Shown here piece after piece: positions 1-64,000 of a DNA stretch of 64,000 bases. A program made the translations under genes and the position numbers. Position 1 is the first letter of the stretch, and each line of letters starts with the position of its first letter. The notes under the pieces are model-generated. The model worked only from the letters and a program-made list of their open reading frames with translations, did not search any database and was not told the origin of the DNA. Origin of the DNA: Apostichopus japonicus (lineage: Eukaryota; Echinodermata; Holothuroidea; Aspidochirotida; Stichopodidae). The DNA lies in the NCBI RefSeq assembly GCF_037975245.1, contig NC_092572.1:3323501-3387500 (forward strand). The letters run 5' to 3'.

Positions 1-300
1 TACTAGAGTAATCATCTATGTAACTTGATATCTGATACATTGGTAATAATTTTGTATCGGTAACTTAGGACATATAGACCCATTGTTGTACTAGTGTAAT
101 CACCTATGTAACTTGCTATCTCATACATTGGTGATAACATTTTATAAGTAACTTAGGACATCTATACCCATTGTTGTACGAGTGTAATCAGCTATATTAC
201 TTTCCATCTCCACATTGTTTATCAGATATTATGAGTTATTTAGGACATATAGACCCATTGCTATACTAGTGTTTTCCGCTATGTTACTCCAACTCCAGCA
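1..300. repeat. ~88-bp tandem satellite, block 1
   Basis: About three and a half diverged copies of an AT-rich unit of roughly 88 bp lie head to tail. The recurring words are TAACTTAGGACATATAGACC, TGTACTAGTGTAATCAGCTA and CATACATTGGT, at spacings close to 88 bp (about 63, 151 and 239). The array probably continues to the left of the window. No coding potential is seen. It lies just upstream of, or inside an intron of, the candidate multi-exon gene. Confidence 0.85.
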
Positions 301-385
301 ATTGGTAGATATTTCTAGCTGATTTTTTTAAGATGAAAAAGCAATATGCTATAGTTGGTTGTACATCAATATTTCTTTTCAACAG

Positions 386-468
386 TGTCTGAAGGATCGA
401 CACAAAGCGAGTCACAAATAATGATTCTGGAACAACTACAGGAGGTCCTGGAGATGCAGAAAATTCTG
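386..468 (+). CDS. candidate exon, unknown protein (upstream of the multi-exon gene)
   Basis: The exon sits between a pyrimidine-rich acceptor (TTTCTTTTCAACAG) and a donor reading GTAGGT. The open frame starts in phase 1 and ends in phase 0. It reads VSEGSTQSESQIMILEQLQE and ends VLEMQKIL, a hydrophilic stretch with a heptad-like LEQLQEVLEM segment that could form a short coiled coil. Its phase-0 end does not match the phase-2 start of the next candidate exon at 686. Either an exon is missing between them, the border is misplaced, or it belongs elsewhere. I do not recognise the family. Confidence 0.35.
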
Positions 469-685
469 GTAGGTATTAAAGCTTTAACAAATAAATTACA
501 CAAACTTGGAGTTGCCATTGAATTGTTATCATACGTTTGTGACATTTTGATTAGAATTATCATTTGAGGATTTTGCCGTCTTTCAGTATAAATAAATTGT
601 CGTAATGCTGTAATATTAAAGTAATTTTCATCAACATTTAAAACATGAGTTCCCTACCTTATTTGCTTGTTGTTGGTGTTTTTAG

Positions 686-740
686 GGGGAGGCTTGAGGC
701 TGATCATTTAGAGAGCATCTTGCAAAATCCCCCAAAAACA
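686..740 (+). CDS. candidate exon 2, unknown protein
   Basis: The acceptor is GGTGTTTTTAG. The only open frame reads GRLEADHLESILQNPPKT after one base that completes the previous codon. With the donor GTAAAA it ends in phase 0, which fits the next candidate exon. A nearby alternative donor, GTGAGT six bases on, would create a TAA at the next junction, so I prefer the first. Product unknown. Confidence 0.3.
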
Positions 741-938
741 GTAAAATGTGAGTTGTGTTGGGCTTCACCTCTACAGACACAACATTGTGATGATATTGTT
801 TTCAGTTGATATGAAAAGTATTGATTAACACACACCAGAAGCAGTGTTAATGAATTGTGTTGTTAATTATAAGTGTCACAATACAATTGATAGCTTCAAT
901 GTCTTTTTTGTTTGATGATTCTTTATCTTCACCATTAG

Positions 939-976
939 AAGACAAAAGAGAAGAATATAGAAGAGAACCTCGAAAA
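939..976 (+). CDS. candidate micro-exon 3, unknown protein
   Basis: This 38-nt exon has a strong acceptor (TTTATCTTCACCATTAG) and a consensus donor (GTAAGA). Read from phase 0 it gives KTKEKNIEENLE plus two bases, which completes a Lys codon with the first base of the exon at 1939. It is highly charged and of unknown function. It lies immediately before the second satellite block, which would then be intronic. Confidence 0.35.
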
Positions 977-993
977 GTAAGATTGTATAAGTA

Positions 994-1590
994 ACTTAGG
1001 ACATATAGACTCTTTGTTCTACTAGAGTAATCAGCTATGTTGCTTGCTATCTGATACATTGGTAATCAGATTTTATAAGTAATATAGGACATATATATAG
1101 ACTCATTGTTATACTAGTGTAATCAGCTATGCTACTTGCTATCTCATACATTGTTTATCATATTTTATGAGTTACTTGGGACATATAGCCCAATTGGTGT
1201 ACTAGTGTTATCAGCTATTTTACTTGATATCTCATACATTGGTAATCATATTTTATGAGTTACTTGGGACATATAGCCCCATTGGTGTACTAGTGTAATC
1301 AGGTATGTTACTTACCAACTCACACATTGGTGATTAGATTTTATGAGTAATTTAGGAAGTATAAGCCCATCGTTGTACTAGTGTAATCAGCTATGTTACT
1401 TACTATCTTATAATTGGTGATCAGATTTTATGAGTAACTTAGACATATAGACCCATTGTTGTACTAGTGTAATCATCTATGTCATTTGCTCCTTCATTCA
1501 TTGGTAATCGTATTTGATGAGTAACTTAGGACATATAGACCCATTGTTGTACAAGTGTAACGCTATCTCATACATTGGTCATCTTTATTA
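994..1590. repeat. ~88-bp tandem satellite, block 2
   Basis: About seven further copies of the same ~88-bp unit resume at about 994 and run to about 1560. The block then decays into a short duplicated phrase with the core CTATCATGAG (about 1588-1640). The ~690 bp between the two satellite blocks has no satellite homology and contains three of the candidate exons. Confidence 0.85.
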
Positions 1591-1938
1591 TCAAGCTATC
1601 ATGAGCAATTTAAAATAGCTTTTGTGCTATCATGAGTTGTTAGAATGTGTGTTCACACCACTGCTTGTTGAAATTTCAATCTAAAACATCCAAATTAACA
1701 ATTACTGTTATGTCAATGTTATCAGTGTTTCAAATCTATTAATTTCACTAAAAGCTACAATCTGGGTAAATTGAGGTGGTTTTCTACATAAGCATCCTCT
1801 ATCATAACCCTAGAAGTATGTGTATATTAAAGTCTTTGAGAATTTCTTTCTATTACTGGGATGTCATAGACATTTCCAGATGCTCAATTCAACTTCTGAA
1901 GCTAATGTTAGATATGTTATTCCATATATGTTTACCAG

Positions 1939-2020
1939 GTATGAATTTTGCAAAGGAAATGGCAGTAAAAGGACGGAAAACAGATATTTTAAGGAACTAC
2001 TGGAGGAAAAGCAGGGTCAG
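1939..2020 (+). CDS. candidate exon 4, unknown protein
   Basis: The acceptor is ATGTTTACCAG and the donor reads CAG/GTGGGT. The exon enters in phase 2 and leaves in phase 0, matching both neighbours. It encodes YEFCKGNGSKRTENRYFKEL followed by LEEKQGQ, a basic then acidic hydrophilic stretch. I see no known domain. An alternative donor six bases upstream (CAG/GGTCAG) is weaker. Confidence 0.4.
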
Positions 2021-2668
2021 GTGGGTACAGAAGATTTAACATAACTCTATGAATACTTTAAATGAGCATGCTATGAAATCATGATCAGTGTCATCATTCT
2101 CTATTGAGATTTATTTTGCTTGCTGTACATTATACATCATGAAATCTGAGGATTTTGATGTTGTTTCTAAGTGGATAGAATAAACTAATTTTATATATGT
2201 AAGTAAACCAGAAGGTTTTCTTCAAATGTTTTTGCTTTGTTGTGGCTTGAGAACAGAACTGAAGGAGCAGCATTAACAAACACAACAATAATAATTTAAT
2301 GTAAATCCTTAATAAATAAAGACAAGTATGAATCATTGCTTTCTATCTCAGTCTAGATTGTAACAAAACGGTCTGTGATTGTGTGTCAGGTGTAACATTA
2401 CAGATACATATTAAAGAAATAAGCATCTTCATAAGCAAGATGTAGATCCGAGAAGTCTACAATAACTTGTCCTATAAGATCAGCTATGAAAGGCAGATAA
2501 TGCAATGTAACCACTTAACCATTTCAGTAAATAACGCCTAATCCATTACATAGCAAGCATCATTAGCAAAGGTTTTCTGATGTAAATTCTACATAGGTTT
2601 GGTTTTTGTGAATAAACAACTAAAAAATACATGTTATGTACATTTGTTTTCAAGTTTTTCCCCTCCAG

Positions 2669-2736
2669 AAATTAAGTGATTGGAATCATGCCTCTTGTGA
2701 GCATCAGTCTAAGGAGGGCCTCAGGAAATTCTTGAG
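2669..2736 (+). CDS. candidate exon 5, unknown protein
   Basis: A very good acceptor (GTTTTTCCCCTCCAG) opens a 68-nt exon reading KLSDWNHASCEHQSKEGL and then RKFL plus two bases. The donor is GTACAT. The two leftover bases (AG) plus the A that opens the exon at 25928 give an Arg codon, so the exons are phase-compatible across a ~23-kb intron. Product not recognised. Confidence 0.4.
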
Positions 2737-3412
2737 GTACATCTTTCCTAATAGAATCACAACAATAATTGTTTTTATCACATACTTTATTGCAGATTTG
2801 GTATAATCTACTTATATATATGTTCTTTTTTTTAAATAATCGGAATCTGAATTGGTCGGGTTATGAATAAAATAATCGGTAATCGGAATATTCTGTTAAA
2901 GCATTATCGTTTGAACACTAGTATGAAGGTGTATAACATGGAGTACAAGAAGCATATTGATTTTGGTGGAGGTCAAAGGTCATATGGGAACAACAGGTCA
3001 AGTCGTGAAAGCCTTGAAATCATGATATTGCAAGAAGAGAACTTTGAACAGATATCTTAAGAAATATCGCATACAGTATTTGGTATGTAATTGTACCACA
3101 TTGAGAACAAGCCCAGTTGTTGGCGGATGGCAATTGCCGTTTGATTTAGTTTTTACTTGGTATGTTGATGTTACTACCACAACAACTACAAAATGATTCA
3201 ATGTCTTATATTGGAAGTTAGTTACCCTGTGAAGAGTGAATTGTCTTTCGTTCCCTTCATGCATATTAATGAATGGGTGAGGCTTAATATAAAATTTGGT
3301 TCGTACTGGTAAGGGGATTCTGGTTCATAAGCACATGTTCATGACATCCCAATATTTGTCATGAAGCAAAGGAACCTGTGCAGTCAGGTCGGCTCTGTTT
3401 CTGCGTGTGTGT
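2737..3412. other. non-coding stretch, nothing recognised
   Basis: This is likely intron of the multi-exon gene, up to the left end of the Academ-like transposon. It has short open frames without codon structure and a low-complexity AT-rich start. No RNA gene or repeat is recognised. Confidence 0.5.
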
Positions 3413-3740
3413 TTAATAGTCCAGTCATTTTAACGTTTCACTTAAAACAAATTGCAACAGATTTTTTCCACCATAATGCCTTCTTTGAGGTTCCCAGAAC
3501 ACCATACTAAAAGTCCCAAAATATCCAAATAGGGGAAAGATGTCTAATTTGCATAAATCCAAGATGGCCGCCAAAATTCAATATTTTGACATATTGTGAC
3601 TTCTAGATGGCCTATTTGAATGCTTTAAAGTTCCAGAGTGGGGTATTTGTCCATAGGATTTCATTTGCAAAAGGTTGCAATTTGATTATATGAGTGGTTC
3701 ATTTGCATAGTAATTAGCATATTTTCAAAATGGCCGCAGA
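3413..3740 (+). repeat. left terminal inverted repeat of the Academ-like element
   Basis: It matches the reverse complement of 9738-10066. The match is strongest over about 3421-3640, including CCAGTCATTTTA near the end, AACACCATACTAAAAGTCCC and AAATAGGGGAAAGA. Similarity becomes patchy inward but returns at CATATTTTCAAAATGGCCGC. It contains two TGGCCGC motifs. Confidence 0.9.
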
Positions 3741-4304
3741 ATACCTATATTGACCATATTATTTGCTGCTTTTTATACAAATATTTTGAAATTCACTTTC
3801 CAGTAATAAAGTATCGTGTGTCCTAGTAGGTACAAGATATATCTAGCATGCTCAGAATGTACAGTTATTGGTATTAAAGGGATATTCAGTGATTCTATTA
3901 TCCTATTTATGATATCAAACATCCATATACACAGGATATACCTATTTCCAAAATTCAAATTTCGTGTTTCGAAGTTCGTATGGTGTATTGCAATGGCTCT
4001 GTAAGTTACTGTGTATTTAGTTTATAGTCCGAACAATTCATTCCGGCAACAATGACAGATCTCTCTTGTCATAAACAGACTGTTTTTGAAATATTATTCA
4101 TGTGTGAGTATGAGAGATCTCTTCAAATATGCAAAAGTGGAATACGAAAAGTGGACAGTGTGTCAGATATCACTGAATATCCTTTCAATTATGTGATCTG
4201 TCAAATAATCATAGTTCAAGAAAATCACTTTACTTCAGCAAGACATGACACCCATAGAGTCTGGAGGGGCATCATGGTATGAGGAGACCACTTGAAATTG
4301 AGTA

Positions 4305-4415
4305 TAATCATCTGGTTCAAGCCCTGGCCCCGGTACTACGCAGTGGTTTTTAGATTGTCCTTTGGTATTACCGTAGGTCTTTTGTTCATTACATCTCTAG
4401 CTCAGATAGGGCAAA
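4305..4415 (+). repeat. fragment of a tRNA-related SINE
   Basis: The piece CTGGTTCAAGCCCTGGCC plus following sequence resembles the B-box part of the fuller SINE at 35.07-35.46 kb. It lies just downstream of the transposon gene's stop, inside the element. It is short and diverged, so it may be a chance tRNA-like match. Confidence 0.4.
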
Positions 4416-6080
4416 TCAATTGTCACTGAAGTCTGGTGGCTCGGAATTCCTGCAGCTTATTCCTCTGCATTCGGTGCAAACATCACTGCAGAAGAGACCA
4501 TGGTGACGACATGTACACCTATTCGTGTTGCACTGAGTCTTGCAGCCACAACAGATGAAATTCAGTAGTTCAGATGGTGCTGGAGATTTATCAGTCTGCT
4601 TAGGTAGATATTTACCATCTACGACATGCCAACCCCATTCCTCTGGTTTCATATTTCTGTTTGTCCCTTTCCACTGCATTATCTGGAAATACACCCGAAG
4701 GCTGTGATAAACGGCAGCTGCAGAAGTTGGAGGCAATGTTTGTGGTTGCACATGAGATGTGCCCTTGGAGATTTTCTCGCAAAACTTTCTGTAGCGAAGA
4801 GCGTCTAGTCGTTCTTCATCACCACCACCATAGAGGGACACAAGCGCCTTTTCCCCTGCTTTCACCAGATCATCTTTTGCTGCCTCCGTACAGTTGAATA
4901 CCTCGGCTTGTTTGCGAAATTTCGCTTTCTTTATCTCTTTAACGGCCAAGCCTTTCCCCAATCCAAATGGACGAGACGTCACATCGCAGCCGAGGAAGGC
5001 GTGAATGAAGAGAATATTATCACATATGTGAGGGCCTAGTGACTCCTTTGCTTGCTTTATGCACCATGATTTGGTTTGTTGTGCTGATTTCTTTGGCTCA
5101 GATCTCAGGAACAGCTCGTGTGCATTCATTTCAGCATGATGAAGTAGAAGGACCAGCAAATCTGTGTCGTCTCCTATCACAACAGTATCCCTGCTTCTGG
5201 CGGATGCAATAGCTGTCTGGACAATAAGGACATCAGCATCATCCTTCGTATGGTCTACGCTGCAGCCTGCTCTTTCTAGTTTGTCACTTACAAAGCATAT
5301 GAAGCGCTGTTTATTGACTTTGTTGTTCAGAAATTCCTCCTTCTTGGATTGGAGAACCATTCCACCCGTGAAGTGCACTGTAACGCCTGCACAATCTGCT
5401 GTTCTCCTCAGGTGGGTGGCATCTTTTATCGTGGGATCATCGCTATATCCATCAAACACAATGGCAGCAGGACCATATTTCTGTGTCACATACCTAACAT
5501 ACAGCTGGCTCACATTCTCAAAAGTAGATCCCCGGGGCCATGGCATTCTATGGAGCAATGCGCCGCCATCTAGAACATACTGGCAATCTCCACTGGGTTT
5601 GCGTTGCTCGTTTGGCATAGCTCTCCAAAGGGTATCAGCAAGGACTGCCTTCTTTGGCTGCAGAGGGAGACAAGATGATTCAAACAATGCAGGGGGATAA
5701 TTACAGAGTTCATACTGGAACAGCGCTGGCACATCTTGGTAGCGGTCTCGAACAGTAGTAAGTCGCTGAAATAACAGCTGGGGATCAACCGTAACAGATT
5801 TACCTGAGACCTTTACAGCTGACCGTGATGCTAGTGTGACCGCTTGGTCAGCTTTTCGGAATTTGAAAGCTTCAACAGATTTGCCTACCATTGAGGAGAG
5901 AATCTTTTCTCCAACTTCTCTTGATCTCTCAACGTTGACTCCTTCCTGTGCTGTCATGCCATTAGCTATGTTAACCAGTGACTCTTTCTCAGCAAAAGGA
6001 CTCCTCTCTGTCAGGTAGGTGATAAGCTGAAGTGTGTCACTCACATCTCTGGCTTGTCTAGCTGCTGAAGTATCCTTGTG
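4416..6080 (-). pseudogene. C-terminal part of the Academ-like protein: XPG/FEN1-like nuclease and Cys-rich tail
   Basis: This ~550-residue open frame is the end of the transposon gene; it has no start of its own and is reached by a frameshift. XPG/FEN1-type signatures occur in the right order: VLDGGALLH (first metal Asp), IVFDGY (like the FEN1 VFDG), ADVLI, VIGDDTDLLVL, and FLGCDVTSR followed by GLGKG, which resembles the helix-hairpin-helix region of FEN1. A Cys-rich tail follows (CCGCKTQCNTNRCTCRHHGL, then CSDVCTEC), a likely zinc-binding module. All expected acidic residues are present, so this segment looks little damaged. The reading frame upstream joins the central segment only if one base is restored near 6081-6090. 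Confidence 0.75.
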
Positions 6081-6087
6081 CTGGTCA

Positions 6088-8138
6088 CTAGTTTAATACG
6101 ACACTCAACTTTTGCATGGCTTCATTAGTGCTTGCACATGCTGGCATTGACAGAACCCACACCAGGCGTTGATTTTCAGTCATTCCTTTTCCTCTTGTGA
6201 GCCCACCATCAGTCTTAACACTTCTCATCAGTACTTGTTCGATAATTAAATCAGATGATAAACCTGCCCAAAACCTGTCACTCCTCCTCACCACATGATA
6301 GCCTTCCTGAAATTTTCGGTAGACATCTGGATGGGTTTCTGGTAGATTGAGCATTGTTTGCAAGTACACATATGCACATTTGGCATAAAGAGCATGTCCA
6401 GAGGCTGCAAAGTATGGCAACATGTCGTGAACTGTTTGGAGATGTAATCCCCAATTTCCAGTTCGTTCAGCCTTGAGAAATCGTTGAAGGATGTTTACCA
6501 TATCCATGTATTGGAACCAAAGTATGGCTGTCCTGGATGTCATTGTTTGCCTGAGATCTTCAAGTTTACATCTGATTCTCTTCAACACATCTGCTTTACA
6601 CGCTTCCTCTGCTGACAATGCAAAAGACATCACCTCATCATAGAGTTTTTTTGCTTCTGTCAAGTCGGTGGTGTCATGGATGGTGTCAATATCAATCCCT
6701 TGCTGTGTAAACACTAACCTGTCATCAGCATTTGGACCAACACTATCTCTTATTCTATCAAATGCGAGACCTGCCTTCTCCGTGCATTCACCATATATTT
6801 CTCTTTCCTCTTGAGCATTGTGAAAGACCCCTTGATGTTCTACATCTACGGCAGTGGTCGGCATTGAGACACTTTCTTCCAACCTGTCAAGATGAACATC
6901 CAGATCCACTGTTGGCACATTACCACTGACTACTGTCCTCTCGGAATTAACATCTACCTGGATGATTGGTATATGGACACTTTGTGCTATTCTGTCAATG
7001 TCTATATCCAGGGTATCACCACTCGCAGGGTCAACATCTCCTTCCGTGGTGGTTGGCATCTGGATACAGTGTACCATCCTTTCAGCTTCATCTACCTCTA
7101 CGGCTCTCATGTGGACATTCTCTATCATCCTGTCAAGATTAACATCTCTGTCTACAGCTGTCGGCACCCGGAAACTGTTTGCCATCCTTTCAACTTCAAC
7201 ACCTGCATCCATGGATGCTGGTACTTGGATATTGTCTGTCATACCTGCATGTTCAACATTTTCTTCTGTAGTTGGTGTTGTGACATTGTAGGCTTTTGCT
7301 GCAAGAATAGTGTTCAATGCTGCATCAACTAACATGTGACCACGGACTGCTCTGGATACAGCTTTGCCAGTCAGCATATGGCGGACAGCATTGCCTGCAT
7401 ACACAACTTCTAGGAGCTCTTGCAGTCCTGAGTCTGCCATCAAGTGCCCAATACTCCCTAGGAAACTCATTTCCATGTGGAACCCACCGAGTCTGAGAAC
7501 CACACGCTTGAGATCACTGCCAACTGGTTGAGACTGGATAATTGTCATGGCTTTCCAGTAAAGGGGTTGGTCAAAAGTGAGGATGGGAGTGACGTTCTGT
7601 TGCTTTGCTTGGGATGATACAAACTTCATCGTAGAATAAATGCAGGATGGATCACTTTGATCAAGATCAATCATTGGGAGAAATGTGACGGATGATTGTC
7701 CAGGGTATTGGCCATGATGAAGCATTTGCATCATACCTGACCATGCTGGTCTAGGGATGTGAAGCAGCAAAGATGTCTTCCACAGAATATCCAGTTGTGA
7801 TGTTGGATCTTCTATTGATACGTGAGTAATTGGCAGATATGTTAAAGGTGTGGTTTCCAGGGATGGGTAAACATCTACTTGAGGATCCATGGACTTAACA
7901 TCACTCTCAATGAGTTTAGCTGCAGTTCTGATTATTCTCAGCTTCTCATCTTCAGTATTCTCACGTTGTTGCTCTTTGTGGAATTCATGGAGGATTGACA
8001 TTGCTGTTTGGCGCAATGTAATTACGCATGCTTTCTTGGTTAGTGTAGTCATCATAAGTCTCTGACCAAAATGCTGCTGCAATCTGGTTTTCATATAAGG
8101 AGCACTGTATGGTGTATATTCTGAATTTTTGAGATTTT
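6088..8138 (-). pseudogene. central segment of the Academ-like protein
   Basis: This is a 668-residue open frame (about 8094 to 6088) whose true continuation reads upstream in the same frame to about 8135. The Met at 8094 is internal. It begins with KTRLQQHFG and contains a Trp-rich helical part (LDILWKTSLLLHIPRPAWSG). It then has a linker of about 150 residues made of imperfect repeats of ~20 residues, each around VPT-VD-D--LDRM/ERM. The last third (RTAILWFQYMDMVNILQRFL, GNWGLHLQTVHDMLPYFAAS) is typical of the large uncharacterised animal proteins that carry the XPG tail. The catalytic triad of the transposase cannot be assigned by eye. Confidence 0.65.
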
Positions 8139-8810
8139 GAGATTTTCACTCATCAGAAGAACAAGGTCATTGATAGTAATAAGTTCATCATCGTTTTCTT
8201 CCAAATAGTGTACCACTTTCATAAATGCTTCTGTTCTGTGCTTTGAATCTGGCCTTCCAACTTTGGTCTGTTTGGGTGTATGCTCAGTTGCATCTGTACA
8301 TTTTACTGGTACTCTTTTCCCTGTTCTGAAGTTGCTACTACACTGCTGATGGTACACTGCATCTGCAGCATGCAGGTCATTAATGGATGCTAGTCGGCCC
8401 AGGATTGCTTCAGCCCACTCGTCTTTCCTGGAATTGCATATTTGCACCACACTTTCTTGGAAATCCTTTGTTCTCACTGGATATACTTCAAAGCCTCTTT
8501 TTTTCCCTTCATCACACTTGGCCAATTGTCCGCAAAGTAAACAGTGATTGGTGAAGTCAAATGCTTGATGTGAACGAAGATCATGGCATTTTTCAACTGG
8601 CAACTGTTGAGACCCTATGTCACGTGCGATGGTTGATGGCCTGCAATATTCACGCCGACAGTCTACATGGACCTTATCTCCAGGAACAGTTTTTAAATCT
8701 CTTCCACGCTGGAGACTTGCTCGATTCACCCCATCGCTGCCTTTTGCTGTTAGGACAACACTCTTCGTTCCATCTGAGATGGTTTCATCACACAGACAAC
8801 ATTTATCCAT
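8091..8810 (-). pseudogene. N-terminal zinc-finger segment of the Academ-like protein
   Basis: The likely start is the ATG at 8810, giving MDKCCLCDE; the frame is open further upstream, but without a better ATG. Two CxxC...HxxxC modules are visible: CCLCDE with VHVDCRREYC, and HCLLCGQ with VYHQQCSSNF. The frame breaks near 8115-8135, in an A-rich run, where one base appears to be missing relative to the continuing protein. The last ~10 residues of this open frame are therefore frameshifted. With the next two segments it would form a single intron-less protein of roughly 1,450 residues. Confidence 0.65.
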
Positions 8811-9737
8811 GTTTACCGTTGTACGTAATTGTCTTGAACCCCACAACCATTGATTTTATGATCTCCTGGCGTAAAAAACAGAAGAGAAACTTCCCATTGT
8901 TACTGTGTAAATCCCTATGGCCAAAGGAACAGCTTGGGCTAACTCTAACCTATGCTAACAATGCAGTAGCCTAACGAGTATAGTCTTCATTTTCAACCCC
9001 ACCAACTGAGAGTCCTGGAGAAGTCTGTAATTCAGTTTCATTGGACTTTAGTTACAGTAGTAGTTCTATAAATGATTCTTCTTACCAACTTTGATGGAAA
9101 ATACATGTAAAGTGTCACAAAGGTACCTCTTGAGAGGCAAATCTTGGGCTTCGAAGAACCGAACCTCCGCACTGGTCTTGTCAGAGGTTCCAGGGGATCT
9201 CCCTGAAAAACGGTGGCGCTAGGCACCTATTGCTAGTGCTAGATCGCTGTAGAATTTGTCGCTGATCTCAGCGCTGTTTAGAGCGAAAAAAATCGGTTGT
9301 TGCGTTGTGGAGCTATGATTTGATGCCGCCGGGTCCATTTTCGACCAAAATTGGGTCAAATATGTTTTTTTTTCCTGGCACCTTCGACCTAATTCCCTAA
9401 TTCAATAGTGCTGCGACTTAAAATGAAACAAAATACACTATGACCATACGAAACACAATGCTGTACCATTACATAACTATATATTTTTTCTATTCAGCTG
9501 TTCCGTATGCAATATCTAAGTGTCACAATTTATAGCAAATATAAAATATAAAACAGATTAATAATAAGGTGTGATTATGCCCCCTTCTAAATAATCCCCG
9601 TGTAATTTTGTGCACTTTTATTCCTTGACAAATATGTGAAATCAGAACACTTGCCTGCTGCACTTTAGTTAAACTTACTAAAGACAGACAGAGTAATCTA
9701 CATAAGTATTGTGTGCATAAAACAATACAAATTGCAA

Positions 9738-10066
9738 ATTTGGCGGCCATTTTGAAAATATGCTGATGAGCAACACATGTTATCATTTGTAAACATATTC
9801 CAAATTAAACATTGTACTCAAAAATCTCACTTTGGCACTTTAAATCATTCAAATAAACCATCTAGAGGCCGAAATATGTCAAAATATTGAATTTCGGCGG
9901 CCATCTTGGATTTATGCAAATTAGACGTCTTTCCCCTATTTGGATTTTTGGGGACTTTTAGTATGGTGTTCTGGGGACCTCAAAGAAATGCATTGTGGTG
10001 GAAAAAATTCTGTTGCAATTTGTTTCAAGTTTGGCCTGATTTGAGGCTAAAATGACTGGGCTATAA
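9738..10066 (-). repeat. right terminal inverted repeat of the Academ-like element
   Basis: It is the reverse complement of 3413-3740 with interruptions. It carries GGCGGCCATTTTGAAAATAT and GGCGGCCATCTTGGATTTA, the same TGGCCGCC motif pair as the left end, and finishes AATGACTGGGCTATAA. Confidence 0.9.
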
Positions 10067-13000
10067 GGGTGTGTCTGTGACACTTGCTTGGGTCAGCGTT
10101 AACCCAACAATGGAATGATGGATATTTCTTATACTTGTTGTGCAGATGAAGGTGTGCACTACAGACCTTATGAATGTTAATGAGGTTATGGGGTCAAATG
10201 TAAAAATCTTTACACTGTAAAACCTCTGCAACTTCTCGCTATCTCCATATTCTGTGAAGTTTACATTTTACTGATCTTTGTAATGATATCCATATCAAGA
10301 GTTCTTATTTTGTTTAAAGTACAGTACTCTCACTAAAAACTGTATATATGTAAATTTTTCAAACTTTTAAATAATTTCATCAAGTTTTCTTTAGGTCAGC
10401 ATCTCAAACTTTCAAAGTGGATTAATGTTACTTATAGAGTTAATTTTGTTAAGTTGATCATTATGTTTCAGATAATTAACAACTCTGCTCCAAGCTATTT
10501 TGTACTGAAATTATAAGTGGGATCTTCAATAAAAAGTGACACTTCTTTGCAAATATTCCTATTTTTAGATGATATCTACATCCAAATGCTTGTTAAATGG
10601 AAGATACACATACTTTCGATTTGCTATTTGTACAACAACTCGCTACATGTTCTGAAAATGACGTCACCAAGACAACTATTTTGAATGTGTTTCCTTTCAG
10701 CACAGTGCCAAAAAAAAAATGATTATGCACATGCCTTACATATTTGAAGTGCACACACTTTGGTGAAACAAGATAAGGGAAATCGTTGGTGTGAGGTAAT
10801 TGAGTTCAATCAAATAATACGGAGGTTTCTTAAGGTCTCAGTACGTGTTGCCAAATTTAATCTTCAACCTTTCCAGCATACTGCACTAAAGCTCATTGAA
10901 AATGACACCGTGATATGTAATTTTCATACCAATATTCATTATTTTTATTGAGTTATCGGTCGTTAATCATGGTTAGCTGAATCAATTTCGCCATATTTAT
11001 TAACGTGTCCGTAGATCCTACAAACTTCAGTCAAAATTTGCCAGCCCCGCCCAACACTATGGGCCAATCAAATCTCTCAGTGTTGTTGACGACCGTTAGG
11101 CCTAGGACTTTCACTTTCGGGCTAGCCTGTACGTGTTAGGTTCCTTCCCTTGAATGGTATCATATTTTCGGTCTTACCAATGTAGCTTGCAGAATTGTGT
11201 CATTTACAATAAATAAACTGGTGTTTCAGATGTTTCTTCGTGGAATTGTGTAACAAAAGTGGACGATACAAGTATATATAGGTTACATTTTTGTGATGAA
11301 CACGCTGATTTGGGCGGTCGCAGGGATTTTACGGTAAATGTGCCATAAGGGCAACAGAAAATAAATATCTCTTGATTGCGACAGCTTTTAAACAATTAAA
11401 GCCACCTAGACAGAGTTGTTACGTTGGAATGCGCGAGGTCCCGATAATTTTGAGGTGGCTAATTGTTAACGGAACATAAACCTGGGTTCGTTTCACGAAG
11501 GAACACAGACAAATTGACGAGTCTAGAGAATTTGAATGCGAACATAAACTATATTGAACATAGGAGTTTGAACCAACCACAACAAGTTTTAATTACAAAT
11601 ATATAGAAAAATGACTCACAACCTTAACAAGATAGGATACACTTAAAAGCACGCTGGTCTCTTCCAACGGCGATATCCCTCAGCGGCCACGACCTTGATG
11701 ACTCGACGACGATACCGCGAACCGCGGTCCGTGTACCGCGAAATTCACTGGGCCTCGACGAAGTCGCCCGCGATCCCAGAAACAACAGTCACCTTGTTTC
11801 TGGCAAAGCTCCAAAATAGAAGACGGACTTCCAGCCAAGATCGAGTGAAGCCCAAGTCGAACTTCTCACCGACTAAATATTACCAGAGTCAGTCCAAAAT
11901 TAGCTTTATAGCCACCAACTCCTGGCGTCACGAACCTCCTCAACGGAGACAGAAATTCTTCACCTTTTCCGAAATAACGACTGGAAAACTGTAGTTTCAC
12001 AGCAAAGCCCTCTTCGAACTTCTGAATGGAAGTGTATAATCAATCATGGTATCGATATCTCAATCCCTCAGAAAGTACTGACAGTTGAGCACTGAAGATA
12101 TATAGTAGAATGTTATAATATGTGTCATCAGTTGTATTCTTTCAGAAACTGATACTTTTCCGATCTGGGCCGGTTTTTATACGATTCGCCATGTCAAGAA
12201 TCATCTGAATCTTTTTTGATACACCTGAGTAACAATTCGACCCAGTTTCTCCCGGAAATCCTTTGCATATCTCGCTGAACATTCCAGAGAAACCCGTGGA
12301 TGCGAGCACAGCGTACGACGAGGTTTCAGGTAAACCGACAGGAAATTGAGACTAGCATGCCATCATAAGGAATATACCAGAACAATCATGAAAAATAACA
12401 TTCTGACACGGTAACCCGACCTAATTTCTCAAATATTGATTCGTCACGTAGGACATTTCAAATACTTCCTATATTATAACATTGGGTTTCTCACTAACAG
12501 TGAATAGCGTTAGGCTACAATGGGCCTTCGTAACAGAGTGCACTTAGAATAAGGAACATTGAATCTGCTTCGGAAGTTTGTTTCCGAAATTCATCAGCAA
12601 ACACGTATTGAGACATTAAAGAGGCCATGACATGAAAAATTCAGCTAATCGAGAGTTACTTCCTCTGAATCTATGAGAAAATCTATGTTTAAAATTATCC
12701 TTTTCACCTTTAAAACATCAAGGACTAATTAGAAATTGACGTTTTAATAATTGCATCCCATTCCAGGCATGAACCGGATGCGTGACGATCATACCTTCCC
12801 ACATACACGCACAGTTACACTTAGAGAACAACCACTACCTTACGCTATATCGTTAGAAATTTCCAGTTTTTTACAACATGTAAAATATCCGAGAGAAATA
12901 CCGGTCCGTTTTGTTGTTGGGGCTGCAGAAATGTCATAACCCATGCAATTAGCCTTCATCGAAGGACGAAAAAACAGGCGATTGTGACCAAGTGAGTGCA

Positions 13001-13839
13001 CAACCCCAGCGCCTATTTCACTAGGCCTAGTCAGTATACAGCTCCGTATGTAGCGAACACCCCTCACAGAAGCATACTACGATCCCTCCTCGTCAATGAA
13101 ATAAAACAAATGGGATTTAATGGGTCGACATAAACGAGTCGTTCTTCTTTCAAGTATTCTATATTAAAAGCTCTGAAGACCAGATCGGGGAACAGGAAAC
13201 CTACAGTGTGGCAAGTGGCGATCCTTTGGAGGGAGCGCGGCCGAGCACTAGTACTAGTATAAGCGTTACTACACTGAAGTCGCAATAGACGAAGAGATTT
13301 TGCTGTATAATCTAAATTAACACCCCCTTCATGGCCCTATTGTGTAGTCATAGGCTCATGAGGTTAGCTTCAGAAGGGATGGGTTACATCTTCTTGTGAA
13401 AAATGTGAGTGCCCCAATTTATTTCTGGAATATGATGGGTCAGTTAGTTATGGCAATAATTTCTTATTCGTATTCCAGGTAAACCCTCTTTTGTTGGGGA
13501 GGCCTCTATCGACCGATACTGAATAGAACAAATATCGCCCTCCTGAAACTTATTTATGAAAGCAAATACATTAAATAAAAGAATAGCACAACGCAATTTA
13601 GTATCAACATCTACAGGACCACAGAAGAAGAAAGAACTCAACCTCCAAGTATTATTTTGAAGTAAACTAGTGGTACCGCGCGATGCCAGTTCATTTAAGT
13701 AAGTAATGTGATTTACCTGGGCCCAACATTTGAATGTACATGTATTAAGTACCAGTTTGCAAATGTTTTGGTAAGGTAAAGTAAAAATGTGTAAATATGC
13801 ATGCACATTACATATCTCTACTATATTTAATACAATTTG
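10067..13839. other. 3.8 kb with no recognised gene
   Basis: This is mixed AT-rich sequence. Short open frames such as 11695-11994 show no family resemblance, no splice context and no codon bias visible by eye. AGGCCTAG-like words occur, as in many marine deuterostome genomes. Probably intron or intergenic. Confidence 0.4.
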
Positions 13840-13877
13840 AGTTCTGTGTTTATATTTTAAAATATAAACACAGAACT
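13840..13877. repeat. perfect 38-bp palindrome
   Basis: The arms AGTTCTGTGTTTATATTTT (13840-13858) and its exact reverse complement (13859-13877) abut with no spacer. The palindrome is followed directly by ATATGGCCAGATAAAT, whose inverse recurs in the fold-back repeat to the right. It would extrude as a cruciform or mark a recent inverted-repeat junction. Confidence 0.95.
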
Positions 13878-14335
13878 ATATGGCCAGATAAATTTTTTTC
13901 TGCATTAACACGCAATTGCGTGTGTCTTGCCCTCTGTATGGGTCTCTGTACCATAACAGAGATAACTGATCACGCTGGATAGTTACTCTCAATGCTAGTC
14001 CAGTATTGGCCACTTATTTCCTATTTGATCGACATATCCCGCTTACATACAGTTATGCCAGATATGCAGATAAATATTTATCTGGCCATATAGAGCCAGA
14101 TGTAACTAGATTACCTGGATTTGCTTTATATCAACCAGATAAAGTTGCATTTGGCCTAGATATGGATGGCAAAACATTTAGCCAGATAATATTTTATATG
14201 GCCCATATAAATTTTATCTTCTTTATATCAACCAGATTAAGTTTCATCTGGCCCAGATATCGTTGCAATACAATTTAACCAGATACAATTGTATATGGGC
14301 CATATAAAAGTTTATCTGGATTTTCAATCGAAGAC
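13878..14335. repeat. fold-back repeat built from ATCTGGCCATATA motifs
   Basis: At least seven copies of a motif around TTTATCTGGCCATATA occur in both orientations: 13880-13895 inverted, 14063-14090, 14170-14235 and 14275-14320. Together with the palindrome this resembles a short non-autonomous element or a satellite seed. No coding content is seen. Confidence 0.7.
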
Positions 14336-15379
14336 CATTGACAGTGTGTACTGCTGAGTTTCTGAAGAAAGATTGCAAAACAAACCCATGATGCTGAAGA
14401 AACAAAGTCTAAACATTCCAGAGTTCTGCGGTCTCCACTGGTCTTTATTAGGACTTTCTGTCAAATATCATTGGTGATATGGATATTTTGGCTACCAGGT
14501 ACGAAGCAAACATGTCTGGGAGGTAAATGCTCCTAAAAATAGGTCAATGCCCGTTCACTTATGCACAAATAATATGACATCACGGTCACGCCAATACATG
14601 TGTCCAAATGCTTCAAAAAATGCCTTTTCTTTCATTGTTGTTGCTGGGTCTGGAAAATAACCATTTCATCCTTAATTTAGTCTTGAATTTCAATATATCA
14701 GCACTGAGGGAACCCTGACGGATTGATAATCCAACACAATCGTACAATAGATAAGGTGTTTCTGGAGGGATTTCTCAACCAAGGCTCCCTATACAATTTG
14801 GCAACTTGAATCTAGTGTAATGACCATTGGCTGGAAACTTCATTCTGACCCTGTGGACTGCACATGATGGTAGCACAACCCTGACGTGTCTTGCTAGGAA
14901 CCTCCAGCACAATTGAACTTTTTGACCGTAGGCTATGCATCTGTACTGCCTGAAAAAATTAAGAAAGTTCAAAATGTATCAATGTTGGCACATGGTGTCC
15001 ACAATAACAAGCAGGGATTCAATGTACAGTTATGGTTACATTTGTTGTGAGATTGCACCTTCCATGTTTCATGAAACATTCTTTTGTTTCAGACAATTGA
15101 TTTGCAAAACTCCAGGTCTAAGTGCTAGCCTAGTAATAATGAGTATAAAATGACACATAGGCTGCATAATGCAGTTTACATCCCCGAGTCAATCTTTAAG
15201 TATGCAACCAACCCTACTACTACTAGTAGTACTGAGCACCATACTGTGCATGTATGAATAATAGCCAACAAGGGTTAAGGTTTTATGGTTGTAAGTCACC
15301 ATAACACAACGTACAATACGGTTTAGGCTTCCAACAACAGATGCACAAAATGGACTGGATTTTATTTTTCAATGCTTCG
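14336..15379. other. no recognised feature
   Basis: Unremarkable AT-rich sequence. Short open frames (for example 14775-14972 minus) lack splice context. A small CTACTACTACTAGTAGTA run lies near 15215. Confidence 0.4.
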
Positions 15380-15517
15380 TTAATGAATTCTTTCCACGTT
15401 GTATGTTCCTTGCAATAGTTCCGAACGGGCTTCTTCTTCGATATGTTGTGGAGCTTCAGTTTCGGTTCTTTTAACAGGCTCGAACTGATACGGTTCCTCC
15501 TCCCCAGTCCACACTCA
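15380..15517 (-). CDS. possible exon with a PYQFEP motif
   Basis: A minus-strand frame reads TGEEEPYQFEPVKRTETEAP and continues with an acidic QHIEEEARSELLQG stretch. From memory, PYQFEP near the N terminus occurs in many invertebrate proteins related to the P2X7 intracellular domain, usually before a WC-CGNC cysteine motif. That cysteine motif is not seen here. A short upstream ATG frame at about 15670 stops quickly, so this could be a fragment, a pseudogene or chance. No donor or acceptor is assigned. Confidence 0.25.
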
Positions 15518-15519
15518 AC

Positions 15520-18328
15520 GTTCGGTTCAATATTAGCATGATCATCGCCTGCACTCTCTGCCTCGAATATGAGAATGGGCTCTCTAATTATAGCTCAATT
15601 TAACTGCCTGGTGATCAACCACTATCACTTCGAACTTCGGTTGCCGCATTTGGTTTTAAATCTGCCATTGTATGGGAAATTTTGATTTGATTTCGTGCCG
15701 ACTTGTTATCAATTGTTTTGTGTATTTATGTAAATTTGTCGTAGTGTAAGTATGATATATGTTCGGAGGGATCAACGAGAGCAAATCGTGTTCCTAAGAT
15801 GACGTCGCATAACGTCATGAGATTAGGAAAATTTTCGGGAGAACGAACTTTTCAAGCCCGAAGAGGGTAAATTCATTCTCAAATTTCGAAGAAAAAAATC
15901 AAGTTTTTAACTGGCAGAATGATTGATATATGTTCTAGAGAAGATGCCTAGATGGATCCCAAAAAGACAGGACTCGTGTCACGGCCACTTTAAGAATCGT
16001 GAGATCTTCTTACTACTACTAACTAGACACGTCTGACACAAGTCTTGATGTGGCTACAAAGAGGAACCTCACCCAGCAACACGAAAGAGAGAGAGACGAT
16101 ACCATTTATAGAAATGCATTTACATAAATTTGTTATCGGTGGAATCGTAGCACAACAATAAGAATAAAATCGAGCAAGTTGCTAAAAGAGCCAATCATTC
16201 GAAGGTTCCAAGTCTACAAGCTCCGCCTACCAATGTTCTGTCGAGAATATTTAAACTATTGTTTTGAAAGATGAAATTAAGAATATACATTTTTTATATT
16301 CGAGCTGAAAGCTTTCAGATGAGCTATAGCGATTCTGCCGAAATTCTGTCCCTTTTTGCTACCTTGTCTGATTGACTGCCATTTCAAGTCATTTTTCTTT
16401 CGATTTGGTTGAGGTTACGAGGTCATTTTCTGAAAACGTAACAAATGCTGCTCCCGGAGAGTTTGTCGAAATAAACTGAAATGTTATGGATAAAACGTTT
16501 GAATGGTGGACAACCCAAGTTGTTCAGGAAAAATATGTTGTCGTCATAAGAGGGCCCAAAACAGGGCCGTCTAGATTTTCCAGTGATGAAATATAGGCCG
16601 CACATCATACACTGAAAATAAAATTGGGCGTCAATTGACACTTTTTAAGAGTATATGTGTTATGGACACCATTGTTACGCATTTTACACCCACAGTTACT
16701 CACAATGAACCCAACAAGAGTGTCATTCTTGCATTGCTCCGAGAATGCACATTCTTATGTTCACACACAGCACTCGTTATTAGCCTAGTTACAGTTTACT
16801 GATCGTCACCGTGACAGATAAACAGGTAATATCAAATTACAAATTTATGTTATCATAAACATATATTACTTGTATTGCATATAAATAAGTATCATTCACA
16901 TTGAGTAATATAATAGACCTACAACCTGAAACGTTTAAACAAACGAAAGCAGGTAGTAGTAGTAGGCTACGCCAAAGGCCGTTAGCCTAGCATAGTTAGT
17001 ACTAGTAGGTGTCCAATAGTATGATACGGTGTTAGGCCAATACAAGATAGTAGATAGCCTATGCTAGGCCTAGTTTAACTACTTTGCAATTGCAGACCCT
17101 AATGTTACGGTAGGCTACACATACCTCTGCAACAGAGTGAGCAGACCGACTGTGCAAAATAAACAGTCATTAGGAATTTTCTAAATTGAGTCAATAGACT
17201 AGGCCCTACAGGCCTTTAACTCCTGAATATATGGTAAAGGGACATTCCGTGTCAAATCACGGATGGCTGTTGCTTCACCCTCTCCAAAAATTTTCAAATT
17301 TTGTGTATGAATAGAACACCATAATCATAAAATAAGCAAATTCTGAAAATTTCAGTTACATTAATTCACAATTTGCCGATTTATCCCACTGATATTCCTC
17401 AATCTGTCGCGACCGTGGCATTTGGCATTTTCTTGATTTTTGAGGTCTCATTTCTAAGCTATAAAACATTCTACTTCCTTTTGTATTGCATATGCTTATA
17501 AAGTCTATCACATAGTTCAGGAATATAAAACATTAGGCTACAAAAACATTGTCTTGTGGAGTTAGGTCAACTTAAAAGTGTCAAAATATTAATTTTTTTG
17601 TATGTTTCACTAAAACGTGTGCTATTTTTAATGATAAAGTGCTCCTAAACCATTGCGTCACGGTACTTGATTCTTTCAATGTTTATTGTGTCAAGTCCAA
17701 AAACTACAAAATAATGATTACAATGCTTTCCTATAATATATTTGCAAGTTGTGCATTTCTTGAGTTGCTATTTCATGCTGCGATTCAGCATGAGGAAGGG
17801 GCTTTCATGCAAATTGTTTACCAAAGTAATCATGTTAGAGCTGTCAGGGTTATATACTTCAAATATAAGTATTAATTCCTTACACCTAAACAAATTTCAG
17901 AGTTCTAGCTTTCTCAATATCAATTTATGAAGTTGTTAAGTTGCTCCGATGTACAAGAGAGGTCGTCTTTGACAGCGAATAACTCAATCGTGTCATGTTG
18001 AAATAATCTGAATAATTTTTTGTAGAAGAGATATAGTACCACCCTGTCGACAACATAATTCAGGATGTAGTTGCCTGCCAAAAAAAAGTTACTGGCTTAA
18101 AAAATAGTGTTCTAAAACTAAAGGTTAAGCTTAAATGTCATTTTGAATCACAGGAGGTCAAACAGTGAAAACCATGTGTGTTATTATCAAGATTTAGGTC
18201 TCTGATCCCATGACTGATTAATATTCATGAGCCCACAAACAGTAGTATTCACTCATTATAATAACTAACACTTATGATATAGTATTGTGACTGCAAGTGT
18301 CCAATCGAAACTTGATTTGAACAGCATC
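15520..18328. other. 2.8 kb with no recognised gene
   Basis: Mixed AT-rich sequence. Around 16.95-17.25 kb it is rich in GGCTA and AGGCCTA words. No family-like reading frame, RNA gene or clear repeat border was found. Probably intron or intergenic. Confidence 0.4.
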
Positions 18329-18770
18329 TACCCAGCAAACACAATAACGTTTTAAAAATATCAGGAAAACGTTTGGTCAAACAGTATGAAAATACGTTAA
18401 ATGTTGAGTCTTAGAAATAGCGGGAAAACGTTTTAAAATGTTTTGTTCCAATATCATCACAACGTTTTTATAACGTTTTCATGATGTTTAGATGAAATAT
18501 TTTTAAACGTTTTCCCGCTATTTCTAAGACTCAATATTTTACGTTATTATAAAGTCTTTTAAAGACATTTTCATAACATTTGACCAAAACATTTTAATAA
18601 TATTTTCATATAACGTTTACCTAACAATTGATCAAAACGTTTACTTGATATTTTAATATAACGTTAATAAAATATCAGACGAAACGTTTGGAAAATATTA
18701 TGTTAACGTTTATAGCAAATGTTATGATAACATTATTTCCAAATGTCATCAAAATGTCTTGGAAATGATC
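18329..18770 (+). repeat. AACGTTTT-rich left subterminal block
   Basis: There are about a dozen AACGTTTT-type words in both directions. They include an internal inverted repeat around GAGTCTTAGAAATAGCGGGA (about 18400-18424), whose inverse recurs at about 18510-18535. The block mirrors the right block near 24.34-25.72 kb. Confidence 0.75.
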
Positions 18771-19229
18771 GGATGACAGCGACAATACGTTATTAGATAT
18801 CCCCATAACCCCGCCCCCCCCCCCCCCTTTAGCTCACATCTGGGTCGTATGTGTCTCACCTCTTCCCCTGGCCATGCGCAGCTCGGAACTGACAGTAGGT
18901 ACCCGAAAATTCTGGCAGCGGGATGCTAGGTCACTGTGGCGTGACAACCGGCGCCCTTGCGAACACAAAGGGGCGGTACTTGAGCTTGAGCTACTTGGTA
19001 GCTTGAGCTACTGGAACTACTTGGTGATTGTCGCTGAACTCCCACCCCGATTAGCGAGATAATAAGTCAAATATAAGAGACATTATTTATGTTTAATGTA
19101 AACATGTTTATTTCTGACAACAAATACTAGAACACTAGAATATTACTAGAAGAGCAAATACAAAAACAGACAACAAAATCTGAGAACACAATATTAGAAC
19201 GATGAGGGTTCAATCGCTGGAGTTGCTGG

Positions 19230-19295
19230 TCACTCATCTGATTCAACCTCAGATTCATACACCTGTGTGTTCCTCTTTTGTGCCACTTGTGATTT
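19230..19295 (-). CDS. terminal exon of a small spliced gene inside the 18.3-25.7 kb element
   Basis: The acceptor TATCTTATAG opens a phase-0 frame KSQVAQKRNTQVYESEVESD, then E and a stop. A poly(A) signal AATAAA lies about 120 bases downstream on the minus strand (19107-19112). It joins in phase with the exon at 20183-20295. The short acidic C-terminal tail has no recognised domain. The overlapping open frame in another phase is not favoured. Confidence 0.45.
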   Translation of the reverse strand, partial: KSQVAQKRNTQVYESEVESDE

Positions 19296-19374
19296 CTATA
19301 AGATATGGAGAACAATGGTAATATATTTTAATTAAAAATCTTATACATGCATGCAGTCACTGATGGTTCGATCT

Positions 19375-19495
19375 ACACAAGGATGTGCTTAACACATACA
19401 TCATCCTGTTTATTTAACATGAACAATTCCAGTTACCTTTCTCATGTAGTTGCTGCCTCCTGGCATATTAATTAGGGCATTTCTGAGAACTTAAA
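19375..19495 (-). pseudogene. partial duplicate of the 20183-20295 exon
   Basis: Minus-strand sequence 19492-19437 repeats the last half of the upstream exon (NMPGGSNYMRK plus a GTAACT donor), along with intron sequence beyond it. An inserted AATTA disturbs the frame before the NMPGG part. Homology runs over about 120 bp against 20120-20235, so the source is a local tandem duplication that would be skipped or used alternatively. Confidence 0.6.
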
Positions 19496-20182
19496 CACAT
19501 AAACTGGTGATTTTTTTGTAGCCTAACACACTGTAGCATAGGCGAATTTAAGGCCTAAAACTATATTTTTTTAAATCTTCAAACGATGACAATTTCTGTT
19601 CGGATCGTTTTATACACAAACTGGTTAATTTTATAGCCTGACACCCTGTAGCATAGGCGAATTTAAAGCCTATACTTATATTTGAAATCTTCAAACGATG
19701 TCTTTTTTATTCTCATCATTTTATACACATAAACTGGTGAATTTTATAGCCTAACACACCATAGCATAGGCTATTTTAAAACATATATATACATATACTA
19801 TCCCCCAAAAAAGCACCTTGATTCCACGACAATATGGCGTATCGCTGCGATGATGCCTTTGACAGAATGTTCTGTCACATAAATTTAGCACACCCACATC
19901 TAACATTTTGCCTCAGGGTGCTATCTCCCCAAGTCCAAATCTGAGGGGGTTGGGAATGGTGGTTACTCCAGATTTGGCAGGTAAAAAAACGGTATTTGAT
20001 GATAAATTTTCAGAACATTTTGCAGATATCACTCTTCTGCTCTGCCATGCAGAACCAAGTGCATTAAGTTTGTGCCGAGTCATTTGTTTTTCACAATATT
20101 GTTCCACTCACATCTACACAAACACTAAGTGCTTTAGAGACATGATCTTGTTTATTTCATTAATATAAACAATTCCAATTAC

Positions 20183-20295
20183 CTTTCTCATGTAGTTGCT
20201 GCCTCCTGGCATATTTGGGGCATTTCTTAGAACTTCACCGATTTCAAACAAGAAATCGTTCCTCTTCCCATTTTTGATGCATTTCCTTAGTGCTT
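20183..20295 (-). CDS. internal exon of a small spliced gene inside the 18.3-25.7 kb element
   Basis: The acceptor is CCTTTCATTTGTACAG and the donor GTAATT. The frame starts in phase 1 and reads ALRKCIKNGKRNDFLFEIGE followed by VLRNAPNMPGGSNYMRK, then ends in phase 0, matching the terminal exon. I do not recognise the protein. Candidates are an element-encoded accessory protein or a captured host fragment. Upstream exons should lie at higher coordinates, but I could not place them. Confidence 0.5.
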
Positions 20296-20364
20296 CTGTA
20301 CAAATGAAAGGAAACAAGTATTAAACATCTGTTTGAAAAAAATTGGCTAACATATTTTATACAT

Positions 20365-20800
20365 ACCCGTACCCATACTCATGAGTCGGTACTGGTACCC
20401 ATACTCACAGTTTCATTTTCCTTGGACCCGTACTTACAGTATAGGCCATTACCCATACCCGTACTCATGAGCCTGTACCCATGGGTCCAGCACTTGTAGT
20501 GCTGTTTAATATGTATGCAATGTAAATTTTATGACACATAAATATACTCAGTGACAGATCGATATATTTTTGTTTGTACATGTAAACCTGGGGACACTAT
20601 GGTATATACACAGTTGGATGACTTTTTCAGGTTAATTTCAAAACTTGCCAGTGGGAGAATATCGGGCAACCTGGAACCAGGATTGCTGATTTTTTTTTTT
20701 AAATCAGATTTTTTTTTTTTTTTTTAATCAGATTTTTTTTTTTTTATTTAAATCAGATTTTTTTTTTATTTAAATCAGATTTTTTTAAATTTTGCACTAA
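20365..20800. repeat. low-complexity block: TACCCATACTCATGAG repeats and poly-T phrases
   Basis: At 20365-20490 the phrases ACCCATACTCA, CCGTACTCATGAG and GTACCCATGGG recur. At 20690-20790 the phrase AAATCAGATTTTTTTTT repeats four times at spacings of ~25-30 bp. No function is visible. Confidence 0.7.
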
Positions 20801-23800
20801 TCAAAAGTTCAATTTCCTCTCAAATGTTACCTAAATCTTCCAAAAACACCTATACCCACCCATATTACATACGAGCCCAATGCTTTAATTTGATTTCCAG
20901 ACAATCAACGGAAGTCATGCTGTCTTGTATATATTATTTCACAATTAGGCCCTATATCCCCCACTAAGGGGCCAATGATACCAATTTCCCTTTGTTGAAC
21001 ACAGACACTTGTTTTATACCCAATGAGCTACTTCACAACCATAGTTTATGCAATCTACTGTCTATACACAGGAAGTTAATTTATTCATGATACTCCACCC
21101 CAGTAAGGTTTGATTGGGGGATTATAGGGAATTGTATTCTATTTGGTAGTTGACACTTCACTCTGAATAGGGAGTACCACAGAAGAAGTGTGCATGGGCT
21201 CATACTAGGCTATATATCTTTACGTGCACCCAATTCAGTATTATATCCAAGCTCACATACTTCATTGAGTCTCTATCAAACAGGTCAACTAGAGGGGATT
21301 CTTGCAGGCAATTTCTAGAATTGTTCAATTTGTTTTAGTACGATGGGACACATGCCATACCAGTGTGACAGGATTTTTCTCACTGAAAATACCTCCCACC
21401 CCCGGGGGGAATAAAACAGGTTTAATACAAGTTCATTTGTTTGATAAAAGTTTGAATAAAGTTCCACTAAAGCAAGAGACTCGGCTCTTTGATTTCTACA
21501 ATCAAGACTATTTGCTTTGGTATTTAATTATATGAGTTTCATTATTGCAGTTTAATCAGTGCCATGGGCTATATATTACATATATATGGGACAGATATTA
21601 CTGGGATTTACTGAAGTTGCTTTGATACTTGATTGAGACTCTACTTTAATATGAATTGTTTGATTTCAGAGATTAAGCTGACCACAATTCAACTTTTCCT
21701 GCCAAGAATTAGAAAATTGATATCTTCCTTGGCTTGATATATGCTACTGAATACAAATGGTGAAAGTTGCATCTTATATACTCTTTTACAATGGATTACA
21801 AGAGGATGGGACAGGATGTTACTCTGTCTACATAAACAGTGGTTAAGCTGCTGTGAAGCTGACCACACATCCTGCTGAAGATTACATAATAATAGGTGCA
21901 CAAACAGGTGTAGGGTTTTGGTTGTAGAAAGTTACACTAGAGGTTACAGTGTGGATGATCTCCTGGAACTAATAAGTTGGAGGTTTCTGAGAGGTGTGAT
22001 GTAAGAACTTCCTGTCTGTGCTACTAGCTAAGATATTGTAAATATGTTCCTAGGGTAAGGGGAAGGTGAGATAACAGTAAAATGCTCTCTGTTACAATTG
22101 TTACAGGAAACTCAGTTAGATGATGCTCCTGTTTGGAAACAATTATATCGATGTCAAAGCAGATATGTCTTGAGAAAATTTGTACCTTTGAACCAAGAAA
22201 ATTATGTTCTAACTCATTCAATTTATCTGCAAATGTTCTGGTTAAAAATAAAAGGGCTGGGACCATTTAATAAAAAAAAAAACAAAGAAAATAGCTTTTT
22301 CTATACTGTATTATTCAATAGGAAATTAGTGTTACATATCACTGGAACATTTTAAGCTACGCCTGACATGGACCAATTTCTTGACAAATCTTGTACCGAT
22401 ACCCCAAAAAAGTTAGTAAACAAACTCAAACAAGTCATCTACACATGAATGTTCTGATTGCAAATAAAGGGTCCGAACCATTTTCAGAAAGGTAAATATA
22501 TAAAACTGACAAAGAAATAGGCACATTATTAAATCGAGCCCTAATTTTTGGCGGCCATTTAAGTCGGCTGTCTGAACTTAGCAACAATGGACGTTTTTGG
22601 CTCGATGTAATAATGCGTGCACCTGTTTCCAACAACATGTACAGTACCCTAACCTATAACACTAAAACCAACTTTTTTGTTTATTTTCTGTACTAATAAT
22701 CAATCAATCATTTTCTTTGCAAGGTTTAACCAAAAACAGGTGGCCTATGCCTGGCCTACACATTAAATAACAAGCCCCAATCTCTTTGGTTTTCCTGTAC
22801 AAAAAGTAGCCCTATAGCCTATATACATTTCCCTAAAATGTTGAAACTTTCACAATTAATGTCTGCTAAGCTGATCTATAAAAGGGTGAACTTTGTTTCA
22901 TACAGGTATTTTTTAAGCTTGAAAATTCCCTCTGATCCTCTTACGTGTCCGAACTTCGCAGGGTCCATCATACAAAATACGTGATAACGTGCATATCGTG
23001 GTAAGGTAGGCTAGGCCTTTAACGTTAGTGGTACAACTTACGTTAATGCTATAAGCCTATACTAAAGTACGGTAGGCTGATTTTGCATTATTTATGAAAA
23101 ATACAATGAACTTACCTAATTATTTCTTGTTTTCGATAGACTTACTCCTAACTCCTGATGAAAAGTATCAAAGAATCTGGATAATTCACAGACTTGAATG
23201 AGTAATTCTTACTGCAGTAACTAGAGCAGTACGGGGTTGTTGAACTTTGTAGTTGAAGGCAAAGTTGGCAGAGTTGGCAAAGTTGATGGCAAATGAGCAA
23301 ATCAGCGTAACCAGCGGCATATGCCAAAAAAACGCTAGATTTGCAAAAGTCAAATCCCAGAAAACGCTAGATATAGATATTAATGCACATATGTAATGTA
23401 GCCTATTACCTCCATCACAAGTTGCACTTACTTATATGATAGACATTGTTATGAATATGATTATTTTAAACAAACTTCAAGTCATAATGGCTCAGAATCA
23501 TAACAAAACAACTGAAGAATCAACAAAAATACAACAAATTCAGACGATTCTCGTCTCAATCCGCGGTAAGGCTGTGTACGTAGTGTACACAATGGCCCAC
23601 AGTTCCGCTCCTCACGTTTACTACATGCAAACGTACGCCTCAGCTGTACGTACGTTCTGCATTATTCATTTTAAATATATCGACCGCGATATCATTGTGT
23701 AAAAGTAACATATAAATAGCGGTTCAAGTGTGTTGCAAAGCGGGAATTTCACCTCGAATGTTTCGGATACGGTCATTTTTTGGGGAACCATCAATTTTGA

Positions 23801-24055
23801 TACGAAAAAAACGTACGCTGGGACACCAGAAAAGTCTAAAACACGCTAAATCTAGTGTAAAACGCTAAAGCTGGTAACACTGGTGGTAATGGCTTTAAAT
23901 TTAGCGCGTATACGTCGAACGTACGTGATTTTTTTTAAACAATCAAATTCCTGGAATTCATACATGTGACACTAAGTTTGAAACTAAGTTTGAATCTTTT
24001 TATTTCTATTTCGAGATTATGAAAGAACATGCTCCATTAATATTAACCCTTGGGA
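20801..24055. other. interior of the 18.3-25.7 kb element, no gene recognised
   Basis: Several short open frames (for example 22098-22355 plus) have no splice context or family resemblance. A paired ACGTACG-rich patch lies near 23.57-23.66 kb. Upstream exons of the small minus-strand gene could be hidden here. Confidence 0.4.
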
Positions 24056-24059
24056 ACCT

Positions 24060-24335
24060 AACCGAAACCTTTAATTATAACTTATTTTAAACGTATCTGT
24101 GATTAACCACGGTAGTCTAATAATTATAAACGTATCTATGATTAAACACGACTGCAAACTGCGGCCGCTTCAAGTGATGCTCAGTGGAGCGTGACCTGAC
24201 GGTCTGACGTCACTCCCTAATGCGGATAAGGGTTATTATAAACGTATCTGTGATTAATCACTATCACGTGATCTACCACAGATACGTTTATAATAATTAG
24301 ACTACCGTGATTTATCACGATAGTCTAATTATAAA
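24060..24335. repeat. nested fold-back around ATAAACGTATCTGTGATTA
   Basis: The phrase ATAAACGTATCTRTGATTA occurs twice direct on the left and once direct plus once inverted on the right (GATACGTTTATAATAATTAG). GGTAGTCTAATAATTAT has an inverted partner, AATTAGACTACC. The core (about 24160-24225) is more GC-rich. It looks like a small non-autonomous inverted-repeat insertion. Confidence 0.65.
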
Positions 24336-24337
24336 CA

Positions 24338-25690
24338 TTATGATATAACGTTTTAAGAAAACATTATTGAAACATTTTAAAGATATTTTGTAATGCAAAA
24401 CGTTATAAAAATGTTTTTAAAACGTTTTTAATATAACAGTTTGTGAACCTATTTGAATCAATTTGAGGATGCAGGCAATGTTTTTATTTTTTAAAATTTT
24501 TTTATTATTGCGTATATACCAACAACGCATAATTTTATCTGACTTCATTAGGAAACTAGATATTTGAACAACATTTTGATATAATGTTGTAGGTAGAACA
24601 TTTTTTAATCATTTTAAAAACATTTTCTTACAAATGTTATTGTATAACGCATTGAAAACATCATGATATCACGTTTTAAGAAAATATTATTGAAACATTT
24701 AAAGATATTTTGTGATGCAAAACGTTATAAAAATGTTTTTAAAACGTTTTTAATATAAAAGTTTGTGAACCTATATGAATCAATTTGAGGATGCAGGCAA
24801 TGTTTGTTTTTAGTCTTTTTTTATAATTTGATTGCGTATATACCAACAATGCAAACTTTTATCTGACTTCATTAGAAAATATTTATATGATATTTGAACA
24901 ACATTTTGATATAATGCTGAAGTTAAAACATTTTTTAAACATTTTAAAAACATTTTCTTACAAATGTTATTGTATAACGCATTGAAAACATTATGATATC
25001 ACGTTTTAAGAAAATATTATTGAAACATTTTAAAGATATTTTGTGATGCAAAACGTTATAAAAATGTTTTTAAAACGTTTTTAATATACAAGTTTGTGAA
25101 CCTATTTGAATCAATTTGAGGGTGCAGGCAATGTTTGTTTTTAGTCTTTTTTATTTAATTTTATTGCGTATGTACCAACAATGCAACTTTTATCTGACTT
25201 CATTAGAAAATAGTTATATGATATTTGAAAAACATTTTGATATAGTGTTGTAGGTAAAACATTTTTAAAACATTATAAAACATTTTCCTCAATGTTATTG
25301 TATAACAAATTAAAAACATTATGATATAACGTTTTAAGAAAATATTATTATAACATTAGGATGATATTTTATATAGCAAGACGTTTTAAAAATGTTTTTA
25401 AAATATTATTATTAACATGCAAGTTTATTAGCATATTTGAATCACATTTGATGAAGTGCCATTGTTTTCGTAGTTTTAATGCATCATATACCCACAATGC
25501 ATATTTCCATCTAATTAACGGTAGAATATATTTTTATGATATTTTAACAACATTTTGAAATAATATTGAAAACAAAACATTTTTTAAACATTTTTAAAAC
25601 ATTTTTATGTTATAAAATAACATCATAATAACGTTATATAAATATAATATAAAAATGTTTTGTTATAACGTTTCTACGACCTTTTAAAAA
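24338..25690 (+). repeat. four ~325-bp tandem units in the right subterminal block
   Basis: The phrase ATTATGATATAACGTTTTAAG (variants) recurs at about 24338, 24662, 24990 and 25318, a ~325-bp period. Each unit contains TTTGTGAACCTATTTGAATC, a GCAATGTTT patch and TTTATCTGACTTCATTAG. The last unit is more diverged and runs into the right end. Confidence 0.85.
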
Positions 25691-25927
25691 TGTTATGATA
25701 ATGTTATGTGTTTGCTGGGTACATTGTTCAATTATGTCAAGCATTGTACTGTGGTTGTGCTATGGCATCATTGATTCTATAGTTTTACAAAACTAAGTAC
25801 AAATTTTCCTATTTCAAGAGTGTGAATCCTACAATAATCAGATTCTTAGATTATCCATTATTTCTTTGTATTGTACAGAATTTTGTATTAACTTAATTGC
25901 TGTACATTACTTTACATATTATAGCAG

Positions 25928-26076
25928 AGTTCTTTCGAGTGACCGAAGTGAACTTACAGGAGAAGTTTGTCACTGGAATGTTAAATATCACCCCTATGCT
26001 GTTGAAGATGAAGACCCCAAGAAAATTGCACAATGGGTGAATAATATTCCAGAAGACACCCAGGACAATAAGTATG
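25928..26076 (+). CDS. candidate exon 6, unknown protein
   Basis: The acceptor TTTACATATTATAGCAG and consensus donor GTAAGT bound a 149-nt exon that starts in phase 2 and ends in phase 1. It encodes VLSSDRSELTGEVCHWNVKY, then an acidic helix-like stretch AVEDEDPKKIAQWVNNIPED and TQDNKYG. It is in phase with exon 5 at 2669-2736, which suggests one gene with a transposon-filled intron. No later exon was found with confidence. The family is not recognised, though the composition looks like genuine coding sequence. Confidence 0.5.
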
Positions 26077-27585
26077 GTAAGTCCCCTCCCCAGTAAAAAA
26101 GTTGGATCCCAAGTTGTGATTGCAGCGGGTAGGAAAATTAGACCCATATACCACAATATCTCTACTCGGGCACCCAGGTAACAGTGAGGGGTTTGGTGAG
26201 TGACCTCTATGACCTCAGGTGACCTATACCAAAAACAATAGTAATGCCATTTCACCCTTACCTCAAAAGAAGCACTGGATACAGTACACACGAGGACCAA
26301 AGTTTAATGAAAAGCTTTAGAAATAATCGCTCTGGTTAATTTATTCACATGTTGATCTTAAACTTTAATTATTGGGATCATTAAATTGCCAGGGATTGAA
26401 TAAGTGGTCCCTCATCAGCTACTTGTGCCATAAAATCCCTCAAGGTCACAATAAACAATAAATACTTTGAGCAATACTGTACTCACACAACATATAATAC
26501 TACACATGAGGTATAGCCTAAATTAAGGCGGAATTTTCACCAGAGAAACATCTTGGAATTTGTCATTTTATAAAATTGTCAAAATGAATATTTTTATTTG
26601 AAGTTGAAACAAGTATTATCTCAAATGTAATTATGATCCAAGGCTAGATGTGGGCAGTCTAAAAGACTCAACAAAATGGATTGAAGGATGGATATTCTGA
26701 CAGAATTTTATTTTTAGAAAACAGATAATTTCTGTCTTAGTTTAGCCTATGACCAAAGTAAATAATTGTAATGAACAATTGAATATCTAGGTCTGTATTG
26801 ATCTTTACATATCGAGCCTTCTGTATCCAGACACATTGCTATCAGCGATGTGTCAGGGTTGCGGTTTGGCCCATCATCACTTCATATAAAAACTGCCGAA
26901 ATCAAATCAAATATGAGTTGAAAAGTTTCTCTGGAATGTCAAAATGTCAGAGGTTAATAAGTTATAGCGCTCAACAAAAACAAATCATCACTTTAGTCCT
27001 AATCCATTACCAAAAAAAAAACACACATCCAGGCTACATTTCCGGGGCCCTCTGGTCAATGTTGTTGGGCTAGGTCTCTGAAATTATGATATATTTTGCT
27101 GTTTTCAGAGGGCCATAACTTCTGAACCTCTCCGGCTATAGAGCTAAAAAGTTCTGTGAATTAGTTTGAAACATACTGTTTCAAGTAGTCAGTTTCAGTG
27201 AAATGTAAGGGGATGACATGGGGATGTTTCTGAAGATTTGATCAATTAGCATGGAATGACCCTGTTGGTTGATATAATGGATAAATAATGTGTTCATTTA
27301 AATTAATTAAAGGGGTCAAAGGTCAAACTTGTCAAAAGTATTATGGCTCCTTTCTACGTCATCACATTAAGGGGTTGTAGGAAAAAACTATATTATGCAA
27401 CCAAAGTAAACACGAAAAAACTATAGATGACACAGGCGTGGCTTACGTAACGTAGGCTACAAAGGACAGAGGAGACGGTTTAGGGGCATCGATTTACTGG
27501 TTTTGCTAAAATACCAGGTGATTTTGCCCTTTTTAAAGAAACTTTGGGCGGGTGGGTCATTTCCAAAAGGGACCATCATGACACT
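26077..27585. other. no recognised gene
   Basis: Presumed intron downstream of exon 6. Short open frames only; no repeats of note. Confidence 0.4.
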
Positions 27586-27588
27586 ATT

Positions 27589-27614
27589 AGAGTTCCTATT
27601 TATGAAGGAACTCT
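27589..27614. repeat. 9-bp-arm hairpin flanked by a direct repeat
   Basis: The arms AGAGTTCCT and AGGAACTCT enclose an 8-base loop. The phrase GACACTATT stands on both sides (about 27579 and 27614), so the hairpin lies inside a short duplicated target. It may be the footprint of an excised or minimal inverted-repeat element. Confidence 0.6.
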
Positions 27615-27938
27615 AGACACTATTTAAGTAAACTTAAATTAAAACCACCACATAACCCATTGGTGAGCTAAGCTGTCCCCAGAGTGAGAGAGACCTTCTG
27701 CAAACAGGTGACCCACTGTTCACCTCTTTGTGTATGAACTAATTCTCTGGGGGACTAAGTAACTAAGTTGTTTACACTTGGTGTCCTAGTGGTTATTGAG
27801 CAATGTTGGTGTTTCCCGGTAATAAGTAGGCCGATCAGCTGGTTCATTTATCTCCTTATTTGGGCTGGGCAGGAAGTTGGTTTGTTTTAGGGTACTGTCC
27901 CCTGGCACTATAAGAAGGCCAGTTTACCAGCGATCTGT

Positions 27939-28021
27939 GCCACTCACTTGACAGCCCTCAGCCGTCGATAGGAGTTCGGAGACATCACCATTAGAAATTA
28001 CTCTATAATTTCTATACAGGT
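27939..28021 (+). repeat. ~83-bp direct repeat, copy 1 (possible LTR piece)
   Basis: It begins GCCACTCACTTGACAGCCCT and ends TTTCTATACAGG, and recurs at 30993-31080. A TATAAG box lies ~35 bases upstream (about 27909) and AATAAA lies at about 28101. This layout resembles the transcribed part of an LTR. Removing the hAT insertion between the copies leaves them only about 570 bp apart. Confidence 0.7.
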
Positions 28022-28469
28022 ACCAACCACTTTGTAATTTTCAGAAGTAAGCTTCTTAGGTTTAATAGTAATGTTCAGTTACTCTGTGATGGCTCCAATA
28101 TGGAATAAACAACATTGGCTATATGTCAATATCAATGGAACACATAGTTGTACTAAATTACACAACGGATGTTAGAGTATATCAATCGATGGTATGACTT
28201 TAATTTAATTAGATATTAAACATCTCTGATATTTTAGTGTTTATGCATTTAGTTGTCTATTAGGGACATACTAGTAATTGGGTTAGGGCAATAAGCACTT
28301 GACTGAGACTTACTGCCTTTGTGTCCGTCATTAACTGCCACGTCGGCTAGATGTGAGCTTTATTACTTGTAATGTTATTTACTGGAAACACATTTTATTT
28401 AAACATTTAGCCTTAATGATAAGAGTGTACTTGTTGTAGATTTGTGCCATATTTTAGTTGGTATTGAGC

Positions 28470-30950
28470 CATGGGCGTCAATCCAGGGGGGGGGGGGGGA
28501 CGGGGGAACACGTCCCCCCCACATTTCAATGGGTGGTGGAAACAATATCAAATGCCCCCCCCCCACACACACACACACACATTTGGAAAAAGAGTAATGA
28601 TGTGGCTCTATTCGGTTACACATCTCAGGAGGATTCATATCATCGAATATCACTCAATGTTGCTGAATCTTAAGCTTAGTCTGCCTTTCTTTCGAGGCCA
28701 GTTCCAGTCGTCGTCGGTTGAAGGGTATAGACAAATATTCAAGTTGGTGAATCCAGCGGTACGGGCTATGTTTGGTGAAGTCGAAGCTCTTTTGAGGTCC
28801 TCCTCGTCTCCTCCGCCAGTTCGACGGAAGCCGAGAGATAATTTAGTGCTTTGAGGCGTGTGAAAACATGGCTACGGAGCACCATGACTCAACATAGGCT
28901 GAAGTGATGGTGTGCCATATTCACCACGAACGTCTAGCCCAGTTGAAGCCTGGGGAGTTAGCAGAGAAGTTCGTTGGTTCCTCGGATTACAGACGCCGCA
29001 TCTTCGGGCGATTCCAGTAGAAAAATAGTGCGCTCCGTCATTATCATAAGAGACAGCACTTCATAGCTAGAGCTAAAGCTTGTACATAGTTGTTGTTTAG
29101 TTGTAGATGGTGTTTCAAAGACGGTGCCCGTTTCCTAATATTGGGGAAATGGAATAGAGAGCATATTCCGTGGCAGCGCATCCCATGTTACCTTGTTGTT
29201 GAGTGATACCGGAGTTTATTCCACAGTGAGAACGCTGGGTACACACAGGGACGTCGCTAGAGCGGGGGTGGGGTGTGGGGGTGTCTCACCCCAAAACTTA
29301 GTAAAACTGACGATAGTTGGAAAATTGGAGTGCGACAGCCGGAATTTCCGGCTTTCGCACTCTAGTTTATCTAGGCATATTCATTTTTTCCTGTGATTGT
29401 GCATGACCTAAAAATTGAAAAATGTCGGTCAAATTTACCTTGAATCTGTCATAAACCACGTTTTCCTTGCCACTTTGAGAAATTGTATCTCGCGATTCTT
29501 ATACTCCACCGTACAAAACTTCGTATGGGTTCAAAACAGCAGTCGGAATTTCTGACTTCAAAACCCATCCAGTTGGATTTTCAGCCACTACACGCTCCCC
29601 CCCCCCTCTCCCTCTCTCTCATATCATCAGGCCTTAGCTACGTTCCTGGGTACACGGTGGTTACATAGTACGCTCCGACCATGATTCACCCGATTACCAG
29701 ATGCAGATCCACCTAGCAACCGAGGTAACTTGCGTGAGTATTCCAACGAACAACCACTGATTTATTTGGATGCCTTCATCACTTTAGCCACCATTCACAT
29801 GGGACCTATGCTAAGTCTAACGATACATGCGCATGTATGAGGTCCTCAAAACATAATTAAAGTGGTTTGTCTTGCCATCCTTGTTTCAAATTTCATAGCA
29901 ATGTATTCTCGTAGACCTAGCAAAACATTTAAACTGACACAGTCCCGTTGGAAGTGTGGTATGGGTGGTATTAAAGTCATTGGTGGTTTAACATGATGGC
30001 GTATGACGACGTTTGGCCACATTTGCTTTAAGCTCACTATGCGAACTCGGATCTGGGCTGTGCCTAATTAGTTAGTTATTTAAATTATTAATAATGGCGT
30101 ATGAGGAAAAGGACCAATTTTGTGGTACGGCTCCCAGGACGGCAAGTCGAGAAACTCACATGCAGCCGCGGCGGATAGCTTCCTTCGCCTATATGTCCGG
30201 GGATATTTTGGGACATCATTTTGGGTAACTACGGCCCTGGCCACATGCGGCCCGCCAGTGATTTGTTACATCATCACAAAAACGAACTAGCTGCCTAGAA
30301 TCTGCACTTATGATGCTGTCAGGTAGGTCTATTATCACCATTAATTTTCAATTGGACTGTATTGCCATTATGTTTTTGTGAATACAATTTGTACACACAC
30401 CTATTTCTTGAACGTCCTCGGGAGCAAAGGTTTGAAATCAACAGCAGGTCGTTAGTTAGGTGCGGCTCTGTCAATCTTTCGCTTCTAAAATCTGGCCCAT
30501 TCATTCAAAAAGGTAGCCCATCCCTGCTATAGGCCTATATCTGAGGCCATGGGGTCATTCCTTGACCGACTTTGGTGCAATATAATGTGCCCATTTCGAA
30601 GTAATTTTATTCACAGATTGTTATTTGTCATGGGTTCGAACAATTGAGGGGTATTCTATCCTGAAACATATGGCAAAATGGGGCTGGGGTTCCAGTTCGC
30701 CTCATCATTTGTCAACTTGCACTGGGTTCTAATGTTCATGTCAATTGGAATCACTAATAAAAGAAATAATCCACCAAAAATGAAGGTCGCATGAACTTTA
30801 TTGCAGATTTCCTGAGAAACGAATTTGTAATTTTCACCCGAAATCACGCAACTAGATGGCTACTATCCAGCCTGGCAAGTGCCATCTCCAGCGATCTGGC
30901 AGGTATTGAAATCTGAAATTTTCTTGTTTCAAATCGGATTGACGCCCCTG
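28470..30950 (+). mobile_element. decayed hAT transposon with 8-bp target duplication
   Basis: The ends CATGGGCGTCAATCC (left) and GGATTGACGCCCCTG (right) are inverted copies with one mismatch. They are flanked by TATTGAGC (28462-28469) and TATTGAGT (30951-30958), an 8-bp target duplication with one change; 8 bp is the rule for hAT. Just inside the left end, plus-strand remains of the hAT C-terminal dimerisation domain are readable. The rest of the transposase is missing, so the element could not move on its own. A second hAT-like terminus, CAGGGACGTCGCTAGA, occurs internally at 29247 without an obvious partner. Confidence 0.85.
28690..29010 (+). pseudogene. hAT transposase C-terminal (dimerisation) fragment
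   Basis: In shifting frames the translation gives FGEVEALLRSS, then EAER*FSALRRVKTWLRST and MTQHRLK, then LAQLKPGELAEKFVG and SDYRRRIFGRF. The FSxLRRxKTWLRSTM core is the hallmark of the hATC region. A stop (TAA) interrupts the AER-S motif and at least two frameshifts are needed. No upstream RNase H-like domain was found between this and the left end. Confidence 0.75.
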
Positions 30951-30992
30951 TATTGAGTCCATTGTATTGATTATATTTGGCATGTAAGTTAA

Positions 30993-31080
30993 GCCACTCA
31001 CTTGACAGCCCTCAGCCGTCGATAGGATGTCGGAGACATCGCCATTAGAAATTACCGTACTCTATATTTTCTATACAGGT
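30993..31080 (+). repeat. ~85-bp direct repeat, copy 2
   Basis: It matches 27939-28021 with a few differences (GATGTCGG for GAGTTCGG, plus CCGTA inserted). It stands just beyond the right end of the hAT element, which split the interval between the two copies. Confidence 0.7.
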
Positions 31081-32302
31081 CCTTTGGGATTGGGTGGGCG
31101 TGACTAACGCCCTGGTCTTAAGATGCCCCCTCCCCACCAGGCCATAATGTTCCCCGGATCTGACTGACGGTCGAGCGGGTCTAGAGAGGGAGTGAGCCCC
31201 AACCCCAACTAGTGATCCATCCCGAGATGGGATTGACTGTGTTTTATTGTTAATGGCAATTAGTGACAGTTGTTGTTTATCTCCATTGTTATCCTGTTTT
31301 CTCCTTCTTTCTTTATGTCGTAGTTATGAATATATACCTCGTATAACTATATATATATGCTTTAAGTGTTATTCTGTTTGTTTGTGTGTTGAGTCAGACG
31401 AGCCAGTTGTTGCAGTAGTAGTAAGGTAGGGTCCTCATATGTCACGAGGCGCATTGTTGATGTGTGCCTAACAACATCGAGTATCTCGGTGTAGGTAGTT
31501 GACCCCATTACAGCCGAAGAACCCCCGCTTCCCTAAAGACTTATATCCCTGTGTGAGAGCGATCAACCTGTGGTTACAAGTACAATGGTTGTTTCAACCA
31601 GAGTTTCTTTTTAAAAGACTTTAGTTTCAACTAATGACTGGTTGGGAGTCTAAGCAACTGTCTCCGTGTTCAACTACTAAGTATACCTTGTAGAGGTACA
31701 CAGTGAGGCTAATTTAATCAAGCAAGCCAATATAAGGCTCAAGGATATAGTACGTTGTAAAAGAAGACCTATCATTTTTCCGGCATGTATTTATATGTGC
31801 TTCAAAATTACTAACATAAGTCAAGAACAATTTGGAAAAGCTTTCTATTCGGGAGGCGCCTCCACACCCAAGTACTTCCAGCCAACAGTGTCACTAACGG
31901 GAATCCAAAAGAAATTCTGTCATCAACAGAGAGTGACACAACCGGGCGTCTATATGTGCCAAATATAAAAGATATCCACCCAAGCCTAATCTATGGTTAC
32001 GCCTCTCCTTACTACGCCACTTACACACCCCAGACACTCGACAAAAACAGTTCAAGTTTTGACGGATAACAGGCTAACGTTGACACAGCATGGAATCACC
32101 TATTAATTTCAGATTTTCGTTTTCATCTATATATTAAGCAAAAATGGAATTGCATGTTTTTTCAAAGAATCAACTTCTCTAGTTTTGGTTTCGTTTCCTT
32201 TTCATAAGTCCCTATTATCTTGCTTTCAGTTTGGTATTTTATCTTACAGCGTACAACAGAACTACACTTTAACCTACTTTACTGTTTGTGGCTAAGGTTG
32301 CA
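31081..32302. other. no recognised gene; upstream region of the immunoglobulin-like gene
   Basis: Possibly more of the repeat unit flanking the hAT insertion. A polypyrimidine-rich stretch with TATA-like words lies at 31290-31370. No promoter motif can be assigned with confidence. Confidence 0.35.
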
Positions 32303-32405
32303 ATGGCTGCCCTGCAGACTGAGGAAGAACCACCAAAACTGCTTTTGTTCACCATGTTTGCATTCATAACGGTGAATGTAAATTATCTGATAACTCCTTG
32401 TTGTG
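32303..32405 (+). CDS. exon 1 of an immunoglobulin-like gene: signal peptide
   Basis: The ATG at 32303 opens 34 codons plus one base before a GTAAGC donor. The sequence begins MAALQTEEEPPK, then a hydrophobic core LLLFTMFAFITVNVN, and ends LITPCC. The charge pattern is unusual: acidic rather than basic before the core. It could be a signal peptide or a membrane anchor. Splicing in phase 1 to the exon at 32815 gives a Gly/Ala junction codon and keeps the frame open. Confidence 0.7.
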
Positions 32406-32814
32406 GTAAGCAATTTAAACACTAGAACACTTACATTTAAGTTTTGAAATTGTAAAAAACCAAGGTTCTTGCTTAAAACGTTTCTTTGTTTGTAAATTCA
32501 GTGGCTTTGTTAAAAACAACCTCTTTAAAATGGAACTTTAAAATGGGAGTTGAGTTCTATACTAAGACGTTTAATGGCAGTACGACATTCCTGCCTGCAG
32601 CAACTCTTGATAACGACTTTTGCGGTTCCGTAGTCTGGTAGCGAATGAATGTAACCTTTCTGCAGCAAGAAGTGAAGATACAAGGTTTAAATAGTCAAAC
32701 CGTATGAGTAAGGAATGGTGGTGCGGAAGGTCGGTGGGTATAAATTCGTTGTGTACAACGATCGCTGGTATACTGTATCATTTAACGAATATTTCTAATG
32801 TTCTTTCGTTGCAG

Positions 32815-33099
32815 CGATTTCTGAGGTATATGTTGCTGAAGGCGGTGTCATTCGTCTTAATTTTAGTTTAAGATATAATGGCTTTGGACGTTTAGAATTA
32901 CGACACAATACCAACGTTGTTTTTGCCAGATGTTCTGACACTACAGAGAATAATTCCAGAACACCTCTTTTGTTGTTTGATATATCCGACGGAATAACAA
33001 GCTTTACTATCACAGACTTCGTATCTTCGGACAATGGCCGATATATCTGTTGGTTCAATGGGGAAAAACAGGATCCTGTGTACGATCTATCAGTAATAT
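32815..33099 (+). CDS. exon 2 of an immunoglobulin-like gene: V-like domain lacking the first Cys
   Basis: This 285-nt exon is bounded by TTCTTTCGTTGCAG and GTAAGT and has phase-1 borders on both sides, the classic immunoglobulin-domain exon. It reads [20 protein letters not shown] near the B strand and [20 protein letters not shown] at the E-F strands (D-x-G-x-Y-x-C). The B-strand position that normally holds Cys is Phe (LNF), and the C-strand Trp is replaced by Leu (RLEL). Another Cys lies mid-domain (FARCSD) and could pair instead. The product is probably a secreted or membrane receptor of innate type; the ligand is unknown. No further exon is found nearby. A direct join to the exon at 60684 would create a TGA. 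Confidence 0.75.
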
Positions 33100-33142
33100 G
33101 TAAGTAGCAATCTTATCATTTTTAAAATATGTACGAATTTAG

Positions 33143-33146
<4 letters not shown>

Positions 33147-33218
<72 letters not shown>

Positions 33219-33227
33219 TATATATAC

Positions 33228-33326
<99 letters not shown>

Positions 33327-33327
33327 T
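33147..33327. repeat. (TA)n and (TG)n microsatellite
   Basis: About 155 bp of nearly pure TA is followed by about 24 bp of TG. The open frames over it (long runs of Tyr-Ile) are artefacts. It directly precedes the hammerhead region and lies in the intron after the immunoglobulin-like exon. Confidence 0.97.
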
Positions 33328-33396
33328 GAATGTGGAGCAAGTGGTATGACAGATATATAGTAAATCAATAAAGAATAACACACCAGAAAAATTCCA

Positions 33397-33438
33397 CTTC
33401 ACGACCGGTTTCGTCCTTTTGGGACTCATCAGGCGAAG
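33397..33438 (-). ncRNA. type I hammerhead self-cleaving ribozyme
   Basis: On the minus strand the order is stem I CTTCGC, core CTGATGA, stem II GTCC-CAAAA-GGAC, core GAAA, the short palindromic stem III ACCGGT, cleavage site GTC, then stem I partner GTGAAG. All conserved core bases are present. Stem I pairs over six positions with one G-U wobble and stem II over four. The very short palindromic stem III implies action as a dimer, as known for hammerheads in Penelope-like retroelements and small retrozyme repeats. Predicted cleavage lies between 33403 and 33402. A tRNA-like B box begins a few bases upstream on the same strand. Confidence 0.85.
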
Positions 33439-33441
33439 GTA

Positions 33442-33452
33442 GGAATCGAACC
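33442..33452 (-). promoter_or_regulatory. tRNA-like B box next to the hammerhead
   Basis: The minus strand reads GGTTCGATTCC within CCGGGGTTCGATTCCTAC, a good RNA polymerase III B box and T-arm. It ends four bases before the hammerhead stem I. No A box is visible, because a TA microsatellite lies upstream. It may be a truncated tRNA-derived SINE carrying the ribozyme. Confidence 0.55.
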
Positions 33453-33484
33453 CCGGATCTTTGTGTATATAGATAGATATATAT

Positions 33485-35065
33485 ATATATAGGCACCGGT
33501 TCTAATCCCGATGGAGACTGGAAGTTTGAATTATCAATTTATTTACTAACTTGTATGGCCAGTTTTTATTATTTAAGTTTCTAAAACAAATATTGGCCAG
33601 ATGTGGCACATATGAGCACCTTGATAGAGATAAACAGTCACTAAAGTAATTCAACCATAATAGTCATTTTTAATTCACACGGGAAGGGATGTACCCCTGC
33701 TACGGATCACCACCCCAACCCCACCCCACCCGCGCCTTAATGAATTTCACACGGAACCCCAAAACCATTAGCAAAACCTTGCGTTTAGAGCTACTTTATA
33801 GAAATCATGTTATAGCGTCAATTTGCCTCAAAAGCAGCATTTAGTGTATACGTTTTCATTTGTTTCTGTTAGGCGCAGAATTTCATTTGACCCAATATTG
33901 TAAAATTGCAAAACTCCACAACCATAAATCGGATTGTATCCAAACTTGGGATACAGTGGTGGGTGAGTAGCTGGTACATGTAGGCCTCAAGGTTGAATGG
34001 CTGTCTATATAGGCCCCATAAACGTCTGGGCGCATTTGTAGGCCGGTGGGCCCAGAATTTTATTTCCACCCCAGATACATTTTGATACACATTGTTTTGG
34101 TCCGATTTTCTGGGCCCACATTTTAGGGTTATATATTTTGGAGTCAGTTTGTTTGGGCGGAATAGTTTGGGGATCATTCAGGCGCCAATTGTATTACACT
34201 ATGTCACTAAATATGCTTTATTAACATGATAACTGATTCCTGATACCTTCCTTAATATGTTGCTGCAATAATCAATAGATAGTCATTTGGTGTGCACAAG
34301 TTCATGCATATTACCATGTATGGTTTACCACACTATGAATATGTTTAGACATCGGAACCACTAATCTTTTTCGTTTTCTTGTTCTTAGGTAAGGGGTGAC
34401 AGTCATCCCAGCGTACAATATGAAGATCGCATGATTTGCCTTCCATATTGTCCCATGACATCACAAATACGTACCAAATCTGACGTTTAAAAAGATTTAC
34501 TTTTGCCTTCGGCATCGGAACCAACTCAATGGCCCACAAGTTTGAACAAACGGCCCAAAAGATTTGCACTAGGCGAGTTAAAGGACCATTAATGCCTTAG
34601 GTGTGAGTATCCTATCGGTCTATACATGTACATTCTTCAATTTATATTAGTGAGATTTAGGTTTTCTTGGTTCTGCTCTCGAACAATTTTTCCCCCTGCA
34701 AATTGGTTGCAAGGTGGTTGCAAAGTGGTTGCAAAGTGGTTGCAAAAGTGTTAATAGATTACAAAACACTGTTGAACCTTTGAGAGTTCTTGTGTATCTA
34801 TCTACATGGTATTATTACAATGTTGTGACCATCTTAGTAGTAAGATCAAATACGAATGATGCTACATAGTTGGAGTTATTGAAGTTTCATTACCCCAATG
34901 AGGGAAAGCTTTATTCAATTAAGGTCATCAGTTTTGGCCCCAAAATATCTGAATGTTATAAATTGCATAAACAGTTAATGAAAGGATACCATGTTTTTAG
35001 AGAGAATCTGATCTTCGAAGTTATTTCGAAAAAAATTGAGCTACGATCATTTAGATGCTCCGACT
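33485..35065. other. no recognised gene; one short tandem repeat
   Basis: Intron-like sequence. GTGGTTGCAAA repeats about four times at 34703-34750. The open frames here have no splice context. Confidence 0.4.
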
Positions 35066-35069
35066 GTAG

Positions 35070-35455
35070 AGGACTGTTAATGTTATGTTCAATTGGTTAA
35101 GACTTGTGATCTAAGCATTTTTAGGTTCGAGCCCTGGCCAGATCATTACGTAGTGTCTTTGGGCAAGTCATTTTATCTCCGTTGCCTTTCTTCACCATGG
35201 TGTATAAATGGGGACATGCGAGGTAACTTGTAAATAAAGTTGTTTGCGCCGGTTTGTGGCTGCACCCTATGGGAAGTCCCCGGGCTACATGTAGATGTGG
35301 TGCACTGTGGTGCCCAAGAGAAATTGATTGAATTGTGCACACTTTGGTGTGTAGGTGTGACAAGTTACCAATGACCAGGGTTAAGTTGTAAAGTCGTGTG
35401 AGAGGGCCTTGAAAAAGACCGCAAAGCTTCAACTTTAAACTTCAACTTTAATGTA
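35070..35455 (+). repeat. tRNA-derived SINE
   Basis: An A-box-like TTCAATTGGTTAAGACTTG is followed ~35 bases later by the B box GGTTCGAGCCC. Then comes the body GTCTTTGGGCAAGTCATTTT and ATGGTGTATAAATGGGGAC, a layout common to invertebrate SINEs. The 3' end is a TTCAACTTTAAACTTCAACT tail. A diverged fragment occurs at 4305. Confidence 0.75.
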
Positions 35456-36229
35456 ACTGAAGTTTGAAGGGAACCGGCTCAGCCGTCCAGGAGGCGCTTT
35501 TGACACAAAATTCGACACGTACACGAACGCACACAGACACGCGCCCACCCCGACACACACACGATTTGAGCTCTCACTCAGTCATGGACATCTACCCTGC
35601 AGTATCCTACCATGGGTAGCCTCCGAGAGCAGCTAATCGGGAAATTAACCACTACGAATTCGTTAAAGTTATGTTCTAACTATATCGATTTATTTATTAC
35701 AAACAGGAGATGATGTCTTCGTTTCTCGCGCTGGGTATTGCAGATAATGCCAGGTGATATGTTTTCTACATACGTTTAGAGTATCTTCTCGATTTTATCG
35801 CTGATTATTAGGACAAACTTGATTTTTCTTCATATTGAGCTTATCTATATTCTTATTGTTCAGGATTTGGAAGATTGGGCATACATTGCTACGACTCAGT
35901 AGTCCGATCGACAGCGCTGGAAACGACGTGAAACTAAATCGCATTTTGGGGCCTCCGGCAAATTAGCCTTCAGCGCATCGAACCTAGCTGCGCACATCAG
36001 AAAATTGGTGCGCCATCTCTGTGCGTTGTTGGTACCTTCTTGCACTAAACCTATCGTAAAATATGCAAAAATACAGGTTAATATTATGCGCTCCTGTGTT
36101 GTTGAAGTGCTTGCGATGTGCACAACGCAAATAGAGTTTCCCGGTAACGTTTAATTACAACCGGGAGCTATTTGTCAACTAAGCATACAAGAATCCATGA
36201 TTTTGTCTAAGTAATGTTCAGCTTTATAT
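35456..36229. other. no recognised gene
   Basis: Sequence between the SINE and the gypsy composite. A candidate acceptor near 35706 leads quickly to a stop. Nothing else is supported. Confidence 0.4.
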
Positions 36230-36830
36230 TTTTGTTCGTTTCTGTGCTGATGTCCTGCTTAAACCGAACTTCTTTTCTTTTCTTTTTTATAGTAGTGTTG
36301 TTTTGATGGTCGAGCGCGGCTTCCTAGCCCGGGTTACCTTTGCGGCTTCCCGCCTTCCTGTCTATCTGGGCCATGACTCCGCGCTACCGTGATTTTCTGG
36401 AAATCTCCCCTTGCACAAACTGGCGCGCTCAAAGTAGAAGCAGAAATTCGTGCTTGTTTGGAGACAGGACGTGTGTGTATGTGAAGAAAAGCATACTCCT
36501 AAGTAAAGAAGAAGAAAGCAGAGTGTTGCACGGTAAGGGGTAACCATATTTTTCCAAGTTGAGACTCAGGGGGCTCTGAATTCTAGGAGTACGGATACGC
36601 CAGGGTTTGGGAGTACTGTTGGATTTGGCAATTTTGGGACCGGAATTTTGGACCCAAGAGCAAGTTTAGGGAGTCGAGGAATCTAAGAGGCAGGCCTACG
36701 TAGGTGTAACGCGGGCAGTACGACTTATCGTGTGACAAGAAGAATCTAGGTGAAGGCTGTGTAAAAGTGTTGTTGACATGCTAATCATACGCTCTCCATT
36801 CCCATGTGATAGAGTGAGATTAACGAACGT
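36230..36830 (+). repeat. left inverted end: outer LTR (U3) segment, plus orientation
   Basis: It begins GTTCGTTTCTGTGCTGATGT and carries GATTTTCTGGAAATCTCC, AAAGAAGAAGAAAGCAGAGTG and GAGTACGGATACGCCAGGG. The last ~600 bp of the composite match it in reverse complement with moderate divergence. It ends near the ATGTGATAGAGTGAGAT phrase, after which the right copy runs into GCGTAAC subrepeats while this copy keeps only a remnant. Confidence 0.8.
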
Positions 36831-36899
36831 CTAAGTGTATCGCAAGTGACGCACGAAGCTTCGACGGTTAACTAGGGAGTCGGTTACGCAGCCGAGATG

Positions 36900-37450
36900 A
36901 GAACCAGTAATACGGTAGTTCAAGCGCAACCATTTCGAGCTACCATACTGTTCAGCGATGTTCACAGCCCAGGAAATCTTTTTTTCCATTGACGTTAGAG
37001 AATACAGAAGTCACCCCACGGATAAAAATAGCAAGAAATAAAAGGAATCGTACCAGAGCTAAGGGAAAGACAATGCCTCAGTTGGCTCATGATATCAAAC
37101 GGCTGACACGCTCTGGCTAAATTGGGGTTGCCAGTGATCTACAGGACCTCATGGCCCGCTCACTTCATCGATGCGTTGGACGAGCCCGAGACGAGGCTAG
37201 GGGTACACTAAGCACGACAGTGGACCCTAGATGAAGCAGTTCAGCATTCACTTGAACTATAGGCCTTCTATACAGTGGAGCGACAGCGGGCATTTTCCCC
37301 ATAGTAAGGCAGTGCGCAAGACGCATATTGAAGAGAATACACAGGGAGATCGGAATCACGGAGAAAAGGCCAGTGGCAACAGTGTCTCAGACTTTGGCAC
37401 ATAGGACCCGAGGCAGGCGTGCAGACAGGTTACCCGCATGTTATCAGCAA
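36900..37450 (+). pseudogene. Ty3/gypsy gag fragment, plus orientation
   Basis: In broken frames the translation shows SIDVREYRSHPTDKNSK, then TRAKGKTMPQLAHDIKRLT, then HFIDALDEPETRLG and TLDEAVQHSLEL. These are features of the gypsy Gag capsid/nucleocapsid approach. Stops and frameshifts prevent any product. It meets the oppositely oriented protease fragment near 37450-37520, marking the inversion breakpoint. Confidence 0.65.
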
Positions 37451-37523
37451 AAGAGATAGTATCTTCCGCCTTCTTCAAAAATATCAGTTCTTCTTGTGGA
37501 AGCTTATAAGGGGTCTTCATTGA

Positions 37524-37914
37524 TCACTGACATATTGCGACTGTGTCTACCAAGCAAGGTACTATGAAGTCTTCTATTGTAAAATCAGAGTATATTCCAT
37601 CTCGCTTAAGTCCGTACCTACACGAATAGACAAAGATTCGGAGTTTCTCTATGGCTCCTGCCGGGTGTTGGCCCTCTTGCCCGACATATTGTTGTTTCCT
37701 GAACGTCATCGCTTGGCTTTGCCGGCGTTGGCTGTTTAGTAGGACAATCCTGCTTAAAGTACCCACGCTGTCTGCAATTCCAACAGCTATTAGGTGAACG
37801 TTCCTGATCTGCGTTGGGCCTTCGTCCGCCCCGATTTTTGAAAGACGGTTTGATCGCTACCATTAGCTCCTCTATTCCTTTGATCCGGGTCACCTGTCTG
37901 CACGCCTTAATCAT
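37524..37914 (-). pseudogene. Ty3/gypsy zinc knuckle and protease start, minus orientation
   Basis: One frame has the nucleocapsid knuckle CWNCRQRGYFKQDC, in which the usual His of CX2CX4HX4C is Tyr. About 75 residues on, an overlapping frame gives FTIEDFIVPCLVDT, the start of a retroviral-type aspartic protease. The following DTG is altered (DTV) and the frame stops three codons later. Upstream it joins directly to the gag start of the first tandem unit, so the middle of gag is deleted. Both the knuckle and the protease site are inactive as read. Confidence 0.7.
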
Positions 37915-40900
37915 TCATCGTCCATTTGGTAGTGCTATTTCTTCGCGTGCCGACTGTCTCCTCTCCATTCGTCACGAAGCGGAATCCATCCGCCTGTGGA
38001 ATAGTCGGAGGTCTTGGTTGCCCTTACACTATTTCTGTCCAAGGAGTGACTTTTGTATTCTCTAACGTAAAGGGGAAAGGATACACTGGGCTTTGAATAT
38101 CGCTGAACGGGTTGGTAGCTCGAAATGGTTACGCTTGACCCTCTGTATTCCTGGTTCTCTTCTCGGCTGGAGTTTTAAGGACATTGGTTGGAGGAACCAG
38201 ATCAGATCCAACTCGGATCGATGGTCAGCATATTCGTCTATCAGCAGCCACTTTTACTCTGGATTCCTATCTTCATGATTTGAGTGACCCCGCAGTTCGG
38301 ATTTTACCACTTGACTGCTTGAGAGACCATCAGTCAAAAGATACTACCACTGTTACCAAATGTAACATCTATTTGAGTCCGTCAGGATCTTTTAACTAAT
38401 GGACCTAACCCAGAGAACGCAAATCTGAATTATGACAGAATCTCACCGAAGATAAGAAAACAGAATCGTTAAATCTCTCTGACATACCTTGCTTGAGGCG
38501 TTTATTTTCAATGAGAAATTCGAGACAAACACTAATATTCAAATCATAAAATGAAGATAAAGCTGCTTAGAATTTGTGGAGTTCTTGGGTAACCGATATA
38601 AACTCTTCTTGCGTCACTTGCGTTACCTTCTGTGCGTAACCGGCGAAGCTTCGTGCGTCAATGGCGTAACACCTTATGTATAACCGGCGAAACCTCGTGC
38701 GTCACTGACGTTACACTCGGTGCGTAACCGGCGTATCACTCTTGGTGCGTCACTGTCGTTACGCTTGGTGCGTCACCGGCGTAATCCCGCCGTGCCTCAC
38801 TGCCGTAACACTAGATGCGTAAATGATTACCCTTTACCGTGCAACATTCCGCTTTCTTCGTCTTTACTTGGGCGTAGGCTACTATTCGCACACACGTAGT
38901 GTCGTATCGTAGTCTCAATTAGGGGTCCCAAACAAGCACCTGTTTCTCTTTTACTTTCAAGCGAACCAGTTGTACAATGGGAAATTTCTAGTATATCACG
39001 GTTTCAATCAAATACATCGGGCTTAATCCCCGACGTCCCGTAAAAAGTGTAACGATTCGCTCTGTTATCCGGATTATATCGTCTTAATCATTCATCGTCC
39101 ATTCGGTAGTGTGATTCCTTCGCATGCCGACTGTCTCCTCTCCATTCGTCACGAAGCGGAATCCACCGTATGTGGAATAGTTGGGGTACTGGGTTGCCCT
39201 TCCACTATTTCTGTCCGTGGGGTGACTTCTGTATTCTTTAACGTCAAGTGAACAAGGATACACTGGGCTTTGAATATCACTGAACGGTTTGTAGCTTGAA
39301 ATGGCTACTCCTGACCCTCCACATTCCTGGTTCTCATCTCGGCTGGAGCTGTAAGGACATTGGTTGGAGGAACCAGATCAGATCCAGCACTGGATCGTTG
39401 GTCAGCATATTCGTCTATCAGCAGCCACTTTTACTATGGATTCCTATCTTCATGATTTGAGTGACCCCACTGCTCGGATATTGCCACTCGACTGCTTTGA
39501 GAGTCCATCAGTCAAAAGATACTACCACTGCAACCAATTGTAACGTCTCCTTGAGTCCTTCAGGAACTTCCAACTAATGGACCTAACCCAGAGAACGCAA
39601 ATCTTAATAAGGACATAATCTCACAGAATATAAGAGAACAGAACCGTTAAATTTCCATATCATACCTTGCTTGGGGCGTTTATTTTCAATGATAAATTCA
39701 AGGCGAGCACAGAATTATAGAAGTACATGCAAAAACCATATAATATATAAATCATAAAATGAAGATAAAGCTGCTTAGAATTTGTGGGGTTCTTGCGTTT
39801 TCGACATAAACTCTTCTTGCGTCACTGGCGTTACCTTCTGTGCGTAACCGGCGAAGCTTCGTGCGTCAATGGCGTAAAACTTCATGCGTTACCGGCAAAA
39901 CCTCGGGCGTCACTTGCTTTACACTCGATACGTAACCGGCGTATGCCCTTCGTGAGTCACTGGCGTCACCTTCTGTGCGTAACCGACGAAGCTTTGTGCG
40001 CCAATAGCGTAACTCTGCATGATATAACCGGCGAAACTTCGTGCGTCACTGGCGTTGCACTCGGTGCGTAACCGGCGTAAACTCTTCGTGCATCACTGTC
40101 GTAGTCCCGTTAAAAGTGTAACGATTCGATCTGTTATCCGGATTATATCGTCTTAATCTTTCTTCGTCCATTCGGTAGTGTGATTCTTTCGCGTGTCGAC
40201 TGTCTCCTTTCTATTTGTCACGAAGCGGAATCCATCCGCCTGTGGAATAGTTGGGGTACTGGGTTGCCCTTCCACTATTTCTGTCCGTGGGGTGACTTCT
40301 GTATTCTTTAACGTCAAGTAAAAAGGATACACTGGGCTTTGAATATCGCTGAACGGGTTGGTAGCTTGAAATGGCTACGCTTGACCCTCCACATTCCTGG
40401 TTCTCATCTCGGCTGGAGCTGTAAGGATATTGGTTGGAGGAACCAGATCAGATCCAACACTGGATCGATGGTCAGCATATTCGTCTATCAGCAGCCACTT
40501 TTACTATGGATTCCTATCTTCATGATTTGACCCCAAGGTTCGGTTATTACCACTCGACTGCTTTGAGAGTCCATCAGTCAAAAGATGCTACCACTGCCAC
40601 CAATTGTAACGTCTCCTTGAGTCCGTCAGGAACTTCCAACTAATGGACCTAATCCAGAAGACGCAAATCTTACTAAGGACAGAATCTCACAGAAGATAAG
40701 AAAACAGGAACGTTCAATTTCCCTGCCATACCTTGCTTGAGGCGTTTATTTTCAACAATAAATTCGAGGCGAGCACTGACTAATTAAATGTAAAAATTAG
40801 ATAATATACAAATCATAAAATGAAGATAGAGCTGCTTAGAATTTGTGGGGTAATTGCGTAACCGATATAAACTCTTCTTGCGTCACTGGCGTTACCTTCT

Positions 40901-41844
40901 ATGCGTAACCGTCGAAGCTTCGTGCGTCAACGGCGTAACACTCAGTGTGTTCGGATATTACCAATCGACTATTTTGAGAGTCCATCAGTCAAAAGATACT
41001 ACCACTGCCACCAATTGTAACGTCTCCTTGAGTCCGTCAGGATCTTCCAACTAATGGACCTAACCCAGAGAACGCAAATTTTAATAAGGACAGAATCTCA
41101 CAGAAGATAAGAAAACAGAATCGTTAAATTTCTCTGCCATACCTTGTTTGAGACGTTTATTTTCAAAAAGAAATTCGAAGCGAACACTGACTTATAAAAT
41201 TACATGCAAAAATTAGATAATATTCTAATCATAAAATGAAGATAAAGCTGTTTAGAATTGGTGGGGTTCTTGCGTTACCGATATAAACTCTTCTTGCGTC
41301 ACTGGCGTTACCTTCTGTGCGTAACCGGAGAAGGTTTGTGCGTCCATGGCGTAACACTTCATGCGTAACCGGCGTAAGCTCTTCGTGCGTCACTTTCGTT
41401 ACACTTGGTGCGTCACCGGCGTAATCCCGCCGTGCCTCACTGCCGTAACACTAGGCGCGTCAATGATTACCCTTTACCGTGCAACATAATGCTTTCTTCG
41501 TCTTTACTTGGGCGTAGGCTACTATTCGCACACACGTAGTGTCGCATCGTCGTCTCAATTAGGAGTCCCAAACAAGCACCTGTTTCTCTTCTACTTTCAA
41601 GCGCACCAGTTGTGCAAGTGAGATTTCCAGGAAATCACGGTTTCAATCAAATACATCGGGCCTAATCCCCGAAGTCCCGTTAAGAGTGAAACGATTCGCT
41701 CTGTTATCCAGATTATATCTTCTTAATAATTCATCGTCAGTTCGATAGTGTGATTCCTTCGCGTGCACACTGTCACCTCTCCATTCGTCATGAAGCGGAA
41801 TCCATCTGCCTGAGGAATAGTCGGGGTACTGGGTTGCCCTTCCA

Positions 41845-42084
41845 CTATTTCTGTCCGTGGGGGTGACATCTGTATTCTCTTACGTCAAGGGAAAAAGGAT
41901 ACCCTGGTCTCTGTATATCGCTGAACGGGTTGGTAGCTCGAAATGGATACGCTTGACCCTCCACATTCCTGGTTCTCATCGCGGCTGGAGTTGTAAGGAC
42001 ATTGGTTGAAGGAACCAGATCAGATCCAACACAGGATCGATGATCAGCATATTTGTCGATCAGCGGCGAAGCTTCGTGCGTCAA
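41845..42084 (-). pseudogene. gag start in tandem unit
   Basis: This open frame covers the leader and gag start: DKYADHRSCVGSDLVPSTNV, then TTPAAMRTRNVEGQAYPF and PFSLDVREYRCHP. It is then cut by a frame break. It shows that the gag frame begins upstream of the DVREYRSHP motif shared with the plus-oriented copy at 36.97 kb. Confidence 0.55.
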
Positions 42085-43460
42085 TGGCGAAACACTTCAT
42101 GCGTTACCGGCGAAACCTCGTGCGTATCCGACGTACACTCCTCGTGCGTCACTTTCGTTACACTTGGTGCGTTAACGGCGTAAAACCCTCCGTGCTCACT
42201 GACGTAACACTAGGTGCGTAAATGATTATCCTTTACCGTGCAACACTCTGTTTTCTTCGTCTTTACTTGGGCGTAGGCTACTATTCGCACACATGTAGTG
42301 TCGCATCGTCGTCTCAATTAGGAGTCCCAAACAAACACCTGTTTTTCTTTTACTTTCAAGTGCACCAGTTGTACAAGTGGAGATTTCCAGGAAATCACGG
42401 TTTCAATCAATTACATCGGGACTTATTCCCGACGTCCCGTTAAAAGTGTAAAGATTCGCTCTGTTATTTGGATTATATCGTCTTAATCATTCATCGTCCA
42501 TTCGGTGTTCTGATTCCTTCGGATGCAGACTGTCTCCTATCCATTCGTCACGAGGCGGAATCCATCCGCATGTTGAACAGTCGAGGTACTGGGTTGCCCT
42601 TCCACTATTTCTGTCCGTGGGTTGACTTTTGTATTTTCAAACCTCAAGGGAGAAAAGATACACTGGGCTACTCTATCAGCAGCCACTTTTACTCTGGATT
42701 CCTATCTTCATGATTTGAGTGACCCCACGGTTCGGATATTACCATTTGACTGTTTTGAGAGTCTATCAGTCAAAAGATACAATCACTGCCACCAATTGTA
42801 ACGTCTCACTGATCCCGTCAGGATCTTCCAACTAATGGACCTAACCCAGAGAACGCAAATCTTTATAATGACAGAATCTCACAGAAGATAAGTAAACAGA
42901 ATCGTTAAATTTCTCTGCCATACCTTGCTTGAGGCGTTTATTTTCAATGAGAAATTCGAGGCGAGCACTGACTCATATAGATACATGAAAAATTTCGATA
43001 ATATTCAAATCATCAAACGAAGATAAAGCTGCTTAGAATTTGTGGGGTACTTGCGTAAACGACATGAACTCTTCTTGCGTCACTGGCAATACCTTCTGTG
43101 CGTAACCGTCGAAGCTTAGTGCGTCAATGGCGTAATACTTCAAGCGAAACCGGCAAAACCTCGTGCGTCACTGGCGCTACACTCAGTCCGTAACCGGCGT
43201 AAACTCTTCGTGCGTCACTTTCGTCACACTTGGTGCGTAAACGGCGTTAACACCGCGTGCCTCACTACCGTAACACTAGGTGCGTAAATGATTACCTTTT
43301 ACCGTACAACACTTTTCGTCTTTACTAGGGCGTAGGCTACTATTCGCACACACGTAGTGTCGCATCGTCGGCTCAGTTAGGAGTCTCAAACAAGCACCTG
43401 TTCCTCTTCTACTTTCAAGTGCACCAGTTGTGCAAGTGGAGATTCCAGGAAGTCACGGTT

Positions 43461-43721
43461 TCAATCAATTACATCGGGCCTAATCCCCGACGTCCCGTTA
43501 AAAGTGTAAAGATTCGCTCTGTTATTTGGATTATATCGTCTTAATCGTTCATCGTTCATTCGGTAGTGTGATTCCTTCGCGTGCAGACTGTCTCCTCTCC
43601 ATTCGTCACGAAGCGGAATCCATCCGCCTGTGGAATAGTCGTGGTACTGGGTTGCGCTTCTACTATTTCTTTCCGTGGGGTGACTTCTGTATTCTCTTAC
43701 GTCAAGGGAAAAAGGATACAC
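43461..43721 (-). pseudogene. gag start in tandem unit
   Basis: An ~86-residue open frame carries PFSLDVREYRSHPTERN, GGWIPLRDEWRGDSLHAKES and YTFNGTSGIRPDVID. It is one of the best preserved copies of the repeated gag fragment. The frame ends where gag is fused to the next unit's U3. Retention of an open frame in several units may be chance or recent amplification. Confidence 0.6.
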
Positions 43722-46700
43722 TGGGCTTTGAATATCGCTGAACGGGTTGGAAGCTCGAAATGGTTACGCTTGACCCTCCACATTCCTGGTTCTCATCTCG
43801 ACGGAGATGTAAGGACATAGGTTGGAGGAAACAAGATCAGATCCAACACTGGATCGATGGTCAGCATATTCGTCGATCAGCAGTCACTTTTACTCTGGAT
43901 TCCTATCTTCATGATTTGAGTGACCCCACGGTTCGGATTTTACCACTCGACTGCTTTGAGAGTCCATCAGTCAAAAGATACTACCACTGCCACCAATTGT
44001 AAAGTCTCCTTGATTCCTCAGGATCTTCCAACTTATGGACCTAACCCAGAGAACGCAAATCTTAATAGTGACAGAATCTCACAGAAGATAAGAAAACAGA
44101 ATCGTTAAATTTTTCTTCATACGTTGCTTGGGGAGTTTATTTTCAATGAGAAATCATAAAATGTAGATAAAACTGCCTAGAATTTGTGGGGTTCGTGCGT
44201 AAACGATATAAACTCTTCTTGCGTCAATGGCGTTACCATATGTGCGTAACTGGCGAAGCTTCGTGCGTCAATGGGGTAACACTTTCTGCGTTACCGGCGA
44301 AACTTGGGTGTCACAGGCGTTACACTCGGTGCGTAACCGGCGTAAACTCTTCGTGTGTCACTTTCGTTACACTTGGTGCGTAACAGGCTCAACCCTTCGT
44401 GCCTCACTGCCGTAACACAAGGTGCGTCAATGATTAGCTTTTACCGTGCAACACTCTGCTTTCTTCGTCTTTACTTGGGCGTAGGCTACTATTCGCCCAC
44501 ACGTAGTGTCGCATCGTCGTCTCAATTAGGAGTCCCAAACAAGCACCTGTTTCTCTTCTACTTTCAAGCGCACCAGTTGTGCAAGTAGAGATTTCTAGTA
44601 TATCACGGTTTCAATCAAATACATCGGGCCTAATCCCCGACGTCCCGTTAAAATGTTAACGATTCCCTCTGTTATCCGGAATTTAACGTCTTAATCATTC
44701 ATCGTTCATTCGGTAGTGTGACTCCTTCGCGTGCCGACTGTCTCCTCTCCATTCGTCACGAAGCGGAATCCATCCGCTTGTTGAATAGTCGTGGTACTGG
44801 GTTGCCTTTCTACTATTTCTGTCCGTGGGATGACTTCTGTATGCTCTAACGTCAAGGGAAAATGATACTCTGGGCTTTGAATATCGCTGATTCGGTTGGT
44901 AGCTCGAAATGGTTACGCTTGACCCTCCACATTCCTGGTTCTCATCTCGGCTGGAGCTGTAAGGATATTGGTTGGAGGAACCAGTTCAGATCCAACACAG
45001 GATCGATGATCAGCATATTCGTCGATCAGCAGGCACTTTTACTCTGGATTCCTTTCTTCATGATTTGAGTGACCCCACTGTTCGAATTTTACCACTCGAC
45101 TGCTTTGAGAGTCCATCAGTCAAAAGATACTACCACTTCCACCAATTGTAACGTCTCCTTGAGTCCGTCAGGATCTTCCAACTAATGGACCTAACCCAGG
45201 GAACGCAAATCTTAATAAGGACAGAATCTCACAGAAGATAAGAAAACAGAATCGTTAAATTTCCCTTTCATACCTTGCTTGAGGCGTTTATTTTCAATGA
45301 GAAATTCGAGGCAAACACTGACTTATATAATTACATGCAAAAAATTCAATAATATTTCAATCATAATATGTAGATACAGCTGCTTAGAGTTTGTGGGGTT
45401 CTTGCGTAACCGATATAAAATCTTCTTGCGTCAATGGCGTTACATTCTGTGCGTAATCGGCGAAGCTTCGTGCGTCAATGGCGTAACACTTCATGCGTTA
45501 CCGGCAAAAACTCGTTCGTCACCGGCGTAAACTCTTCGTGCGTCACTGTCGTTACACTTGGTGCGTAAACGGCGTAAACCCCCCGTGCTCACTGCCGTAA
45601 CACTAGGTGCGTAAATGAGTATCCTTTACCGTGCAACACTCTGCTTTCTTCGTCTTTACTTGGGCGTAGGCTACTATTCGCACACACGTAGTGTCGCATC
45701 GTCGTCTCAATAAGGAGTCCAAAACAAGCACCTGTTTTTCTTCTACTTTCAAGCGCACCAGTTGTACAAGTAGAGATTTCCAGGAAGTCACGGTTTCAAA
45801 CAATTTTATCGGTCCTAATCCCCGACGTCCCGTTAAAAGTGTAAAGATGCACTCTGTTATCCGGATTATTTCGTCTTAATCATTCATCGTCCATTCGGTG
45901 GTCTGATTACTTCGCATGGAGACTGTCACCTCTCCATTCGTCACGGAGCAGAATCCATCCGCATGTGGAACAGTCGTGGTACTGGGTTGCCCTTCCATTA
46001 TTTCTGTCCGTGGGTTGACTTTTGTATTCTCTAACGTCAAGGAAAAAAGATACACTGGGCTACTCTATCAGCAGCCACTTTTACTCTGGATTCCTATCTT
46101 CATAATTTGAGTGACCCCACGGTTCGGATATTACCAATCGACTGTTTTGAGAGTTTATCAGTCAAAAGATACTACCCCTGCCACCAATTGTAACGTCTCC
46201 TTGATTCAGTCAGGATCTTCCACCTAATGGATCTAACCCAGAGAACACAATTCTTAATAAGGACAGAATCTCACAGAAGATAAGAAATCAGAATCGTTAA
46301 ATTTCTCTGCCAAACCTTGCTTGAGGTGTTTATTTTCAATGAGAAATTCGAGGCGAGCACTGACTTATATAGATACATGCAAAAATTAGATAATATTCAA
46401 ATCATAAAATGAAGATAAAGCTGCTTAGAATTTGTGGGGTACTTGCGTAACCGACATAAACTCTTCTTGCGTCACTGGCAATACCTTCTGTGCGTAACCG
46501 GCGAAGCTTCGTGCGTCAATGGCGTAACACTCCATGCGTTACCGGCAAAACCTCGTGCGTCACCGGCGTTACACTCGGTGCGTAACCGGCGTAAACTCTT
46601 CGTTCGTCACTGCCGTAACACTAGGTGCGTCAATGATTACCTTTTACCGTGCAACACTCTGCTTTTTCGTCTTTACTAGGGCGTAGGCTACTATTCGCAC

Positions 46701-46811
46701 ACACGTAGTGTCGCATCGTCGGCTCAGTTAGGAGTCTCAAACAAGCACCTGTTCCTCTTCTACTATCAAGTGCACCAGTTGTGCAAGTGGAGATTCCAGG
46801 AAGTCATGGTT

Positions 46812-47069
46812 TCAAACAATTTTATTGGGCCTAATCCCCGACGTCCCGTTAAAAGTGTAAAGATTCGCTCTGTTATCCGGATTATTTCGTCTTAATCGTT
46901 CATCGTCCATTCGGTAGAATGATTCCTTCGCGTGCAGACTGTCTCCTCTCCATTCGTCACGTAGCAGAATCCATCCGCCTATGGAATAGTCGGGGTACTG
47001 GGTTGCCCTTCCAATATTTCTGTCCTTGGGGTTACTTCTGTATTCTCTAACGTCAAGGAAAAAATACAC
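46812..47069 (-). pseudogene. gag start in tandem unit
   Basis: This is the same gag fragment as at 43461-43721, with substitutions (FFLDVREYRSNPKDRN, GGWILLRDEWRGDS). It is open for ~85 codons. Differences between units are mostly point changes, so the copies can be ordered by divergence. Confidence 0.6.
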
Positions 47070-48999
47070 TGGGCCTTGAATATCGCTGAACGGGTTGGAA
47101 GCTCGAAATGGTTACGCTTGACCCTTCACATTCCTGGTTCTCATCTCGGCTAGAGTTGTAACGACATTGGTTGGAGGAACCAGATCAGATCCAGCACTGG
47201 ATCGTTGGTCAGCATATTTGTCTATCAGAAGCAACTTTTACTCTGGATTCCTTTCTTCATGATTTGACCCCAAGGTTCGGATATTACCACTCGACTGTTC
47301 TGAGAGTCCATCAGTCAAAAGATACTACCACTGCCACCAATTGTAAGGTCTCCTTGAGTCCGTCAGGATCTTCCACCTAATGGACCTAACCCAGAGAACG
47401 CAAATCTTAATAATAACAGAATCTCACAGAAGATAAGAAATCAGAATCGTTAAATTTCCCTTTCATACCTTGCTTGATGCGTTTATTTTCAATAAGAAAT
47501 TCGAGGTGAGCACTGACTTGTATAATTACATGCAAAAATTAGATAATATTCAAATCATAAAATGAAGATAAAGCTGTTTAGAATTTGTGGGGTTCTTGCG
47601 TAACCGATATAAGCTCTTCTTGCGCCAATGGCGTTACCTTCTGTGCGTAACCGGCGAAGCTTCGTGTGTCAATGGCGTAACACTTCATGCGTTACCGGTG
47701 AAATCTCGTGCGTATCCGACGTACACTCCTCGTGCGTCACTTTCGTTACACTTGGTGCGTAAACGGCGTTAACACTCCGTGCCTTACTGCCGTAACACTA
47801 GGTGCGTCAATGATTACATTTACCGTGCAACACTCTGCTTTTTCGTCTTTACTTGGGCGTAGGCTACTATTCGCACACACGTAATGTCGCATCGTTGTCT
47901 CAATTAGGAGTCCAAAACAAGCACCTATTCCTCTTCTACTTTCAAGTGCACCGGTTGTGCAAGTAGAGATTTCCAGGAAATCACGGTTTCAATCAAATAC
48001 ATCGGGCCTAATCCCCGACGTCCCGTTAAAAGTGTAAAGATTCGCTCTGCTATCCGGATTATATCGTCTTAATCATTCATCGTCCATTCGGTAGTGTGAT
48101 TCCTTCGCGTTCAGACTGTCTCCTCTCCATTCGTCACGAAGCGGAATCCATCCGCCTGTGGAATAGTCGGGGTACTGGGTTGCCCTTCCACTATTTCTGT
48201 CCGTGCGATGACTTTTGTATTCTCTAACGTCTAGGGAAAACAGATACACTGGGCTTTGAATACCGCTGAACGGGTTGGTAGCTCGAAATGGTTACGCTTG
48301 ACCCTCCACATTCCTAGTTCTCATCTCGGCTGGAGTTGTAAGGACATAGGTTAAAGGAAACAGATCAGATCCAGCACTGGATCGATGGTCAGCATATTCG
48401 TCTATCAGCAGCCTCTTTTACTCTGGATTCCTATCTTCATGATTTGAGTGACCCCACGGTTCGGATATTACCACTCGACTGTTTTGAGAGTCCATCAGTC
48501 AAAAGATACTACCACTGCCACCAATTGTAACCTCTCCTTGAGTCCGTCAGGATCTTCCAGCTAATGGACCTAACCCAGAGAACGCAAATCTTAATAAGGA
48601 CAGAATCTCACAGAAGATAAGTAAACAGAATCGTTAAATTTTTCTTACATACCTTGCTTGAGGCGTTTATTTTCAATGAGAAATTCGAGGCGAATACTGA
48701 CTTATATGATTACATGCAAAAATAAAATAATATTCAATTCATAAAATGTAGATAAAGCTGCTTAGAATTTGTGGGGTTCTTGCGAAAACGATATAAACTC
48801 TTCTTGCGTCACTGGCGTTACCTTCTGTGCGTAACTGTCGAAGCTTCGTGCGTCACTCGCCTTTAACTCGGTGCATAACCGGGGTAAAATGTTCGTGCGT
48901 CACTGTCGTTACACTTGGTGCGTAACCGGCGAAAACCCTCCGTGTGTCACTGGCGTAACACTAGGTGCGTCACCGGCGAAACTTCGTGAGTCATATAGA

Positions 49000-49625
49000 C
49001 TTCCGTTATCTCCCTCTATCACACGGGAATGAAGAGCATATGATTGACCTGTCAACAAGACTTTTACTCAGCCGTCGCCTAGCAGATAACCTCCTTGTCA
49101 CACGATAAGTCGAACTCTCTCCCGTTACCTCTACGTAGGCCTGCCTCTAAGATTCCCTGAGTCCTTGAACTCGCCCTTGGGTAAAAATCCCGGTCCCAAA
49201 GTTGCCAAATCCAACAGTTCTCCCAAACCCTGGCTTATCCGTACTCCTAGGGTTCAGAGATTCCTGAGTCTCAACTTAGTAAAAAAAATGGTTACCCTTT
49301 ACCATGCAGCACTCTGCTTTCTTCTTCTTTACTTGGGTGAAGGCTACTATTAACACACACGTATTGTCGCATCGTCGTCTCAATTAGGAGTCCCCAAACA
49401 ATCACCTGTTTCTCTTCTACTTTCAAGCGCACCAGTTGTACAGGTAAAGATTTCCAGAAAATCACGGTAGCGCGGGGTCGTGACCCAGGTAGACAGAAGG
49501 TAGACAGAAAGGCGGGAAGCCGCAAAGGGAAGCCGGACTAGGTAGCCGTGCTCGCCAATCAAAACAACACTACTGCTACAAAAAGTCGAGTTAAACAGGA
49601 CATCAGCACAGAAACGAAAAAACGA
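49000..49625 (-). repeat. right inverted end: outer LTR (U3) segment, minus orientation
   Basis: It is the reverse complement of 36230-36830, including TCTACGTAGGCCTGCCTC, GGTTACCCTTTACCATGCAG and GACATCAGCACAGAAACGAA at the outer edge. On its left it continues directly into GCGTAAC subrepeats of the last tandem unit. Confidence 0.85.
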
Positions 49626-49799
49626 CATCACATTTCGCAGATCGAATAACCAATCTGGAAAGATTCCTTGTATAGAAACCTTGTATAGGTGTACCAGCTT
49701 GCTATGGGCAAGGAAATATCATGGAAAGACCCTGCTCATATAGTAAATAAAAATTGTAGTTTTGTCCGAGACAGAAACTGAAAATTATTCACTTCAATC

Positions 49800-50195
49800 G
49801 TATCCGCGGAAGGTTCGCCGGTTACTCACGAAGTGTATCGCCGGTAACGCAAGAATTTTAACCCCAGTGACGCACGGAGACTTTACTCCGGTTACACAAG
49901 GAGTGTAACGCCTGTTACGAGCGAAGATTTCCGCCGGTTACGCACAAAGTGTAACGCCACTGTCGCACGAAGCTTCGCCGGTTACCCACAGAAGGTGACG
50001 CCAGTGACTCACGAAGAGATTACGCTGGTTACGCAAGAACCCCATAAATTCTAAGCAGCTTGATCTGCATTGAATGATTTGTATATTGTCTGATATTTTA
50101 ATGTAATTATTTTAGTCAGTGTTCGCCCAGATTTTGTCATTCAATATAAACGTCTCAAGCAAGAACGTTGACATTATAAACGTCTCAAAATATCG
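49800..50195 (+). repeat. plus-oriented gypsy LTR fragment, first part
   Basis: GCGTAAC-type subrepeats in opposite orientation to the array (for example GAAGCTTCGCCGGTTACCCA) lead into CCCATAAATTCTAAGCAGCT, then a TATT...TTTTAGTCAGTG promoter-like part, then ATATAAACGTCTCAAGC. The LTR continues at 51075 after a LINE-bearing insertion. Confidence 0.75.
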
Positions 50196-50439
50196 GAAGA
50201 TATCAGTGGCGTGTTGCTGGCATCATCTTTCTTCGGAAGTTTGCTTTTTTTTTTTTGCTCATTTTAGTGAACACCTCCTGTCGACACCTCCTGTATCAAT
50301 GTGTATTGTTTCTGTCAACGGATCTAGTGTTTAAAACAGTTTGAATTCATTATTTCCAGTGATTTAGTCGAGTGAATTTTTCGAATTTCAAATTTTCGGT
50401 CATGCTCTAGTAGCCTATACTGTAGCCGTAGTGCGTTAG

Positions 50440-51045
50440 TCGTTTACCTGCAAGAGAAGAAGTGCAAATATGTTGGAAGCTTGCTGGAGACCAAAGAAAA
50501 TATTAACCGAAGAATTGGTATAACCAACGGTGCTTTCAACACACTGTCAAGTATTTTCAAAAGCGAAAACATAAGCCAAAACATTAAGCTTAGGATTTTT
50601 GAGGCTTAATTAAAGAGTATGTTCTTGTACAATTGCGAACTGTGGGTCACAACGAAGGATCTTGATCGCAAAATTGACACATTCAAAGGAGACTACTTCG
50701 TTATATTCTCAACATTAGATGGACCAATAACAATTGTTTATCAAACGATGAGCTCTACAATGAAACCAACCAAACACCTTGGTCATCCATAGTCGAACTT
50801 AGAAGATTGAGATTTTTCGGTCATGTAGCAGGAGGACGCTCTAGCAAAGGTTGCTTTAAGTTTAAGAGAAGCATTGAGACATACTGCTACACCAGTAGGG
50901 AGGCCCGTGACTACCTTGCTTTGAAAAATAAAATCGCATTATAAGGACGTTAATATTAACAACTTCGAGGAAGTAATAAACCTTGCACAAGATCGTGATA
51001 AGTGGCGGCGGTTTATCACTGAGCATGTCGGATAGACGAGACTCA
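50440..51045 (+). pseudogene. non-LTR retrotransposon 3' fragment (post-RT region)
   Basis: In broken frames: LLETKENINRRIGITNGAFN, FKSENISQNIKLRIFEA, SMFLYNCELWVTTKDLDRKI, then AQDRDKWRRFITEHVG. These are the conserved C-terminal region of jockey/CR1-like reverse transcriptase proteins (thumb and tail). Frameshifts and stops are frequent. It sits between the two halves of the plus-oriented LTR, so it inserted after that LTR. Confidence 0.7.
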
Positions 51046-51074
51046 ACTTACTACTTACTGACTACTAACCAAGA

Positions 51075-51197
51075 CATTACAGAGAAATCAAACAATTCTG
51101 TTTTCTTATCTTATGTGAGAATCTGTCCTTATTAAGACTTGCGTTCGCTGAGTTAAGTCCATCGGTTGGAAGATCCTGACGGACTAAAGGCAACATT
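51075..51197 (+). repeat. plus-oriented gypsy LTR fragment, second part (U5)
   Basis: ATTCTGTTTTCTTATCTTAT through TGGAAGATCCTGACGGACT to ACATTACA is the same U5 sequence found inverted in every tandem unit. It completes the LTR begun at 49800. The expected primer-site sequence is not seen after the end, so this could be a solo LTR. Confidence 0.7.
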
Positions 51198-51445
51198 ACA
51201 GTACTATGTATTTATGCTTTCAATGGTAAGTTTTTGATATTGTAACGTCACTTCACTGTCTTTTAAAGCTGGGGTTGGCGAAGGATATCTCGACAAAAAG
51301 ATTGTAATGGAGAAAATATTCAAGTGCCCGTGGCACAGTGGTACCGTTTATTCCACCTGCTTTAACACACAAAGGTCACGAAATATTATGCTAACAATGT
51401 ACGGCTCTTACAGTTATCCCAACTATACGCGAAACTTTAACTGTT

Positions 51446-51572
51446 AACGCAATTACACACTACCCCAAGGCGGTGTTAAACGCAGCGTCCAGCGCTGCGC
51501 TAAACGCAGCGCCACAAGCTAGCGTTCAACGCGGCGCCACACGCAGCGTAAAACGCAACGTACAACGCAGCG
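51446..51572. repeat. ACGCAGCG decamer-like repeats, left arm
   Basis: Variants of AAACGCAGCG repeat at a spacing of about 10-20 bases and include AGCGCTGCGC. The right arm at 53150-53330 has the same words in reverse complement, and ATTGTGTAATTGCG there mirrors CGCAATTACACA here. Confidence 0.75.
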
Positions 51573-51839
51573 ACAAATATGAAAATAGATTAAAGGTTAC
51601 AGGTTAAACTTACGTTGTCAATACCACTGCACTGTGTCTAACTGTTCGTAGATATTGTAAGTGCTCAGAATATCATTTACTACATTTGTGAGTGGTAATA
51701 ATTGTTAGTACACTGCACTATTGCACTGAGGAAGATTAAGCACAGTTATTTAGCTTGATCGCTTTTCATACGTTCGTAAGGATCATCTCTCTTTGGTTAA
51801 TGGATATAGTTAAGTCCGTCCGTAATAAGCAGCATTAGT

Positions 51840-52970
51840 GCATTAGTTTAGTTTAGTTTAGTAGAAAAAAAAAGGGGTCAGGAGGGACACTCAAGTCCCC
51901 ATCAAGGACCCTATAGGAGAGAGAAAAAACTGAAGACACAAACACTCAGACCCGATTACAATGCTTAAAGTGCTTGTGCAAAGCATTCTTTAACCCATTG
52001 ACACTACTTGCAAGTGCAACTTTCTCAGGCAAACCGTTCCACTCATTCACAACCCTATTAGAAAAAAAAAGACATGCCGAGTAGTAATCCTACTTTGTGA
52101 CTCTTGGAGAATAAGACAATGACCTCTGGTACAATTACTATTAGCAAATATGAAAAAGTCGGTAAAGGATAAATTGTCAAAACCATACACAATCTTGAAA
52201 ACCTGAATCAAGTCCCAACTTAACCTCCTAAGCTCCAGTGTGGTGAGATTAAACAGTTTTAACCGTCCATAATAAGGAACACTCTTTAAGGTAATAATCA
52301 TCCTAGTAGCTCTCCTCTGGACCTTTTCAAATACTTCCTTATCCTTAGCAAAATGTGGGTTCCAAGCTTGCACAGCATACTCCAGATGAGGCCTAACCAA
52401 CTGCTTATAAAGCTCAACTACGATGCACTCTTTCAGATAACTGAAGTTCCTTTTGATCATACCTAAAACTCTATTACCTCTTTTAGCAACTTCAAGACTA
52501 TGTTTAGAAGGTTGCAGAGATGAGTCGATGTAGATACATAGGTCTCGTTGAACAGAGTGCTTCTGTAACTCCACACCATTAAGATTGTAGGTATACTTTT
52601 GGTTACTACTACCAATGTGCATTACCCTGCATTTACCAATTTAAAAAAGAATTTGCCATCCATGAGACCAGGAAAAAACCTTATCTAAATCCGTTTGTAA
52701 CTTCTCAGAATCGATTTTGGAAGAGACCTCAGAATACAATTTGGTGTCATCAGCACACTTCTTAGCTGTACAAAAAATATCTCCATCGATGATATTTATA
52801 TAGGCAACAAAAAACAAGGGACCCAAAACAAACCCTTGTGGAACCCCACTAGGAACGTCCTGCCAAGAAGCACAGCCTTTAATTACCACCCTCTGTTTCC
52901 TATTTCCAAGCAAATTCTCGATCCAAGACAGTAAATTCCCATTGACACCCATACTCTTCAGCCAAAGTTA
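51840..52970 (-). pseudogene. 5'-truncated LINE with reverse transcriptase (CR1/L2-like)
   Basis: The first open part (52952-52641) has VPSGVPQGFVLGPLFFVAYI and KKCADDTKLY, i.e. the reverse transcriptase motifs with the catalytic Asp pair kept. The second (52622-52047) is the thumb and tail (CIYIDSSLQPSKH, RPHLEYAVQAWNPH, VQRRATRMI). The two parts are split by a frame break near 52630. The 3' end has a short A run and then repeated ACTAA units (about 51843-51868), as in CR1/L2-type tails. The 5' part, including the endonuclease, is missing. Confidence 0.8.
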
Positions 52971-53145
52971 AAGACGCTGATTGGGAGCATTAGTCCTAGT
53001 TCAGCTATCAGAAAGGAAGCAAGGTAAAATGACTCACATTACGGTCATTTGGTCCATCTGTTTTTCCTTAATGTATTTACATTGGTTAACGGCGTTGTTG
53101 ACACCTTAAAGTTAACTCTGGATAGCCTTAAACTTGATTTCGTAA

Positions 53146-53335
53146 TTATACGTTGCGTGCAGCGCCACGTTGGTCGCTGCCTTTGGCGTCGCGTTTTACG
53201 TTGCGTTGTACGTTGTGTCATACGCTACAAGTAGCACCGCGTTGTGCCCTGAATTGTACGCTGCGTGTAGTGCTGCGTTGTACGCTTCGTTAAGACGCCG
53301 CGTTTGGGTATTGTGTAATTGCGACGTTCTGCGTA
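53146..53335. repeat. ACGCAGCG decamer-like repeats, right arm
   Basis: Inverse counterpart of 51446-51572, with CGTTGCGTGCAGCGCC, GTCGCGTTTTACGTTGCGTT and TACGCTGCGTGTAGTGCTGC. The short plus-strand open frames across it, rich in Ala, Val and Arg, are by-products of the repeat. Confidence 0.75.
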
Positions 53336-53435
53336 ATTCAATAAATAACTGCAAGAGCCTTATATTGTATGCATAATATTTTGTAACCTTTGTATGCTAT
53401 TTTCATAAATGCCTAAACCAACACTCTGTATACTG

Positions 53436-53466
53436 GACCAGTCTCGAATGCGATTCGAGACTGGTC
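53436..53466. repeat. perfect 14-bp-arm palindrome
   Basis: The arms GACCAGTCTCGAAT and ATTCGAGACTGGTC are separated by GCG. It stands alone in otherwise ordinary sequence between the decamer repeats and the SINE. Confidence 0.95.
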
Positions 53467-53875
53467 GAGAATATAGAGAGGAGAATTGCTTCAGGATCGA
53501 AATGCTAGACAAACACTGGTTTGTTGCCGTGGCAATCATGAAGTCATAATTAAAAGAAATGAAGACATGGTGTACATTGCCATGAGTATATGCAAATATG
53601 TTTATGGGCAAAGAAATGTTTCAAATTGCAAAAGAATACTGTACAGTATATATAGCCTACTTGCAATTAGTTACAGCAGTAGTACTGTATATGTTTTCAC
53701 ACACACAGAGTCTCAATACACAATGTACGTACTTGTTAAATCATCCAGCTAAATAATTCGAGTAACATGAATGACTAAGGGATTAATTTTGAGCTTAATT
53801 TTGAGCTAGAGTCAATGTCAGCAACCTTATCGAGGTACTTCAACGAAGAACCGAAGCGTAACGCGTCCAATGTTG

Positions 53876-54080
53876 ACACTATGTATGTATGTATGTATGT
53901 ATATGTGATCTTCCCGCAAGCAGGAACTCGCGAAAGAAGCCATTTAACGTCCATGTCGGGAAGTTGTTATTGAACAACACCCTTGCCAGACGACACACAT
54001 TGCTGTCGGCGGGGAATCGAACCGGGGATCTCATGACTGGGAGACGCCGGCGTTAACCACTAGGCTATACACTCCGCCCT
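53876..54080 (-). repeat. tRNA-derived SINE with a CATA-type tail
   Basis: Reading the minus strand from ~54080: an A-box-like TAGCCTAGTGGTTAACG, then GGTTCGATTCCCCG (B box), then a short unrelated body ending in CATACATACATACATA. The head resembles a tRNA with acceptor-like GGCGGAGTG. It is complete from promoter to tail, ~200 bp. Confidence 0.8.
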
Positions 54081-54324
54081 TAACTATAATAGAAGAAACC
54101 TTGTCGCTAAGCCTAGCAATAACGTAAGCACTAGGTCTACTACTAATTCTAGCAGTAACGACATGACTGACCAGGGACTAGGCCTAGCGATCTTTCAGAC
54201 TCGCAATAACACTGCGGTTACTACAAGTCCAAACCTGTCGAACAATCATACAATGGGGCTCGGAACCTCTTCAAAAACTGCTCATTCTCAGGCCCAGTAA
54301 ACGTTTATTTGAACGGTTCATCTA

Positions 54325-56325
54325 CCGACTAATAATAATAATAATAATAATAATAATGTATTCTTATATAGCGCTTTACATCAAAAGAATGATCTCAAAG
54401 CAGCTTCACAGAAACGCATAAAAACAATACAACTTAAAAAGTATTACAGCTTAAAAATAATACAATCTAAAAATATTGCATCCTAAGAAATACAGAAATA
54501 AATAACTAACAATAATTAATAAAAAACAAAAACAAAAATTCAGAAATTAAAGACAAAAGCAATAAAATATGACAGCATACAATAAAACTAAAATACTAAA
54601 CTATTACAGCCGAAGAAATAGCAACAATAAGACTATCAAAACAAAAATAGAAAATAAATTTCAATATAAAACAAAACATGGCAAGATGGTAACACAATCA
54701 ATATTACTGGAGGTTTAAAAAGAATAATACTTTCGAAAAAGGTGAGTTTTAAGGTGTGCCTTAAAAGCATTTAATGATGGAGCTGCCCTAATGTCATTGG
54801 GGAGTGCATTCCATAGATCAGGTGCAAAATAGGCAAAGGATCGTGCGCCAAAGCTTTTTTGGGCGAATCTGCCAGGCTCTAGTCGTATCTCCATAGAATG
54901 TCTGTTCCTCTGTCGTGTGCGATTTGCAATCTGCATGGGCTCTGGAAGAGCCTGACGACTGATCAGAGAGCCAAGATAGTGAGGGGCAGTGCCATTTATA
55001 ATATTGTAAGTTATGACTAGAGACTTAAATTCGATCCTTGCGGAGACAGGTAACCAATGAAGGTCAATCAATATGGGTGTGATGTGTTCGTGCCTCCTGC
55101 TCCGTGTAACCATGCGTGCTGCCGAGTTTTGAATCAGTTGAAGACGTGCCAGTTGCTGTTGCTCAATTCCATATAATAAACTATTACAATAATCAAGGTG
55201 CGATGTAACAAATGCATGAATTAATCTTTCTGTGCTTGTGCGATCTAAGAGCTTACGAATTTTCCCAATACGATACAATGAGTATGATGCTGACTGACAA
55301 ATTTTTGAAACATGACTTGACATAGAACTGAATTCATCAAATTGCACTCCTAAATTTCTGACAACGGAAATGGGTTTAACATGAGTAACACCAACTCTGA
55401 ACTAGATATGTCTGCTTGAACTTTTCGGAACTTACTGTGAAAATGAATTACTTCTGTTTTGCTATCATTGAGTACAAGTCGATTTGCTGCCATCCACTCA
55501 CGAATATCATCTATGCATTTTTCAGGTATGAATTTCCAGTCAGATAGATTTTTACACGAAAAATACAGTTGTGTATCATCGGCAAAAAGCATAAAGTCAA
55601 TATCATTGGCTAAAATAATGTCTTCGAGTGGGGATGTATACAAGGTAAAAAGAATCGGCCCAAGACCGCTTCCCTGTGGTACACCGCAAAATAATGGTTC
55701 ATCTTCCGAATAACAATTGTCAATACAGACACGTTGAGTACGTCCTCGAAGATATGAATCGAACCACTTTAAAGCAGTACCATTTATGCCAAACCGATGC
55801 TCCAAACGCTGCAGTAAAATATCGTGGTCAATTGTATCGAATGCGGCGGTAAGATCGAGTAGGACTAAAATACACTCTTTATGATTGTCCATTGAAACTA
55901 GAATGTCATTTCTTACACGAAGCAACGCGGTTTCTGTGCTATGGTTTCTTCGGTATGCAGATTGAAATTTCGAATAAAGAGAGAATTGGTTAAAATATTC
56001 ATCAATTTGATTAAAACACATGTTCTCTAAGAATTTATGTTCAAATAAAAGGTTGGAAACGGGACGATAATTTGATAAAACATCAGGATCCAGTCCGGGC
56101 TTTTTCAATAATGGTCTGACAAGAGCGCGTTTATGACGTCGCGGAACAGTCCCTGCTTTGAAGGAAGTGTTGGCAATGTTAACAAGATCATCCACTAGTT
56201 CTGGTAGGCAAAGTTTAACGAGCTGAGTTGGCATCGGATCGAGCGCTGAAGATTTCGAGTTCATAGCTGAAATACATAGGCGAGTTCTACTCAAAAGAAT
56301 GTTAGCAGCAGGCAACGTTGCTATG
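54325..56325 (-). pseudogene. LINE (L2/CR1-type) reverse transcriptase, 5'-truncated and frameshifted
   Basis: The first frame (56315-55350) has the full reverse transcriptase core: SNYRPVSNL, KFQSAYRRNHSTETALL, LVLLDLTAAFDTIDHD, CGVPQGSGLGPILFTLY, MLFADDTQLYFSC and LVLNDSKTEVI. The frame then shifts near 55391, where one base seems lost. The second frame (55347-54715) continues with MSSHVSKICQSASYSLYRI, FVTSHLDYCNSLLYG and IQNSAARMVTRSRRHEH to an SFNAFK-like end. The 3' tail consists of (ATT)n at 54327-54357. The catalytic Asp residues are intact, and no endonuclease domain remains. Confidence 0.85.
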
Positions 56326-56715
56326 CTAGCCTAACTGTTGTAGCGTTTACGGACTTTTCAGACCACACACAACTCAGCATCTGCTTATTGCGCAATTTGA
56401 CCTGGTAGGTCAAAAATAAGTTTTAAAATGTTATCTTTAGAAATGTGTTCATTTGTTCTTATTTAATTGTCATTACCCTCCATTTTTGAGTGTTTGAATT
56501 GATTACATTACCAAAATTTAAGACCAAACAATACTGCTTCATTCGTATTTTTTTCACTTTTAATGTTCGTCAGAAGAAAATGCTGTTTTACATGAGGTGA
56601 CTATTACGTCATTAAGGAAAAAGATCAAGGGAGGAATTAGGAGAATTAAATACAGATCAGCAAAAATTAGCGAAAAAATACCGTTTTCTAACATTTGTGA
56701 GGGTCAATTATGAAT

Positions 56716-56884
56716 GGGGATAAAAACGAGGGTACCCGGTCTTAAATTTGATTTGAGACCTCTGATGACGTCATCGAGAAGGGCAGCGGACCTCGGCTAT
56801 CGCCTCGGTCCGCTCAGCCTCCTCGATGACGTCATCATCGGTCTCAAATCAAATTTAAGACAGGTTCCCCACGTATTTATCCCC
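56716..56884. repeat. 169-bp fold-back hairpin with paired TGATGACGTCATC sites
   Basis: The arms of ~75 bp run from GGGGATAAA inward through TCTTAAATTTGATTTGAGAC and TGATGACGTCATCGAG to GCGGACC, and back out in reverse. The loop is about 14 bases (TCGGCTATCGCCTC). Each arm contains a full CRE-like TGACGTCA. Pairing is nearly complete with a few bulges. Confidence 0.9.
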
Positions 56885-58048
56885 TAAGTTAAGGGAGGTT
56901 TCAAAAAGGGTGCCACTGTGCCACGGGCACTTGAAAATCTACTCCATTTCCATATTTTCGTCGAGACTCTCTTTTGACAACCCCAGCTTTAAAGACTGCC
57001 CCACCATACAGGAAAGTGACATTACATTAATGATAGCAGTGCGATTTGTATCATTTGCTGCAGGCTGGTGAAATGGGCAAAGGAAAACCAGTCCAAGATG
57101 CCTATGTTAAACCCCTTTAACAATAGCCTAAGTAGTGACAGGTTGGCCAGGGCCTTACGGTGAGAAAACATCCGGATGGGAGTATGTTAAGATTGTCAGA
57201 AGAGGCGGGTTACCGGTGGCCAGCAAAGTGGTAGCGAGGCAGAGAAGATACAGGACGGTGCCTTATCGAACAGCCGGCTAAACAGAGGATGGCGGTCGGA
57301 CTAACAAAGGAGAATGTGGACCAGATTGGGAGCCCTTTCGAGGAGGAAGAACTGCCGGTGACAAGTTAGTGTCGAGCAACACAAAATAGGCAACGATGGT
57401 GTAAACCCACGAGGTCAGAGGGAACCCAAAAACTCGATGAGGGGAGACGCGCCGAACAGAGGTCAACCACCGCTTAACAATTGAAACCCGTTCCAGGGCG
57501 ACATGCGGCTGGCCTAAAAGCGACACTTTGACGGAAGAGAGCCCCTCAAATGCGGTGACGGTGGTTAAACTAACACAAATAAGTCCAATTTGCTTTTCGC
57601 ATTTGCAAATAGAAGATTGCAGCAGATGCCGTTAGGTACCACTCACACTCTTTGACGGTTCAACACCATGGAAGGATTATCTTGTACACTTTGAGCTAAT
57701 AGCTGAACTATATGGGTGAAACAAACGCTGTAGATATCAACAGCTTGCTGTAAGTCTAAGTGGTCCGACGCAGGCAGTTCTTGCCAATTTGAAACCAGTC
57801 AGGAGACGGAGGTTTCATTTACTATCTAGCGCCCGGAGCAGAGATTTGGAAAAGAAATCAAATGAGGAAGACCCTAAGTAAAATATGTGACAATTTCTAC
57901 CGGAGCTGTTGTGAGCCTCTTCAAGGACATGCAATGGACATAATGTGCCCATTTCCAGTGTCAGACAGGGGAAACAAGTATGCACTAGTGATAGCAGATT
58001 AATTCAGCAAATGGACGGAGGCTTATACTATGTGGGAAAAGTAGGCTG

Positions 58049-58910
58049 CGGGGGCGTATCCAGGATTTTCCAATAGGGGGGGGCGCCAGGTATGAATGAT
58101 CGCCGTCCTGGGGGATGGGTCTAAGGGGAGGGGTGTACAATTTTTGCTTTCAAAGAAGGGCTGAAATGCAAAATGGTGTCATATGCATGGGCGGCGATCC
58201 GTACTTCCGAGTGGGGGGGGGGGGGATATGACCTTGTTGACTATCTAAGCGTAGCGCCACCATGAGTTGGCGCGAAGCGTACAAGAAAATTTTGGGATTA
58301 ACAAACCCTCTAGATGGCCGGAAACGGCACTTCCCGAGGTTTCCAAGCGGCATATACACAACTTTAAAATAGGGATGTCATGTCCGAAATACCTCATAAT
58401 CAGGATCCCAAATACTTTTCTTTTTAATTTCGGGTGTTATTTTGGGAAAATTGCCCCTGTCAATCTTGTTTCAGGCGCAACGTTAGAATGTTCGAGAGCT
58501 CTGTTATATTATTCGATGAAGAAAATGGCCTCCACCCAGGATCGCCGCCCATGGCCATATGTGATCCATTTTTCGACCTTAATAATAAGCAACATTTCCA
58601 GTAAATATGGACACAAAATGCACAATTTAGTATGGCTGGCATGTCATTTAGTGTTTATAGTGATAATACAAACACAATTACCATCTATGTTTCTAAAACT
58701 ATTATGCCGCCGAACTTCGCCAGAACCTTTTTTGGCAAACAAAAAATAAAGCATACGGGAGGGGGGGGGGGGGGGTTGAGCGATCACCGACATCTCACAT
58801 AAAGGTCGTCATCAATTTTTTTTTTTTTTTTTTTGCTAAACTTTTTTTTTTTTTGGTGACGGCCAATAGGGGGGGCGCGCGCCTGTTGCGCCCCCCTGGA
58901 TACGCCCCTG
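58049..58910. mobile_element. small inverted-repeat DNA transposon inside the integrase fragment
   Basis: The ends CGGGGGCGTATCCAGG and CCTGGATACGCCCCTG are inverted copies with one mismatch, flanked by GGCTG on both sides (58044-58048 and 58911-58915). The integrase reading resumes across it, which confirms the borders. CAGGGGCGTATCCAGG ends resemble hAT elements, but a 5-bp duplication is not the classic 8 bp. G-rich runs (58070-58090, 58865-58880) lie just inside both ends. It contains a second nested element and has no transposase. Confidence 0.85.
58186..58553. mobile_element. 368-bp hAT-like MITE nested in the previous element
   Basis: The ends CATGGGCGGCGATCC and GGATCGCCGCCCATG are perfect inverted copies. 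The flanks GTCATATG (58178-58185) and GCCATATG (58554-58561) form an 8-bp target duplication with one difference. This is a second-level insertion within the gypsy remnant. Confidence 0.85.
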
Positions 58911-59310
58911 GGCTGGAACAGTTGCGAATATATTGAATGAAGAGTTTTTCTGTCGCTTCGGAATACCAAGTGAAATTCACACTGACCAAGTACGATAGTT
59001 TGAGTCCCAATTTTTCCCATGGGTGTGCAAAATTTATGACGTAAAAAAAAAACAGGACTACACCTTTCATCGGCAATCGGACAGGATGGTGGGAAGATGT
59101 AACAAGGCGCTGGAGGCGATGCTGTATACGGTCAGGATAGAGATATGTGGCTCCTGAACATTACCAAGAAAATGGCATATCCCCTAACCTGCAGCGACCC
59201 TGTGTTGGGCCACTGACTGACGTACTCTATCATGTTAAGATGGGGTGCATCAAAGTGGTGCATCACGGCCGATTGATGGCTTACACAGGCAACAATAACT
59301 CTCTATGGAT

Positions 59311-60456
59311 CCAAAGATCTTGATAGTCTCTACAATGTTAAAATTAACCTAATATTCGTTCCCATTTCTGTTATTTTGGCAGAAAATGGAGAAAAGATCA
59401 GTTTGAGGTTCAGTTCTGTTGTGCAAGCTTCAGTAAGAAGTTTTCAAAACGGGGAGATTTTAGAAATCTTTTACAAAGAAAAGGACGAGAGACCTGGACA
59501 ATAGTTCACTTTCCAGCATTGTGATTATTCTTCGGACAGGAGACTGGACATCACACCGACACACCAAGAACACCAAATTTGAAAGAACCTTGCAAAGTTA
59601 AGATCAAAACTTACGAAGTAGAACAAGGACAGGGTTCTAAAAGACGGCAACGCAACGGCGGTCAGACATCTGAAGGCGTATTACAAGACGGATGAATCAA
59701 ATTTGTGGTTGAAAGATTCCAGACGAACGACGCGTGGAACTGAACCAGATGTGCATTTAACCTTGTAAAATGTTTGTAAACTCTTTCCAAGCTATTGTTG
59801 TACGATAACGAGAGCGGTAGCCGTGTTATGCTTACGTAGAAAAAGAATTCTTTTCTAAAATTCATTAATGCATGGAAAGGAATACTTCAATAATTGTTAG
59901 TTTCAAGTAAGTAAATACGAGGATAGGAACTGTGGTGGGAGGTGTCTAACCGAACTTGCATAGTATTTTAACTTTTAAAATAAATCAAATAAAACAAAAC
60001 TGTTAGCAAACAGCTATCCATGGAAGTGCCTGTGTAAGAGAATTTGTAACCTTCAGGTTGCCACACAACGCGTTACCAACAGATCCTTTTATACTAGTCT
60101 GAACATTGGCCTAAGTTTACGCGCCCGAGAATTTACTACTTCAAAAATACCGCCCTGAGTTGCGGTCACCAATCTTCCTGAGACCGGAAAGCTCAACCCT
60201 TCAAAAAAAAAAAGGCTAGGTGCACGATTGCTTACGTCATAGTGAACAACTTGGGAGGATAACTGGGATTTCCCGGCAAAGAATTGCAGCATTACTTCAA
60301 GCATAAGCAGTTAATATAGTTTTCACATCAATCGGAAATGATCTTATAATGCTTTTACTAAACTGTCACATACTACATAGACATTTATCATACTTTATTA
60401 GAATAAGATTAAAGATATATATAACATATTCTTTGTTTGATTTGTTTCTGTTTTAG
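59311..60456. other. no recognised gene; end of gypsy remnant and intron-like sequence
   Basis: 59.3-59.65 kb may still be the 3' part of the gypsy element, but no LTR pair was matched. The rest is AT-rich sequence without reading frames of note. Confidence 0.4.
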
Positions 60457-60518
60457 CTTACTGGCTAACAAGAAACTACTCCATCATTTCCAGTCCACAC
60501 ACTTCACTTGCGGCTGAG
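60457..60518 (+). CDS. possible exon upstream of the second immunoglobulin-like exon
   Basis: A strong acceptor (GATTTGTTTCTGTTTTAG) opens a phase-1 frame YWLTRNYSIISSPHTSLAAE ending at a GTGACT donor in phase 0. The Tyr-Trp could be the C strand of a V-like domain. Its phase-0 end does not match the phase-1 start of the exon at 60684, so a direct join fails in the immunoglobulin frame. Tentative. Confidence 0.25.
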
Positions 60519-60683
60519 GTGACTTCAGCTTGGACTAGATCAAAAACCAGTTAAAAATGAATATTAAAGAAAAATGGAAAAAAAATGATTTACTGCGCCC
60601 TTTTTAGGGAGGAATTTTTTTGTAAGGTAAACTTATCTAGAAATTGTTTGTTTCTTGTTATTTGTTTGCCCCGCTTCATGTAG

Positions 60684-60916
60684 GAAGTCGTTTGTCAAGA
60701 CACTTTGGACTTAACGATGACGAGTGTTCTTCCATTGGCGGAGATGAAAGTTTTACCATTCAGACGTACAGTTTGAAGAAAGTCACAGCACAGGAGACGT
60801 TTATCTCAGATCTTACAATCCACAGCAAACAAACTCAAATGGGATTGTTTTACTTCTGTGCCGCCACTTTAAACTATAAACAAGGGTCGATGGCAGTTAC
60901 CGTCAAAGTTTTGTGA
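60684..60916 (+). CDS. terminal exon of an immunoglobulin-like gene (second half of a V-like domain)
   Basis: The acceptor is TTTGCCCCGCTTCATGTAG. The phase-1 frame runs 76 codons to TGA, with AATAAA only ten bases past the stop (60926-60931). It reads DESFTIQTYSLKKVTAQETF, then ISDLTIHSKQTQMGLFYFCA and a final GSMAVTVKVL strand. This is the C'' to G part of a V-type domain with the F-strand Cys (YFC). The usual Asp before the F strand is Gln/Met. Strands A-C must come from an earlier exon. With no membrane segment after the domain, the product would be secreted. It may belong to the same cluster as the gene at 32.3 kb. Confidence 0.6.
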
Positions 60917-60925
60917 TGATTAAGA

Positions 60926-60931
60926 AATAAA
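60926..60931 (+). terminator. poly(A) signal AATAAA
   Basis: A canonical hexamer ten bases after the TGA of the immunoglobulin-like terminal exon. The resulting 3' untranslated region would be very short. Confidence 0.5.
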
Positions 60932-61099
60932 ACAGCAATAATATGGTCATCAGTTGAAAAACATTAAACAGGGAATAAAGACCTAAACAAATAGAGAAAT
61001 GGATCGAGAAAAGAATTGTATACGTCAAATTAACACTTGAACGAAGCAAGAATAACTGTTAGAGTTATATATTATAGTCGTAATCGTAATCGTACTACA

Positions 61100-61210
61100 G
61101 TGCCATGCGGGCGCATTAATATTTTCTCCATTGCTATTTTATTATCGAGACACCCTTTTGCAAACCCCTGCTTTAAAGATTGCCACACCAGACATGAACG
61201 AAGCGTTACA
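61100..61210 (-). repeat. single copy of the 51.2-57.0 kb element's end
   Basis: CGAGACACCCTTTTGCAAAC, CCTGCTTTAAAGATTGCCAC and the end GCGTTACA match the right end of the 51.24-57.03 kb element. No partner end was found in the window, so this is a truncated or solo end. Confidence 0.65.
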
Positions 61211-62930
61211 CTATATTATGATCATGTAGTAATTATAACTTTATCCTTATGAATTTATCTTTATTTTCTCAGATTTCGACTACCGTCTGATTATATGATG
61301 AAACTGTACAAACCGGCCATGAACTCACTTGCTGTATTATATCCCCATGCTTTATCATATCCCCGTAAGAACTATCATCCCCTTCCCCTCACAAGAATAC
61401 ATATCAGAAGATATTAGTAAATAAAACCAGTTATGAATATAAGTAAATTTAATTTCACACCCGTATCATGGGAATGGGCAACAGAGAGAAAGTCCCCCTC
61501 ACCCCCGTCAGAAATTATCCGAACCGACATGGAGGCAGTAAAACAAAGACGAAATAACACCTATGTCATATAGAATATTGGATACCAGCAGTCGGCTCCA
61601 ATTATAGCATGCTATAGCTATAGGCTATAGGACAGTTTTATGATTACGTGATTTGTGGTCGCAAATCGACCTCAGGCTCTTAAATTAGCAAACATAGTTT
61701 ATTAACACCATTAGGCTCTTTGTGTAAACACTGTGTAGAAATATGTTCATGTCTGCAGTGTAGTTAATCATACCACCCTCACACAAAGACCCTCATATTG
61801 GAAAATATATGTGGCAGGCGTTGCAGACTTATAGGTAAAGAGAAGTCATTTCATGGCCAAGGAAGGTGGATTACGAAATCTCAAGAACCTTTCCATGACA
61901 GCGTGCTATAAGTTGGGGTCTTTACAGCAGACCTTTAAAGATCTGCTTCTCTAAAGATTCTCCTTGTAATCTCACTAAGCATAGAAATCTTCGAATCACT
62001 ACACTTTTATGCAGTCATTGATACATTCTATCACATTCCAGACCGTCACATGGAACTAGATTGTCGTTTTAAATAGGAACACATCCCCACTTGAATCAGT
62101 ATAGGGATGTGCAATGCCATGCAGCTGCGTGTACCTACTACATGTTATATTATGTATGTTTACTGTTTGAATCGCTAATATATACCCAACACTAGGAGCT
62201 AATTGGGCATACGTGCATCCTCCACTCATCTCTCTTAAACTTGCTTCCAAGTGGCACACATTTTAGAACACTTTTTTTTTATGGAACACGTTAAGTCTAT
62301 ATAAGTAGCTCTAACAAAAGATTGTGGTAGTAAATCATAATAATGCAAAATAATAATAAAATCACCACGACTGATTTAGGTAGGGCCTGATAATGGAAAT
62401 AAAAAAGGACACCAGAAGAAAAATCCCCCCCCCCCCGAAGATGGGAGGTGGGGGCATGTCCCAGTCCACAATGTGTACATTACTTATTAGCATAGCAATT
62501 AGCCATACCGCTGATAAAATTGGAAACTGTTCTTGCCCCGGTAAAACAGTTTGTTAAGGTTCGTACTAAGATAGCCATCAAATTCGCAATCTTCTTTGTC
62601 GGCATGACCAATGTATTGCGTCATGTGTGTATGCATATTCACGGCGCAGCTAACGCGCATTACATTGCTTCTCGGATTGTCTTCCAAAGTTGTTGTACAG
62701 AGAGTTGTACCAAACTCCTCCATTCAAAAGTGAACAGCGCCCTATTCCTTACACAACGGTTCATACATTCACGGCAACAATAAAATTAATTCACAGCATC
62801 GGAACCTGTGAACAGCAACAAGAACGGAAGATACAACAAGGGGTTTTAGACTTCGTCGAGCTAATTATTCTGAAACAAGATATCATTTTGACCAGATTTT
62901 AAAATGAACCTCGGCATTCAATTAATCAAC
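61211..62930. other. no recognised gene
   Basis: AT-rich sequence with a C run at 62427 and no supported reading frame. Confidence 0.4.
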
Positions 62931-63300
62931 AACGACGTCGAAGTAGACAACGGCATAACTTTAGCAAAAATAATTAGCTTACCAAAAAGCTTTTATTTAG
63001 AAGTCAAATGATTTAATTTTGACGAAGAATTGAATTTCAACAACCCCGATCATTTTAGACGACAGAAACTTTTTAACAGACGACAACATTTTGAACAACA
63101 ACAACAAATAATGGTCATCATCATCCCAAAAGTTGCCTTTAAAATCGAGGTAGTGGCCTGTCAACACAAAATTTGACATCATCAACAAAATTTGTGCAAT
63201 CCCGATCAAAATAAAAGCCGTCATGATCGAAATAGTTGTCTTCATCATCAAAAAAGTGGTCACCTTTTCATTAAGATAGTTTGACATCATCGACTATATT
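62931..63300. repeat. degenerate CATCATC/ACGACG-rich low-complexity stretch
   Basis: Loose, imperfectly periodic phrases such as GACGACAACATTTTGAAC, GGTCATCATCATCCC and GACATCATCAACAAAATTTG recur. One minus-strand frame is rich in Asp and Phe, but stops interrupt it. It may be a decayed simple repeat. Confidence 0.4.
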
Positions 63301-63386
63301 TTTCTTTTTGGCGTTCCATACAACTCTAGGTACGGCTCTGGCAGCTGGAAGCTGAAAGAGCGCCTCCAAATTCTCACATTTGCAAA

Positions 63387-63471
63387 ATGGCGAAAGCTGC
63401 ACAGAAACTTGTCGGTCTCGGAACGAGATTAGGCACTTCCTTGGCCACACAAGGGCCCAAAGTTGCAGGAG
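63387..63471 (+). CDS. first coding exon of a small protein, possibly ATP synthase subunit g
   Basis: The ATG at 63387 in a good context (AAAATGG) opens MAKAAQKLVGLGTRLGTSLA then TQGPKVAG plus one base, before a consensus GTAAGC donor (phase 1). The short, basic, amphipathic N terminus and the -PKVA- end resemble invertebrate mitochondrial F1Fo ATP synthase subunit g, which continues with a WxYAKVEL segment in the next exon. That segment would lie outside this window. If correct, the protein sits in the membrane part of complex V and supports dimer formation. The exon is well supported; the identity is a weaker inference from about 28 residues. Confidence 0.5.
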
Positions 63472-64000
63472 GTAAGCATAACCTTATTACCATATTTAAT
63501 GTGGGTGTCATTTTATGAAATTTCGTTAGTTTACTTGCGTTTATTGGCCTTTATCGTAATGTCACCTTGTCGATGTTTGTTACAAAAGCATAGGCGTGTA
63601 ATACTAATAGCAGTTTCCAAAGTGTTAGGCTAATTGCCTAACATATGTGAGGCTACTGTAGATTGAGCCTAAGCTTAATATAGACTGTAGTAGGCTATGA
63701 TGGTACTTAGTTATAGGTCTACAGTGAATTTGCAATAGCAAGGTAATTATTGATATTTTCGAAGAAAGTGGTGATGACAATCTCGCTGATTATGCTCAGT
63801 GGTTTTCATCCTGTTATGTTAGGCCTAGCTAGGCTAAAGCCTGGTCGATAGCCTAGTCAAACTGCTTGAAGTTGAACTTGAAAGAAGGAATAACCTCACC
63901 CATGTGTTTATTATGAAGGTAAAAAGGTGGCATAATCTAGGAACATGTTACAAAATATAAAAATCACCATGTTTCTTAGTTTCACTGACATTGTTGGCCA
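63472..64000 (+). other. first intron of the 63.4-kb gene
   Basis: It begins GTAAGCATAACC and runs to the window edge without an acceptor-exon pair that I can support. It contains AGGCCTAG-type words. Confidence 0.5.

Follow-up and report, generated by a model that had tools for sequence, protein, structure and literature searches.

A repeated 341-base element with a tRNA-like head and a type I hammerhead ribozyme in the sea cucumber Apostichopus japonicus, probably a retrozyme inserted at (TA)n

The stretch of DNA analyzed here (the window) comprises 64,000 nucleotides of the A. japonicus genome and holds, on its minus strand, what is probably a truncated copy of a non-autonomous retrozyme of the metazoan (non-LTR) type, in which a tRNA-like head and a type I hammerhead are fused in a unit of 341 bases and which would be inserted by way of RNA circles primed at (TA)n. 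The anatomy of retrozymes is itself known; what is new is a tRNA-headed retrozyme family with an informative insertion record. The DNA of the family alone records where reverse transcription started, how far it extended and the use of both sides of the break.

The Rfam model Hammerhead_1 (RF00163) matches positions 33397-33438 (-) over its full span with 38.8 bits and an E value of 2.8e-6 in the search of the 64-kb window. The gathering score of the model is 34 bits, and by this Rfam measure the ribozyme is a real type I hammerhead. A second model, HH9 (RF02275), has a wider coverage of the flanks and aligns with 33382-33449 at 40 bits; its gathering score of 52 is reached neither by the window copy nor by the copy in L008 (47 bits). 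The letters of the core are all intact, with CUGAUGA at 33432-33426, GAA at 33412-33410, A15.1-U16.1, and C17 at 33403, in the usual hammerhead core numbering. The predicted cut site lies between 33403 and 33402, and the 5' end at 33402 proposed by the initial annotation of this DNA agrees with the core layout. That annotation also described all core bases and three stems: the bases are there, while three stems is a generous count, as helix III consists of a single A-U pair capped by the palindromic loop CCGG. Such a minimal helix III suggests that the hammerhead would act as dimers. The active fold is not the minimum-energy prediction, in which the CUG of the core pairs with CGG instead, and the stability of the 71-nt extended motif is not above that of its shuffles (z -0.49, 64/200). 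The top-scoring hammerhead of the analysis is at L006:1501-1543 (+) with 46.7 bits; there the loop of helix III is CGCG in place of CCGG, both being palindromes.

Upstream of the ribozyme is the sequence GGTTCGATTCC at 33442-33452 (-), a perfect match to the B box consensus GGTTCGANTCC. A B box in this place had been noted before and is confirmed, except that stem I starts three bases after it and not four. Among the 105 distinct rows with an exact core, the place of the B box keeps GTTCRANNC intact in 61 and GGTTCGANTCC in 48. The last five bases of the window B box, AUUCC (33446-33442), may also extend stem I by pairing with GGAAU at 33391-33395 (-), the outer 3' strand of stem I predicted by the HH9 alignment and the fold; across the copies, 436 of 525 cells of this outer stem are paired and 7 are compensatory, so that the covariation is weak. 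Further along the minus strand are a run of five T at 33387-33391, a possible Pol III terminator, and at 33376-33386 the 3' arm of an inverted repeat (unit 49-59), whose partner at unit 257-267 is found in full copies; this 5' arm is absent from the window copy. The whole fragment occupies 33326-33466 (-), corresponds to unit positions 308 to 109 of the 341-base repeat, and is 141 bases long and 95.8% identical to the unit of the L143 locus. It is 5'-truncated and has no A box, and we read it as a dead, worn retroelement copy.

The copy is bordered by microsatellites, as had been claimed from the TA and TG repeats. A (TA)n and (TG)n stretch at 33143-33325 adjoins its 3' end, and a TA/GATA stretch at 33467-33491 adjoins its truncated 5' end. 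ARAGORN found no tRNA anywhere in the 64-kb window. An open reading frame at 32799-33107, which matches no Pfam family, is followed by GTAAGT, and because the ribozyme element lies 3' of this frame, it is possibly intronic and antisense to it. If the plus-strand frame is an exon, its transcript would carry an inactive antisense ribozyme. A second tRNA-headed repeat has left a remnant of 30 bases beside the copy, at 33498-33527 (+) (86.7%, E 3.7e-4). Scored as tRNA, its full copies in L006, L030 and L034 reach 41.8-55.3 bits, and the repeat gave 31 matches in 25 of the 139 sequences searched, near ribozyme copies.

The genome searched consists of 671,581,487 bases in 35 contigs. The exact ribozyme core occurs at 328 places, on both strands and, among the first 100 listed of the 328, on nine contigs; its reversed control gave 0. 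The profile search of the genome, in which 74 of 66,307 first-look candidates were scored, returned at least 59 matches with at least 50 over the cut-off. The A-box 16-mer has 304 exact places, and a pattern of this 16-mer, then 28-58 bases, then the ribozyme start CTGATGAG, which does not require the B box, has 192 matches with a reversed control of 0. A longer head with up to 2 mismatches gave 508 matches (control 0), and the 20 bases directly 3' of stem I gave 232 exact matches (control 0). Among 30 copies listed, words with at most 2 substitutions were found on the expected side in 27 (B-box-like) and in 20 (A-box-like). At the loci L006 to L055, 31 of 61 core matches (28 of 53 distinct) are preceded by a perfect B box that starts exactly 20 bases ahead of the core, and 24 of the 61 (20 of 53) by a perfect A box at a distance of 63 bases, with both boxes perfect in only 12 of the 61, equally 12 of the 53; the figure of 61 includes some places seen twice through overlapping loci. 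A chance motif is ruled out by the 328 exact cores and the 192 combined matches against reversed controls of 0. These searches identify a repeated, dispersed element with an A box and a B box in the same orientation directly upstream of the hammerhead. The initial annotation had asked whether other copies share the B box-hammerhead order, and they do. The B box-hammerhead pattern had 0 matches in bacterial and archaeal contigs and 0 in viral contigs. A looser viral scan returned 5 contigs, with hammerhead-like sequences after TTCAAACCC or TTCGATTCCCC at L002:7949-7996 (+), L005:1718-1765 (+) and L003:4756-4804 (-); ARAGORN found no tRNA in the 5 contigs, and the 3 that were searched with Rfam had no match at gathering score.

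The full unit, which occurs singly or head to tail, is 341 bases long and joins the tRNA-like head (A box, 32 bases, B box) to the hammerhead. Unit 279-289 forms the A box and unit 322-332 the B box, which leaves 32 bases between them, as in a tRNA. Rfam nevertheless does not recognize the head as one, with no RF00005 match in the units and 17.4 bits (E 1.9) for tRNA-Sec. Head-to-tail copies with a period of 341 are present in L030, and in the array of L143 three units are identical over 341/341 and 147/147 compared bases, an identity that makes the amplification look very recent. The GC content of the unit, 41.9%, is under the limit of 45-50% below which retrozymes are placed. When folded as a circle, the L143 unit reaches -92.6 kcal/mol (z -3.1), with 0 of 100 shuffles as stable and 61% of its bases paired, which is below the 70% quoted for others (PMC4918200, in part). 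The longest helix of this circular fold has 12 bp, joins 47-58 with 258-269, and surrounds the head and the ribozyme together with most of the T run; it overlaps the inverted repeat mentioned above, through which unit 49-59 can pair with 257-267 around head and ribozyme in full copies. No compensatory changes were found for the 12-bp helix in 78 copies, and the covariation is uninformative here, presumably because the copies are decayed siblings. All mapped loci were drawn by the ribozyme except L143, which was drawn by head matches, so that the conservation of the ribozyme and the sequence across its cleavage site are biased.

The ends of the copies were mapped by reducing 184 mapped pieces to 157 unique copies, with the L030 unit as the reference for end positions. 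The 3' ends cluster at unit 80 (44 copies) and unit 117 (20 copies), and 120 of the 157 lie within unit 60-120. Of 156 copies, 100 have a TA run within the 30 bases that follow the 3' end, and 34 of 157 have one within the 30 bases that precede the 5' end, compared with 218 of 6477 background windows. The 5' ends of the 157 copies are scattered across the unit with no common start; 36 of the copies are longer than one 341-base unit and 121 are not. Ends within 3 bases of the ribozyme cleavage site number 2 and 2 of 157, a scarcity that is biased because nearly all the loci were chosen by the ribozyme. In 102 copies there was no excess of target-site duplications (TSDs) over shuffled flanks, and the retrozyme description that mentions a TSD of more than 4 bp applies it "when present". 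We infer from the ends that the element is retrotransposed from circular or multimeric RNA primed at (TA)n. One copy, in L109, is flanked by an 18-base direct repeat, the sole non-TA TSD candidate of such length among the 102 copies tested.

Among neighboring copies within 40 bases of each other, 31 junctions are 5' to 5', none is 3' to 3' and 3 are direct, and a refined map made with the L143 unit contains 38 of the 5'-to-5' pairs. Where the outer 3' ends could be classified (18 pairs), 14 combine both 3' sites, for a permutation mean of 9.3 (P 0.037). In 33 of the 38 pairs the two members meet at unit positions that differ by more than 20, and in 5 by 1 to 17, which makes snap-back (fold-back copying) unlikely for those 33. 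The joints are short overlaps or gaps, from -7 to +28. We read these pairs as the likely outcome of priming from both ends of a (TA)n break. TA runs were found in both outer flanks of 15 pairs, in one of 12 and in neither of 11 (the L143 pair, one of the 11, sits at the edge of its stretch), and (TA)n priming leaves those 11 TA-less pairs unexplained. A similar inverted arrangement in L1 elements has been ascribed to two priming events at one target, called twin priming (PMC2837659, in part); the sea cucumber pairs differ from it in having two outer 3' ends, often at two fixed short-unit sites, and no TSD excess. The same neighbors bear on the view that the element is a satellite which spread by unequal crossing-over and microsatellite slippage without any retrotransposition. 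Head-to-tail units would be expected of such a satellite, and L030 and L143 have them; 31 inverted neighbors to 3 direct ones would not, nor would 121 of 157 copies no longer than one unit, the focused 3' ends, or cores that are found on both strands and on nine contigs among the first 100 listed, and we regard this view as scarcely credible.

A closer alternative is patch repair, according to which retrozyme RNA or cDNA would be captured at spontaneous breaks of fragile (TA)n by any available reverse transcriptase, with no element-encoded nuclease, the two ends priming on any RNA that happens to fit; it departs from the preferred explanation only as to where the break and the enzyme come from. 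The 38 inverted pairs with joints of -7 to +28 and the lack of TSD excess are what patch repair would leave, and the palindromic nature of (TA)n could let both ends prime at the same RNA sites. The concentration of 3' ends on two sites looks more like a dedicated pathway, and the 11 of 38 pairs that have no TA run in either outer flank also weigh against capture at (TA)n. We consider patch repair possible but doubtful.

Copies longer than one unit allow two passes over the same sequence to be compared. In 21 of 26 such copies the likeness between the passes exceeds that to the median other copy, in 9 of the 26 it equals or exceeds that to 95% of the others, and in 5 of the 26 it does not exceed the median. 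This likeness would fit one template having been copied more than once in the younger copies. The DNA suggests repeated copying of a single template, and a linear multimer would be compatible with it as well as a circle.

The boxes of the head raise the question of Pol III. Divergence is 5.5% in the A box and 4.9% in the B box, compared with a mean of 9.5% and with 12.6% between the boxes, and among 292 windows ranked from low divergence the A box is 47th and the B box 27th. Of the 108 copies scored, 100 have four or more T in a row after the ribozyme; 10 of the 157 copies, being under 60 bases, were dropped from both the divergence and the T-run scoring. For the analysis of starts, 162 copies were reduced to 72 by dropping 2 edge copies, those with 3' ends outside unit 55-122 and those with inverted partners. 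When 5' ends are counted in 11-base windows, the fullest is 257-267 (with 256-266 equal to it), which lies 12-22 bases upstream of the A box. It holds 10 of the 72 unpaired copies where 2.3 are expected, the other starts being scattered, and uniform draws give a 95th percentile of 9 for their fullest window; the observed 10 should be read knowing that the window was partly chosen after seeing the starts and that L079 and L080 look like one insertion counted twice. A genome-wide control of 5' ends, in one bin only, gave 0 matches. With 3' ends past the T run in 120 of 157 copies, a normally terminated Pol III transcript cannot be the template of those copies. On these sequence features, the chance that the tRNA-like head is used by Pol III is about even. 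A Pol III-promoted retrozyme would consist of the 5' arm, A box, B box, hammerhead, T run and 3' arm and would give a self-cutting tRNA-like transcript, while leaky termination on tandems would lead to circles, primed symmetrically by (TA)n break ends; we offer this as a tentative proposal. If true, it would fill two gaps stated for animal retrozymes, whose promoter and integration route are described as unknown. The tRNA-like head might also help the host tRNA ligase find RNA ends.

The same observations have to be weighed for an ordinary SINE derived from a tRNA, with a hammerhead as an incidental part, a linear Pol III transcript, reverse transcription by a LINE, no circle, and tandems as secondary duplications. 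The A and B boxes with their gap of 32, the 5' ends clustered where Pol III would be expected to start and the TA runs 3' of the copies would suit a SINE, and the copy in L066, which starts at unit 262 and runs for 540 bases, is what a two-unit read-through transcript would produce. A SINE accounts poorly for 5' ends all round the unit, for 36 of 157 copies longer than one unit, for the 3' ends at unit 60-120 that lie beyond the T run in 120 of 157 copies, and for the lack of TSD excess, and the pass-to-pass identity suggests one template recopied in the younger copies. An ordinary SINE is in our judgment unlikely, even though the comparable Sm-alpha repeat of schistosomes is called SINE-like (PMC2770079 and PMC8490949, both in part). 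The SINE-like vehicle suggested by the initial annotation thus stands as to its Pol III-type boxes and falls as to a plain SINE, given the absence of a common 5' end, the long copies, the missing TSD excess and a head that does not score as a tRNA.

The retrozyme reading that we prefer can be set out as a series of steps. Tandem units would be transcribed, either by Pol III, recruited by the internal A and B boxes and reading through the T run, or by read-through of a host polymerase. Hammerheads of neighboring units would cut the multimer to 341-base monomers, probably as dimers since helix III is minimal, and the host tRNA ligase would close the monomers to circles. Broken or nicked (TA)n ends could then anneal to UAUAUA-like sites of the RNA at unit about 80 and about 106-119 and prime a reverse transcriptase supplied by another element; this would often happen on both sides of the break. 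The cDNAs would extend for a variable distance, sometimes for more than one lap, and would be joined 5' to 5' or to the flank.

In the published account, animal retrozymes consist of tandemly repeated units, each about 170-400 nt long and with a type I hammerhead, and are made into circles that tRNA ligases probably close (PMC7229834, in part). The sea cucumber unit shares with these metazoan non-LTR retrozymes the type I hammerhead, a tandem unit in the reported range of about 170-400, low GC and a self-paired predicted RNA, and differs in carrying A and B boxes (PMC7229834, in part). The (TA)n-linked ends and the 5'-to-5' pairs of its copies also set it apart; the words "microsatellite" and "inverted" are absent from the main text of PMC7229834, and "microsatellite" from PMC7761336. 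Newt and axolotl retrozymes have the same one-pair helix III with a palindromic tetraloop and a reported efficient dimer cleavage, and a tRNA-like head, present in the sea cucumber unit, is not mentioned for them in the corresponding portions of PMC7229834. The minimal helix III could also recall Penelope-like elements (PLEs), of which the window copy would then be a fragment of the terminal region. In a PLE, a reverse transcriptase, often with a GIY-YIG reading frame, lies between terminal repeats that bear the hammerheads. PLE hammerheads are reported to have a minimal helix III (PMC6155905), and mussels and other invertebrates with retrozymes also have PLEs (PMC7229834), but the relevant portions of these two papers describe no PLE terminal repeats that contain a 341-base tandem unit headed by a tRNA-like sequence, and a PLE origin seems very improbable to us.

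For the preferred retrozyme reading, the closest precedent of a tRNA-headed hammerhead element is schistosome Sm-alpha, which is already known. Sm-alpha and Sj-alpha share with the sea cucumber element a SINE-like repeat and a type I hammerhead (PMC2770079, PMC8490949, PMC4918200, each in part), and by its published description Sm-alpha also has a tRNA-derived head and a length of about 335 bases. It has been treated as an exception among retrozymes for having a full tRNA (PMC4918200, PMC2770079, in part). The head of Sm-alpha comes from tRNA-Gln-TTG and is recognized as a tRNA, whereas the sea cucumber head does not score as a tRNA; the sea cucumber B box may overlap the extended stem I, and the two hosts belong to different phyla. 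A review states that animal retrozymes seem to be without promoters and without a conserved motif that would reveal an autonomous partner element (PMC7761336, in part), and their transcription and insertion are an open question to which this family, with its plausible internal promoter, is relevant. The family is a probable deuterostome counterpart of Sm-alpha, in an animal from which RNA can readily be prepared. In the sea cucumber genome paper, SINEs are put at 0.02% and no ribozyme class is listed (PMC10344927, in part). Among the literature matches listed, which are the best of longer lists, none concerned an echinoderm tRNA-hammerhead element or a retrozyme Pol III promoter, a weak indication at most.

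Other repeats and mobile-element sequences are present in the window. A reverse transcriptase encoded there matches two A. japonicus proteins, one at 97% identity over 76% of its length and the other at 98% over 56%. At 24333-25403 is a tandem repeat of 331 bases, in 3.3 copies with 90% matches and many AAAACATTTTA-like words, and 38605-50039 contains interspersed arrays of a 23/44-47-base repeat (CTTCGTGCGTCACTGGCGTAAC-like), roughly every 1.2 kb. Three long frames lie at 4416-8855 (-), one of them of 558 residues. This frame had at least 610 homologs (E <= 0.001) among 7997 scored candidates, with up to 72% identity over the full length; the named ones come from many animal phyla, and the frame probably encodes a widespread mobile-element protein.
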